Position numbers and translations under genes: made by a program. The notes beneath the pieces are model-generated. The model was not told the DNA's origin. It ran no database searches and saw only the letters and a list, made by a program, of their open reading frames with translations. Below, one piece after another: positions 1-46,253 of a DNA stretch of 46,253 bases. This DNA comes from a virus. Positions within the stretch are counted from its first letter, which is position 1. Each line of letters starts with the position of its first letter. Location: positions 1 to 46,253 of IMG/VR virus record IMGVR_UViG_3300028388_000084, one strand, 5' to 3'.

Positions 1-37
1 TGCGTGTGATGCGCAGTTACGAAGTAACGACTAAGCA

Positions 38-406
38 TTTATACCTAATCTAAGTATAAACACCTATTTAGTATTTTGTACTCAGTCCCTTGTGCGAGTA
101 GGCATATGTACCTAAGCGTATGAGCGGTAGCCACAAGCGTATGCGAGAGCTGTGGTAGGTATAAAAACCTAAAAGTTTTGAGGCGTTTTGCCTCGTGTAT
201 GGGGGCATGGGTATGCAGATGCGTTTGGGTATCCGCAACCGCACGCCCTAATACATATATAATCCCCAATCCCTAAATAACTCAATCACTTTTTCGACTC
301 GTCTTGAACATGAGTTCTGCATTAGTATTAAATACCTAAAGCGTGAAAGCATTGTGTTTGCTAGGATTCTGTTATTTTAAAAGGCATTCATTGAGTATTT
401 ATACTC
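38..406. repeat. Cluster of GTAT/ATAC small palindromes
   Basis: Several short inverted repeats share GTAT/ATAC half-sites: TTTATAC/GTATAAA (38-44/54-60), AGTATTTTGTACT (70-82), TAGGT/ACCTA around ATAAAA (156-171), GTATTAAATAC (325-335, perfect) and GAGTATTTATACTC (393-406, perfect). Such a group could be a set of operators for a dimeric DNA-binding protein. AT-rich DNA yields short palindromes by chance, so this is only a candidate. Confidence 0.3.
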
Positions 407-439
407 TCTTGATTTTATCAAAAATAAGTTGTAACTTAG

Positions 440-574
440 CTGAGTCATTCAGGCGGTTCTGTTTGGGACGACACCGCCAAAGACTTCTATAATCTTTTAT
501 CGTTCCGTTGAATGAAGGTGCACTCTGCCCTGTCCTCAGATATAGTGAGGTAAACAGAATCTGTTTTGTTTTTT
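440..574 (+). ncRNA. Candidate structured RNA with nested stems
   Basis: Arms nest as in a multibranch RNA: CTGAG 440-444 with CTCAG 535-539; CATTCA 446-451 with TGAATG 509-514; GGCGGT 452-457 with ACCGCC 473-478; and AAAGA 479-483 with TCTTT 493-497. A terminator-like hairpin with a T-tract follows at 552-574. There is no reading frame here. It may be a small phage RNA or a leader; it matches no RNA family I recognise. The pairing was found by eye, without energy or covariation support. Confidence 0.35.
552..574 (+). terminator. Intrinsic terminator at end of leader region
   Basis: Perfect 6-bp stem AAACAG/CTGTTT (552-557/561-566) with a 3-nt loop, followed by a T-rich tract broken by a single G. 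A TATCTTTG promoter box lies just downstream, so the element ends upstream transcription and a new unit starts. Confidence 0.5.
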
Positions 575-577
575 ACT

Positions 578-585
578 TATCTTTG
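578..585 (+). promoter_or_regulatory. Bacteroidota-type -7 box TATCTTTG
   Basis: Matches TAnnTTTG exactly and ends only 4 nt before the ATG at 590. Since Bacteroidota transcription starts about 4-9 nt after this box, the mRNA is predicted to be leaderless or nearly so. No -33 TTG is seen at the usual distance. Confidence 0.55.
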
Positions 586-589
586 CCGT

Positions 590-748
590 ATGACACTGAT
601 ACTCATATTGTTAGCCCTGTTATGCATTACACTGTTCTATACTTTAACAGTTGTAGAGGACAAGGATGTACCTCATCATTTTGAATGTGGTGGGGATGAA
701 GTGTGTCACTGTGACGAATCACTTAATTGCATGAAACGTGAAAGCTAA
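590..748 (+). CDS. Small single-TM protein with Cys/His-rich tail
   Basis: A 52-residue protein. Residues 1-20 form one hydrophobic helix (MTLILILLALLCITLFYTLT), so it is probably membrane-anchored. The short tail carries His, Asp and Cys residues (HHFECGG, CHCDE, NCM) that might bind metal or form disulfides. I place the start at the ATG at 590, because the in-frame TTG at 566 lies upstream of the promoter box and inside the terminator T-tract. It is the first gene of the late block and overlaps the next gene by 11 bp. Function is unknown. Confidence 0.55.
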   Translation: MTLILILLALLCITLFYTLTVVEDKDVPHHFECGGDEVCHCDESLNCMKRES

Positions 749-971
749 GAAGAAGTCATCTGCACAATACTATGCTGAGAACAAGGAGTCTCGTGATAAG
801 AAGAAGGCGTATGATACAAAGTACCACTCAACTAAGAAGAGGAGACAGTATCGTGCTGAGCTTGTAAAGAAGCGTAGGGAGGCAGGAAGATATGGTAACG
901 GAGATGGCATGGATTACGACCACACTGAAGGTAGATTTATGTCTGCAAAAAAGAACAGAAGTAAAAAATAG
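738..971 (+). CDS. Small Lys-rich protein, MKAKKK leader
   Basis: A 77-residue, very basic protein starting at a GTG that overlaps the previous stop. The N-terminus MKAKKK is shared by several other small proteins of this phage, which supports the GTG start. The middle is a charged helix (residues 10-50). The tail holds a DYDHTEGRF motif and a basic end (KKNRSKK). Its composition suggests nucleic-acid or capsid-interior binding. I recognise the DHTxGRF type as recurring in phage small proteins but know no function. The next gene begins 3 nt after the stop. Confidence 0.55.
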   Translation: MKAKKKSSAQYYAENKESRDKKKAYDTKYHSTKKRRQYRAELVKKRREAGRYGNGDGMDYDHTEGRFMSAKKNRSKK

Positions 972-973
972 TT

Positions 974-1342
974 ATGAAAGCTAAAAAGAACATGTATAAG
1001 GGAGGTGGAAAAGTTGACCCACCAAAAGGTAAGAAGCTTACTAAAGAGATGGTAGACAAGCAATTTTCTAGCGACCTTGCTAAGTCTATGGATTTCACCA
1101 ATAAGCTTGCTAAACAAGCGGCTACAGGTAAAAGAGATGGTATGCCACTGAGTCCTTCATCACGAAAGTCTTTACAAAAGCAAGTAGATAATCGCAAGAA
1201 GAGAGAGTCTATTGCTAGACCTTACTACGGTGAGGTAGGAAAGAGACTCCCTGCTGGAGACGCTCCATTTGAGGATGACAAGTCTTTCAAGAAAGGTGGA
1301 ATGATAGCTAAGAAGCTAAAGAAAAGAGCTGCAAAAAAGTAA
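974..1342 (+). CDS. Lys-rich protein with GGKVDPPKG leader
   Basis: A 122-residue basic protein. Its first 20 residues (MKAKKNMYKGGGKVDPPKGK) closely match those of the protein at 45344-45907 near the lysis genes, although the rest differs. It ends in FKKGGMIAKKLKKRAAKK, and the KGGM element recalls the NGGMM near the end of the internal virion protein at 32327. The body is helical and charged. The stop overlaps the next start as TAATG, so the two are translationally coupled. It may bind DNA or reside in the virion; both are inference. Confidence 0.55.
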   Translation: MKAKKNMYKGGGKVDPPKGKKLTKEMVDKQFSSDLAKSMDFTNKLAKQAATGKRDGMPLSPSSRKSLQKQVDNRKKRESIARPYYGEVGKRLPAGDAPFEDDKSFKKGGMIAKKLKKRAAKK

Positions 1343-1500
1343 TGAAAGCATCACGTAAAAAAGTAATGGTAGAAGCCCCTAACGGATATCACTGGATGTC
1401 CGAAGGGGGTCGCTATTACCTTATGCCTCACAAGGGTAAGTTCGTACCTCATAAGGGAGCATCGCTGAAAGCACCATTCAAGGTTAAGCTGGCACATTAA
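1342..1500 (+). CDS. 52-aa basic protein
   Basis: A 52-residue frame starting in the TAATG overlap with the previous gene. The sequence begins MKASRKKVMVEAPNGYHWM, followed by an aromatic and His-rich beta-like section with two HKG repeats (MPHKGKF, VPHKGAS) and ends in a basic tail. The compact coupled start and MKAxxKK leader make it a real gene despite its size. Its last 17 bp overlap the end of the minus-strand gene, so transcription from both sides converges here. I see no known family. Confidence 0.55.
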   Translation: MKASRKKVMVEAPNGYHWMSEGGRYYLMPHKGKFVPHKGASLKAPFKVKLAH

Positions 1501-1918
1501 TCTGTTCCTCTCCCTCTAGTTTTCGGTAGAACTTTTGCACGAGGAGTCGTGCCTTTTGCGTTATAGCGTATCTAACACGGTATTTAAACTTGCTCTCGGC
1601 AAACATAGCGTCTTCGTAATTTTTTGGAGACAACTTATCGTAGTACTTGAAAATTAATCCCTTATTCTGTAAGGGATATATAAGTCGTAAACCTACTTTA
1701 TCTTTACTGTAAAAGTAATTCTGTGATACATGGTCTATGGTAAAGAACTCATAGTCGTATACAAAGAGCATGAAATTCATCTCACGCTCTGATACGTCAT
1801 AATGAGCTACCATATCTCTCATAGCTAACCTATAGTACTTATTGTAGGAGCGGTTTATCTTGTCTGGGTCTTTCATCTTGAAGTCCCTAAACATTCCCTT
1901 TCTGGTTCGCTTTGCCAT
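1484..1918 (-). CDS. Putative winged-helix (MarR-like) regulator
   Basis: The only minus-strand gene in the window, 144 residues. After a basic N-terminus (residues 1-30) the order resembles a winged helix: a helix ending in FMLFVYDYEFFT (about 49-60), a middle helix with DHVSQNYFYSKDKV (62-75), a recognition-like helix RLIYPLQNKGLI (78-89), a wing with KYRVRYAITQKAR and a C-terminal helix LVQKFYRKL. The pattern of ISxxTVxRRIxxLExKGLI followed by YxLTxKGxxLV is typical of MarR-type proteins. The gene reads divergently from the adhesin gene at 1955 and has its own TATCTTTG box. It probably controls late or early-late switching; targets are not visible. Confidence 0.55.
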   Translation of the reverse strand: MAKRTRKGMFRDFKMKDPDKINRSYNKYYRLAMRDMVAHYDVSEREMNFMLFVYDYEFFTIDHVSQNYFYSKDKVGLRLIYPLQNKGLIFKYYDKLSPKNYEDAMFAESKFKYRVRYAITQKARLLVQKFYRKLEGEEQINVPA

Positions 1919-1924
1919 TTTTAT

Positions 1925-1932
1925 TAAATTTG
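1925..1932 (+). promoter_or_regulatory. -7 box TAAATTTG for the adhesin gene
   Basis: Exact TAnnTTTG match 22 nt before the ATG at 1955. The surrounding ATTAAATTTGCATTA is identical to that at the promoter before 32327, suggesting co-regulation of the two genes. Confidence 0.6.
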
Positions 1933-1941
1933 CATTACATA

Positions 1942-1949
1942 CAAAGATA
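1942..1949 (-). promoter_or_regulatory. -7 box TATCTTTG for the minus-strand regulator
   Basis: The plus-strand text CAAAGATA reads TATCTTTG on the minus strand, 23 nt from the regulator's ATG. It faces the plus-strand box at 1925-1932, so the predicted start sites almost coincide and the two promoters should interfere. Confidence 0.55.
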
Positions 1950-1954
1950 TTAAA

Positions 1955-3082
1955 ATGGCTACTCTTACAAATACAAAGGTTAAAGACACCTATCCATTAC
2001 TACTTAAAGTAACCTCTGGTCTATCATCGACATTGGTAAACATTGAGGACGGTGACGGAACATCATCTGCTCTATATCTATCTACTTCAACAGTAGGTGT
2101 AGATGAGCTATCATTCACTACTGCTCCATCTACTTCTGCTACGGCAACGGAAGCGTTGTTTGTTGAAAACGGTGTAGCCGTTTCAAAAACGCTCGGAACT
2201 TCAGCATTTGTAGACACAGTAAATCTTACAGCAGGTAGTGATATCTTAATTAGTGGCACTTACCCTAACCTTACTATTACAAATAGTCGCCCAGACCAAA
2301 CTGTAAGCATTACTGGAGATACGTACAATGTCATTGGTGGCAACTATCCTTCTTTCACTATTACGAGTGCTATTACAGGTACATTTAAACAGTTTAGGGG
2401 AGACCTTGGAGTTCACGCTGCGTCTAGCCCAAATGAAGATTTCACATTCTTCGGAGGTACTGGCATCTCTACCATCGTTGAAAACACCAACCAACGTGTA
2501 GTAATCAATAACGATGCACCAGATAGAGTAGTTAGTATCACAGGTACAGGTGGAGCGACAGTTACAGGGACGTATCCCAACTTTACCGTAGATACATCTT
2601 CAATTGTAGGCGTACACGAGGAGATGTTTGTAGGTGTACCAGAATCACCATACGCTCTTGAGAGCGGTGCTTCACAGGTTGTTTCTTTTAGCGCACCAGA
2701 CAATACAGCAGAAAACGCATCATACCACTTTGGTACTGCGCCAGCAAAACTTTCTCAGCCTCATCCAGAGTATATATTAAATTCCTCTGGTTCTCCGCAG
2801 GTAATTTACATTGACATGGCTGCATACGTAGAAGTATTTAGCCCTAACTCTGACATTACTTATTACTTAGAAACAAATAAAGGTGCTGGTTGGAATATTA
2901 AACAACAAGCTACTAGAACAAAAGGAACTACTGGTTTACAAGTTGATTCTTTTTGGGGTATATTTATCATAAATGATGGAGAGCAGCTGAGGATAAGAAT
3001 AGAGTCTCAATCTGGTGATATAATACTTACTCCTCTGACTCAAATTAAATTCCAAGTAAAAGAAATTGGTAACATTATCTAA
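1955..3082 (+). CDS. Beta-rich tail fibre/adhesin-like protein
   Basis: A 375-residue protein rich in Thr, Ser, Gly and Val, as in beta-structured fibres. Residues about 90-215 contain repeats with the pattern SITGxxxxVxGxYPNFTI (ISGTYPNLTI, IGGNYPSFTI, VTGTYPNFTV). The C-terminal part, after residue 220, resembles a compact jelly-roll tip (SFSAPDN, YYLETNKGAGWNI, FIINDGEQLRIRI). It is probably a virion appendage that contacts the host surface. It stands apart from the main fibre block at 9.2-19.3 kb and has its own promoter next to that of the regulator. Confidence 0.55.
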   Translation: MATLTNTKVKDTYPLLLKVTSGLSSTLVNIEDGDGTSSALYLSTSTVGVDELSFTTAPSTSATATEALFVENGVAVSKTLGTSAFVDTVNLTAGSDILISGTYPNLTITNSRPDQTVSITGDTYNVIGGNYPSFTITSAITGTFKQFRGDLGVHAASSPNEDFTFFGGTGISTIVENTNQRVVINNDAPDRVVSITGTGGATVTGTYPNFTVDTSSIVGVHEEMFVGVPESPYALESGASQVVSFSAPDNTAENASYHFGTAPAKLSQPHPEYILNSSGSPQVIYIDMAAYVEVFSPNSDITYYLETNKGAGWNIKQQATRTKGTTGLQVDSFWGIFIINDGEQLRIRIESQSGDIILTPLTQIKFQVKEIGNII

Positions 3083-3083
3083 G

Positions 3084-3419
3084 ATGACTGAAAAACAAAA
3101 AGAATGTATTATAGAGATTCAAGATTTGCTGTTGGCTATTAACGCTGTAGTTAAAAAGCATGACTTAGAGAATGAGTTTATATCCTGTCTAGCTGTAGGA
3201 TTTTTAGACATGGATAACGTATACATTGATGAAGAAGGACAGGAGCGTGCCAACATGAGTCTGTTATCTTCTATATCAGTGAGTGATGAGGAGGAGCTAG
3301 ATGATATGTTATCATACTGTGTGGAAGCATATCGAATGGATATGAAAGAAAATGAACCTAAAGAAGGAACAATTGAGTGGTGGCTCAAGCACTTTGGGGG
3401 AGACAATAGTTTAAACTAA
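3084..3419 (+). CDS. Hypothetical acidic protein
   Basis: A 111-residue acidic, mostly helical protein starting at the ATG one base after the previous stop; an in-frame TTG at 3066 would overlap the adhesin end and is less likely. Visible features are an N-terminal helix (QKECIIEIQDLLLAINAVVKK), a central acidic stretch (SDEEELDDML) and a C-terminal EWWLKHFG. I recognise no family. It heads a run of closely spaced genes leading to TerL. Confidence 0.5.
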   Translation: MTEKQKECIIEIQDLLLAINAVVKKHDLENEFISCLAVGFLDMDNVYIDEEGQERANMSLLSSISVSDEEELDDMLSYCVEAYRMDMKENEPKEGTIEWWLKHFGGDNSLN

Positions 3420-3441
3420 CCACCAATACAATTAAATTGAA

Positions 3442-3672
3442 ATGATTAGAAAGATTATTATTGGGCGAGACCCAAAGGATGCTATGGCGTATTACGTAGG
3501 TATGCGTGCAGGAGCAGGAAAAGTGAGCGCAATTGTTGAAGATGAGGCGCATTTACATAGGTTCTCTAAAAAAAGATATCTCATATACATCGAGAATGAA
3601 GAAGGTACAATGGTTTGGAAAGCTATTGACGATATGCCTTGTATCATTGAGTATGACCTCAACTTCGATTAA
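3442..3672 (+). CDS. Hypothetical small protein
   Basis: A 76-residue protein starting MIRKIIIGRDPKDAMAYYVG, followed by alternating beta and helical segments and an acidic end (IIEYDLNFD). It lies 22 nt after the preceding gene and one base before the next ATG, so it belongs to the same operon. A small alpha/beta domain is likely. No family is recognised. Confidence 0.5.
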   Translation: MIRKIIIGRDPKDAMAYYVGMRAGAGKVSAIVEDEAHLHRFSKKRYLIYIENEEGTMVWKAIDDMPCIIEYDLNFD

Positions 3673-3673
3673 T

Positions 3674-4255
3674 ATGAAGCCGCTACATCATTTTATAGTC
3701 AAATTGAACAGAAAGTTCAATGACGAAATCAATCTTGGCGATAATACCACGTTGAAGCTCGTAACTAAGTTTGACGAGTTTGGAAATAGAGTGAACTTTG
3801 GTAAAATTATAGCTGCACCAGCAGGCTTCAAAGACGCACCATACATCGGTCAAATACTATACTTCCATCACCACGTTGTAATGGAACAGATTTACGATAT
3901 AGGAAATGGATTATACTTGGTTAATTACGACCCTAACGGAGGATATGGAAACCACGCTATCGCAATCGAAGACGAAGCTGGTCGCATACATATGCTTGGT
4001 GATTGGTGTTTCGTTCTACCGCAAGATGAAGAAGAAGAGAAAACAACTGCTTCTGGGATTATTCTTGAAATCAAAAAAGAACCTAAACTGGAGGGAGAAC
4101 TACTCGCCCTACCCAGAGATTCAGAATGGATTGGAGCGAGCATTGGTGATACTGTGGGCTACACGAAAAACTCAGACTATCAGATGGAAATGCAAGATGG
4201 CACTAAAGTCTATAGAATGAGAATAACAGACTTAGTATATGCCAAAGAAAAGTAA
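3674..4255 (+). CDS. Co-chaperonin-like protein with two GroES-type halves
   Basis: A 193-residue protein. The first half has FGKIIAAPAG, then IGQILYFHHHVV, a loop and MLGDWCFVLPQ (about residues 35-118); the second half has SGIILEIKK, then IGASIGDTVGYTK and KVYRMRITDLVYA (about 130-190). Both follow the GroES order: GxVhAhG, then hGDhVhY, then a return strand of the type hhhREDDILAVh. The region between them is acidic (DEEEEK). A phage co-chaperonin could help the host GroEL fold the capsid protein, as T4 gp31 does. The start is the ATG 2 nt after the previous stop; longer in-frame starts lie inside the upstream gene. Confidence 0.5.
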   Translation: MKPLHHFIVKLNRKFNDEINLGDNTTLKLVTKFDEFGNRVNFGKIIAAPAGFKDAPYIGQILYFHHHVVMEQIYDIGNGLYLVNYDPNGGYGNHAIAIEDEAGRIHMLGDWCFVLPQDEEEEKTTASGIILEIKKEPKLEGELLALPRDSEWIGASIGDTVGYTKNSDYQMEMQDGTKVYRMRITDLVYAKEK

Positions 4256-4532
4256 ATTTACAACTGTTGAAGCCTCAACAAGGTTGCTATCATCTATGGA
4301 GGTGGCAATAAATAATATGATTGAGGAGATTAAGAAACCTGTTGACGGTGAGCTTTCTGGTTCTCAGCGAAAGGCTGAACTACAAAGCATAAAACAGACT
4401 GCTGTTGACGCAAAAGAACTACTCATTGAATACCAGCGACTCGAACAAATGGTCAAAGAGCTTAAAGAAACAGGAGGAATTGAAGAACAACAAGACTACT
4501 CTGGAGGATTCGCAGAGCGGTTCTCAAAATAG
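4239..4532 (+). CDS. Possible terminase small subunit
   Basis: A 97-residue helical protein overlapping the end of the previous gene by 17 bp and ending 46 bp before TerL. Residues 10-35 and 45-80 form two long charged helices (AINNMIEEIKKP; KELLIEYQRLEQMVKEL), and the C-terminus is short and polar. Position just before TerL and the helical, oligomer-like make-up fit a TerS, but no DNA-binding helix-turn-helix stands out, so the call rests mainly on context. Confidence 0.35.
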   Translation: MPKKSKFTTVEASTRLLSSMEVAINNMIEEIKKPVDGELSGSQRKAELQSIKQTAVDAKELLIEYQRLEQMVKELKETGGIEEQQDYSGGFAERFSK

Positions 4533-4578
4533 TGAATGGCGATTCCTTTATTGGGACGAATAAATAGAATGTAATGAA

Positions 4579-6708
4579 ATGGCAGGGCTTAAGGAAATTA
4601 AAGGATACGATGAGGAAGTGGTTAATATATGTCCCAACGATTCAGCTGGTGAGGTCATCGAAATCGGTAATATTTATATTCAGTTACCACACCAGCCGAA
4701 AGACGAAGACATCCTCTTCTATGATAAGCCCAAAGAAATGCAGATGTGGAAGAGACTACCTATGCCACAGGAGCTGTCTCGGATTCGGAGTATGGATGAG
4801 TGGTACGAGATGCCTTCCGAATTTAAAAAGCGTTTTTCTCCGTATATCGAAAGGGAGTTTAAACGCAGGCGTGAAGGTGTTTGGTTTTGGAATAATGGTG
4901 TCGCTACATACATTACAGGCAGACATTACATGATGCTTCAGTGGTCGAAGATGGATATCGGCTACGCAAGTTATTTAGAGTTTCAAAGAAGGCTGTTTAT
5001 TCACTTTGCAGCAATAGAAAATGACCCTCGTGCTATTGGACAAAACTATGTAAAGTGTAGACGTTCTGGATACACAAACATTTCTTCAGCTATTCTTGTA
5101 GATGAAGGTACGCAGGTAAAAGACAAGCTTCTGGGTATTCAGTCTAAGACTGGTAAAGATGCACAGGAAAACGTTTTTATGAAGAAGGTTGTTCCAATGT
5201 TTAAGTCTTACCCATTCTTCTTTAAACCTATACAGGATGGTACAACCAACCCTCGCATGGAGCTTGCATTCCGTGAGCCTTCTAAGCGTATTACAAAGAA
5301 GAACAAAACATCCAATAAAGGGGAGGCACTCAATACAGTTATTAACTGGAAGAATACCACGAACAATGCATACGATGGTGAGAAAACACATATGCTGTTT
5401 CTTGATGAGGCAGGTAAGTGGGAGAAGCCTACGGACATCCGTGAAGCGTGGCGTATTGAAAAAACTTGTTTGATTGTAGGTCGTAGGATTATAGGTAAGG
5501 CTCTTGTAGGTTCTACGGTAAATCCTATGGATAAAGGTGGTAAGCAGTACAAGGAAATATGGAGAGACTCTGACCCACAAGACCGTAACGCCAATGGTAG
5601 AACAAAGACAGGTCTATACAGGCTTTTTATCCCTGCATTCGAAGCGTTGGAAGGTTTCTTTGACCAGTACGGAAATCCTATTGTAGAAGACCCAGAAGAA
5701 CCAGTAATGGGACTTGATGGTGATTGGATAAAGATAGGAGCAAAGACTTATCTAAAAAATGAGCGTGAGGCACTGAAGCACGATGCACGAGAGCTTAATG
5801 AATTCATACGTCAGTTCCCATTTACTATTGATGAAGCGATGCGTGATTCTATTGAGGGTTCAACATTTAATGTTGGTAGAATATATGAGCAGATTTCATA
5901 CAATGACGAGTTGTTTCCTAATCCTGTAGTTCAAGGCAACTTTAGCTGGAAGGATGGAGTGAAAGATACTGAGGTAGTCTTTTCTCCAAATCCACAAGGT
6001 AGATGGAGAATATCTTGGATGCCACCAAAAGAAATACGTAATAAGTATAGGATTGAGCACGGAAAGAAAGTCCCTGCTAACGACCACATAGGCGTTGGAG
6101 GTGTAGATAGTTATGACCTTGATAGTACTACTGATAATAGGGGTTCTAAGGGGGCTTGCCATCTTTATAACAAGTTTACTCTTGCCGCCCCTTCTAATAT
6201 GTTTGTGGCTGAGTACGCCTCTCGTCCGCCTCTGGCTAAGATTTTCTATGAAGACATACTTATGGCTTCAGTATTTTACGGATATCCACTATTAATAGAA
6301 AATAACAAGTACGGCATTGTAAGGCATTTTGAAGCAAGAGGATACGAGGAATATGTTATGAAGCGTCCAGAGCATTTAAAGTCTCCTAATGCTGCCTCAA
6401 ACACGAAAACAAGGGGTATACCATCCAACTCACAGGATGTAATTCAAGCACATGCTCATGCTATTGAAGCATATGTAGAAGAGCATGTAGGTATTAACCC
6501 AGAAACAGGTGAATATGGCAAAATGTATTTTAATCGTACTCTGGAAGACTGGATTGGTTACAAGATTGATAACAGGACTAAGTATGACCTTACTATTAGC
6601 GCAGGTCTTGCGCTTCTTGCAGCCCAGAAGTTCAAATCCGAAAAACCAAAATCAAACTTTAACGACAAAAAGTTCTTTAGAAGATACAAGCAAGAGATAA
6701 GGCGTTAA
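4579..6708 (+). CDS. terL: Terminase large subunit (TerL)
   Basis: A 709-residue DNA-packaging motor. The ATPase part has an adenine-motif-like region near residue 150, an unusual P-loop KCRRSGYTN near 159-167, Walker B MLFLDEA with D276/E277, and a coupling motif VGSTVNP shortly after. The nuclease part starts at GGVDSYDLD (D510, D513), continues with LLIENNKYG near 575 and ends with an Asp in YDLTISAGLALLAAQ. These are the RNase H-like catalytic acids expected in TerL. The canonical Lys of the P-loop is replaced by Tyr, so an upstream Arg or Lys may do its job. It is longer than typical TerL (450-600 residues). It sits just before portal, the common order. Confidence 0.9.
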   Translation: MAGLKEIKGYDEEVVNICPNDSAGEVIEIGNIYIQLPHQPKDEDILFYDKPKEMQMWKRLPMPQELSRIRSMDEWYEMPSEFKKRFSPYIEREFKRRREGVWFWNNGVATYITGRHYMMLQWSKMDIGYASYLEFQRRLFIHFAAIENDPRAIGQNYVKCRRSGYTNISSAILVDEGTQVKDKLLGIQSKTGKDAQENVFMKKVVPMFKSYPFFFKPIQDGTTNPRMELAFREPSKRITKKNKTSNKGEALNTVINWKNTTNNAYDGEKTHMLFLDEAGKWEKPTDIREAWRIEKTCLIVGRRIIGKALVGSTVNPMDKGGKQYKEIWRDSDPQDRNANGRTKTGLYRLFIPAFEALEGFFDQYGNPIVEDPEEPVMGLDGDWIKIGAKTYLKNEREALKHDARELNEFIRQFPFTIDEAMRDSIEGSTFNVGRIYEQISYNDELFPNPVVQGNFSWKDGVKDTEVVFSPNPQGRWRISWMPPKEIRNKYRIEHGKKVPANDHIGVGGVDSYDLDSTTDNRGSKGACHLYNKFTLAAPSNMFVAEYASRPPLAKIFYEDILMASVFYGYPLLIENNKYGIVRHFEARGYEEYVMKRPEHLKSPNAASNTKTRGIPSNSQDVIQAHAHAIEAYVEEHVGINPETGEYGKMYFNRTLEDWIGYKIDNRTKYDLTISAGLALLAAQKFKSEKPKSNFNDKKFFRRYKQEIRR

Positions 6709-6728
6709 AACACAGCGGTTTAATTTCG

Positions 6729-6736
6729 TATATTTG
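6729..6736 (+). promoter_or_regulatory. -7 box TATATTTG before portal
   Basis: Exact TAnnTTTG match in the 54-bp gap between TerL and portal, 26 nt before the ATG at 6763. It gives portal a promoter separate from TerL. Confidence 0.55.
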
Positions 6737-6762
6737 CAAGGAAGTATTTTGCGAAAGGCTAT

Positions 6763-9201
6763 ATGTACGATAAAGAAACCAAAGGGAAGTACGGTAATTT
6801 CCCAGACCCATTTTCAGATTACTCTAAAAAAGTATCTAAAGCATACGGATTAAAATACGCCAAGGCTATTGAGAAGCAGTGGGGTAATGCTGATGATGAG
6901 AGAAGTCTGTTCCGTAGAAGAATGAAAGATTTTGAAACCAATCGTGATTATGCGAATGGTACACAAGATACATCTATCTATAAACAAATTTTAAACTCTC
7001 TAGACCCTAACAGTGGGGACGGAACACTACTTAATCTTGACTGGTCTCCAGTTCCTATCGTACCAAAATTCGTTAAGATTGTTGTAAACAACATACTTTC
7101 AAAAAAACCTTATCCAAACGTAAGAGCCTTAGACCCTTTATCACAGTCTGAAAAAGACCGCAAGCGTGCTGAAAAGATGTTTGAGGTCAAGAACAAGCAG
7201 ATGCTTCAACAACTACAAGAAAAAGGTGTTGATGTAGGCACAGATATTAATAACATTCCAGATACTCCAGAAGAGGCAGAAATCTTCATGGACACTAATA
7301 TCAAGACGGCTGCTGAGGTTGCTGCTCAAGTTGGTATTAACGCTACATTGGAATGGAACGATTTTGACCAGCGTGTTTATCGTAGAGCAGTTACCGATTT
7401 GGTAACCACTGGTATGGGCGTTGTTAAGAGAAACAACGACCCTAACTATGGCATCACCGAAGAATACGTTGACCCAGCTTATTTCTTTCATAGCTACACC
7501 GAAGACCCTACATTTAGTGACCTCATTTACGCAGGACACATCAAAAAGATTAGTATCTCGGAACTCAAGCGTATCGCTGGCAATGAGTTTACTGAAGAAC
7601 AATATGCTAAAATTGCCCAATCAGTTAAAAACAAATACCAGAACCGAGCAGACAAAATAAGCTATAAATATTACGATGAGACTCTTGACCGTACAACTTA
7701 TGGATACGATGAGTTTATCATTGAGGTTATGTCTTTTGAATTTCTGTCTTCCGACTCTATATTCTTTGAAGAGAAAGAATCGAGATTTGGAAACAAAGGG
7801 TTCTACTACAAAGGTTTTGAATACACGCCACCAAAGGAATCTGTTTATGACAGAAAGCCTGTACACATGAATGTACAAACAGTTTATGGCGGTAATTACA
7901 TTGTAGGTACTGATTTTGTATATGGATACGGACAGTGTAAGAATGTACCAAAGAACGCCCACGATTTAACAAAAGCAAGACTTTCATACTCTGTTGTAGC
8001 TACAAACCTACGTAGAATGATGCCTAAGTCTCTCGTAGGCTCTGTAATTGGTTTCGCTGACCAATTACAACTATCGCACTTAAAACTTCAACAAGCTATT
8101 GCTAAAGCAAAGCCAGACGGTCTCATTGTAGACATCGAAGGTCTTGAAAATGTACAGCTTGGTAAAGGCGGTGAACTACAACCATTAGATATCCAAGACA
8201 TCTATGAACAAACAGGTGTATTCTACTATCGTTCAAAGAATCCAGAAGGTGGATTCCAAAACCCTCCAGTTCGTTCTCTGGACAATAGCATTAGGAATAT
8301 CAACGAGCTTATTGCTATTTACAACCATAATCTCCGTCTTATCCGTGATACAACAGGTATTAATGAAGTAATGGACGGTACATCTCCAAAAGGAGAGCAG
8401 CTCGTAGGTGTTCGTCAGCAAGCAATGGCTGCTGGGAACAACGCTATCTACGACATTACCAATGCTTCTATTTATCTGTACAGCAGAGTATGTGAGGATG
8501 TAATTAAGTGTCTTCAGATTCTCCCTCCTAAGTCTGTTATTTTTAAGGCTTATGAGAATGCTATTGGAAAGACAAACATGGATATCCTTTCGTCATTTTC
8601 TAATCTTCCGATGTACAACTTTGGTGTGAAGATTCATACAGAAATGGACGATACAGAGAAATCTTACTTAGAGCAAAACATTCAGATTGCCCTTTCTCAG
8701 AAAGAGATTGACCTTGAAGATGCTATTGCCATTCGTCAGCTTAGAGATATTGACCAAGCGGAAAGATTATTGATTGTAAGACGCAAGAAACGTATTAAGC
8801 AACAACAAGAGATGGCTGCCCAGAACTCTCAGATGCAAGCTCAGATGAATCAGCAAACAGCAATGGCTGCTTCACAAGGTAAGATGCAGGAGATTCAAGC
8901 AAAAACTCAAGCTAAAATTGCTGAGATTCAAGCGGATGCTCAAGCACAGGCACAACTTTTACAATTGGAGTACGAATTGAAACAACAGCTTGAAACTTCC
9001 AAAGGAATGACCTCTCAGATGCAACGTCAAGAGGACATGTCATTTAGAGCAGGACTTGAAAAAGAGAAAGAAGACCGAAAAGATGAGCGTGTTAAAAAAC
9101 AAGCTGTAGAACAATCTAAAATGATTTCTCAGCGTCAAGGACAGCGTGGTGAACTTCAAGACGAAGAAGAAAGCTTAGTTGATAGGTTAACAAGCTCATA
9201 A
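6763..9201 (+). CDS. Portal protein
   Basis: An 812-residue protein directly after TerL. The N-terminal third contains DWSPVPIVPKFVKIVVNNIL (about 88-107), a typical portal clip/stem lead-in, then a mixed domain with FEVKNKQML. The middle (about 400-560) has the wing region with SVVATNLRRMMPKSLVGS and a segment DTTGINEVMDGTSPKGEQ. From residue 660 it becomes a long Gln/Ala-rich coiled coil (MAAQNSQMQAQMNQQ onward) that would form the barrel inside the head. Length and plan fit podovirus and crAss-like portals. It forms the dodecameric vertex ring for DNA entry and exit. Confidence 0.85.
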   Translation: MYDKETKGKYGNFPDPFSDYSKKVSKAYGLKYAKAIEKQWGNADDERSLFRRRMKDFETNRDYANGTQDTSIYKQILNSLDPNSGDGTLLNLDWSPVPIVPKFVKIVVNNILSKKPYPNVRALDPLSQSEKDRKRAEKMFEVKNKQMLQQLQEKGVDVGTDINNIPDTPEEAEIFMDTNIKTAAEVAAQVGINATLEWNDFDQRVYRRAVTDLVTTGMGVVKRNNDPNYGITEEYVDPAYFFHSYTEDPTFSDLIYAGHIKKISISELKRIAGNEFTEEQYAKIAQSVKNKYQNRADKISYKYYDETLDRTTYGYDEFIIEVMSFEFLSSDSIFFEEKESRFGNKGFYYKGFEYTPPKESVYDRKPVHMNVQTVYGGNYIVGTDFVYGYGQCKNVPKNAHDLTKARLSYSVVATNLRRMMPKSLVGSVIGFADQLQLSHLKLQQAIAKAKPDGLIVDIEGLENVQLGKGGELQPLDIQDIYEQTGVFYYRSKNPEGGFQNPPVRSLDNSIRNINELIAIYNHNLRLIRDTTGINEVMDGTSPKGEQLVGVRQQAMAAGNNAIYDITNASIYLYSRVCEDVIKCLQILPPKSVIFKAYENAIGKTNMDILSSFSNLPMYNFGVKIHTEMDDTEKSYLEQNIQIALSQKEIDLEDAIAIRQLRDIDQAERLLIVRRKKRIKQQQEMAAQNSQMQAQMNQQTAMAASQGKMQEIQAKTQAKIAEIQADAQAQAQLLQLEYELKQQLETSKGMTSQMQRQEDMSFRAGLEKEKEDRKDERVKKQAVEQSKMISQRQGQRGELQDEEESLVDRLTSS

Positions 9202-9213
9202 TCAGTAAATTAC

Positions 9214-9221
9214 TACCTTTG
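9214..9221 (+). promoter_or_regulatory. -7 box TACCTTTG before the structural/fibre block
   Basis: Exact TAnnTTTG match in the gap after portal, 15 nt before the ATG at 9237. It could start the transcript for genes 9237-12311, which then end at the terminator at 12332. Confidence 0.55.
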
Positions 9222-9236
9222 TAAAAAATAAAAAAT

Positions 9237-9521
9237 ATGGCTTTAGATAAAAACCACAACAGGCTTAAAGCAGAATACGCTGCAAACCTTCAATCATTTG
9301 GTCAGAATGGATTCAAAATTGTTGGCAGCTCTCCAGTTGATGGAGAGTTTGTCGCTATTACAGCTCTTGAGGAGTCTTTAGTTGATTACACAATTCCAAC
9401 AGGCATGAACGCTGATGTGGGTCAAATCCTACTTCCAGCTGGTCTAACTATCTACGGAAAGTTCACATCGGTTACTGCTATCTCTGGTGTTGTTTTGGCT
9501 TACAACTTGACTGAAGGTTAA
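9237..9521 (+). CDS. Small beta-rich virion protein
   Basis: A 94-residue protein with the order SPVDGEFVAITALEE, a strand-rich middle and LPAGLTIYGKFTSV ending in GVVLAYN. This DGxFxAITALE plus AGxTIxGxFTS layout recurs in small phage structural proteins found next to head or fibre genes, so a decoration or appendage role is likely. It overlaps the next gene as TAATG. Precise role unknown. Confidence 0.5.
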   Translation: MALDKNHNRLKAEYAANLQSFGQNGFKIVGSSPVDGEFVAITALEESLVDYTIPTGMNADVGQILLPAGLTIYGKFTSVTAISGVVLAYNLTEG

Positions 9522-10282
9522 TGCTTGGATTAGGACTACATATCAATAAATCAAATGTCTTAGAGACTGGTGTTCCCATTCCTCTACAGCCTGTTGCTTG
9601 GTATAACGAAAAGTCTTTATCTCTTTACAACGATGGTGAACCTGTAGATATATACCAAGATAAAAGTGGAGGGACTTCTTTTGATTTGCTTCAGACAGAT
9701 TTAAATAAAAGACCTGTTGTTGATATCCAAGAAGGTAGAAAGGTATTGTACTTTACTAATGATATACTTGTAGAGTCTGAGCTACCTGTCCTTGATGGAA
9801 GTTCTGAGTTTACAATGATTTACGTAGGTAAGTTACTTTCTACATATCATACAGGTATCTACATAGGAGACAATTCAACTCCAGATAATAGCTCAAGCTT
9901 TAGACTGGGAAGAAGCACATCGAATAAGCTAAGAGCTATATTAGGTGACGGAGCAGGAGGACTATTTGAAACACCTTTTTCATTTCAGAATAACGGAACT
10001 GTTGATATAGCTTACGCATACGGAACAAGCTCAAGCTCAGCAGATATATATGTGGGTCTCGATGACGGAAACGTAAATCAAGAAATTCAATTCCCTAATC
10101 ATTCTTTAGATTTAGTTTTTGGTAGAGGTATTGGAATTGGAACAAACAATCCAGAAAACCCATCTCAAACAGGTACAGGTACAGGGTGGTGGATGTACGA
10201 GGTCATTGTATATGATAGAGCATTGACATCTACAGAATTAACAAGCGTTAGAGAATATCTACGTAATAAATGGAACGTGTAA
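9521..10282 (+). CDS. LamG/ConA-like lectin virion protein
   Basis: A 253-residue protein with a LamG-like beta-sandwich plan. It begins with VAWYNEKSLSLYNDG and DIYQDKSGG near residues 26-50, has FTMIYVGKLL in the middle and ends with MYEVIVYDRALTSTELTSV and YLRNKWNV. The last motif, IVYDRALTxxEhxxVxxYLxxKW, is the usual closing strand plus helix of bacterial and phage LamG domains. It probably binds a host polysaccharide. It is coupled on both sides through TAATG overlaps. Confidence 0.65.
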   Translation: MLGLGLHINKSNVLETGVPIPLQPVAWYNEKSLSLYNDGEPVDIYQDKSGGTSFDLLQTDLNKRPVVDIQEGRKVLYFTNDILVESELPVLDGSSEFTMIYVGKLLSTYHTGIYIGDNSTPDNSSSFRLGRSTSNKLRAILGDGAGGLFETPFSFQNNGTVDIAYAYGTSSSSADIYVGLDDGNVNQEIQFPNHSLDLVFGRGIGIGTNNPENPSQTGTGTGWWMYEVIVYDRALTSTELTSVREYLRNKWNV

Positions 10283-10641
10283 TGGCAAACAAGATAAACT
10301 TAGACGCAGCTAAACGAGTAGACATCACCTGTAGAAAGGGTGACACGTTTGTCTTGGACTTAGCTTTTACAGATGCATCTGGAACTGCATTTGACTTGAC
10401 AGGATATAGCTGGAAGCTGGATGTAAAAGAAACAGATACCTCAGCAGGGGATATTATTCCAGAAACAGATTTCACATATGTGGGGGATGTTGATGGTAAC
10501 TTAAAAGTTACGGCAACTGCCACAGCAATGTCTAATGTAGATGGTGGTCTATACGTATATGACCTACAGTCTAACTTTGGTGGTGTAGTGACCACTTGGA
10601 TTTACGGAGTGTTTCAAGTAAACGAAGATGTAAGTGAGTAA
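10282..10641 (+). CDS. Ig-like/baseplate-type beta-sandwich protein
   Basis: A 119-residue protein from the ATG in the TAATG overlap; an ATG at 10270 would overlap the LamG gene more deeply and gives a poorer start. It contains CRKGDTFVLDLAFTDASG, then FDLTGYSWKLDVKE and GLYVYDLQSN. The pattern RGDTFxLxhxhxDxxGxxhDLTGYxhxhxhR is typical of phage Ig-like domains in baseplate or fibre adaptors, such as the N-terminal BppU type. It likely links appendages to the virion. Confidence 0.55.
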   Translation: MANKINLDAAKRVDITCRKGDTFVLDLAFTDASGTAFDLTGYSWKLDVKETDTSAGDIIPETDFTYVGDVDGNLKVTATATAMSNVDGGLYVYDLQSNFGGVVTTWIYGVFQVNEDVSE

Positions 10642-10936
10642 CAATATTGAAATAAAAAACGGAACGGTAGTCAGTGTAACTGTACCAGAGCAGAGTCCAA
10701 GCAATGTAACCATTGCAGGGATGAAAGCTATCGGTATTACCGATTCTCGTTTTGAACACGAGCAGACAAGCTCATCTAAAACGTGGACAATAAACCACAA
10801 TTTAAATAAAAAGCCATCGGTAACGGTGGTCGACAGCGGTGATAATGTTGTCATTGGTGAAGTACAGTATATCGATAATAATAACCTAACCGTAAGCTTC
10901 AGCGCCTCATTTAGTGGTAAGGCTTACTTAAACTAA
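10634..10936 (+). CDS. Small tail-fibre-associated beta protein
   Basis: A 100-residue protein starting at a GTG that overlaps the previous stop by 8 bp. The C-terminal part has TWTINHNLNKKPSVTVVDS, then IGEVQYIDNNNLTVSFS and FSGKAYLN. This WxINHNLxKKPSVTVVD and FSGxAYLN module is frequent in phage tail-fibre genes, as a separate protein or as a domain. It probably is a small adaptor or tip component. It forms a coupled string with the three genes before it. Confidence 0.6.
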   Translation: MSNNIEIKNGTVVSVTVPEQSPSNVTIAGMKAIGITDSRFEHEQTSSSKTWTINHNLNKKPSVTVVDSGDNVVIGEVQYIDNNNLTVSFSASFSGKAYLN

Positions 10937-10949
10937 AAACTAAAACTCT

Positions 10950-12311
10950 ATGGCTGTTAAATTTCTCTCTGGTCTAGATATATACGGAAGTATAGACCTA
11001 CAGAAAAATGAGTTGAAGAATGCGGTTATGCATTCGTTGGCTCTCGCTCCCTCTAATCCTGTTGAGGGTCAAATGTACTGGGATTCGTCTCAGTCTGGCG
11101 GAAAAAAACTTTATATCTACGATGCAGATGGTGCTGCGTGGATTGACATCACTGGTGACTTAACCAGTCTTTCTTCTGGAGCTAAGAACACTATCTCTGT
11201 AACAGGTGGTTCTGGTGGTGATGTAACTATCGAACTCGACCACTTAGGTATCGAGAACTTGTCTGCACCTACAGGTGATGGTATCCTTTTCTGGGATAGC
11301 TCAGCATTGTCTAACGCTGGTACTACTGGGTGGTTGACAATGGATACTGATTCTGGTATTCGATTCATCGGTACTAATTTGCAGCTTTACCAAATTCCTA
11401 ACAGCTCTCTCGCTAACGACAGTGTAACTGTAACCAAAGGAAACGGTCTTACTTCTACTTCTGGTGGAACTATGGCTCTTGGTGAGTCTGTTACTATCAC
11501 GGTTGGTGAGGGAACAGGTATCTCGGTTGAAACCAATGCGGTAGCTCTTAAGAACCACGCTTCTCTTGGTGCTAATACCTTGCTGATGTGGGATGACACG
11601 AACGGTCAATTGACTGATTCTGTTATTACTCAAGACGCTACATCAAGTGCTATTACAATCAGTGATGACTTGACAGTAACTGGTGACTTGACTGTTCAAG
11701 GTTCTCTTACTTCTATTGAGACGACTAATACAGCAATCACAGATAACGTAATCGTTCTCAACAAAGGAGAACAAGGTGCTGGAGTAAGTTCTACGTTCTC
11801 TGGTTTTGAAGTAGATAGAGGTACTGAGTCTAACGTGTCTTTCTTATGGGATGATGTAAACGACAGATGGCAAGTAGGTGGTAAGTTAAAGCTTAACACT
11901 ATTCCTCTTGTATCTAATGTAGCAAACGTTCTTATTGAGGAGGATGTAGCTGGAGCTGGAGAGATTAGAAAAGTAGGTATTCAGACACTTAAGAACTTGA
12001 TGGGCGGACAGAATATGTCGCTTGTTTTAGAGCCATCTGGAGGTGTTAAGCCTGTTGGAGAGCTTTGGGTAACTAAGTCTGGAAACACCTACACTGTAGA
12101 GCATTACATGGGTACTAAGCGCATTATCGCTCAAGTAATGGATGCAACTACAGGTGAGACTGTTTTCGTTGATGTTATAAGAACTACTGACGATGAAGTT
12201 GAAGTTGCTTTCGGTTCGACTGTAACAGATGGTGCTTATATCTTAAACCTACAAGTTGTTAAGCCAGAGTCACACGGTGACGGTGGAGGAGCTGCTGGAG
12301 GTACTAATTAA
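10950..12311 (+). CDS. Tail fibre protein
   Basis: A 453-residue, Gly/Ser/Thr-rich protein. Near residues 35-65 it has a VEGQMYWDSS and LYIYDADGAAWIDI segment as in many phage fibres. Around 230-280 the series DDLTVTGDLTVQGSL and AITDNVIVLNKGE marks a classic fibre-shaft motif. The end (about 350-440) forms a small beta domain and closes with a Gly/His-rich tail. Codon choice is strongly biased to GGT, CTT and ACT, suggesting high expression. A strong terminator follows directly. It probably forms a trimeric fibre. Confidence 0.7.
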   Translation: MAVKFLSGLDIYGSIDLQKNELKNAVMHSLALAPSNPVEGQMYWDSSQSGGKKLYIYDADGAAWIDITGDLTSLSSGAKNTISVTGGSGGDVTIELDHLGIENLSAPTGDGILFWDSSALSNAGTTGWLTMDTDSGIRFIGTNLQLYQIPNSSLANDSVTVTKGNGLTSTSGGTMALGESVTITVGEGTGISVETNAVALKNHASLGANTLLMWDDTNGQLTDSVITQDATSSAITISDDLTVTGDLTVQGSLTSIETTNTAITDNVIVLNKGEQGAGVSSTFSGFEVDRGTESNVSFLWDDVNDRWQVGGKLKLNTIPLVSNVANVLIEEDVAGAGEIRKVGIQTLKNLMGGQNMSLVLEPSGGVKPVGELWVTKSGNTYTVEHYMGTKRIIAQVMDATTGETVFVDVIRTTDDEVEVAFGSTVTDGAYILNLQVVKPESHGDGGGAAGGTN

Positions 12312-12331
12312 TTCAGATAACACTCTGATAT

Positions 12332-12359
12332 AGAGGGGCATTAGCCCCTCTTTTTTTTT
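12332..12359 (+). terminator. Strong terminator after first fibre gene
   Basis: Perfect 8-bp stem AGAGGGGC/GCCCCTCT (12332-12339/12344-12351) with loop ATTA, then an uninterrupted T-tract to 12359. It ends the 9.2-12.3 kb unit. Confidence 0.85.
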
Positions 12360-12360
12360 G

Positions 12361-12368
12361 TATTTTTG
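12361..12368 (+). promoter_or_regulatory. -7 box TATTTTTG before the large fibre genes
   Basis: Exact TAnnTTTG match beginning one base after the preceding T-tract and 24 nt before the ATG at 12393. It forms a terminator-promoter cassette with that hairpin. Confidence 0.6.
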
Positions 12369-12392
12369 TAAGCACAAACATATTTCACTATT

Positions 12393-15300
12393 ATGTCTCA
12401 AAAGTTTCTTAGTGACGTTACTCTGTCTACTGTTACTGGCGGCTCAATGCTTAAGCTTGACGCTAATGGCAAGATTGTAGCAGCTGTAGACGGAACAGAT
12501 TACATATCTACTTCAGCATCAAGTATTTGGTCTACCGCAAGTGGCGGTATTTTTTATAGCGATGGCGTTCGCATTGGCACATATCAATCTGACGTAGCAC
12601 CAGATGCTAAGCTTCACGTATTTGATTACCAGACTACTACGCCTAAGCTACTCATTGAAGATGGAAATACTGGTGATGCCAGTATGGAGTTTAAGATTAG
12701 TACCCAGTCGTTTACTATGGGTATCGATAACTCAGATAGTGATAAGTTTGTGATTGCTGCTTCTGGAGGTCTCGGTACATCTAACGTACTTGAAATTGCA
12801 ACCTCTGGTCTATCTGCATTCCAGAACTCTGTACTGGTAAAAGGTAATCTGTTCATCAATAACCAAGAACAGATTCAGCAAGGAGCTACAGAAAAGATTG
12901 CATCATTCCAGAATCTCGGAATAGAAAGAGGATACTTTGAGGTAACAGACACAGGCAAGGGATATTTTTACGCTGATGGATTTAAGACAGGTGCTACTAC
13001 TGTAGGATTCCTTAAGTCTGACGGTAGTGTAGATACTGGTTCATTCTTTAGCGGAGCTTATGCAGACCTTACAGGTAAGCCTACTCTTGGAACAATGGCA
13101 GCTGCAAGCACAAACGACTATAAGACTTCTGACGAAGTTGAAAGTTATGTTGCTGGAGAGCTTGTCTATACAAATATTTCTGGAACTCCTACTCTTGGTA
13201 CAGCAGCAGCTGCCGACACCACAGACTTCGCTACAGCAGCGCAAGGTGCATTGGCAGATACCGCTTTGCAATCATTGCCATCACACAACCACGATGGCAG
13301 ATACTATACAAAAACAGAGTCAGATAACAAGTACGCTACAAACGGAAATAACCTTGTTCCAATAAATGCTACTGATAGCAATTATCAGTTGTTTACCGAA
13401 GAGGTTGTACTTGCTACAGTAAATACATACAGAGGTCTTGCCTTCCCTAACGGTGGTAAAAACTTTGTGTTTGAAGTGTCTATCAAGGGTACAAACGGAG
13501 CAAACCATCAAGGTATTTTCTGGGGACTTGATACGCTTGCAAGTATCTACGGCAACGGTGAGGCTGGATATAAACTCACGCATCAAAATGCAGATGCGTT
13601 TCACATTCGTGATATAGCTACAAATACCAATCAAGCAACATCAACAGATGTGAAATATGCGCCTAATGACGGTCTGTATCATAGATACAAGATTATCAGC
13701 TACGTAGACCCATCAAATCCAGACAAAGGATTATTTAAGGTTTATGTCGATGGCAACTTGATATTTAACGCACCTCAGTTTGTTGCACCGCCTCAACAGC
13801 CTACATACTTTGGTTTTATCAACTACACAGGTGATGTAACATTCTCTAACTGGAATGTAAGAGAGATTACAGGTGAAGATGAGCTTGCATTGTTGTACGG
13901 AGACGGAGTATTCCAGCCAGCTGGAAACTACCTAACATCTTTGCCTGCTCACCACCACGATGCTCGTTATTACACCGAGACGGAGATGGATGAATTCTTC
14001 GATGGAACTACGGCTAAAACTGGTTACAATAAAACAAACTGGGATACAGCTTATTCTTGGGGGAATCACGCTGATGAAAACTATCTAACATCTGTGCCTG
14101 CTGAGTATTTAACTCAAACAGAAGGAGATGCAAGATACTTGCAAAGCTTACCTTCACATAACCACGATGGAAGATATATGCTTATCGGTGGAGATGGCGG
14201 TAGTTTTCCAGACATCATTGACACCGTAGATGCTGATGTAGTATTAGGATTTAATAATTATACTTCAGCACCATATGCTAATCACAGTATTGTCACAACT
14301 TTTGTGAATCAAGCATCAGCAGGTAGAAGAGCTCAATTCTTTCATGCTGACTCTCCAGCTGGTGGTTTATGGTGGAGAGCGAGACAAGGTGATGCTACAG
14401 GATGGCACGATTGGCAAAAAGTATGGACATCTTACAACTTTGACCCAAACACTTTCCTTACGTCTTCAAGCCTCACAGGATACGCTACAGAGTCTTATGT
14501 AGACACAGCGGTATCCAACCTTGTAGCCTCTGCACCAGCAGCACTAAACACTCTTAACGAATTAGCTGCTGCATTAGGAGACGATGCTAATTTTAGTACT
14601 ACTGTAACTAATAACATTGGTGCAATAGATACTCGTATTAATGATGAGGTTATTCCATATATTGCTTCAGTAGAAACAACTGCTAACGCAGCTTTACCTA
14701 AGAGTGGTGGTACAATGACTGGAGATTTAAATCTTCATACATTAAACCAAAAATTAAGCTTTAGCAATACCGCAGGTCAAGTATCCTACATTTCTCATCA
14801 CGATAGTATAGGTCAATTAACGATTGCATCTGACAATGTAATTTCCTTACGTGAGACAGATTCAAATGTAGTAAGACATACGTTTACTACTAACGATGGA
14901 AACTATACCGCTACAGGTGTTATTACGGCTTCTGGAGGTAACTCTGGTCAATGGAATACCGCTTATGGTTGGGGTAACCACGCTGATGCTGAATATCTAA
15001 CTGCCGTACCAGCAACATTCTCTGCTACACAGATTACACTCGGAAACGGAGTTGTACTTAAAGAATCAACAGATAGAGCAGATTTACTTTCTATAAGCAG
15101 TAGCACAAGTGGATGGGGAGGGTTACAGGTGACAAACTCTTCCAATGAGGCTCTTGGTTCATTCATGGTGAATGACTCTACTATTGGTCTTTATGATGAC
15201 CAGCAGGGTGAATGGATTATGCAGTATGCTGAAAATGGAGGTATTCAATTCTTTCATAATGGGAATGCTAAACTTACCACAAATGGCAGCGGAGCAAATG

Positions 15301-16307
15301 TAGTTGGTAGACTGTATGCTACAAATGGCATTCTTGTTGATTATGTTTCTGGCTCTCACGTTCCTCTTATAGCACTAAACGGAGCAACAAACTACGGCTT
15401 ATTCCATACTGAAGCAACAAGTGACGAGTTTACATTTGATTTCAATGGAACTCAGATGTACAAATTCCGTCAAGATGGTGTGTTTACTCTTAATGGTAAT
15501 ACAATCACGACTGGTAAGATTACTAACTGGGATACGGCTTATGGCTGGGGTAATCACGCAGGATTGTATCTTGGTGTTAATGCTAAAGCAGCTGACTCTA
15601 ACCTTCTTGATGGATTAGATAGCAGCGTATTTATGCGTAAGAGTGCGAACTCTGTGCTTGATATGAACAACTTCAACATCCAAGAAGTAAACCATATTTC
15701 GTTTAACGACTCTGGATTTGGAGAAGGTCTTCAATGGCAAAACTGGTTGATTTCAGATGCTCCAGACGACCTTTCTAACGCTGCTGGCAATCTTCAAATA
15801 GCTTCTACAGCAGACCCTACTATTAGAGTAACTGTAGATGGTAATGGTAACTTTTATCCATCAAGAGATAGATTGCATTTACTCGGTCTTGATACCAACC
15901 GTTGGCAAGTGGTATTCTGTGAGATTCTTGATTCAGCAGGTCAGCACGAGAAAAACCTACAGAACCCAGAAGGTGAGAAGTCTGTTGGAGAGTACGAGAC
16001 TGGTACAGTGTTAGTATGGAAAGGCGGTAAGAATGTCCCTTGTACTACAGCAGCAGACCATATGCGTATGGGTATTGCAGTGAAGGGTATTGACTCACCG
16101 CTTATTCAAGGTGCAGAGCCTGTATTAGTAACAGGTTCAGTAAACGAAGGAGACTACTTGGTTACATCTGGAAAGAAAGAAGGACACGCAGAAGCTATTT
16201 CACCTGCTTATATGCGACAGCACGGTCTCTACGACTGTGTACTTGGAAAAGCACTTGAGAGTGCAGAAGGAGAATCACACTTAGTAAAAACTTGGATAAA
16301 CATATAA
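12393..16307 (+). CDS. Long tail fibre with LamG-like and repeat modules
   Basis: A 1304-residue fibre. It has an N-terminal shaft, repeats of HNHDGRYY type (residues about 298, 525 and 590), a LamG-like lectin domain at about 318-493, three WxTAYxWGNHA repeats (about 550, 854 and 1046) and a KAADSNLLDGLDSSVF repeat near 1064. The last 130 residues have a small beta-barrel (GAEPVLVTGSVNEGDYLVTS, LGKALESAEGE) of the kind that ends many phage fibres and tail spikes. The HxH motifs may bind metal, as in the T4 gp37 tip. It probably works in host recognition together with the next gene, which starts one base after its stop. Confidence 0.75.
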   Translation: MSQKFLSDVTLSTVTGGSMLKLDANGKIVAAVDGTDYISTSASSIWSTASGGIFYSDGVRIGTYQSDVAPDAKLHVFDYQTTTPKLLIEDGNTGDASMEFKISTQSFTMGIDNSDSDKFVIAASGGLGTSNVLEIATSGLSAFQNSVLVKGNLFINNQEQIQQGATEKIASFQNLGIERGYFEVTDTGKGYFYADGFKTGATTVGFLKSDGSVDTGSFFSGAYADLTGKPTLGTMAAASTNDYKTSDEVESYVAGELVYTNISGTPTLGTAAAADTTDFATAAQGALADTALQSLPSHNHDGRYYTKTESDNKYATNGNNLVPINATDSNYQLFTEEVVLATVNTYRGLAFPNGGKNFVFEVSIKGTNGANHQGIFWGLDTLASIYGNGEAGYKLTHQNADAFHIRDIATNTNQATSTDVKYAPNDGLYHRYKIISYVDPSNPDKGLFKVYVDGNLIFNAPQFVAPPQQPTYFGFINYTGDVTFSNWNVREITGEDELALLYGDGVFQPAGNYLTSLPAHHHDARYYTETEMDEFFDGTTAKTGYNKTNWDTAYSWGNHADENYLTSVPAEYLTQTEGDARYLQSLPSHNHDGRYMLIGGDGGSFPDIIDTVDADVVLGFNNYTSAPYANHSIVTTFVNQASAGRRAQFFHADSPAGGLWWRARQGDATGWHDWQKVWTSYNFDPNTFLTSSSLTGYATESYVDTAVSNLVASAPAALNTLNELAAALGDDANFSTTVTNNIGAIDTRINDEVIPYIASVETTANAALPKSGGTMTGDLNLHTLNQKLSFSNTAGQVSYISHHDSIGQLTIASDNVISLRETDSNVVRHTFTTNDGNYTATGVITASGGNSGQWNTAYGWGNHADAEYLTAVPATFSATQITLGNGVVLKESTDRADLLSISSSTSGWGGLQVTNSSNEALGSFMVNDSTIGLYDDQQGEWIMQYAENGGIQFFHNGNAKLTTNGSGANVVGRLYATNGILVDYVSGSHVPLIALNGATNYGLFHTEATSDEFTFDFNGTQMYKFRQDGVFTLNGNTITTGKITNWDTAYGWGNHAGLYLGVNAKAADSNLLDGLDSSVFMRKSANSVLDMNNFNIQEVNHISFNDSGFGEGLQWQNWLISDAPDDLSNAAGNLQIASTADPTIRVTVDGNGNFYPSRDRLHLLGLDTNRWQVVFCEILDSAGQHEKNLQNPEGEKSVGEYETGTVLVWKGGKNVPCTTAADHMRMGIAVKGIDSPLIQGAEPVLVTGSVNEGDYLVTSGKKEGHAEAISPAYMRQHGLYDCVLGKALESAEGESHLVKTWINI
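14040..15564 (+). repeat. WDTAYxWGNHA repeats in the long fibre
   Basis: Near-identical segments of about 36 bp begin at 14040, 14952 and 15528, each encoding W(D/N)TAY(S/G)WGNHA. The protein repeat is conserved, with synonymous DNA changes between copies. They probably mark shaft or coiled segments and could drive recombination between fibre alleles. Confidence 0.7.
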
Positions 16308-16308
16308 T

Positions 16309-19290
16309 ATGGGCTTTAGGATTAACAGAGGTATCTTTCAGTTTAAGGACACTGCTTCCGATACATTCATCAACAAATTTAAGATTGCCGACAACGGTGA
16401 AATGGTTGAAGTTGACAAAGACGGAAATGCTGTAACCGCATATATGAGGGTTGGTGATAAAGCCACTGATGCCGATAAACTCGATGGTGTAAACTCTTCT
16501 CAATTTCTTCGTTCCGATGCATCTGACAATGTAACTGGTCATACTGAGTGGCAGGATGGATATGAAGTTCGTTTAGGCAATAGCGCTGATTTTAGAATGC
16601 AGTTCAATGGGAGTCACACGTATTTCCGTAACTACAACCATGGAAATGGTAACATATACTTTCAAGGCGAGGACACAGCAGGTGCTAATCACGCACTGCT
16701 TTATATGTTCACTGCTAACACAAGACCTTATGTGAGTTTGTATGAAGATGGCGGTGAGAGATTTAAAACTACAAGCGCAGGTGTTGAGGTATTAGGAGAT
16801 GCGTATATTAATCAAGGGCGTATTCACATAAAACGTGGTACAGGTTTAACCCATGCAGAGTGGGAAGACGATAGCACTGCAAACGGTAGAGCGCAACTTA
16901 TTCTTGACTCTCACTACTCCGACCTTATCATCGCATCAAGAAACGCAAACTCCAATAAGCACGGTTCTACTTTAACTCTTGCTACACAAAGCACATCTAC
17001 TAATGATGTTGCAAAATGGGTTATCGGTCAAGGTCAGTATCAAGAAGGCGCACATATCATGGCGTTTGCTTATGGAGTTAATCAAACAAACCCACACAGT
17101 ATTCTTGGTACAGATAACGCATATGCAGAGATGCTTATTACCAATGGGGCAGGTGTTTGGTCAAGAAATGGTTTTTCTGGAGACCTTTCTGGAAATGCTG
17201 CTACTGCAACTACGGCAAGAGACTTAGGGTCTAGTTATACTGCTGACGATTGGTTTAGAGCAACAGGTGATAACAATCACATTAAGTTTTACGGTAACAG
17301 CCGTCAAATGATGTGGCGTACCGATGGTGTAACTGAAGCGTATTCCGGATTAGGAGGTTATCCATTTGTATGGAACTATAACGGCAGCGGCAGTGGCAAC
17401 AGGATAATGTTACTCGCTACAGATGGTAGATTATGGACTGGCAGATATGGTTGGTTAGACACTGCATTTGATGCAGCAGGAGAAGCGCAAGGAGTACACA
17501 CTCGAATTGACGAAGATATAATTCCTACTATTACCGCAGCACAGTCTACAGCAGATACAGCGGTAGGAAAAGCGGATACAGCACAAGCCGATGCGAACAA
17601 AGCATTACAGGGACTTATTGCAGTAGGTGACGCAGCGGATGCAGCGCAGGCTACGGCAGATAGCAAATTAGGATTAACCGCTAAAGCTGCTGATTCAAAT
17701 CTATTAGATGGTATTGACAGCGGAAGATTCTTTAGAAGAATAGGAGCTAAAAACGCAACAGCAGGAGCAGGATGGATTACCGTTGCTTCTTGTACAAGTG
17801 CAAGATTTAGCGGTGAAGTATATGTTACAGATGGAGAGAGTGGTGACCACGCTTTTATCCGTATTCATTGGATGCGTAGCTATGCAGATTCTAATTTTGT
17901 AGTTTTAAATTGTGGCGGACACGCAAATAGAATTACAGGGGCAAGAGTATTATATCAAACTTCTGATAATACATATGGAACAAAACTGCTTCAAGTATAT
18001 GTAACTACATCTTCTAACTACTATGTACGTGTTCATCAAGAAGGTGACACTCCAAACTTTGGAACGGTAGACGCTGTAACTCCTGTCGTTGAGAATACAA
18101 AGTCTGGATACGCTCTACACGGAAATGAACTTACAAACTTAGATGCTGTGTCTCTCGCAGCAGAAGAAGGTATTCGTGTAGGAGGAACAGCATTTATAAA
18201 CTCAATTAACTCTACAGGAGGAGATATTCAAAACGCAAAGGGTTCTTACCTGCACTTAGGTGGATGGGCTGTAGGTCGGACACACGCATCAGCAGTTCTT
18301 GTAAACACAGCATACAGAGCAGATTATGCTACAAGTCTGTTTAACGAAAACATTTCAAGGTTTACTAACGATGCTAATTACCTCACACAAGATGCGCTAA
18401 CATCTGTAGAAGAAGGTTTAAGAGCAGAAATTAACACAGCACAAACTACTGCTGATAGCAAATTAGGTGCTACAGCCAAAGCAGTAGACTCAGACAAACT
18501 TGACGGCTACGATTGGGGACAGTCTGGTAAGAATGTACGTGCTACTGAGTTCTATGCTGACAACTGGTTTAGAAACTACAACAGCGGTGAAGGTCTCTTC
18601 AACCAAGCAACAGGTCAGCACTTTTACTCTGATGATGATGATTATTGGAATATTGCTGGTGGTACTGCCGCAAATGGGCTTAGATTCCGTGATAATCACG
18701 CAGGTACTGTTCGTGGATATGTTTATGCAAACAGTTCTAACCAAGTAGGCTTCTTAGATGCTGGAGGTACATGGGCAATCAAACACGTTAACGACTCGCA
18801 CACAGAGTTCCAAGACGCTGGTGAAAAAGTGTTTAGTGTTGGTCAAGGTGGTCATGGTTCTAACTACGGAACAGTTTCTACACACGGAAATGGTCGTGGA
18901 GGCTGGGAAGGCTATTCTATCAATGAGCGTTTCGTATGGATGTCTTCTGGTGCTACATTATGTGGTATGTATAATGACATGGACAATGAGTGGATGACTA
19001 TTTGGAGAAGAAATGGTTCTACAGAGTTAATGCACAATGGGGCAAAGAAACTTGAAACAACAGCTAATGGTGCATCAGTAACAGGCACTATGTATGCAAC
19101 AGCATTCTCTGGAGATGGTTCTGGATTGACAAACATTCCTATTCCAGCACCTTCTATTCCAGCATTTATATTTGGTATGGAGAATACAGAGATGACTTCT
19201 GTGGAAATTACCGATAGAGGGGAGATAAGGTTTAACCTTGCGAACGGACAGGCTATATACCTTGATGGTATTAGACCATCAGTTAGATAA
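16309..19290 (+). CDS. Second long tail fibre
   Basis: A 993-residue fibre starting one base after the first one stops. It shares with that fibre the DKLDGxxSSxFLR and AADSNLLDGIDSGRFFR modules (residues about 51 and 458; another variant near 723). The region 380-455 is an Ala-rich helical stretch (AQSTADTAVGKADTAQ), as in shaft coiled coils. The end has AFSGDGSGLTNIPIP, a common fibre motif, then a small tip domain closing in IYLDGIRPSVR. It probably assembles with, or is an alternative to, the 1304-residue fibre. Confidence 0.75.
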   Translation: MGFRINRGIFQFKDTASDTFINKFKIADNGEMVEVDKDGNAVTAYMRVGDKATDADKLDGVNSSQFLRSDASDNVTGHTEWQDGYEVRLGNSADFRMQFNGSHTYFRNYNHGNGNIYFQGEDTAGANHALLYMFTANTRPYVSLYEDGGERFKTTSAGVEVLGDAYINQGRIHIKRGTGLTHAEWEDDSTANGRAQLILDSHYSDLIIASRNANSNKHGSTLTLATQSTSTNDVAKWVIGQGQYQEGAHIMAFAYGVNQTNPHSILGTDNAYAEMLITNGAGVWSRNGFSGDLSGNAATATTARDLGSSYTADDWFRATGDNNHIKFYGNSRQMMWRTDGVTEAYSGLGGYPFVWNYNGSGSGNRIMLLATDGRLWTGRYGWLDTAFDAAGEAQGVHTRIDEDIIPTITAAQSTADTAVGKADTAQADANKALQGLIAVGDAADAAQATADSKLGLTAKAADSNLLDGIDSGRFFRRIGAKNATAGAGWITVASCTSARFSGEVYVTDGESGDHAFIRIHWMRSYADSNFVVLNCGGHANRITGARVLYQTSDNTYGTKLLQVYVTTSSNYYVRVHQEGDTPNFGTVDAVTPVVENTKSGYALHGNELTNLDAVSLAAEEGIRVGGTAFINSINSTGGDIQNAKGSYLHLGGWAVGRTHASAVLVNTAYRADYATSLFNENISRFTNDANYLTQDALTSVEEGLRAEINTAQTTADSKLGATAKAVDSDKLDGYDWGQSGKNVRATEFYADNWFRNYNSGEGLFNQATGQHFYSDDDDYWNIAGGTAANGLRFRDNHAGTVRGYVYANSSNQVGFLDAGGTWAIKHVNDSHTEFQDAGEKVFSVGQGGHGSNYGTVSTHGNGRGGWEGYSINERFVWMSSGATLCGMYNDMDNEWMTIWRRNGSTELMHNGAKKLETTANGASVTGTMYATAFSGDGSGLTNIPIPAPSIPAFIFGMENTEMTSVEITDRGEIRFNLANGQAIYLDGIRPSVR

Positions 19291-19294
19291 TTAT

Positions 19295-19302
19295 TAACTT
19301 TG
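19295..19302 (+). promoter_or_regulatory. -7 box TAACTTTG before 19325
   Basis: Exact TAnnTTTG match just after the second fibre gene, 22 nt before the next ATG, with an A-rich leader. Confidence 0.5.
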
Positions 19303-19324
19303 TAAAACATAAAACAAAACAAAA

Positions 19325-19684
19325 ATGGCTTTAACAAAATCAGTTGAAAAATTTGGCAGCACGTTTGACAGCGCATACCACAGAATCACAAATGTGGATT
19401 ACTACGTAAACGAGTACGAGTACGTACAGATGGTAGAACAAGCACCAGATGCAGACGGTAACCCAACTCCACCAGTTGAGGAAACGGTATTGCAAGTAGA
19501 AAAAAGAGCTAACGTAACCGTTAAGTCTTACGTTGATGCTGATGCTCGTACAGCACTTGCAGAACCGCTTTCAAGCAAAGTATACAGCTTTGAACCAGAC
19601 TGGACTGCTACTGACAATGTACTTGCTCAAGCTTACGCTCACCTAAAGACTCTACCAGAGTTTGACGGAGCTGCTGATGCTTAA
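19325..19684 (+). CDS. Fibre-linked conserved small protein
   Basis: A 119-residue acidic protein. It has AYHRITNVDYYVNEYEYV near the start, then VTVKSYVDADARTALAEPL, and closes with AQAYAHLKTLPEFDGAADA. I know this layout, with AYxHLKTLPEFxxAxD at the end, from many phage proteins placed beside fibre and tail genes, where the exact job is unclear. A role in fibre assembly or as a small virion component is likely. It has its own promoter box and is followed by a palindrome/promoter element. Confidence 0.55.
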   Translation: MALTKSVEKFGSTFDSAYHRITNVDYYVNEYEYVQMVEQAPDADGNPTPPVEETVLQVEKRANVTVKSYVDADARTALAEPLSSKVYSFEPDWTATDNVLAQAYAHLKTLPEFDGAADA

Positions 19685-19690
19685 GACAAC

Positions 19691-19722
19691 TTGACAGATT
19701 AATCTGTTTTGTATTATATTTG
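19691..19722 (+). promoter_or_regulatory. Promoter with -33 TTG, palindrome and TATATTTG
   Basis: The fullest host-type promoter in the window: TTG at 19691-19693, a 21-nt spacer and TATATTTG at 19715-19722. The spacer contains the perfect 14-bp palindrome ACAGATTAATCTGT (19694-19707) followed by TTTT, which could be a weak terminator for the gene before or an operator. The gene start is at 19753. Confidence 0.6.
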
Positions 19723-19752
19723 TATCGTTGAATTCAATAAAACTTAAACATT

Positions 19753-20016
19753 ATGGCTGACGCTAAGAAAATTACGCAGGAAGAACTTGAGGCAGTACGC
19801 CTCGCAGTATCTAACTTCAACCGTGCTAAAGCAGCACTCGGTGACTTGGAATACGACAAGTCTAAACTACTAACCCAAGTAGCTGAACTCGAAGGTACTT
19901 TGCAAGCAGAGCAAAAGAAACTCGAAGATGCTTACGGTAGCATTACCGTTAACTTGGAAACAGGTGAGTACGAGGAAACTGCTGAAGAAGCAAAAATGGA
20001 AGTGGTTGAGGAATAA
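19753..20016 (+). CDS. Small coiled-coil protein
   Basis: An 87-residue acidic protein. Residues 8-62 form two long helices separated by a short turn (AVSNFNRAKAALGDL; VAELEGTLQAEQKKLEDAYG), and the end is a small strand motif SITVNLETGEYEE plus an acidic tail. This helical hairpin with a YGxxxVNLETGEYE end recurs in phages of Bacteroidota, possibly as a chaperone or virion-associated protein. It is a single-gene unit between a promoter and a strong terminator, suggesting high, independently set expression. Confidence 0.5.
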   Translation: MADAKKITQEELEAVRLAVSNFNRAKAALGDLEYDKSKLLTQVAELEGTLQAEQKKLEDAYGSITVNLETGEYEETAEEAKMEVVEE

Positions 20017-20036
20017 AACCTAACAAGCTTACACTC

Positions 20037-20068
20037 AAGGGGTTACAGAAATGTAGCCCCTTTTTTTT
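20037..20068 (+). terminator. Terminator before 20083, GTTACA/TGTAG type
   Basis: Stem AAGGGG...CCCCTT with an inner TACA/TGTA pair around a GAAA loop, then eight T residues. It closely resembles the terminator at 25963-25995, including the loop and the following promoter. Confidence 0.8.
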
Positions 20069-20069
20069 A

Positions 20070-20077
20070 TACCTTTG
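20070..20077 (+). promoter_or_regulatory. -7 box TACCTTTG, 5 nt from ATG
   Basis: Exact TAnnTTTG match that starts within two bases of the terminator T-tract and ends five bases before the ATG at 20083, predicting a leaderless mRNA. Confidence 0.6.
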
Positions 20078-20082
20078 TGTTT

Positions 20083-20376
20083 ATGAAAGCGAAGAAAAAA
20101 GATTCACGTTTAGAAAGAGCAGGTGTCTCTGGTTATAACAAACCAAAGCGTACACCTAACCATCCTAAAAAGTCACATATTGTAGTGGCTAAGCAAGGAG
20201 ATAAAATCAAAACCATTCGTTTCGGAGAGCAAGGTGCTTCTACAGCAGGTAAGCCAAAGTCTGGTGAGTCTGACCGCATGAAGAAGAAAAGAGCATCATT
20301 CAAGGCTAGACATAGAAAGAATATAGCTAAAGGCAAGATGTCTGCGGCTTGGTGGTCTTCAAAAGTTAAATGGTGA
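20083..20376 (+). CDS. Basic conserved phage protein, MKAKKK leader
   Basis: A 97-residue, highly basic protein from the ATG at 20083; the in-frame GTG at 20077 is part of the promoter box. After the MKAKKK leader it has KKSHIVVAKQGDKIKTIRFGEQG (about 30-52) and ends with SFKARHRKNIAKGKMSAAWW and KVKW. The order VxAKxGxKxKxIRFGxxG then SFKARHxxNIxxGKxSAxYW is familiar from many phage small proteins; its function is unknown but the composition suggests DNA or virion binding. It overlaps the HNH gene by 7 bp. Confidence 0.6.
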   Translation: MKAKKKDSRLERAGVSGYNKPKRTPNHPKKSHIVVAKQGDKIKTIRFGEQGASTAGKPKSGESDRMKKKRASFKARHRKNIAKGKMSAAWWSSKVKW

Positions 20377-20873
20377 GTGTAGAATATCCATATAAAGGAG
20401 AAGATGGACGTTGGTATAAACCCTGTCCTAGCTGTGGAGAAGAGCAATCTTATCTAAGGCATAGCTATGCTTTATCATCATACAATGATGGCAAAGAGTG
20501 TAAGTCTTGTTCTAACAAAAGACCTGAAAATAACGCTCACAAAGGCTGGGTTAAAGACGTTCTAAGAACTTCTTTTTGCTATAAGTATGAAGCACAAGCT
20601 GATTTAAGAGGGTTAGACTGGGGGGTTACTTTTGAGTACTTAGCAGACTTGTTAATTGAGCAGGACTTTAAATGCGCTTTAACAGGATGGGATATTGACG
20701 CTATGGAGGTAAACAAAAATACAGCTTCCTTAGACAGGATAGATTCATCAAAAGGATACATTGAAGGTAATATTCATTGGGTTCACAAGATGGTTAATAT
20801 GAGTAAACAGAGTTACACTCAAGAAGAATTTATTGAGATGTGTACAGCTGTTGCAAACAAAGTAAAGTGGTAG
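20370..20873 (+). CDS. HNH-type homing endonuclease
   Basis: A 167-residue protein. The N-terminal part has a zinc-ribbon pair CPSCG (about 18-22) and CKSC (about 47-50). The C-terminal part has the HNH-fold lead-in DFKCALTGWDI (about 103-113), then ASLDRIDSSKGYIEGNIHW (118-137) and a final helix. The LDRIDSSKGYxxGNxxWxH segment is the usual active-site hairpin and helix of free-standing phage HNH endonucleases. It probably is a selfish gene that spreads within phage genomes. It starts inside the end of the preceding gene (ATGGTGA). Confidence 0.7.
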   Translation: MVSVEYPYKGEDGRWYKPCPSCGEEQSYLRHSYALSSYNDGKECKSCSNKRPENNAHKGWVKDVLRTSFCYKYEAQADLRGLDWGVTFEYLADLLIEQDFKCALTGWDIDAMEVNKNTASLDRIDSSKGYIEGNIHWVHKMVNMSKQSYTQEEFIEMCTAVANKVKW

Positions 20874-21260
20874 ATGCATTCGTATAAGAAAGGGTTAGAA
20901 AGATTCAAGGAACTATTTTGGTACAGCGACTCAGAGCCTAATGAGGTTCTAATTGCGTTCTGTCATATGATTGCTTTACCGGCAACCATGATTGTCGAGT
21001 TCCACACACCTAACCGTTTCCTATGTCTAGGCGCTATCCTAGCAGGTATGTTTCAGATGTGGGCAGTTTTATGGAACGGTACACTAAGAATGAGACTACT
21101 GGCTGTGCAGATTGCATCACTCGTGGCTATCATGACCGTAATCAATCTGATACAAACCAATATCATCGGAGGCTCTAACGTGGGATGGGTTATAATCTGT
21201 CTATTCGCTTTTTGGAATACCGTCAGAGTGTTCAAGGAAAAACTAGACAAGGGTGTTTAA
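20874..21260 (+). CDS. Four-TM membrane protein, paralogue A
   Basis: A 128-residue protein with about four hydrophobic helices: EVLIAFCHMIALPATMIVEF, FLCLGAILAGMFQMWAVLW, LLAVQIASLVAIMTVINLI and VGWVIICLFAFWNTVRVF. A conserved lead-in FWYSDSEPNE precedes the first helix. The next gene has the same plan and lead-in, so they are tandem duplicates. The start is the ATG directly after the HNH stop. It could be a holin-like, superinfection-exclusion or membrane-modifying protein; I do not recognise a family. Confidence 0.5.
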   Translation: MHSYKKGLERFKELFWYSDSEPNEVLIAFCHMIALPATMIVEFHTPNRFLCLGAILAGMFQMWAVLWNGTLRMRLLAVQIASLVAIMTVINLIQTNIIGGSNVGWVIICLFAFWNTVRVFKEKLDKGV

Positions 21261-21618
21261 GAACGTAAAGAACATATGGACTTATAGCGATAGCCAGCCT
21301 ACTGAACTTACATTATCTATGGCGCTAATGATACTCGCTCCTATTGCTACAGCTTTAGAGATAGGGTTTATGCCGGTGTATCAACTTATGCTTATCGCAG
21401 CAGGTGTTTATCAGTTTATATGTGTAGCTAAAGGTGAGCTTTCTTGCCGCATTAGAGCGTCTGTTATTACATTCGGTTTATACGCTACAAGTCTAATGAT
21501 GTACTTACTTACGATTGGATTACCGTCTCCATCTCATTACGGATGGGTGTTATTAGTAATTTCTTCGTTCAGCAGCCTTAAAAGATTAAAAACAGAACAG
21601 CTACACCGAAATGGATAA
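21253..21618 (+). CDS. Four-TM membrane protein, paralogue B
   Basis: A 121-residue protein starting at a GTG that overlaps the previous stop by 8 bp. It has the same plan as its neighbour: a YSDSQPTEL lead-in (about residues 11-19), then about four hydrophobic helices and a short basic tail. Matching features include the spacing of the helices and a GWVxLxxSFxSLxR or GWVIICLFAFWNTVR segment at the last helix. The pair may form a hetero-oligomer. It is coupled to the next gene by an 8-bp overlap. Confidence 0.5.
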   Translation: MFKNVKNIWTYSDSQPTELTLSMALMILAPIATALEIGFMPVYQLMLIAAGVYQFICVAKGELSCRIRASVITFGLYATSLMMYLLTIGLPSPSHYGWVLLVISSFSSLKRLKTEQLHRNG

Positions 21619-21922
21619 TATCACACAAATAGTAGTAACACTTGCCACCGTTGCTGGGTCGGCAGGTATATGGAAATTCTTTGAGGCTCGTCTTAGAGTT
21701 AAGTCTGAAGAAAAGAAATCGGAATTAGAAAACAGTGATGGAGTGCAATACAGAGACGACTTGAAGAACAGAGTAAGAAATTTAGAGTCATTGTTAGCGC
21801 AATCTGCTGACGAGAAAGACGAGCTTAGAGAGCAGGTATTGCAGCTCACAGCTGAGGTTCACGCACTTCGTGTGAAGGTAGACTTCCTCTCAAAAGAGAA
21901 CGAGAGGCTAAAGAATAAATAA
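21611..21922 (+). CDS. TM plus coiled-coil protein (i-spanin/holin-like plan)
   Basis: A 103-residue protein. Residues 4-24 form a membrane helix (ITQIVVTLATVAGSAGIWKFF), then a charged coiled coil runs from about 30 to the end (NRVRNLESLLAQSADEKDEL; LRVKVDFLSKENERLKNK). The plan resembles an Rz-type inner-membrane spanin or a small membrane-anchored structural protein. It is coupled to the two four-TM proteins, so the three may act as one membrane complex. The lysis cassette is 22 kb away, which argues against a standard spanin. Confidence 0.5.
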   Translation: MDNITQIVVTLATVAGSAGIWKFFEARLRVKSEEKKSELENSDGVQYRDDLKNRVRNLESLLAQSADEKDELREQVLQLTAEVHALRVKVDFLSKENERLKNK

Positions 21923-21967
21923 GTAACTTAGCAGCTCGTTTTTGTCTAACTTTTACACCTTAAAATT

Positions 21968-22069
21968 ATGAGCGACAGCTTTGCAGATTTCGTCAATGAA
22001 TTAGAAACAGCAGAACAACCAACCTGTAATCTTGAAAACCCAGAAGAATGTGAAGCTTGTGGTAGCTAA
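21968..22069 (+). CDS. 33-aa acidic Cys-containing mini-protein
   Basis: A 33-residue frame starting after an A-rich TAAAATT context and ending 3 nt before the next ATG. The first half is a helix (SFADFVNELETAE); the second holds three Cys residues (CNLENPEECEACGS), which could bind a metal. The spacing to the next gene and the clean start context favour a real gene. I see no known family. Confidence 0.45.
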   Translation: MSDSFADFVNELETAEQPTCNLENPEECEACGS

Positions 22070-22072
22070 ATT

Positions 22073-22462
22073 ATGAGTACCGCTAAAAAATCAAATCCAG
22101 AAAAATGGAAACGCATAGTAGCAGCAGTAAAGGCTGGTACTAAAGGTGGTCGTGCTGGTCAGTGGTCTGCTCGTAAAGCACAGATTGCTGTAGCTCGTTA
22201 CAAAAAGTCTGGAGGAGGTTACAAGGGCAAGAAGAAAGCTTCTAACAGCTTAAGCAAATGGAGTAAGCAAAAGTGGAGAACGTCAGACGGAAGTAAGTCT
22301 GAAGGGAAAAAGAGATACTTACCAGATGCGGCTTGGAAGGCGTTAAGCCCAGCGGAAAAAAGAGCTACCAACAGAGCGAAAGCTAAGGGTAACAAAAAAG
22401 GTAAACAGTTTGTTAATCAGCCTAAATCTATTGCTAAAAAAGTACGGAGATTTAGAAAATAG
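22073..22462 (+). CDS. DUF5872-like basic protein
   Basis: A 129-residue, strongly basic protein. It has KPEKWKR-like NPEKWKRIVAAVK (about 8-20), then GQWSARKAQIAVARYKKSGGG (30-50), LSKWSKQKWRTSDG (60-75), RYLPDAAWKALSPAEKRATN (83-103) and GKQFVNQPKSIAKKVR (111-126). This series matches the DUF5872 family as I remember it, found in phages and large viruses. The function is not known; its charge suggests DNA binding. It is the last gene before the terminator that separates the accessory cluster from scaffold and capsid. Confidence 0.65.
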   Translation: MSTAKKSNPEKWKRIVAAVKAGTKGGRAGQWSARKAQIAVARYKKSGGGYKGKKKASNSLSKWSKQKWRTSDGSKSEGKKRYLPDAAWKALSPAEKRATNRAKAKGNKKGKQFVNQPKSIAKKVRRFRK

Positions 22463-22482
22463 TCTAATACACTGATAAACAG

Positions 22483-22511
22483 AGGGGTGCAAGTAATTGT
22501 ATCCCTTTTTT
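22483..22511 (+). terminator. Terminator before scaffold gene
   Basis: About 10 bp of stem (AGGGGTGCAA 22483-22492 with TTGTATCCCT 22497-22506, two G-T pairs) around a GTAA loop, then a T-tract to 22511. Confidence 0.75.
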
Positions 22512-22514
22512 ATT

Positions 22515-22522
22515 TAATTTTG
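22515..22522 (+). promoter_or_regulatory. -7 box TAATTTTG before scaffold and capsid genes
   Basis: Exact TAnnTTTG match 28 nt before the ATG at 22551 and directly after the terminator T-tract. It should drive scaffold and major capsid transcription. Confidence 0.6.
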
Positions 22523-22550
22523 CATTGTATACTAATTCAATTTAAGACAT

Positions 22551-23660
22551 ATGAGTGATTTGAATAATGACTTGGAAGCAATGGTTGGTCAGATGGGGAT
22601 GAATATTTCCGAAGAACCAACTGAGAATAATGAGCCTGCAACTGCAACTCAAGAGACTCCAGAAGAACCTGTGGCGGTAGAGTCACAACAGTCTCAAGAG
22701 CCTGCACAGGCAGAACCTCAGTCTGCGGCTGCTGAACCAGAAGAGCCGCAAAGTTCTTTACAAGACGATGATTCTGAATTATCAGAAGAGGAATTGGAAG
22801 CTACTATCCTTCAATACATGAGCGAAAGGCTTGGTAGAGAAGTAAACAGCTTTGATGACTTTATTGATAATCAAAATACGTCTACAGAAATCGATGAGCG
22901 TGTAGCTGCGATTAACGAGTTTGTTAGACAGACTGGTCGTGACCCTCAAGATTGGTTTACTTACCAAGCGATGAACCCATCCGAAATGGATGATATGTCT
23001 GCTGTTAAAAATCAATTGAAGAATCAGTACGGAGACCTTTCTGAATCAGACTTAAACCTACTTATTGAAAACAAGTACAAACTGGACGCAGATTTGTATG
23101 ATGATAACGAGGTTCGTTTAGCGCAGATTCAGCTTAAGATGGATGCGGACAAAGCGAGACAAGAGATTGAAGACTTGCGTTCACAGTACGCTGTTCCACA
23201 ACGTGAGGAGCAACAGATTGACGAACCAGAAAGCTTTATCGATGAGCAATGGATAAACAACATGTCTGCCGAAGTCGATGCCTTAGAAGGTATTGAGTTT
23301 GAGGTATCAAAAGACAAGTCGTTTACTTTTGGTCTTGATGATTCCTACAAGTCGGAACTCAAGTCTAAAAACGAGAATATTGAAGACTTCTTCTCAGCTT
23401 ACACTGACGAAACAGGTAACTGGAACTTCGAAAAATGGAACATGCACCAAGCTGTATTGGACAATATCGAAACGATAGTCCGTTCAGCTTACCAGCAGGG
23501 ACTTGGCGAAGGTCAGAGAGGATTAGTTGATAAAGCTGCCAATGTGCAGACATCACAGCCTTCTCAAGCAGGAAATACTGGAAACAATGTGAAAAGCTTA
23601 GAAGAACAAGTCAAGCAAGCTCTCGGAATGAATGATAATGGATTGACTTTTAAAATCTAA
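22551..23660 (+). CDS. Probable scaffolding protein
   Basis: A 369-residue acidic protein placed just before the major capsid gene, the usual place for a scaffold. Residues 15-85 are low-complexity and rich in Glu, Gln, Pro and Ala. The middle is charged and helical, with EEELEATILQYMSERLG near 80-96 and QIQLKMDADKARQEIEDL near 190-207. The C-terminal 25 residues contain a helix LEEQVKQALGM, which could bind the capsid shell. High acidity and helical content fit scaffolds. No protease domain is seen, so the scaffold may exit intact. Confidence 0.65.
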   Translation: MSDLNNDLEAMVGQMGMNISEEPTENNEPATATQETPEEPVAVESQQSQEPAQAEPQSAAAEPEEPQSSLQDDDSELSEEELEATILQYMSERLGREVNSFDDFIDNQNTSTEIDERVAAINEFVRQTGRDPQDWFTYQAMNPSEMDDMSAVKNQLKNQYGDLSESDLNLLIENKYKLDADLYDDNEVRLAQIQLKMDADKARQEIEDLRSQYAVPQREEQQIDEPESFIDEQWINNMSAEVDALEGIEFEVSKDKSFTFGLDDSYKSELKSKNENIEDFFSAYTDETGNWNFEKWNMHQAVLDNIETIVRSAYQQGLGEGQRGLVDKAANVQTSQPSQAGNTGNNVKSLEEQVKQALGMNDNGLTFKI

Positions 23661-23672
23661 AAATAAGTAAAA

Positions 23673-25004
23673 ATGGCTGTTGGATTAGGAACAACAAACA
23701 CCAATGCTGGACAGTTTGGTGTACAGAAATTAGACGCAGCGAAATATATTTCGTTGTATGATTTGGTGAACAAACCAGATAACCGTGATGCTCTTATCAA
23801 GACTTACGGTAATCAAGGTATCACTGGATTCTTGCAATTGGTAGGTGCTGTTAAAGCACAAGGAACTGCTGATGAGGTAACTTACTGGGAAGAAGAGCGT
23901 CTTCACAAGAAGCAAGCTGGTACATTGGCTGCAATCACTCTTGGTGATGCAACTGTTGTGTTGTCTGCTGCTGCTGCTGGTGATGTACTTGTACGTGTAC
24001 AAGATGTAGTATTGGTGAACGGTTCAGAGCGTGCTTTGGTAACTAACATCTCTGGTGCTGACATCACTTTGACAGCTTTGTCTTCTACTGGTTTCTCTGC
24101 TAACGCAGGTGGTTCTTCTGAAGTACCTGTAATCGGTAACTTGTACGGACAAGGAACTGACCAACCAAGTGAATTCTTGGAAAGCGGTATCGTTAAGCGT
24201 ACCAATCCTTTCATGATTATGAAAGAGGTATACAGCGTTACTGGTTCTCAAGCGACTAACATTGGTTGGATTGATTTGGGTAACGGTGACTACCGTTGGT
24301 ACTTGAAAGCTGAGGCTGACCAACGTCAGCGTTTCATGGACAAGCGTGAGATGATGATGCTATTGGGTGAGCGTGTTACTGCTTCTGGTATCTCTGACAT
24401 CGCTGGTTCTGAAGGTTACTTCAGCGCAATCGAAGACCGTGGTATCGTTCAGTCTGGTTTGGTAGACTCTATCACTGAGATTGACGAAATCGTTAAAATC
24501 TTCGACAAGCAAGGTGCTGCAAGTGAGTACGCATTGTACGTAAACCGTGCGCAAGACTTGGCAATTGATGATATGCTTGCTGCTGGTCAGTTGGCTTCTG
24601 GTACTGCTGCAACTACTGTAGGTGCTGCGGCATTCGGTAGCTTCAACAATAGCCCAGATACTGCAATCACTCTTGGTTTCCGTTCTTTCGCTCGTGGTGG
24701 TTACACTTTCCACAAGCATGACTGGAAGCTGTTGAACGACCCAACATTGTTGGCTGATTCTGACTTCTTGGGTGTTGCTGTACCAATGGCACAGGTTGCT
24801 GATGCTAAGACTGGTGACAAAGCTCCTGCTCTTGAAATGAACTTCAAGGCTGCTAACGGTTACTCTCGTGAAATGGAACACTGGATGGTAGGTTCTATCT
24901 TGGGTGCGTCTAACGCAACTAAGGATAACGTAGAATTCCACTACCGTTCTGAGATGAACCTTATCACTCGTGCGGCTAACCGTCACATGTTGATTAAGAA
25001 GTAA
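23673..25004 (+). CDS. Major capsid protein
   Basis: A 443-residue protein in the position expected for the main shell subunit, after scaffold and before connector genes. It starts with KLDAAKYISLYDLVNKPDNR and GITGFLQLVGAVKAQG, then alternates beta and helical sections, with LLGERVTASGISDIAGSEGY at about 230 and a final ANGYSREMEHWMVG segment. Arg is coded almost only by CGT, and Gly, Val and Thr codons are similarly narrow, which marks a very highly expressed gene. An HK97-like fold is likely but cannot be proved from sequence alone. A strong terminator follows. Confidence 0.75.
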   Translation: MAVGLGTTNTNAGQFGVQKLDAAKYISLYDLVNKPDNRDALIKTYGNQGITGFLQLVGAVKAQGTADEVTYWEEERLHKKQAGTLAAITLGDATVVLSAAAAGDVLVRVQDVVLVNGSERALVTNISGADITLTALSSTGFSANAGGSSEVPVIGNLYGQGTDQPSEFLESGIVKRTNPFMIMKEVYSVTGSQATNIGWIDLGNGDYRWYLKAEADQRQRFMDKREMMMLLGERVTASGISDIAGSEGYFSAIEDRGIVQSGLVDSITEIDEIVKIFDKQGAASEYALYVNRAQDLAIDDMLAAGQLASGTAATTVGAAAFGSFNNSPDTAITLGFRSFARGGYTFHKHDWKLLNDPTLLADSDFLGVAVPMAQVADAKTGDKAPALEMNFKAANGYSREMEHWMVGSILGASNATKDNVEFHYRSEMNLITRAANRHMLIKK

Positions 25005-25019
25005 TCACATACTTTTGCA

Positions 25020-25053
25020 GGGTGAGGGGATTCGTCCCCTCCCCTTTTTTTTT
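25020..25053 (+). terminator. Strong terminator after major capsid gene
   Basis: Stem GAGGGGA/TCCCCTC (25024-25030/25035-25041) with loop TTCG, extended by GGG/CCC around one mismatch, then nine T residues. Unlike the other terminators, no TAnnTTTG box follows it before the next gene. Confidence 0.85.
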
Positions 25054-25076
25054 AATTCTATTCAATACATAATACA

Positions 25077-25937
25077 ATGCCTGTAAAAAAGTCTATTGAC
25101 GCTCCAGTTTCGGATGCGCCAAAAAGAGGTCGCAAGCCAGCTGTTAAATCTGCACCTAAGGCTGCACCTGTCTCAACACCTAAAACAGCTTCTACCAAAG
25201 TGAAGCGTAATCAAGTAGATGACGCTAAGAAGGATAAAATCTACACCATCAGCAAAGGCGGTGGTATCTGGTACAAGCTGAAACAAAAAAACATTACCGT
25301 ATACGATGAGGAAACTGGTCGAGTACGCCAGCTTCGTTACTCTCCTAACGAAAACTCTGTTTGGGCAGATGAGCAAGGAGAAAACATTATTCGTGAGCAA
25401 ATTGCTTTCGTAAACAAGACTCTCATTGTATCTCACACAAAGCCTAACCTTCAGAAGTATCTTGAACTACACCCAGACAACATTGCAAATGGTGGTCGTG
25501 TGTTTGAGATTATTGATACAGAAAGAAAGGCTGAGGTTGAACTTGACACAGAATTCTTGACACTTGATGCCGTTGCTATGGTTCGTGACAAGTCTATTGA
25601 AGAGTTGTTACCTGTAGCTATGTACTTGGGTATCGATACTAATCAGAAGAACATGGAGATTAAGCGTGAGCTTCTTCGTGAGGCTAAGGCTAACCCTAAG
25701 CGTTTCATTGAGATGTTTGACAATCCAATTGTACGCACTAAGTCTGTTATTATGAGTGCCATTGACTTCCAAATCCTTCGTGCAGATTCAGATGGTCTGA
25801 AGTGGTTTGATAGCAACAGACTCATTGTAGCTACTCCAGCTGGTCAAGAGACCGTTGATATAGCAACTCGATTCTGTTTATCAGAAAAGGGAGCGTTGGT
25901 ATTCGAAGAAATCGAAACACAACTGAACAAAATCTAA
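25077..25937 (+). CDS. Post-capsid protein with AT-hook-like N-terminus
   Basis: A 286-residue protein. Residues 1-45 are basic and low-complexity with an AT-hook-like KRGRKPAVK (about 16-24) and Ala/Pro/Lys repeats. Next come small beta sections (IWYKLKQKNITVYDEETG; VRQLRYSPNENSVW). The last half is helical with a SAP-like segment SIEELLPVAMYLGIDTNQKN (about 174-193). It lies between capsid and connector genes, so it may be a head-completion or DNA-binding virion protein. It depends on read-through of the strong capsid terminator or an unseen promoter. Confidence 0.5.
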   Translation: MPVKKSIDAPVSDAPKRGRKPAVKSAPKAAPVSTPKTASTKVKRNQVDDAKKDKIYTISKGGGIWYKLKQKNITVYDEETGRVRQLRYSPNENSVWADEQGENIIREQIAFVNKTLIVSHTKPNLQKYLELHPDNIANGGRVFEIIDTERKAEVELDTEFLTLDAVAMVRDKSIEELLPVAMYLGIDTNQKNMEIKRELLREAKANPKRFIEMFDNPIVRTKSVIMSAIDFQILRADSDGLKWFDSNRLIVATPAGQETVDIATRFCLSEKGALVFEEIETQLNKI

Positions 25938-25962
25938 GGTAACTCATAAGTTACTATGTATT

Positions 25963-25995
25963 AAAGGGTTGCAGAAATGCAGCCCTTTCTTTTTT
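25963..25995 (+). terminator. Terminator after 25077, TTGCA/TGCAG type
   Basis: Stem AAAGGG...CCCTTT with inner TGCA/TGCA around a GAAA loop (25963-25988), then a T-rich tract. It is nearly the same element as 20037-20068. A 6-bp hairpin GTAACT/AGTTAC lies just before it. Confidence 0.8.
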
Positions 25996-25996
25996 G

Positions 25997-26004
25997 TATC
26001 TTTG
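25997..26004 (+). promoter_or_regulatory. -7 box TATCTTTG before connector genes
   Basis: Exact TAnnTTTG match directly after the terminator T-tract, 19 nt before the ATG at 26024. It should drive the connector, tube and nozzle genes. Confidence 0.6.
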
Positions 26005-26023
26005 TGCTTAGAACAGAATTATT

Positions 26024-26764
26024 ATGGCATCTGTAAACGAAGTTTATTCAGCACTAAAAAGTCTGGCAAACAAAGACGAGCGTGGATTCATCACTCCAAA
26101 GGTGTTTAACACGTTTGCTACTGTTGCCCAGAATACGATATTTAACAACTTATTCAGTGATATGACAACTGCACAGACTATGCGGTTGCGTAACATTGAT
26201 GCTAAGGACTACTTCTCATTTAGTAAGAGGATACAAGAAGATTTAGCGTACTTTTCAAAAGAGGCTGCTGTTAGTCAAGCATCTGGCGTTTTCCCAAAGC
26301 CAGAGGATTTAGCACGAATCATCTCAATGAAAACACATGGGGCGTATGTATTCGGCACATCGACATCTACTCCGATTGATGTATTATATGATGAAAGTAA
26401 GATTGAATATGTATTGCATTCAGACCTTTCTGCTCCTTCTTCGACACATCCTGTAGCGATAGTATCAAATGATATTGAGGTGTTCCCTACGACTATCAAG
26501 AAAATTAAAGTAAAATACTACAAGATACCAGAAGGTAAAGACCCTGTTACAGGTAACAGAACTCCAATGACTCCTCGTTACAATGCGATTAGTCTGGGTG
26601 CTTCTAATGAGGTTTTTGACCCCACTACTTCTGTAGACTTTGAACTTCCAGACCACTATGTTCCAGAGCTTATTATTCAGATTGGAAAGATGATTGGAAT
26701 CAATCTTAAAGACCAAGAGGTGTTTGCTTACACGAGTGGTGAATCACAAAAACAAAAGAATTAA
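26024..26764 (+). CDS. Head-tail connector/ring protein
   Basis: A 246-residue protein. The N-terminal helices hold VNEVYSALKSLANKDERGFI and TPKVFNTFATVAQNTIFNNL (about 4-43), a layout I associate with ring or connector proteins of Bacteroidota podoviruses and crAss-like phages. The later part is beta-rich (IEVFPTTIKKIKVKYYKIPE near 148-167) and ends in a helix (LPDHYVPELIIQIGKMIGI). It probably binds the portal. The next gene follows after 3 bp. Identity is inferred from position and general resemblance. Confidence 0.6.
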   Translation: MASVNEVYSALKSLANKDERGFITPKVFNTFATVAQNTIFNNLFSDMTTAQTMRLRNIDAKDYFSFSKRIQEDLAYFSKEAAVSQASGVFPKPEDLARIISMKTHGAYVFGTSTSTPIDVLYDESKIEYVLHSDLSAPSSTHPVAIVSNDIEVFPTTIKKIKVKYYKIPEGKDPVTGNRTPMTPRYNAISLGASNEVFDPTTSVDFELPDHYVPELIIQIGKMIGINLKDQEVFAYTSGESQKQKN

Positions 26765-26767
26765 TAG

Positions 26768-27580
26768 ATGGCAAGAGACACTATATCTATCGAACAGATT
26801 GTAAATGACTTTCTGCTTACTGCGGATGGAGATGATTATGTAAATAATGTCTCTGGCATCGCTTTGCGTAATTATGCGTTACGTGGTGTTCGTGAAATGG
26901 GTTTTGATATCATGAAGCGTGTCAAGTCTTTAAAGCTTGAAATAAATCAAGATAACAACACCGTTGAACTTCCAGATGATTTTGTAGATTACACGAAGAT
27001 TGGAGTTATTGGTGGAGACGGACTGATTTATGTGTTTGGTGAAAACAAGAACCAAAACATTGCTATGCAGTATGTTACTGATGCTCTTGGTAACCCAGTT
27101 GATTCAAATAGCGATGGGGTTTATGACAGAGAAGATGCAAAGTTTATTGGACAAGGAAGAGGAACTCTCTCGGACTTTGAAAGCTATACGTTTAGAAACT
27201 TCTTGTATGAAGGAAATATTGGGCGTGCATACGGAATTGGTGGAGGAAAGTACTCTGGAGAGTTTAGAATCAACTACGAACAAAATCGAATTGAGCTGTA
27301 TAGCACTTCAAACTACGATGAAGTTGTTATAGAATACATAGCAGATGAAGCACGAAGTGAAAACCCTTCCGTCCATATATACGCAGAGAACGCATTGCGG
27401 TCTTATATATACTACAGACTCATTGAGCGTAAAGCAAGTGTTCCTATGGGTGAAAAAGCTCGTGCAAGGCAAGAATACTACAATGAGAGAAGACTTGCGA
27501 ATGCGAGACTAAAGAGCTTTACTAAAGAAGAGGCTCTCAAGACGATTAGAAAGAATTACAAGCAAAGCCCTAAAGGTTAA
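26768..27580 (+). CDS. Tail tubular protein A-like protein
   Basis: A 270-residue protein. It starts with a helical part (SIEQIVNDFLLTADGDDYVN; RNYALRGVREMGFDIMKRV), then the strand element LKLEINQDNNTVELPDDFVDY (about 57-77), and a later YSTSNYDEVVIEYIADEA and YIYYRLIERKASVP. The set of a short helical lead, LxLExxxNTVxLPxDFVDY and a strand plus helix end is the T7 gp11-like gatekeeper/adaptor layout, also seen in crAss-like ring proteins. It likely builds the tube ring between the portal/connector and the nozzle. It is 3 bp from each neighbour. Confidence 0.7.
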   Translation: MARDTISIEQIVNDFLLTADGDDYVNNVSGIALRNYALRGVREMGFDIMKRVKSLKLEINQDNNTVELPDDFVDYTKIGVIGGDGLIYVFGENKNQNIAMQYVTDALGNPVDSNSDGVYDREDAKFIGQGRGTLSDFESYTFRNFLYEGNIGRAYGIGGGKYSGEFRINYEQNRIELYSTSNYDEVVIEYIADEARSENPSVHIYAENALRSYIYYRLIERKASVPMGEKARARQEYYNERRLANARLKSFTKEEALKTIRKNYKQSPKG

Positions 27581-27583
27581 TCT

Positions 27584-30500
27584 ATGGCTATTGACAAACT
27601 CATACCTCAGTACCTAAATTCAGATACTGACCAGAAACTCGTAAAGTCTGTTGAGATGACAGACAACATTAATGTTAGAGTATCCAACGATAGCGAGGGT
27701 ACTGCTGGAGTATTGAAGAATGTCAAAGGGACAGATTCTTTAAGTCCTAAAACGCCAGCAGATGCGTTGCCAGCAGGTGAAAACAGAGTTATTGGCTCTG
27801 TAGACAATGAGAAGAACAATGAAATACTATTCTTCCTTTGGAACGAGAATGACGACCACGGAATATTCAGAATAGATACAATAACAGATTCTTTTGAATT
27901 AGTATATTCTGATTCTGTTTTAGGTTTTTCAAAGTACGCCCATGTGGATTGTGATATTATCGTAAACGAAGATGAACACACTCTTCTTTACTGGACAGAT
28001 AACATCAATCCTCCTATGAAAATTAATGTCAATAGAGCTATTAGCGGTGATTACCCTGCTTCATTGACATCTGGTACTGATGAAGAAAAGCTTCTAAATC
28101 TTACAGTAGCAAAACAGCCTCCTTTAAAATCACCTTCATACTCACTGGTAAACAATTCAAGTTTAACATACAATAATGTGAACGAGAAGCTGTTTCAGTT
28201 TGCTTACAAGTATGTTTACGAGGACGGAGAGCATTCAGCACTATCTCCTTACAGTACTGTAGCTTTTGCGCAGAATATGATGAAGGATTACTTTATCAGT
28301 GAAGGAAAAAAGAAGTTCTTCAATCAGATTGATATATACATTCAGAATACACCAGCAGAGGTAAAAGAAATTATCGTCTATGCGAAGGAAGCTAATATGC
28401 AGACCTTCTATCAGATAGATAAGATAGCGAACAGCTATGGTACTGGGGTTACTACAGTTTCGTTTACAAACAATAAGCTTGGCAGACCTTTGTCTCAAGA
28501 GGAGGTAGCTAAGACTTACGATAATGTACCTCAACGAGCAAAAGCTTTAGCCGTAACAAACAATAGACTGTTTTTCGGTAACTACGAAGAGGGTTATGCT
28601 AACATAGACGTAGATACAGAGCTTGTAACGAACTACATTCAAAAGCCAGTATCTTACGATATCTCTGTGGAGATTTCTACACCAGACCCTACGATTGCTA
28701 TTGATGCAGCTATACCTCGTATTAAACTTGATTTAACTAATGTTCCGTCTGTTGTACCAGATAACTCAATGTTAAGTGTAAACTTTGTATTGAATTTTGG
28801 TAACATAAACATTGGTGGCGCACAATTGGGTGACGAGACTATATCTATAAACGATGGCGAGCTTGAGGTAGTTTATGAAAGAAGAGATGATTCAAGAACT
28901 GTCGAAGTAAACACAATCAGTGTAAGAGAACTGGCAGGAGAAAGCTTTTTTGAACAGCTATTTCAAGCATTCTTGGATTCAAAATTCCCTAATCTATTCC
29001 CTTCTGGGTTTAATCCAGCATTGGCATTTGATGCCGAAGGATTATACGTTAGAGAAAATATTCCTATTGATGCAAACACATCTAAAGCAGACATCATTGA
29101 TATAATATCTGCAAGGTTAGAAGGCAAGACATTTGATACATTCTTAAACCCTGTAAAAGGGGCGAGAAGATTAACGGTTACCAGACACACTCCATCAAAC
29201 TGGGTAGCAGAAAAAGGCTCTTTTCAAGGTACATCTACGTTTAAGTTTGAAGAAGTTACATCACTTACCACAGCAAACGCTGTAGAGTTTAATGTTGTGC
29301 TTCAGCATATTGATATTAACCTTTATGAATTTTTAAAGGATGGTGCTAAACCAACAAATATAGTATCTACAGACAGGTTGAGACTTCCTGCATTCGAGGC
29401 AGGTACAAGAAGAATTACTCCATACTTCTTTGAACAAGAGATTATAGAGGGTACTTCTGGTCTATATGAAGACCTTGATGGAAAGCGTTCTTTTAAATCT
29501 GGGGCTTCTCACAAGATGGGTATTGTATATCTTGATGATAGAGGTAGAGCCTCTGGTGTTCAAGAGGCTGGCAACGCTTTTGTTACAGAATTAAACAAAA
29601 GAACAGCGGAAACTAACGGTGCTTCATCTATTGTAATGAAGGTTAATCACACTGCTCCATCATGGGCAAGCAAGTGGTTACCTGTTTATGTAGGTTCTGG
29701 GAGTACTGAGCTTAAGTTTATGTATTCTGTTTTAGGAGCATTCGTTCCAAGAAACAATACCAATGGAATCTCTGCCCTACAAAACAAGAAACAGATTTAT
29801 GTATCTGTAAACTCTATTTTCGGAGACAAAGGATTTAACAAGTCTTTGGGCGCTGATGTAGAGTACAAGTTTGAAAAGGGAGATAGACTTAGAGTAATCG
29901 ATTACGGAAGGGGCAATAAATACACCTCTGAATTTAAGGTAGTTGGTTACGAAGTTCTTAAAGATGACGAGGACAACAATCCTATCTTAGACAAGATAAA
30001 CGAACAGGCAATATCTGTTACTACAGGAGAGTTCCTTGTGCTTGAAGATAACGGTTCTTTCCCATTTAGTTACTCAGCTATTGTAAACGAAAACAGTAAA
30101 TGGTTTGATAACTGTATTGTTGAGGTTTATAGACCCAAGAAAGAGCTTGATGACGAGGCTTATGTATACTATGAACTTGGGAAGGTTTATGACGTTGAGA
30201 ACGGTGAGCATAGCAGTGAGAGAAACGGAACTACACTTGGAGCAACCATTGACTATGTGAACGGAGTTTTGTTGCTGTATTCTGCTGACAAGTTCTTTAA
30301 GGGAGATATCCTTGAAGTAGGAGGAAGCACTATTACAGTAAATGATGTTTGGTATGAGGATGGATTTTATTATGCCACTTATTTGGACAAAAACATACCT
30401 TTATTAGGAGTTGGTTCTTATTTATTTAATATAACTAATTATGCTCCAGCTATCGAGATTACTCAAGGTGATGTATACTTCCGCCCAAGACTTTTGTTTA

Positions 30501-32308
30501 CTGCAAGCAAACAGATTAGTCAAGTAACTTACAGGTCAGCTGACTCAATGCCTGCTATTGTTGATTGGATTGAAGATTACTCGGTATCTGATTTCTTCCC
30601 TTCTAAGAGGACTTCTATCGGTAAGGCATACGCATATATACCAGAAGCGGAAACAACTCGCAGAATCTCTTCTATAACATATTCTGATGCGTTTGTAATA
30701 GACTCAGATAGACTAAACCTAAGCTCTTTTAACCTTTCGTTAGCTAACTGGAAAGACTTGGACATCGAGCATGGTCAGATAGATAAGATTGTACCAAGAG
30801 CAGATGCGTTAACTGTGTTGCAAAATAGCAAGGTGTCTAATGTACCTGTAGGCAGGAACTTAGTAGCTTATGCAGACGGCAAGCAGTCTCTTACTACATC
30901 TACTGATGTTCTTGGAAAAGAAGCTTACTACTCTGGAGACTTCGGTTCATCTGGTAATCCAGAAGCTGTTGTTGAACGATTTGGTGTAGTATACTTCACA
31001 GACCTTAACTCAAGAAGAGTTATTCGTGTGAGTGCTGATGGAATTACGCCTATCAGTGAGAAAGGATTGGATAGCTATATTCAGAGATTGTTTGAGGATG
31101 TAAGTAAAAACGCAACAGTTAAGAAGATTGTAGGCGGTTTTGACCCAGACAACAATGAGTACATAATGACTGTAGAAGATTTCTCCCAGTCTACAATTAG
31201 TGTCGGCTCATCAGACCCACAGCTTGAGCCTACGGTATACGAGGTTGAGGTAAACGATGACGGTCTGTATGTAGTAGAACCTGCATTTACATCTTCAGAT
31301 ATTATCTGGAATACATTAGATATAAATTGGAATAACCTTTGTCTTGAATGGGAAAAGGTGGGTGACGGTATCTTGTTTATTGATTCTGATACACTATACA
31401 TCGACTCAAACCTTATAGGTAGCACAGGTGATTTAGATATCATTATTACAGACACAAACTACAATTTTGTAGCTATTGGTCAGTATTCCTTTGGTAACGA
31501 TTTAATTACAATCCCTACTCAGACATGTGATGGAAGGGGCATCGTGACTAAATTTGGAGGTGCTGAATCTCAAGGAGTTACATTGGCTTATGACCATAAA
31601 AGTGGTTATTGGAATTCAAAATACAGTTTCCAACCTTCTAACTACGCAAACATTGGGAATGCTTTCTATAGCTTCTTCCAAAATGATAATGGTCTTGTTT
31701 GGAAACACAATGTGAATGAAACAAGAGGCTTGTTCTATGGAGTTCAGTATCCATCTTCTTTTGAGGTTGTTTCAAATCACAATCCTTCAATGATTAAAGT
31801 ATTCCAAGCTATAGGAATCGAAGGTGGTGGTACTTGGACGGCTCAAATAAATACGTCAACTCAAGAGACTGATATTCAAGAGTTTACAGAGAGGGAAGGA
31901 CACAGCTATGCTATGATTCCTATGGATACAGTCAATTCCAAGTCTCATCAGATATATTTAGGTACTGTGGAGTCTGTTACAGGTAACAATGTAACATTCA
32001 CTACTCAAGTAAACAGAGTGCCATTTAATATTGGGGATACGATTAAGGTAGCAAGTGGTTCAAACTTAATTACAACATCAGCTACAATTACATCTATGAT
32101 AGACAGAAACACACTTGCGCTTTCTGGCGGTAACTTCAATGTAGGTGACAAACTGTTTGTTGAACACCTATCTATTATTGATGGAGACCCAATGAGAGAT
32201 GTGTATGCTACAATTAAAATGACAAGTACAGACTCTGAACCATTTGAAGTTCATGCTATATCTGTACACTACGACAGGTCGAGACTACACAACGACAGAG
32301 TCAACTAA
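27584..32308 (+). CDS. Tail nozzle/tubular protein B-like giant
   Basis: A 1574-residue protein. Near the N-terminus DNINVRVSNDSEGTAGVLKN (about 27-46) matches the lead-in of T7 gp12-like nozzle and crAss-like muzzle proteins (NIhVxxSExGTxGxxENhxG). Its body is almost entirely beta-structured, with propeller-like repeats (ILFFLWNENDDHGIFRID; LLYWTDNINPPMKINVNRAI). The C-terminal 300 residues contain smaller beta domains (YLGTVESVTGNNVTFTTQV) that could form the outer tip. It is about twice as long as T7 gp12, so extra domains were added, maybe for host binding. It probably closes the tube. Confidence 0.7.
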   Translation: MAIDKLIPQYLNSDTDQKLVKSVEMTDNINVRVSNDSEGTAGVLKNVKGTDSLSPKTPADALPAGENRVIGSVDNEKNNEILFFLWNENDDHGIFRIDTITDSFELVYSDSVLGFSKYAHVDCDIIVNEDEHTLLYWTDNINPPMKINVNRAISGDYPASLTSGTDEEKLLNLTVAKQPPLKSPSYSLVNNSSLTYNNVNEKLFQFAYKYVYEDGEHSALSPYSTVAFAQNMMKDYFISEGKKKFFNQIDIYIQNTPAEVKEIIVYAKEANMQTFYQIDKIANSYGTGVTTVSFTNNKLGRPLSQEEVAKTYDNVPQRAKALAVTNNRLFFGNYEEGYANIDVDTELVTNYIQKPVSYDISVEISTPDPTIAIDAAIPRIKLDLTNVPSVVPDNSMLSVNFVLNFGNINIGGAQLGDETISINDGELEVVYERRDDSRTVEVNTISVRELAGESFFEQLFQAFLDSKFPNLFPSGFNPALAFDAEGLYVRENIPIDANTSKADIIDIISARLEGKTFDTFLNPVKGARRLTVTRHTPSNWVAEKGSFQGTSTFKFEEVTSLTTANAVEFNVVLQHIDINLYEFLKDGAKPTNIVSTDRLRLPAFEAGTRRITPYFFEQEIIEGTSGLYEDLDGKRSFKSGASHKMGIVYLDDRGRASGVQEAGNAFVTELNKRTAETNGASSIVMKVNHTAPSWASKWLPVYVGSGSTELKFMYSVLGAFVPRNNTNGISALQNKKQIYVSVNSIFGDKGFNKSLGADVEYKFEKGDRLRVIDYGRGNKYTSEFKVVGYEVLKDDEDNNPILDKINEQAISVTTGEFLVLEDNGSFPFSYSAIVNENSKWFDNCIVEVYRPKKELDDEAYVYYELGKVYDVENGEHSSERNGTTLGATIDYVNGVLLLYSADKFFKGDILEVGGSTITVNDVWYEDGFYYATYLDKNIPLLGVGSYLFNITNYAPAIEITQGDVYFRPRLLFTASKQISQVTYRSADSMPAIVDWIEDYSVSDFFPSKRTSIGKAYAYIPEAETTRRISSITYSDAFVIDSDRLNLSSFNLSLANWKDLDIEHGQIDKIVPRADALTVLQNSKVSNVPVGRNLVAYADGKQSLTTSTDVLGKEAYYSGDFGSSGNPEAVVERFGVVYFTDLNSRRVIRVSADGITPISEKGLDSYIQRLFEDVSKNATVKKIVGGFDPDNNEYIMTVEDFSQSTISVGSSDPQLEPTVYEVEVNDDGLYVVEPAFTSSDIIWNTLDINWNNLCLEWEKVGDGILFIDSDTLYIDSNLIGSTGDLDIIITDTNYNFVAIGQYSFGNDLITIPTQTCDGRGIVTKFGGAESQGVTLAYDHKSGYWNSKYSFQPSNYANIGNAFYSFFQNDNGLVWKHNVNETRGLFYGVQYPSSFEVVSNHNPSMIKVFQAIGIEGGGTWTAQINTSTQETDIQEFTEREGHSYAMIPMDTVNSKSHQIYLGTVESVTGNNVTFTTQVNRVPFNIGDTIKVASGSNLITTSATITSMIDRNTLALSGGNFNVGDKLFVEHLSIIDGDPMRDVYATIKMTSTDSEPFEVHAISVHYDRSRLHNDRVN

Positions 32309-32314
32309 AAAGAT

Positions 32315-32322
32315 TAAATTTG
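32315..32322 (+). promoter_or_regulatory. -7 box TAAATTTG, 4 nt from ATG
   Basis: Exact TAnnTTTG match in the 18-bp gap before the ejection-protein block. The ATG at 32327 is only four bases away, so a leaderless transcript is likely. The surrounding ATTAAATTTGCATTA equals that at 1923-1937. Confidence 0.6.
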
Positions 32323-32326
32323 CATT

Positions 32327-33649
32327 ATGCCAACACCAGAAGAAGTACAACAACAATCTAATCCAGCGGCAGCAGCAGGTAAGCTCGCTGGACAGGCTGC
32401 AATGACAGCTGCTGGGGGATACGCTCAAGCAGCTCTTGGAGGTATACAAGCTTTATATGGAGCATATCAAGCGCCAAGAGCCAGAGCTGAGTATGAAGCT
32501 GCTAGAGCTTCTGCTCCGTCATTAGAAACACCTTCTCAGTTTTACGAGAACTATAGAAACGCCTATGATGCTGAGTTAGCTCGTATGGAGACTGATGCTA
32601 TTCAGTCTAATCTTGCTACATCTGTACAGGCACTTCAAGGAGCTGGAGGTCGTTCTTTGGTTGGAGGTCTTAACTCTGCTACACGTTCTGCGCAAGATGC
32701 TCAGAACAGAATGCTTGCTCAAGAAAGACAAGCACGAATGGTTGCTGGTCAACAACTTGCAGCTGCTGAAGAAAGAGCTATTGGTCGTAAAGAGGCACGT
32801 AGCCAGCAAGATATCGCTTATGCTAACCAAGCATATCAAGCTGCTTTAGGAAACGTGGCTTCTGGTCTCGGCTCTCTTGGAGAAGGACTCATGTATGGAG
32901 TGTCTGCAACAGATTGGGAAAAAGTAGGTAATAATCTAAAATCTGGTGCTAAAGCAACAGGAAAAGGATTAAAAAAAGCTTCTGATGTAACTGGTCTCAC
33001 ACAAGCCGCTGATTTTGTTGGTAAGAAAGCTAATGCTTTGAAGGAAAGAGTTGATTACGAGATGGACATGATGCCAGATAGAGTCAACAACTTCAAGACA
33101 CAGAGAGCTATCAAGAAACAGCTTAAAGGTGCTAAGATGTCTGCCGCTCCAGCAATGGAAACAGCATACAAGCCAGCAGTAGAAATGAGTGCAAATGCTC
33201 AGAATCCTTTTGCAGGATACCAGCTTCCTACTCCAACCGCTCCTTCTGTTCAAGAGACTACATTAAATCCAGTAAGTGGTAATGCGGTATCACAGACTAC
33301 TCAGAACAATCAAATAATGCAAGAGCTTCAACAAGATGCTAATACATTACGCATGTTTGCACCTATGATACAGGGTAAAAAACAAATGTCTCCTGCTCAG
33401 AAAGGTTGGATGAAGTGGTACGATAAGTACGGTAGCTACATTCCGATGTTCGAGAATGGTGGCATGATGACTCAAGGGGCATTCAATCACGACACTAACC
33501 CTATTCATCTCGTACAGAATGGCGAGAAGGTAGGCGAAGCAACTGGAGGTGAATATATTTTGAACCCACAGCAAGCTAAAGCTGTTGCTAAGGAAAGTAC
33601 ATACGCAAGAAAGCTATTCAAGCAGTTTGCGAAAAAAGCAAAAAAATAA
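32327..33649 (+). CDS. Internal virion protein, T7 gp14-like plan
   Basis: A 440-residue protein. Residues 10-55 are Ala/Gly-rich and amphipathic (AAAAGKLAGQAAMTAAGGYA; ALGGIQALYGAYQAPRA), able to enter a membrane. Residues 75-210 are helical and Gln/Ala-rich. Near the end is ENGGMMTQGAFNHDTNPIHL, then GEATGGEYILNPQQAKAVAK and a basic KKAKK end; the GGEYILNPxQAK tail is frequent in phage internal or minor virion proteins. It probably is ejected early and helps form the trans-envelope channel. It is followed after 6 bp by the next ejection protein. Confidence 0.6.
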   Translation: MPTPEEVQQQSNPAAAAGKLAGQAAMTAAGGYAQAALGGIQALYGAYQAPRARAEYEAARASAPSLETPSQFYENYRNAYDAELARMETDAIQSNLATSVQALQGAGGRSLVGGLNSATRSAQDAQNRMLAQERQARMVAGQQLAAAEERAIGRKEARSQQDIAYANQAYQAALGNVASGLGSLGEGLMYGVSATDWEKVGNNLKSGAKATGKGLKKASDVTGLTQAADFVGKKANALKERVDYEMDMMPDRVNNFKTQRAIKKQLKGAKMSAAPAMETAYKPAVEMSANAQNPFAGYQLPTPTAPSVQETTLNPVSGNAVSQTTQNNQIMQELQQDANTLRMFAPMIQGKKQMSPAQKGWMKWYDKYGSYIPMFENGGMMTQGAFNHDTNPIHLVQNGEKVGEATGGEYILNPQQAKAVAKESTYARKLFKQFAKKAKK

Positions 33650-33655
33650 TATACA

Positions 33656-35131
33656 ATGGCAGATTCTCCATTAAATCAGCAGATATTTCAAGTACCTAAG
33701 TTGGGTCAGCTCGGTATGCAGCTTGACCAAGCGCAAGAAGCCAAGCGTAAAGCCAAGCAAGCACAGCTTCAGAAAGACGTTGAGAAAACTGGTGCTGACC
33801 AAGCATACATGAAATCTATTAATACTCTTACAGGTGACTGGAAGGGTGTTGCTGAGGCTCAGTATTCTACATTTAAAGAAGCTGCTATCAACTACGAACA
33901 GACTCAATCTGCTTCTGCAAAAAGAGAGATGGAATACCAAGCTTCTCTTCTTAATCACGCATTGCAGGCAGGTACTACTATTTTGAGTACTGCTGGAGAG
34001 AACTACACAACTGCTAAAGCAAACAATTTTGATGGATACGCTGTTTCTGCCGAGGAAGCAAGCACTGCCTATAAAAACTTTGTAAACAGTAAGATTGAAT
34101 TTAAGCAAACTCCACAAGGTGTAATGATTAAAGAAGGAGACAATTGGATTCCATTCCAAAACTCTTCCTACTTTTCTTCTGAGCTTACAGAGAACAATAC
34201 CTTCTTAGTTCCGAAGAACATTAAGCTTGGAGAATATGCGACTACTACAAAATTTGTAGACAAGTGGAGCGGAATCATATCTAAAGCTAACTCAGAACAA
34301 GATGCTGTTAATCGTGTGTTGAAGGAATTTGACATCATGCTTGAGAAGAATGAAGACTTTTTTAAAGATGTTCATATCTATCACGGAATCAATAATCGTA
34401 GCATTGGAGAGTACGACAGATTCAGCTCTGAAGACCTAAGTCAAATCGAGATGACTCTTGATGATGAAGAGGTGAATGCTGATGCTGTTCAAAGTTACCG
34501 TGAAGGTGTTATAGCTGATGTTAAAGCACGTTGGTTTGGTAGCGATGCTGATGGTGGCAGCGGTAGCGGAATCAAATCTACATACGATGTAAGAGTTATT
34601 CCAGATGTAAATATCTCTGCTGACAGAATCAAGGTGAATGGTGAATTTATCGAACCGTCTAACGAGGAAAATGTCCCTTCTGTTAAGTTTGATTACTTTA
34701 CAACTCTTCCAAGTGGTGTAAGACCAAAGGCAGAGGCAGAAGCAAAAAACCTTCCTAAAGGAGCAAATGCTTATCAAGTTGTAGGTATTGGATTCGTTGA
34801 TGGTATGCCATATGCGAAAAAGAACACTTACGCTGCACAGGATTTAGCCACAGCTATGGATAACGACTTTAAAGGTCTTGATGCCAAAGAAGTTATTGTT
34901 GAACCTCTAACCAGAGAAGAGTTCACTGGCATGAAGAAGGATGCACAAGATGCAATCATACTAAGATTCGAAGAAGCAGGCTACGACTTAAACTCTTGGC
35001 TCACAGGAAACAAAGGAGAAAATTCCGTAACTTCGCAAGAGCAAACTGAAGGTGAAGAAGACCCACTTGTTGCCGAACTAAAGGCACAGGGATTCTCTGA
35101 TGAAGATATTCAAGAGATTCTTGCTGGGTAA
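33656..35131 (+). CDS. Probable internal/ejection protein
   Basis: A 491-residue protein. Residues 15-150 form a helical Gln/Ala/Lys-rich section (LDQAQEAKRKAKQAQLQKDV; YQASLLNHALQAGTTILST). The middle is mixed, with a small Gly-rich linker DADGGSGSGIKS near 300. The end has a UBA-like helical motif VAELKAQGFSDEDIQEILAG. Its position between the gp14-like protein and the giant protein parallels the T7 gp14-gp15-gp16 set, so a gp15-like core part is plausible. No enzymatic motif was seen. Confidence 0.5.
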   Translation: MADSPLNQQIFQVPKLGQLGMQLDQAQEAKRKAKQAQLQKDVEKTGADQAYMKSINTLTGDWKGVAEAQYSTFKEAAINYEQTQSASAKREMEYQASLLNHALQAGTTILSTAGENYTTAKANNFDGYAVSAEEASTAYKNFVNSKIEFKQTPQGVMIKEGDNWIPFQNSSYFSSELTENNTFLVPKNIKLGEYATTTKFVDKWSGIISKANSEQDAVNRVLKEFDIMLEKNEDFFKDVHIYHGINNRSIGEYDRFSSEDLSQIEMTLDDEEVNADAVQSYREGVIADVKARWFGSDADGGSGSGIKSTYDVRVIPDVNISADRIKVNGEFIEPSNEENVPSVKFDYFTTLPSGVRPKAEAEAKNLPKGANAYQVVGIGFVDGMPYAKKNTYAAQDLATAMDNDFKGLDAKEVIVEPLTREEFTGMKKDAQDAIILRFEEAGYDLNSWLTGNKGENSVTSQEQTEGEEDPLVAELKAQGFSDEDIQEILAG

Positions 35132-35154
35132 CAAACCTTTTAAAAGTATTTTAA

Positions 35155-38100
35155 ATGTCTGACGGTCTTAAGGAAGTTCTAAAAAAAGCTAAAGCAGCAG
35201 GTGCAACTCCAGAACAGCTTCTTCGTATAGCTAAAACTTATAAAAAAAAAGATTCTACGGAATCACAATCCACTGGGCAGGAAGAGACTGCAAGTACGGT
35301 TTCTACTCAAGAAGAAACTGGAAAAAATAATCAAAATGCTCCGCAGCTTCCTCCACAGTTATCTGTAGATATGGCTGCAGCTGCTAAACTCGAAAGAGTA
35401 AAGCAGGGGGAACTTGATGCTGCTCCAAGAACTGAGTACCAAAGATACAAAGCACCAGAAGCTCCTAAGAAGATTAAGAACGAGAAGGGTGAAATGGTCG
35501 ACCCTCGATACGTTGAAGTTCAACGTAGAAAAGCTCAACAAAGAAAAGAGCAAGAGGCTCGTGACTTAGGATACTTTGATGGTGTAGATAAAGATGTTGA
35601 CCCATCAGCTCCTATAAATGAGCAAAATGCAAAGGTTCGTCAAGACATCCTTGAAAACATTGATAGAGCTAAACGAGGCTATGAATCACTTCAAGACACG
35701 AAGCTTGGTGACCAACTCGGTATTGACACAGACGCTCCTACTAAATTAGAAGATTATAACGCTAAACTTAGAAAAGCCCAACAGATTATCACTCAGCTTG
35801 ACGACATGGTTGAGAATGGTGTTAATCTTAGTGGTCAGTATCACGCATACGCCAAAAGCGAAGAACTTACGTCAGAGCAGGTAGAGAAATTTACTCAGCA
35901 AGCTATTAATGATGTATCTGAAATCTTAGGTGTAGACCCTTCTGGTCTTGACTTGAATACTCTGCGTGACCACGTCAACAGAAACAAGAACTTTACTGAA
36001 GGCGTTCTATTTGAACAGACTGTAGACAGAGCTGCTTACAAGGAGGCTACTGAAAGCCAAATGGATACGAAGTATTTTGAGAACTTAAAATCAAAAGACT
36101 TTACATTCACAAGAACGGCTACTATTGACGCTGTTTTAAATCTTGGTAATCAAGTTGCGGTAGCTGCTTATGACATGGCTGGAAACTCAGTTGAGGCTGA
36201 GAGAATGCAACAAAGAATCGCAGAGAGAAATGTGAGGGCAAGCCTTGAGTTAGGTCACGATATTTACGATTCTAAAGGTGCTACAGAACACTTTGAAGAA
36301 GGAGACTGGGGAACAGGTTTAGAGAAACTTACAATGATGACTGCTCAGTCTTATTTGCCTATGGCTGTAGCAATGATTAACCCTGCGGCTGGTGTGGCTT
36401 ATGGTGGTGTTTCTTCTGGTTTTGGTACATACGAAGCGTATAGAGATAGAGGAGACTTAACTGAGAGCGAGAAGTTCTTGTTATCTACAACCTCTGCGTC
36501 TGTTGAAGCAGCAATCACTGCTATTGGTATGGGTAACATCCGTAGAGCAAGAGCCGCTGCTGGTGTCGTTGATGTTGCAGGTGAAATGTCTACAGCTGCT
36601 CGAAGAAAAGCGTACAAAAAAGCATTAGACTTCCTTGAACCAAGCATGACCAGAGTAAGTAATGCTCTTAAAAATCCTGCGGTTCGTGGTGTAACCACAT
36701 TCGGTAAAGATGTATTAGAAGAGCAAGCTGAAGAACTCAGTATCGCTGCTCTACAGCAAGGTCTTGCTTATGCTATTGCTAATGACAAATTCGATAAGTA
36801 CGAGTTTGCCGATACATTCTTATCTACCCTTGCTATGTCATCTCCTACATCTGGGATTACAGGGATTAGAAACTACAAAAATTACAGCTTGATTAACGCA
36901 ATGCCAAGTGTAGATAACATGGATGCATTTGAAGCGTTGCAAACTAAATACATTGACCTTAAAGAAACTCTTTCTGACGAAACACTAAGTCCAGAGCATA
37001 AAGCTATCATCAAAGATGAGATGCGTAATGTAAAGAAGGAAATCTACAATATGAAGATTGCTTCTATGGATATGTTTGATTCAATGAGTGAGGAAGACCA
37101 GAATAAACTTATTGCTGTAAACTCTCAAATCAGAAAGCTTTCCAAGCTTGCGAAGGAGACTGAAAATGAAACAGCACTACAAGCTGTTCGTGCTAAACTT
37201 CAACAAGCGTTAGACTTCAAGAGAGAATTAGAAGGTGGCAAGAGACAAGAGCCTTCAATGGAAGGAACTACAACAGAAGCTCCACAAACACCACCAGATA
37301 CAGGAGTAACTCTTGACGAAGCATTAGAACAGACTCAGCGTAACAAGGCTGCTAACGAGCAGAAACGAGCTGATGCTGAACAAAGAATGAAGCCTAAGGA
37401 TACCCCTCGTGAAATGGTAAACAGAAGGGTTCGCTACACCAATCCTGTTAATGGTGAGGTCGTAGAGGGTGTATTAGCTAAAGACGGTCAAAGATTATTA
37501 GTAGAGACAGACAAGGGTCAGATATTCGATGTAGGCAACTTCGATGAACTGGCTGACCAAAATGTAAATGAGGTTAAGTCTGTTGACAACGCTAAGGAAA
37601 TAACGAGACTTGAGAATCAACTTGAGGCTAAAGAGCAACGTAAACAACAGCTTCCTGCTAAGATTAAAGAACTTCGTGGCAGAGTTAAGAATACAAACAG
37701 CAAGGCTGGTAAGGACAAGCTAAGAACTCAGATTCAAAAACTTAAGGCTGAACAAGGCACTATAGACCAAGACATTGAAAACTTGAAGTCTGATATCGAT
37801 GCTGTTTCTCAAGAGCCAGCAACTGAACAAAAAGTACTTCCGATAGAACTTGCTGAGACTACAACAGTTTCTGTAAATGAAGATGGTACTTTCAAATACA
37901 ACAGCACTAAGGGTGCTGCTCCTAAAGGTACTGACATGAAGCCTGTTAATGGCTTGAAGTCAATCCGTAGAGACAAGAATGGAAACATTACTCGTGTGGT
38001 GATGACAAGCCTTGATGGTGCTGAGACCTACAACTTAAAAGGTCAAGATGCTCAAGATATGGCTTACCAGCTATATATGCAGGAGATGTCTACTCCAGAG

Positions 38101-41100
38101 GGGCAGGCTAAAGTAGATGCAGAGTTTGAGGCTGATGCAGAAGCAATGGCTATCTTGGAGCAAGAAGAATCTAAAGTAGAAAACAAAGAAGTTAATGAAA
38201 AAGCAGAAGAAACTGAGTCCATCCCAGAGACTCCAGAAGCTACCGAAGGAAGCCCAGCTGAAGGTACTCAACAAACTGTTCAGCAACCAGACAGAATCAG
38301 AACAGAAGGAGATGTAAATCTTACTAACGATTCTGTTAGAAGCATCAATCGTGTACTAAGTGCATTAGGTGTTGTCGTTCCAGATATCAATATTGTTCTG
38401 CACTCCTCAAGAGATAGCTACAACAATACTCATAAGAACGCAAACAAGGATGTAGGTCACTACAATCCAAACACCAATACTATGCACATGTTGGTTGACG
38501 GAAATAATCCGTTAAACCTTGAGGGATGGCTATTGCTTAAACACGAAGCTATCCATCCAGTATTGGATGCTATTTTAGCTAACGACCCACAGTTTGCTAA
38601 CCTTGTAGAGTCTCGTGTCAAGTCTATCATGAATAGATATGCTAAAGGCACACCTCAACAACAAAGAGTACTTGACCACTACGGAAGATACGCTGGTCGT
38701 TCTGACCAGTCTTTGGAGCTGTTGACTGAGTTTATCAATGTCTTCTCAGAGCCAGACGGTCTTCGTATGATTTCTAAGGATAGAACGGCACTACAGAAGG
38801 TAGCTGACCTATTCCAATCAATCATAGATAGGATTCTTGGAGGTAAGAACAAGGCTGTTCCTGCTTCAAAGAAAGAGATTATTGACCTTGTCAAAAACAT
38901 CAATGAAGCCTTCACAAGTGGTAGACAGATTGATGTAGTAAAAACTAAGGCAGAGGTTAGAGAAGGACAGATTAGACAGAGTCTCAGAAGAGACAATGAC
39001 CTAAATAACGCTATCTCTCCTAATAAAGGTCAAGATGCAGAATCTGTTCTGAATGAATGGAAGAAAAGCAACAGCAACTTTATTGTTGCCAAAGATTTTG
39101 ACCACAGCATTGAGTTAAGAAGAATGGGATTTGTAGAGTCTTATCAAAGACCAGATGGGAAGATAGTAATGAGTGTTCCTGTCAAGTATGAATCATACGA
39201 TGCTTCTACCAACGTAGCTAAGATTAAAAAAGACTCATTTATCAAAGAGTCTGATATCACTGAACAACCGAAAAAGAAAGTACACAATGTTCTTAAGTCT
39301 CTCGGTAAGCTTGCTGAATACAACATTGAATTTGTAGACAGACCAGACCTTAAGTTTAGCTCTACACTTGTTATTCCAGACGCTGATAATGGTCTTAATG
39401 AAATGACTGTCGTAGCAAATCTTGCGTATGCTAATGAAAGAACAGGTGCTGGTGGTTTTTCTTTTGCTGTTCTTGAAACCTTGAGAAAAAAGAATCCAGA
39501 GGCTTTAAACAAGCTATACTCTGACTTAAAGAAAAACAAAAAAGCAACAGATTTATTTGAGACGTTCAACAGATATGTTAACGTCTACAAGCCTTTGTTA
39601 CCTTCAGATAAAATGAGCAATGAGGACTTAGAGTTTGCTGCTCTTGCGAAGGTATTACAGGAGTCGATAGACAAAGTGATTACAGAATCAATGTCTGTTG
39701 ATGAAGTTGAGTTCTTATCTGATGCTCAAAAAGTATTTAGTGACATCATCACTGAGCAAACAGAGCAAAATGGTGATTTGATTATAACTGAAATACCTTT
39801 TGGTGAAAACTTCATACCAGCATTAAATTCTTTGTTTGTCAAAAAAGAAGGAATCAAGCTTTCTGAAGACATTGAAGTTGAAGAAAAGAAAATCATAGAC
39901 AGACTTGTCGATATCCTTGAGGGTAAAATATCTGACGATGTTAATGATTTCAAATCATCATTGGATGAGATTTTAAAATACTTCAATAGTGAGAATAGAT
40001 ATACAATGATTGATGGCATAAAAATGCTTGAATTCACTTCGGATATATCTACAAAAGACTTTGATGCTGTTCTTAAACATATTTTAAACGCATCTAAACT
40101 TCCGTCATTTACCTCTAATGACAATGCTGTCATGGAGATGACTAAAGACTATATTAGTCTGTTCAAAATCATGAACACATCTGGAATTGATTCCAAGGCA
40201 TTTAGTGATATAGAATTTGAATTCTTCAATCCAAACTCAACAGAGCTGACACCTAACCAAAGAAATGTTGTGTCAATGTTGCGTAAGATTGTGGATTCAT
40301 ATCCTCAATCAATGCTCACTCCTTACTTTGATTTCAACTTAAAGAAATTTAAGAAGCAGAAGTACGGCACAAGCTTTAATTCTCTTATATCTAAAATCAT
40401 ATCTTTTGATAAGATTGAAGACTTAGTTGAAGCATACAGTCCAGAAGAGCGTTCTAATGTGATTCTTGGATTTGGACTTATTGACCAAATGTATGAGTTT
40501 GACAAGATTTCTAACCCATCATTAACGAAGGATGAGTTTGCCACAAAAGCATTTGATGCTGTTGAAGACCTTGCAGACAGCTCTTCTGAAATCTTCGAGA
40601 ACTACAAGGAAAAGATATCTAAGACAAAGGTATCTGATGAGCAGATAGAGTTGGTTAAGAATTCTAAGTCTCTTGTAGAGGCTATGAAGCATGCTGATTC
40701 AAACGTAAATTATGACGACTTCTCTGGATTATTCACGGTTAAACTTAAGTTTGATGATTTTAAGCATCGTTTACCGAAGAAAATCAGCAATCCAGTAGAA
40801 ACAAAAGACTCAAAAGGGAATAAATTCTATGTAGAGAAAGGTGCTGAGGTACTTTTGAATAAGGATGCTGTTCTTGAAATCTCCATTGGTGCAGACTTCA
40901 ATATTTCTTACCAGTTTAAAGACAAGAAATACGGTGGTTATTATGATTATCCAAGCAACTGGAAAATCGGTGACTTAACGATGCCTCTTGTATTTGAGCA
41001 TGTGAACAAGATTGGTTCTTTGATGAACGCCAAGAGTATTAAGTTTTCTGCTGTAGAAGCAGCAATGCACCCAGAGATATCAGAAAAACAATACAATCCA

Positions 41101-44100
41101 GCACAGATTGAAAGATTTAAGAATCCTTCACCTGTATCAAGAAGAATGCTAAATAATGCTGCTGCTATAAGAAATGGTAATATGGTCAACGCTACCATAA
41201 ACAGAAGTTTAGCATTCACATTGCCTAACAATCCAAACAAGCTTTATACTACAAACGACAGAACGGCTGCGGAGTTTATCTCAACTCTTTCTATTAAAAA
41301 AGAGAATCCTTATGCGGAGATTGGTAAAGAGTTAAAAGACAAAGGGTTTATTGATAAAATCAAATACAAAGAATTTGAGATAAGCGAAAATTCAAGCTTA
41401 GAAGAAGAAGCGTTTAAAATCAATTCTACCTCTGTTGCTCTTTCGGACAACGGTGAGGTTATCCTCAACAACGCACCTATGCGTTCTGCTTATGAGAATA
41501 GCGAGAAATACATTTCTCCTGCTGGTATACGTCAGATGCTTACTCCAGAGGATGCTGCTACAGGTCGTAAGGCTGCGGCAGCTGTTGACCAGATGGAACA
41601 GAATGCTTCTGACAGAGCTATTAAGCAGGGTAAGGGGAGAAGATTAGCTAAGATTAAAGATTGGACAAGCCGTGAATCTTTGATTGACCGTGCAGCTAAA
41701 CTTAAGAAGGCTATGGAAGAAGGTCTTGCTGACTGGATTAAAGCTCAATTTACAAACCTTAATGGTTCAAGAGCAAATGCAGACAGACAATTCCATAAGA
41801 TTGAGAAGAAAATCTTTGGTGGTCTGAATACTACTGAGGAGGTTCTACTTGATAAGATTATCTACCTAAGACGTGTAATTCAGATTGACACTAACTGGGA
41901 CAACAGATATAACGAGAATCAAATAAAGCTGGCTGACGCTAAGAGTAATGTTGAAAGCCTCAGACAGGCTGTCCAAGACTCTAAGACTAAAGAAGATAAA
42001 GCTAAGGCTAAGAAGCGTTTATCTGAAGCTGTTAAAACTGTAAAATACTTTGAGTCACAAGTAGACAAGTACAGCGTAAGACCTATGCATCCTACCGATG
42101 GTACTATTCCAATCAACCTTGAGAATGCTGTTCTTGCACTAAGACATTACGAACAACAGCTTGGTGCTGAGAAAATGTCTATGCTCAACGAAAGGGTTAA
42201 GATGTACTTTGACTCTTACAAGGAAATCCTTCAAGAAACTTACGAGGCTGGTATCATTGATAAAGAGACAAGAGACAGATTCATAAACGATGAATACTCT
42301 CCTCGTGTGTTCTTACAGAAGATGTTTGAAGATTCAGAGGTGAACACCTTTGAAGCTATGAACCTTTCCGAAGACCAAATCAAGGGCATTAAAGACGGTA
42401 GCGAAACTGAAATCTTTACTGATGCGAGATTCTTGTTAAACATGAGCCTTCGTACTCTTAGAGACAAGCAAGCAAGAAACAAGATTTACAGAGATATCGA
42501 TGAACAAGCAGCCAAGCAAGGTTACAACACTAAGAGTGGCTTCATCAAAGAGGCTAACTACAAGCGTTCTAAGATAAACGATGAGATTCGTGAGGACGGA
42601 TTTGGAAACAGGGTTGTAGAGCCAGCTGACAAAGGATTTAAGAATGTATTCTACAGAGTAGATGGTAAGCTAAGAGCATTTCAGATACTTGAGGAGTACC
42701 ATGGAGAGCTTACTGGCACAGATAAGCGTTCTTTAATGAGTCCAGATGCTAAAAGGCGTGCGAGAAGATATAGTGGTGTTAATCCATTGAAGATGTTTGC
42801 AACTGGTATTAAGCCTGTATTTGCTATTGTATCTGCACTTCGTGGTTTCCAAGAGGTCACTCGTGGTCGTGGTGTGTATGACCAGTATAAATTCTTGCCT
42901 GCGATGCAGTTCATGGCTATGGTAGACTTCTTCAAAGGTGTTCAGAATGCTGTGTTAGACACAGACTTAGTAAATGACTACTTTGCTCATGGTGGTGGCA
43001 TGACCTTTATGACTACAGAGGGTAGACCAGATAAGATTTTTAAGAGAAAAAATTCTGTTTCAAGAAAACTACTCGGTAAGTTGAATCCTGTCAAAGGAAC
43101 TGTTCAAGTACTTGCATATGCAGGTGAGAAATCAGAGCTTGGATTGAGACTTGCTATCTACCAGAGAGCATTAAGTACTATTAAGGAGCAACGCCCAGAC
43201 CTAACTATCGAGCAACAAAAAGCTCTTGCAGTTGAGGAGGCTCGCCTACTTGCTGACTTCTCTCAAGGTGGTTACAGAGGCAAGGATATAGATTCATTTA
43301 AGCCTTATCTAAATGCAGCAATTCAAGGTACAAGAGGTACTGTTGAATACGCAAGAAAGAATCCTAAGATGTTTATAGCAAAACAGGTTCAGTCTGCTGT
43401 CATCAACGCAGGGTTGACTATGCTCGCCAAGATGATGATGGGGGATGAGGAATGGGATAAGACAGCTTACTACATTAAGAACAGATATAATCTAATCCCA
43501 ACATTCCTTACAGACGAGAATGGAAAGGCTATTATGCTTAGAGTTCCTAAAGCTCACCAGTTCATGTTCTTTGATAAGATTGCCTCTATAGCAGGAGAAG
43601 GAATGCTGGCTGCAATGCAAGGTAAAGAGTTCGACTTCCAGATGTATAAGAAGAATGAAATCTCTGGTCTAAGTCTGGACGAAGATGGACTTGCTCTTGT
43701 TGATGCCTTCTTAAGCTCTATGCCTGTGGGTGACTTGATACCTGCTGAGGTGTTTACTCCTGCAAAGCTAACTATGGAAGATTTTACTTGGCAGGTACTT
43801 TCTAATATCCCTACATTCGGCTTTGTTGATGCGTATACAAACAACATAGATAGATACCGTGAGTCTATGATTTCTTACGACTTTGAAAGAGTACATCCAC
43901 ATATGGAATCTCATAAGGACGGAAGAACAAGAGACATCTATAAGTTCTTGACAGGAATCTATAACAATTCTGTAGCTCCTGCAAACACAGCTTCAGCTGC
44001 AAGGCTTCAAGCGGCAACAGAAAAGCTTGTTACTAATGAGTCTAACTCTGTTATATCTTTCTTGTACAGCATCACTGATGCTATGATTAAGACATCTGAT

Positions 44101-44610
44101 GAGAAAGAGGGTGTTCAATTTAAAGACAAGGACAAAAAGACTTTTGATTATACTTTGGGTCTCAAGCGTTCATTTATCTACACTGCTCCAGACAAGAAAT
44201 ACAACATCAATGAAAAGAAATTGATGGAGGATATCGACAAGCATGAGCGTGGAGATATGAAGAAGGTGAAGAAGGATATCATAAACATCTTCAAGAATAA
44301 CGAGTACAAGTTCGGAGACAAACTTCCTAAGGCAGCATCTGATTACTTGAAGTCTCTACCATTAGAGCGTAAGAGATTCGGTAAAGCATACATTGAGAAT
44401 ATGGCTAAAGGATTTGAGGTTGACCCAGTGTTTATTGAGATTAAATACTCAGCAAGCCCTATTGCAGCAGCAGCTAAACTTAAGCTGTCTTATGGTTTTG
44501 ATAGTTGGAATGACCTTGAAGATGATGTCAAGAAAGATATTGCTAACGGTCTTTCTCGTGCAGGTTACAATCCTAATAAAGAGTTTATGTATCATTTGAA
44601 ACAAAATTAA
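35155..44610 (+). CDS. 3151-aa ejection/polyvalent protein with zincin motif
   Basis: The largest gene here. After a helical lead (KEVLKKAKAAGATPEQLLRI) it has a hydrophobic Gly/Ala section (393-462: SYLPMAVAMINPAAGVAYGG), a coiled coil (about 812-885), an HExxH zincin motif HEAIH at 1130-1134 with a third-ligand candidate Glu near 1187-1192 (LELLTEF), a long AT-rich middle (about 1290-2170), a helical part with a second coiled coil (2230-2310) and an LPD38-like end (about 2540-2980: AGEKSELGLRLAIYQRAL, ADFSQGGYRG, YLNAAIQGTRG). This order is typical of large phage polyvalent proteins that enter the cell with the DNA. It likely forms the channel and acts as a protease. Confidence 0.7.
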   Translation: MSDGLKEVLKKAKAAGATPEQLLRIAKTYKKKDSTESQSTGQEETASTVSTQEETGKNNQNAPQLPPQLSVDMAAAAKLERVKQGELDAAPRTEYQRYKAPEAPKKIKNEKGEMVDPRYVEVQRRKAQQRKEQEARDLGYFDGVDKDVDPSAPINEQNAKVRQDILENIDRAKRGYESLQDTKLGDQLGIDTDAPTKLEDYNAKLRKAQQIITQLDDMVENGVNLSGQYHAYAKSEELTSEQVEKFTQQAINDVSEILGVDPSGLDLNTLRDHVNRNKNFTEGVLFEQTVDRAAYKEATESQMDTKYFENLKSKDFTFTRTATIDAVLNLGNQVAVAAYDMAGNSVEAERMQQRIAERNVRASLELGHDIYDSKGATEHFEEGDWGTGLEKLTMMTAQSYLPMAVAMINPAAGVAYGGVSSGFGTYEAYRDRGDLTESEKFLLSTTSASVEAAITAIGMGNIRRARAAAGVVDVAGEMSTAARRKAYKKALDFLEPSMTRVSNALKNPAVRGVTTFGKDVLEEQAEELSIAALQQGLAYAIANDKFDKYEFADTFLSTLAMSSPTSGITGIRNYKNYSLINAMPSVDNMDAFEALQTKYIDLKETLSDETLSPEHKAIIKDEMRNVKKEIYNMKIASMDMFDSMSEEDQNKLIAVNSQIRKLSKLAKETENETALQAVRAKLQQALDFKRELEGGKRQEPSMEGTTTEAPQTPPDTGVTLDEALEQTQRNKAANEQKRADAEQRMKPKDTPREMVNRRVRYTNPVNGEVVEGVLAKDGQRLLVETDKGQIFDVGNFDELADQNVNEVKSVDNAKEITRLENQLEAKEQRKQQLPAKIKELRGRVKNTNSKAGKDKLRTQIQKLKAEQGTIDQDIENLKSDIDAVSQEPATEQKVLPIELAETTTVSVNEDGTFKYNSTKGAAPKGTDMKPVNGLKSIRRDKNGNITRVVMTSLDGAETYNLKGQDAQDMAYQLYMQEMSTPEGQAKVDAEFEADAEAMAILEQEESKVENKEVNEKAEETESIPETPEATEGSPAEGTQQTVQQPDRIRTEGDVNLTNDSVRSINRVLSALGVVVPDINIVLHSSRDSYNNTHKNANKDVGHYNPNTNTMHMLVDGNNPLNLEGWLLLKHEAIHPVLDAILANDPQFANLVESRVKSIMNRYAKGTPQQQRVLDHYGRYAGRSDQSLELLTEFINVFSEPDGLRMISKDRTALQKVADLFQSIIDRILGGKNKAVPASKKEIIDLVKNINEAFTSGRQIDVVKTKAEVREGQIRQSLRRDNDLNNAISPNKGQDAESVLNEWKKSNSNFIVAKDFDHSIELRRMGFVESYQRPDGKIVMSVPVKYESYDASTNVAKIKKDSFIKESDITEQPKKKVHNVLKSLGKLAEYNIEFVDRPDLKFSSTLVIPDADNGLNEMTVVANLAYANERTGAGGFSFAVLETLRKKNPEALNKLYSDLKKNKKATDLFETFNRYVNVYKPLLPSDKMSNEDLEFAALAKVLQESIDKVITESMSVDEVEFLSDAQKVFSDIITEQTEQNGDLIITEIPFGENFIPALNSLFVKKEGIKLSEDIEVEEKKIIDRLVDILEGKISDDVNDFKSSLDEILKYFNSENRYTMIDGIKMLEFTSDISTKDFDAVLKHILNASKLPSFTSNDNAVMEMTKDYISLFKIMNTSGIDSKAFSDIEFEFFNPNSTELTPNQRNVVSMLRKIVDSYPQSMLTPYFDFNLKKFKKQKYGTSFNSLISKIISFDKIEDLVEAYSPEERSNVILGFGLIDQMYEFDKISNPSLTKDEFATKAFDAVEDLADSSSEIFENYKEKISKTKVSDEQIELVKNSKSLVEAMKHADSNVNYDDFSGLFTVKLKFDDFKHRLPKKISNPVETKDSKGNKFYVEKGAEVLLNKDAVLEISIGADFNISYQFKDKKYGGYYDYPSNWKIGDLTMPLVFEHVNKIGSLMNAKSIKFSAVEAAMHPEISEKQYNPAQIERFKNPSPVSRRMLNNAAAIRNGNMVNATINRSLAFTLPNNPNKLYTTNDRTAAEFISTLSIKKENPYAEIGKELKDKGFIDKIKYKEFEISENSSLEEEAFKINSTSVALSDNGEVILNNAPMRSAYENSEKYISPAGIRQMLTPEDAATGRKAAAAVDQMEQNASDRAIKQGKGRRLAKIKDWTSRESLIDRAAKLKKAMEEGLADWIKAQFTNLNGSRANADRQFHKIEKKIFGGLNTTEEVLLDKIIYLRRVIQIDTNWDNRYNENQIKLADAKSNVESLRQAVQDSKTKEDKAKAKKRLSEAVKTVKYFESQVDKYSVRPMHPTDGTIPINLENAVLALRHYEQQLGAEKMSMLNERVKMYFDSYKEILQETYEAGIIDKETRDRFINDEYSPRVFLQKMFEDSEVNTFEAMNLSEDQIKGIKDGSETEIFTDARFLLNMSLRTLRDKQARNKIYRDIDEQAAKQGYNTKSGFIKEANYKRSKINDEIREDGFGNRVVEPADKGFKNVFYRVDGKLRAFQILEEYHGELTGTDKRSLMSPDAKRRARRYSGVNPLKMFATGIKPVFAIVSALRGFQEVTRGRGVYDQYKFLPAMQFMAMVDFFKGVQNAVLDTDLVNDYFAHGGGMTFMTTEGRPDKIFKRKNSVSRKLLGKLNPVKGTVQVLAYAGEKSELGLRLAIYQRALSTIKEQRPDLTIEQQKALAVEEARLLADFSQGGYRGKDIDSFKPYLNAAIQGTRGTVEYARKNPKMFIAKQVQSAVINAGLTMLAKMMMGDEEWDKTAYYIKNRYNLIPTFLTDENGKAIMLRVPKAHQFMFFDKIASIAGEGMLAAMQGKEFDFQMYKKNEISGLSLDEDGLALVDAFLSSMPVGDLIPAEVFTPAKLTMEDFTWQVLSNIPTFGFVDAYTNNIDRYRESMISYDFERVHPHMESHKDGRTRDIYKFLTGIYNNSVAPANTASAARLQAATEKLVTNESNSVISFLYSITDAMIKTSDEKEGVQFKDKDKKTFDYTLGLKRSFIYTAPDKKYNINEKKLMEDIDKHERGDMKKVKKDIINIFKNNEYKFGDKLPKAASDYLKSLPLERKRFGKAYIENMAKGFEVDPVFIEIKYSASPIAAAAKLKLSYGFDSWNDLEDDVKKDIANGLSRAGYNPNKEFMYHLKQN

Positions 44611-44628
44611 ATTAAAGCATATAATACT

Positions 44629-44874
44629 ATGAAACGATTAATGAGAAAGATTATGTCATTTGGAGAGATTTTTAAGGATAAGAATGAATACAATGAGAAG
44701 ACCATCATCGGTTTTCTCTCATTCGCTGTAATGGTTATTGTTATGGTTGCTGACATTGTCAGTGGATTAATGGGCAAAGACTTAGTTATCAATGAGTTTA
44801 CATACAACAGCTTTGTTTTTGTAACTTTAGGCAGCTTTGGAATCGCAGGGTTAGAAAAATTCGCCAAGAAGTAA
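44629..44874 (+). CDS. Putative holin
   Basis: An 81-residue protein with a basic, helical N-terminus (residues 1-24), one strong membrane helix IIGFLSFAVMVIVMVADIVSG (about 26-46) and a second weaker one (FVFVTLGSFGIAGLEKF, about 63-79). Small size, two helices, charged ends and position directly before a lysis enzyme fit a holin. The next gene starts in the TAATG overlap. It would open the inner membrane at the end of infection. Confidence 0.6.
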   Translation: MKRLMRKIMSFGEIFKDKNEYNEKTIIGFLSFAVMVIVMVADIVSGLMGKDLVINEFTYNSFVFVTLGSFGIAGLEKFAKK

Positions 44875-45347
44875 TGGAGCTAGAAGTATTGAGATTTAGC
44901 AGTCAGAAGGATAGTACCAATGGACTATTGTTCGACAAGACTGGTGGCAAGAGAGAGTTTCTCTGCTACACCCTTGAGGATGAGCATAGAGACGAGAAAG
45001 TGATGGGGGAGACAAGAGTCCCTTCTGGAACGTATAAAATCACTCTACGCAAGACTGGAGGCTTTCATGGTAGATATTCAAAAAAGTATGGAGAAATGCA
45101 CAAAGGAATGTTATGGGTTCGTGATGTACCTAACTTTGAGTATATCCTTATTCATACTGGTAACACTGACGAACACACTGCTGGGTGTCTCATTGTTGGT
45201 GATAGTCAACAAGCGAATTTTGGCGATAGCAATGGTTTTGTTGGCTCGTCTGTTAATGCGTATAAAAGAATTTACCCTAAGATTGCTAAAGCTTTGGAAG
45301 AAGGGGAAGAAGTAACAATAACATATATAGATTTTGATACAATATGA
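44874..45347 (+). CDS. DUF5675-like lysis enzyme candidate
   Basis: A 157-residue protein. It has FLCYTLEDEHRDEKVMGETR and VPSGTYKITLRKTGGFHGRY (about 29-68), then GMLWVRDVPNFEYILIHTGN (79-98) and TAGCLIVGDS (102-111). The IHTGNxxxxTxGCLIVG element is the core of DUF5675, whose HxGN...TxGC arrangement recalls L,D-transpeptidase-like active sites with His and Cys. Next to a holin, it most likely cuts or remodels peptidoglycan. That activity is inferred; I know no direct proof for the family. It overlaps the next gene as ATGA. Confidence 0.65.
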   Translation: MELEVLRFSSQKDSTNGLLFDKTGGKREFLCYTLEDEHRDEKVMGETRVPSGTYKITLRKTGGFHGRYSKKYGEMHKGMLWVRDVPNFEYILIHTGNTDEHTAGCLIVGDSQQANFGDSNGFVGSSVNAYKRIYPKIAKALEEGEEVTITYIDFDTI

Positions 45348-45907
45348 AATCAAAGAAGAAATACAACAAAGGAGGAAAGATAGACCCACCAAAAGGTCTT
45401 ACTAATAGGCAATTAGCTAGATATTTACGTGAGTTAATTTCTAAAAAAACACCTATGAATAAAATAGGTGAAATGGCTAGCTCTTCAATGAATTATGTTG
45501 CTGATGTTGATGATGGAGACTGGGTCGCAATAGATAAAAAAAAGTCAAAATACAATCCAGACGGTAGTGCTACTTTTGATTTTGGTAAATACGGTGGCGG
45601 TCAAAATGCCACAGGTATGGGCTGGTTCGGAACACCTGTAAAGAAAGACAAATTGGGTTTTGAATATATAGACCCTATAACTATTCAACCGCTTGAAGAT
45701 AAATTAGAACTCAGCAATAAGAGATTTAAAGAGCAGAAACCTCTGAAGCTTGTAGACCCTTTTCCCAAAGTATATGGTAGAAAAATGGATGCTTCTGGAA
45801 CAAAGGCTATATACGATACAAGTAAAGGTAAGATTACAAAGAAGAAAGGTAAGGAAGATGCCGACTTCGTCAAACTAATGATGAGACTTGGAAGAAACTA
45901 CAGATAA
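45344..45907 (+). CDS. Lys-rich protein with GGKIDPPKG leader
   Basis: A 187-residue basic protein in the lysis operon. Its first 18 residues (MKSKKKYNKGGKIDPPKG) match those of the small protein at 974-1342, but the body is different: NRQLARYLRELISKK, a Gly-rich middle (GKYGGGQNATGMGWFG) and a basic end with ITKKKGKED. The shared leader and the place between lysis genes are odd. It could be a virion or DNA-binding protein rather than a lysis factor. It overlaps both neighbours (ATGA and TAATG). Confidence 0.55.
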   Translation: MKSKKKYNKGGKIDPPKGLTNRQLARYLRELISKKTPMNKIGEMASSSMNYVADVDDGDWVAIDKKKSKYNPDGSATFDFGKYGGGQNATGMGWFGTPVKKDKLGFEYIDPITIQPLEDKLELSNKRFKEQKPLKLVDPFPKVYGRKMDASGTKAIYDTSKGKITKKKGKEDADFVKLMMRLGRNYR

Positions 45908-46253
45908 TGAAATGGCTGGTAAAATTAACTCTATTGCTGTTATTAACGAATTGCAGCGCAACTTGGCACTTAAAGAAAGCTGTCAAGAAAGACCCAACGA
46001 TTCTGAAAAAAGACACATTGGTTGTAGTGGACACTCTTGTAACGCAGCCTGTGGGTATCACGGATACTGTGATTTTGCAGCAACACGATACTATCAGACT
46101 CGTGAAGGACAGGCTGAAGGTGGAGATAGTAAAGGTGAACGACACGATTACTATAGACGCCATCTGCGACTCGGATACGATTATTAGTATTATCGAAGTA
46201 CCTTACGAGAAAGTGGTCTATGTAGAGAAAGAAAAGCCTATTCAGATTATACC
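45907..46253 (+). CDS. Partial Rz1-like outer-membrane lipoprotein
   Basis: Starts in a TAATG overlap and runs off the window end after 115 residues. It begins with MKWLVKLTLLLLLTNCSAT, a short signal peptide with a lipobox-like LLTNC, so Cys16 may be lipidated. The rest is strand or extended coil with repeated (L/T)D(T)(V/I) units (KKDTLVVVDTLV, ITDTVILQQHDTI, VNDTITIDA). Position after holin and lysis enzyme fits an outer-membrane spanin or lysis lipoprotein. The Asn before the Cys is unusual for a lipobox, and the end is missing. Confidence 0.5.
   Translation, partial: MKWLVKLTLLLLLTNCSATWHLKKAVKKDPTILKKDTLVVVDTLVTQPVGITDTVILQQHDTIRLVKDRLKVEIVKVNDTITIDAICDSDTIISIIEVPYEKVVYVEKEKPIQII

Follow-up and report, generated by a model that had tools for sequence, protein, structure and literature searches.

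Facing -7 boxes between a predicted MarR-fold regulator gene and a late virion operon in a flavophage genome

Introduction

In the temperate coliphages 186 and P2, the lysis/lysogeny promoters form part of switches that have two regulators and known operators. The mnt/ant promoters of phage P22 are an analogue, on which nothing relevant was found in the portions of the literature available. MarR, MepR, and OhrR are repressors that are read divergently from the gene they control. Facing promoters are also present in plasmid RA3 (orf02p/orf02prev and repBp/repXp), where mutations cutting repXp 50-fold raised repBp 14-fold (excerpt of PMC9455977).

According to the accessible parts of PMC10136315 and PMC8375218, members of the Crassvirales employ a virion polymerase for early genes and probably the host RNA polymerase for late genes. 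The timing of late genes in crAss-related phages that use the host enzyme for them is poorly known. Here, we describe a compact regulator-operon pair in the 46,253-base IMG/VR virus record IMGVR_UViG_3300028388_000084, the whole of which was analysed and is referred to below as the window.

Results

The window represents the late block of a flavophage. Its large terminase shares, among the matches listed, 40-48% identity with those of Flavobacterium elemo phages and of the uncultured podovirus ctfjg026, and a 1574-aa protein contains the crAssvirus muzzle C-terminal domain (E 2.1e-11). Megablast of positions 1-12000 against phages gave no match, and neither did tblastn of the regulator, the fibre-like protein, and gene 3084-3419 against phages, nor tblastn of the L033 member. 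The regulator had been described as the only minus-strand gene. Inspection of the ORF list confirms this for the window, since the remaining large minus-strand ORFs sit within plus-strand genes. In three related contigs (G001, G003, and G009; 61-65 kb), the late block occupies one strand and the early/replication block the other. The regulator is read in the early direction, against the adjoining late genes, in the window and all three of these contigs. The intergenic region between the regulator and the fibre-like gene comprises 36 bp (Table 1).

Table 1. Positions of the regulator, the facing boxes, and selected genes of the late block in the window.
Feature	Position	Strand	Basis
Candidate regulator, 144 aa, pI 9.65, predicted MarR-type winged helix	1484-1918	-	ORF, AlphaFold, structure matches
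TAAATTTG, Bacteroidetes-type -7 box aimed at fibre gene and operon	1925-1932	+	Kept in relatives
Spacer of 9 bp separating the facing boxes, contains both predicted starts	1933-1941	.	4-5 nt rule (excerpt of PMC6847099)
TATCTTTG, Bacteroidetes-type -7 box aimed at regulator gene	1942-1949	-	Kept in relatives
Fibre-like protein, 375 aa, head of late operon; conserved N-terminal, variable C-terminal part	1955-3082	+	
Next operon gene; homologue adjoins facing boxes in L105-L109	3084-3419	+	Similarity read from translations
Large terminase, downstream, same gene block	4579-6708	+	phrog_6681, E 2.4e-198

The sequence-only reading had placed two promoter boxes face to face in this gap, and both their coordinates and their orientation proved right. 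TATCTTTG as well as TAAATTTG matches the sigma-ABfr -7 element TAHHTTTG, given as the consensus -7 element of the Bacteroidetes primary sigma factor in the available part of PMC6847099. The same excerpt states that transcription in F. johnsoniae usually starts 4 or 5 nt past this element. By this rule, the starts are predicted at approximately 1937-1938 (plus strand) and 1936-1937 (minus strand), about 2 bp or less apart, so that the earlier statement of start sites within a few bases of each other holds as a prediction, with both at 1936-1938. A strict TAHHTTTG facing pair with a spacer of 0-14 nt occurs once in the 46-kb window, compared to 0.04 on average and at most 1 across 200 dinucleotide shuffles. 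Single TANNTTTG sites are near chance (53 in the window versus 44.8 by chance); 14 of these 53, within approximately 1.5 kb, were counted as intergenic using a gene list typed by hand. As for the -33 element (TTTG/TTG), the window has a TTG at N18 for the regulator box and none for the fibre box, and no preferred position was detected across 42 late boxes. The -33 signal is weak in F. johnsoniae promoters too (PMC6847099, in excerpt).

A second facing TANNTTTG pair, with a looser TANN, is located at 12361/12375 (window positions 12361-12382; spacer 6), upstream of a gene for a 1304-aa fibre-like protein and directly past a terminator-like hairpin. Its minus-strand box has a G where, in the part of PMC6847099 available, G is rare in F. 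johnsoniae. The late -7 boxes at 12361, 20070, 22515, and 25997 directly follow terminator-like hairpins, so that their -33 region is the hairpin itself.

The number of relatives confirmed by tblastn was 33 in the first scan, 534 with a profile, and 279 with a distant member, the best 80 being kept from each of the latter two sets. The cluster test covered 163 loci (the window, L033, L034, L035-L114, and L153-L232), including these best 80 of 534 and best 80 of 279 relatives, and left out L002-L032 and L136-L150, which are mostly from the same contigs. Among 103 distinct entries, the 100 with at least 120 aa were clustered and three were dropped, which resulted in 33 clusters at 80% identity. 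Both boxes are perfect and facing in 24 of the 33 clusters, compared to a mean of 0.015 in single-nucleotide shuffles; as the clusters have common ancestry, these values do not measure how probable it is that the pairs arose independently. If the regulator box may end in A (TTTA allowed, a relaxation picked after the data had been seen), facing boxes are present in 30 of the 33 clusters (mean of 0.03, again in single-nucleotide shuffles).

The operon-side box is present in 31 of the 33 clusters. Six clusters have an A in place of the final G of the regulator box, which is expected to weaken this box. No boxes were found within the scanned 110 nt in L185 and L204, and the regulator box of L230 is broken (TAAATTCG). 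The spacer between facing boxes ranges from 1 to 11 nt across relatives. While spacer length varies, most letter changes within the boxes affect the two free positions in TAnnTTTG, a pattern that would be expected of a selected -7 element. The gaps between the regulator and its neighbour are mostly 29-53 nt across relatives, and in all 33 first-scan loci a divergent ORF with a fibre-like N-terminus lies 29-38 nt away. Genome contigs contributed two loci only, both in one Bacteroidetes MAG. Occurrence of the boxes by chance was rejected in view of the window shuffles and the cluster counts in relatives. No report of a facing regulator/late-operon promoter arrangement was found in the portions of the literature available.

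The distribution of boxes among early and late genes was determined in the window and in contigs G001, G003, and G009, counting those genes that are preceded by 25 nt or more. TANNTTTG is present upstream of 31 of 55 late-strand genes and 4 of 49 early-strand genes, three of these four being the regulator. With the four regulators excluded, the ratio is 31/55 versus 1/45 (Fisher, p 9e-10); with the four partner promoters also taken from the late matches, p is 1e-8. The boxes thus mark late-strand and rarely early-strand genes, so that the regulator appears to carry a late, host-type promoter. Host-type boxes at late genes and the regulator, and mostly none at early genes, would fit a phage polymerase acting early and the host polymerase late. 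A conserved copy of the DxDxD RNA polymerase motif was absent from the giant late protein of the window. Early blocks show other repeated motifs. GGTTATCTGT occurs in 10 copies in G003, all on the early strand of the early block and often right after a GC-rich inverted repeat; it is likely to be a phage-specific early promoter (L131, contig 54133-58420). ACTATAGA, which differs from the G003 motif, has 6 copies in G009, again all on the early strand of the early block, and is likewise a likely early promoter motif (L133, contig 4569-8714). The early block also encodes a protein with ArdC-like antirestriction domains (PF08401, PF18818; L133:5092-6009).

The regulator had been called winged-helix-like from its sequence, with a comparison of its predicted structure to MarR folds suggested as the check. 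The AlphaFold model, made from 21 sequences, has a winged-helix fold with a pLDDT of 75.0 and a pTM of 0.65; residues 1-17 and 107-111 are poorly modelled. The best PDB match in Foldseek has E 4.3e-3 and prob 1.00. All 50 listed matches are transcription regulators, e.g., MarR, MepR, AbfR, and FabT; several are titled MarR family, and we take the others to belong to this family as well. VIA-align gave Z 11.8 both to 2a61 (108 residues, rmsd 3.7) and to 4lll MepR (106 residues, rmsd 5.2). The earlier assignment is therefore borne out at the level of the predicted model, and a winged-helix fold of MarR topology is predicted for the 144-aa protein. The model ends past helix 121-134, and the last C-terminal helix, which helps MarR proteins to dimerise, is not seen. 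Identity in the structure matches listed is 6-18%. No MarR sequence profile in PHROGs, Pfam, or NCBIfam was matched by the 21 members at E up to 0.1, and the protein is accordingly called MarR-fold and not a MarR family member. Matches to phrog_17028 at E up to 0.1 were obtained for 13 of the 21 members, the best having E 2e-5.

Beyond the boxes, no operator was found in the window's clade, where the TTTG..CAAA symmetry can stem from the boxes alone. A palindromic operator, TTTGYATNNNATRCAAA, was considered for this clade. It was dropped because visual comparison did not trace it into the clades whose spacers measure 7 nt and 10 nt, and because its outer symmetry follows from the two boxes.

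The partner gene is less constant than the boxes. In the fibre-like protein, 12 of 13 invariant columns fall in the first 76 residues, and the C-terminal part varies in length and sequence. The 375-aa protein of the window has no convincing family match, its relatives have scattered structural or tail-fibre matches, and the fibre profile matched nothing in the PDB. 'Adhesin' is thus a plausible but tentative name. The sequence-only reading had paired the regulator with an adhesin; this stands insofar as the neighbour is usually a fibre-like gene, but a partner that is always an adhesin is ruled out by several clades with another gene beside the same facing boxes. In L105-L109, no divergent ORF of at least 120 aa was found, and a homologue of window gene 3084-3419, judged by the similarity of the translations, adjoins the boxes instead. 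In another clade, a gene encoding roughly 100 aa, with LFFAEMYSLVKK close to the start, occupies the partner's position. Since the partner swaps while the boxes stay, the conserved unit is the regulator plus the head of the late operon.

More distant homologues occur in cultured phages. Hhalign of the regulator group against these homologues gave a probability of 97 (E 9e-11), while the regulator profile gave no match to two named phages, both of which carry a distant homologue detected by another route. The homologue in Cellulophaga phage phi13:2 is a full-length match to phrog_17028 (E 5.3e-123), and that in ctfjg026 is annotated as 'repressor protein'. A search with the latter at E up to 1 retrieved 85 records (68 from Flavobacterium, 15 from Cellulophaga, one from Maribacter, and itself), 78 of them at E up to 0.01. 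Maribacter phage Panino has its facing boxes directly against each other, forming the perfect palindrome TATCTTTGCAAAGATA, from which the regulator homologue is read as the second gene. The boxes are back to back in ctfjg026 (2 nt apart) and in phi13:2 and phi18:3 (25 nt apart), so facing starts cannot account for exclusion in every homologue. Judged from these sequences, reading away from the neighbouring gene is more widespread than facing boxes are. The elemoF homologue is read in the direction of the terminase, and the 99 nt that precede it showed no box. The best operator candidate seen lies between the 'repressor' gene of ctfjg026 and its divergent neighbour, as a perfect inverted repeat of 9 bp, TGTCACAAA/TTTGTGACA (L115:11204-11231).

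Discussion

We consider it probable, with moderate confidence, that the MarR-fold regulator and the late virion operon headed by the fibre-like gene have a mutually exclusive promoter pair. The host RNA polymerase would be able to open either promoter, but not both together. The 36-bp gap is nearly all promoter, so the regulator, once bound there, would block both and limit its own synthesis. It may thereby tune or delay the output of late virion genes. The locus is best read as that of a MarR-fold regulator which acts on late virion genes and limits itself. The earlier proposal of a natural toggle between regulator and adhesin went beyond the evidence: overlapping promoters imply mutual exclusion and not bistability, for a toggle, the two sides would have to repress each other or be linked by feedback in such a way that two stable states arise, and the window yielded no operator. 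A two-state toggle is one possible outcome.

Plain compaction, that is, two host-type promoters that overlap in a short divergent gap with no regulatory use, is the strongest rival, and we regard it as rather unlikely. It would account for the short gaps among relatives and for the late promoters elsewhere in the window, which likewise lie tight against genes or terminators, and it agrees with the range of box relations from facing at 11 nt to back to back in distant homologues. A short gap would fit back-to-back boxes too, however, and yet the order is facing in 30 of the 33 clusters. Moreover, divergent transcription of a MarR-fold gene and its neighbour is a classic autoregulatory layout.

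There is a smaller chance that the protein acts mainly elsewhere, e.g., as an activator of late host-type promoters that have no -33 element, and that the geometry at its own gene is incidental. T4 MotA helps the host RNA polymerase at middle promoters in this manner, and one of the 21 members has a match to a MotA-like PHROG (E 0.033); late boxes also have no evident -33 element. This match, however, to the MotA-like PHROG is weak and single. F. johnsoniae's own promoters have little -33 signal (excerpt of PMC6847099), so that the lack of this signal can be explained without an additional factor. A role of the winged-helix protein in DNA handling or packaging, for example as a small-terminase-like factor, might be suggested by its basic nature (pI 9.65) and by the position of its gene within the late block, only a few genes away from that of the large terminase. 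We consider such a role highly improbable: in the window and the three mapped contigs, the gene runs against the late block, unlike the packaging genes there, the listed structure matches of the protein are MarR-type transcription regulators, and the ctfjg026 homologue matches a PHROG labelled transcriptional regulator (E 6.6e-4).

Mutual exclusion of the two promoters is thus retained as the preferred interpretation. As a tentative extension, which we put forward as possible and somewhat short of probable, a large group of marine crAss-related flavophages may hold their late programme under a built-in exclusion switch. A shared start region would assign each initiation by the host RNA polymerase to one side, and selection would keep this geometry even as the distance between the boxes shrinks from 11 bp to none and the first operon gene swaps. 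With the conserved, compact regulator-operon pair, reporter and binding assays have a well-delimited target of 36 bp, and homologues are available in cultured Maribacter, Flavobacterium, and Cellulophaga phages.

Among the closest counterparts are the profile-level homologues of phi13:2, phi18:3, and ctfjg026, which are also read against neighbouring genes; they differ in that their boxes are back to back and their proteins have an extra C-terminal part. The regulator shares its predicted fold and divergent gene layout with MarR, MepR, and OhrR, but differs from this family in the low identity among the matches listed, the lack of a MarR profile match, and the last C-terminal helix, which is not seen. 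Plasmid RA3 has facing promoters as well, one affecting the other; there, plasmid control is exerted by global regulators, whereas here a divergently read phage gene encodes a MarR-fold protein. In the lysis/lysogeny promoters of coliphages 186 and P2, two phage promoters face each other and one reads a repressor gene. Facing promoters with overlapping start regions, as in the 186/P2 type, are indicated by the box geometry of the window, but here the partner is a late virion operon and one regulator is identified.

Follow-up and report, generated by a model that had tools for sequence, protein, structure and literature searches.

The 3151-residue protein (hereafter the giant) encoded in the window, which is the whole stretch of DNA analysed here and itself a virus record of 46,253 bases, is best explained as a polyvalent cargo or ejection protein carried in the virion of a crAss-related podovirus, with a metallopeptidase that is most likely active and cuts the giant itself. 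We consider this explanation fairly probable. The open reading frame described in an earlier note on this DNA proved to be real, and its main point is well supported: a zincin-like domain lies inside a giant, probably virion-carried protein of LPD38 type, as indicated by conserved residues, a predicted fold and LPD38 homology. Segment profiles show that N2, the zincin domain and C1–C3 are conserved, while the linker and the middle are poorly so (Table 1).

Table 1. Coordinates of the giant, its regions and the neighbouring genes in the window
Feature	Residues	Position	Strand	Remark
Muzzle protein		27584..32308	+	crAss_MUZ_C domain; upstream in structural block
440-aa protein		32327..33649	+	Ala/Gly-rich N-terminus; homologue of elemo gp20
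491-aa protein		33656..35131	+	between 440-aa protein and giant
Giant polyvalent/cargo protein (probable)	3151 aa	35155..44610	+	ATG start; final gene of structural block; assigned by position and homology
N2, N-terminal helical region	355–694	36217..37236	+	iterated profile
Heptad-like stretch	614–651	36994..37107	+	rough score
Heptad-like stretch	845–887	37687..37815	+	rough score; within poorly conserved linker (701–1040)
Zincin-like metallopeptidase domain (predicted)	1060–1260	38332..38934	+	
HEAIH active-site motif	1130–1134	38542..38556	+	
E1188-x3-E1192	1188–1192	38716..38730	+	second active-site helix (predicted)
Poorly conserved middle	1266–2103	38950..41463	+	without Pfam match
Conserved region C1	2104–2540	41464..42774	+	
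Conserved C2–C3	2541–3070	42775..44364	+	includes LPD38-like part, about 2765–2935

The earlier note had pointed to the HEAIH site and to a plausible third Glu ligand, and both are borne out. The motif at residue 1130 is the only HExxH in the giant (0.024 expected from composition), and HExxH is invariant across the 25 distinct sequences in the zincin domain profile (28 proteins, window included), although some members share about 25% identity or less with the window domain. Of the 25 distinct sequences, 23 keep E1188 and 24 keep E1192, with gaps in the others, and both residues fall in the predicted second helix; by analogy with gluzincins, E1188 is predicted to be the third zinc ligand and E1192 its partner. 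The zincin domain always lies between the N-terminal helical and C-terminal common regions where those are detected, and the order of detected regions (N2-zincin-C1-C2) is the same in all members (28 of 28).

An AlphaFold model of the domain, built on seven sequences, reached a mean pLDDT of 79.5 and a pTM of 0.79. It contains a helix (19–31), three strands (40–44, 62–65 and 70–74), the HEAIH helix (83–102) and a further helix with both Glu residues (146–158), which is a zincin-like topology, and the predicted zincin-like fold of residues 1060–1260 is well supported. In a PDB structure search (Foldseek) with this model, the 14 best matches were all zinc metallopeptidases, namely 13 clostridial collagenases followed by one lethal-factor entry, and these leading matches were weak (E no better than 4.8e-3, TM-scores 0.33–0.43), with non-peptidases lower in the list. 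Among viral structures, the strongest matches were mostly unnamed large proteins, with an elemo “Structural protein” at E 1.6e-5, and proteins named polyvalent matched more weakly. Pfam, PDB-sequence and PHROG searches with the giant or the zincin region gave nothing useful, and no Pfam peptidase model convincingly matches the zincin region. A chance HExxH in a helix, with no peptidase behind it, would agree with the Pfam and PDB sequence searches taken alone, but it is scarcely credible given the conserved HExxH and second-helix Glu, the predicted zincin-like fold and the number of HExxH motifs in 77 non-redundant complete relatives (46 seen vs 0.88 expected).

The N2 region is common to phi18:3_gp123, phi38:1_gp101, elemo_gp18 and Panino CDS0069 by iterated profile, in which phi18:3_gp123 appeared at E 8e-7 in round 2, prior to its inclusion. 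Because N2 is rich in alanine, its profile may have drifted; the C-terminal homology links are stronger than those of N2. The “membrane-active-looking” parts claimed before amount to weak hydrophobic segments in N2, where the 19-residue hydropathy rises to only about 1.3 at its peaks around residues 401 and 441, and the “channel parts” said to accompany the peptidase are only inferred. The coiled coils of the same description correspond to the two heptad-like stretches, which reach the 0.1% shuffle threshold in a rough, home-made heptad score. The predicted fold of residues 1845–2115 was not confident (pLDDT 48) and was not used.

Besides the muzzle gene with its crAss C-terminal domain, the window contains terminase, portal, tail-fibre and virion genes, and the muzzle gene stands in a syntenic tail block, as in a Crassvirales-type virion. 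Terminase and muzzle matches come mostly from Flavobacterium, Cellulophaga, Tenacibaculum and Maribacter phages, all below 60% identity; for the terminase, an uncultured podovirus matches best. The nearest named relatives, taken from matches rather than from a tree, are Cellulophaga and Flavobacterium podoviruses. The phage has relatives among the viruses of Bacteroidetes from the sea and from fresh water, and is best read as a crAss-related podovirus, probably with a Bacteroidetes host. In MW202828.1 (L004 39100–42055), the podovirus with the closest terminase, an 11.6 kb annotated gene occupies the same post-structural position. Rfam, tRNA and tandem-repeat scans found nothing, and searches with window proteins brought no RNA polymerase to light among those covered. 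Just downstream of the giant, at 44874–45347, lies a protein assigned to DUF5675 (8e-27) that also matches a Tlde1 domain weakly, possibly a lysis or cell-wall enzyme.

The giant follows the muzzle and two smaller proteins, and the structural block ends there. The same general order is seen in the elemo phages, phi46:3, phi19:3, phi18:3, phi38:1 and Panino; that is, muzzle, small virion proteins and giant succeed one another across Flavobacterium, Cellulophaga and Maribacter phages. Elemo gp20, the homologue of the 440-aa protein, is annotated as virion structural, and the 491-aa protein is, by its position, possibly a second cargo protein. By eye, a similar-looking short amphipathic helix motif occurs at the end of the 491-aa protein (35057–35131, LKAQGFSDEDIQEIL) and at the start of the giant (35155–35250, LKKAKAAGATPEQLLRIA), and may be a packaging signal common to the two. 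In the same gene slot, gp123 of Cellulophaga phage phi18:3 (Pachyviridae) is annotated as a virion protein with “experimental MS/MS proteomics”. It resembles the window giant in its post-muzzle position and N-terminal region; however, it has 1935 aa, shows no HExxH and is unmatched by the window C-terminal profiles. Flavobacterium phage elemo gp18 (3694 aa) shares the position, the N-terminal region and the zincin family (E 1.7e-9 before iteration), while C1–C3 are undetected in it and its record gives DUF3293. An elemovirus giant in this gene slot that bears the zincin domain is named as structural. The phi46:3 homologue (L002 16428–22947) is annotated as two genes, gp120 and gp121, that lie about 320 bases apart, and the window giant matches both sides of this gap in tblastn, which may reflect a natural split or a sequence error.

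For the LPD38-like end, homology stands and a direct match does not. Pfam LPD38 (PF18857) gives no match to the window giant at E<=10. However, the relative L016 matches this model at 3.1e-10, above the cut-off, Bacillus phage Palmer gp20 matches it at 3.1e-31, and a Desulfofustis phage protein matches at 4e-5, below the model cut-off. Moreover, a profile of the C-terminus of the window family matches the LPD38 region of Palmer with a probability of 97.3 and E 1.6e-11. Relatives match the Pfam model and the window protein itself does not, so the name given to the window giant is LPD38-like and no stronger one. The C-terminal region of Palmer gp20 is homologous to that of the window giant, but Palmer gp20 has no HExxH, and the window giant itself falls below Pfam LPD38 detection.

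Contrary to the earlier note, in which such a fusion counts as unknown, phage giants with zincin and LPD domains were already described by Iyer et al. 2017 (PMC5512222). In that work, no domain is more frequent in the polyvalent proteins of phages and plasmids than the zincin-like metallopeptidase, LPD38 is listed as phage-type only, and the metallopeptidases (MPTases) fall into 12 clades. The window domain resembles these MPTases in its predicted fold (a helix at the N-terminal end, three strands, the helix with HExxH and a second one with Glu) and in being part of a very large phage protein that combines several domains, LPD domains among them; it differs from them in that no Pfam model matches it. 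Several unrelated domains in one polypeptide, the mark of polyvalent proteins, are found here as the zincin domain and the LPD38-like region of one ORF. Proteins of this class, which often carry MPTase and LPD domains, enter the host together with the phage or plasmid genome. The window giant adds a further example to the established polyvalent class, with a zincin subfamily unmatched by Pfam.

The role favoured by Iyer et al. is processing of the polyvalent protein itself, with effector roles also allowed, and P1 DdrB is cut before packaging (PMC5512222). N4 virion RNA polymerase, by contrast, is packaged uncut, although encapsidation requires the part of the protein that holds its metallopeptidase domain (PMC5512222). 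A largely non-catalytic role in virion structure or encapsidation has been suggested for the N4 protein, which serves as a precedent, but we give such a role only a slim chance in the window giant: HExxH and the two Glu residues are kept in divergent sequences at the counts given above, so dispensable catalysis is unlikely. Cargo proteins of the crAss001 virion are stored in the capsid and in the tail behind the muzzle (PMC10172136). The cargo gp45/gp46 and the RNA-polymerase cargo gp47/gp49/gp50 of phi-crAss001 (PMC10172136) belong, as in the window, to muzzle-adjacent genes of a phage with a muzzle-type tail, a likeness of tail type and gene placement.

Single-sequence searches of viral_contigs with the zincin domain or the C-terminus found no relatives, whereas queries with alignments of the C-terminal part turned up 99 viral loci, some of them redundant. 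The whole architecture is kept at about 3000 aa in eight loci (L008, L010–L015 and L066; some near-identical or identical). Three giants of about 3450 aa (L045, L061 and L021) have three HExxH each in different motif contexts, which suggests several zincin domains per protein. No plasmid was found with the C-terminus and no bacterial genome with the zincin domain, while the C-terminus search of bacterial genomes gave 7 distant loci (L120–L126), on contigs labelled Planctomycetota, Sabulitectum, Syntrophaceae and several Bacilli, which may represent prophages or contamination. Of the 77 relatives counted above, 37 have 2300 aa or more and 20 of these contain the zincin family, vs 1 of the 40 shorter ones. 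This is expected if long versions need processing, although length and domain number are confounded and the association is weak evidence for self-processing.

Under the preferred explanation, the phage head, and perhaps the tail as well, would house the giant, which would be extruded through the muzzle; the N- and C-terminal regions found across its family would have a part in packaging or ejection. The zinc metallopeptidase at its centre, most likely active, would cleave the giant, either while still in the capsid or once entry has taken place, and thereby release its parts. Packaging in the window phage, and the activity, timing and substrate of the metallopeptidase, are what we infer here. 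The conserved catalytic residues, the zincin-like model, the gene order and the MS/MS-annotated phi18:3_gp123 with its shared N-terminal region argue for cargo and self-processing, as does, for the latter, the preference of Iyer et al. (PMC5512222). Against it stand the sequence of the MS-detected phi18:3 relative, which contains no HExxH, the Foldseek PDB matches at E no better than 5e-3, and the want of a convincing Pfam peptidase match.

The main rival to self-processing is a host target: the metallopeptidase would be an injected effector that cuts host proteins, for instance defence or cell-surface components, in the cytoplasm or envelope. The giant sits in a probable cargo slot, roles of this kind are allowed by Iyer et al. 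(PMC5512222), and some related giants carry other Pfam enzymatic domains (DNA methylase at 1.1e-25; GNAT, weakly), yet conservation of the zincin domain across many diverse giants is more in keeping with a general function than with one tied to the host, and we hold this reading to be unlikely, though with a real chance. In the window giant, no second enzymatic domain was identified. Impressions from reading sequence of an ADP-ribosyltransferase in Panino and a GNAT in phi46:3 were unsupported by Pfam at E<=0.1.

What matters is that a conserved, probably active metallopeptidase is predicted at the cargo position of a muzzle-type tail. There is a small chance that these domains form a Pfam-undetected gluzincin-like clade (HExxH, about 50 residues, ExxxE), confined to ejection giants of Bacteroidetes phages, that cuts host proteins early; if true, a peptidase of this clade would be delivered into the host and would attack its proteins within minutes of the start of infection. 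A defined domain, an active site and relatives in isolated phages (the elemo phages on Flavobacterium sp. BAL314) are now available, and what the metallopeptidases of polyvalent proteins cut becomes directly testable in the elemo phages.
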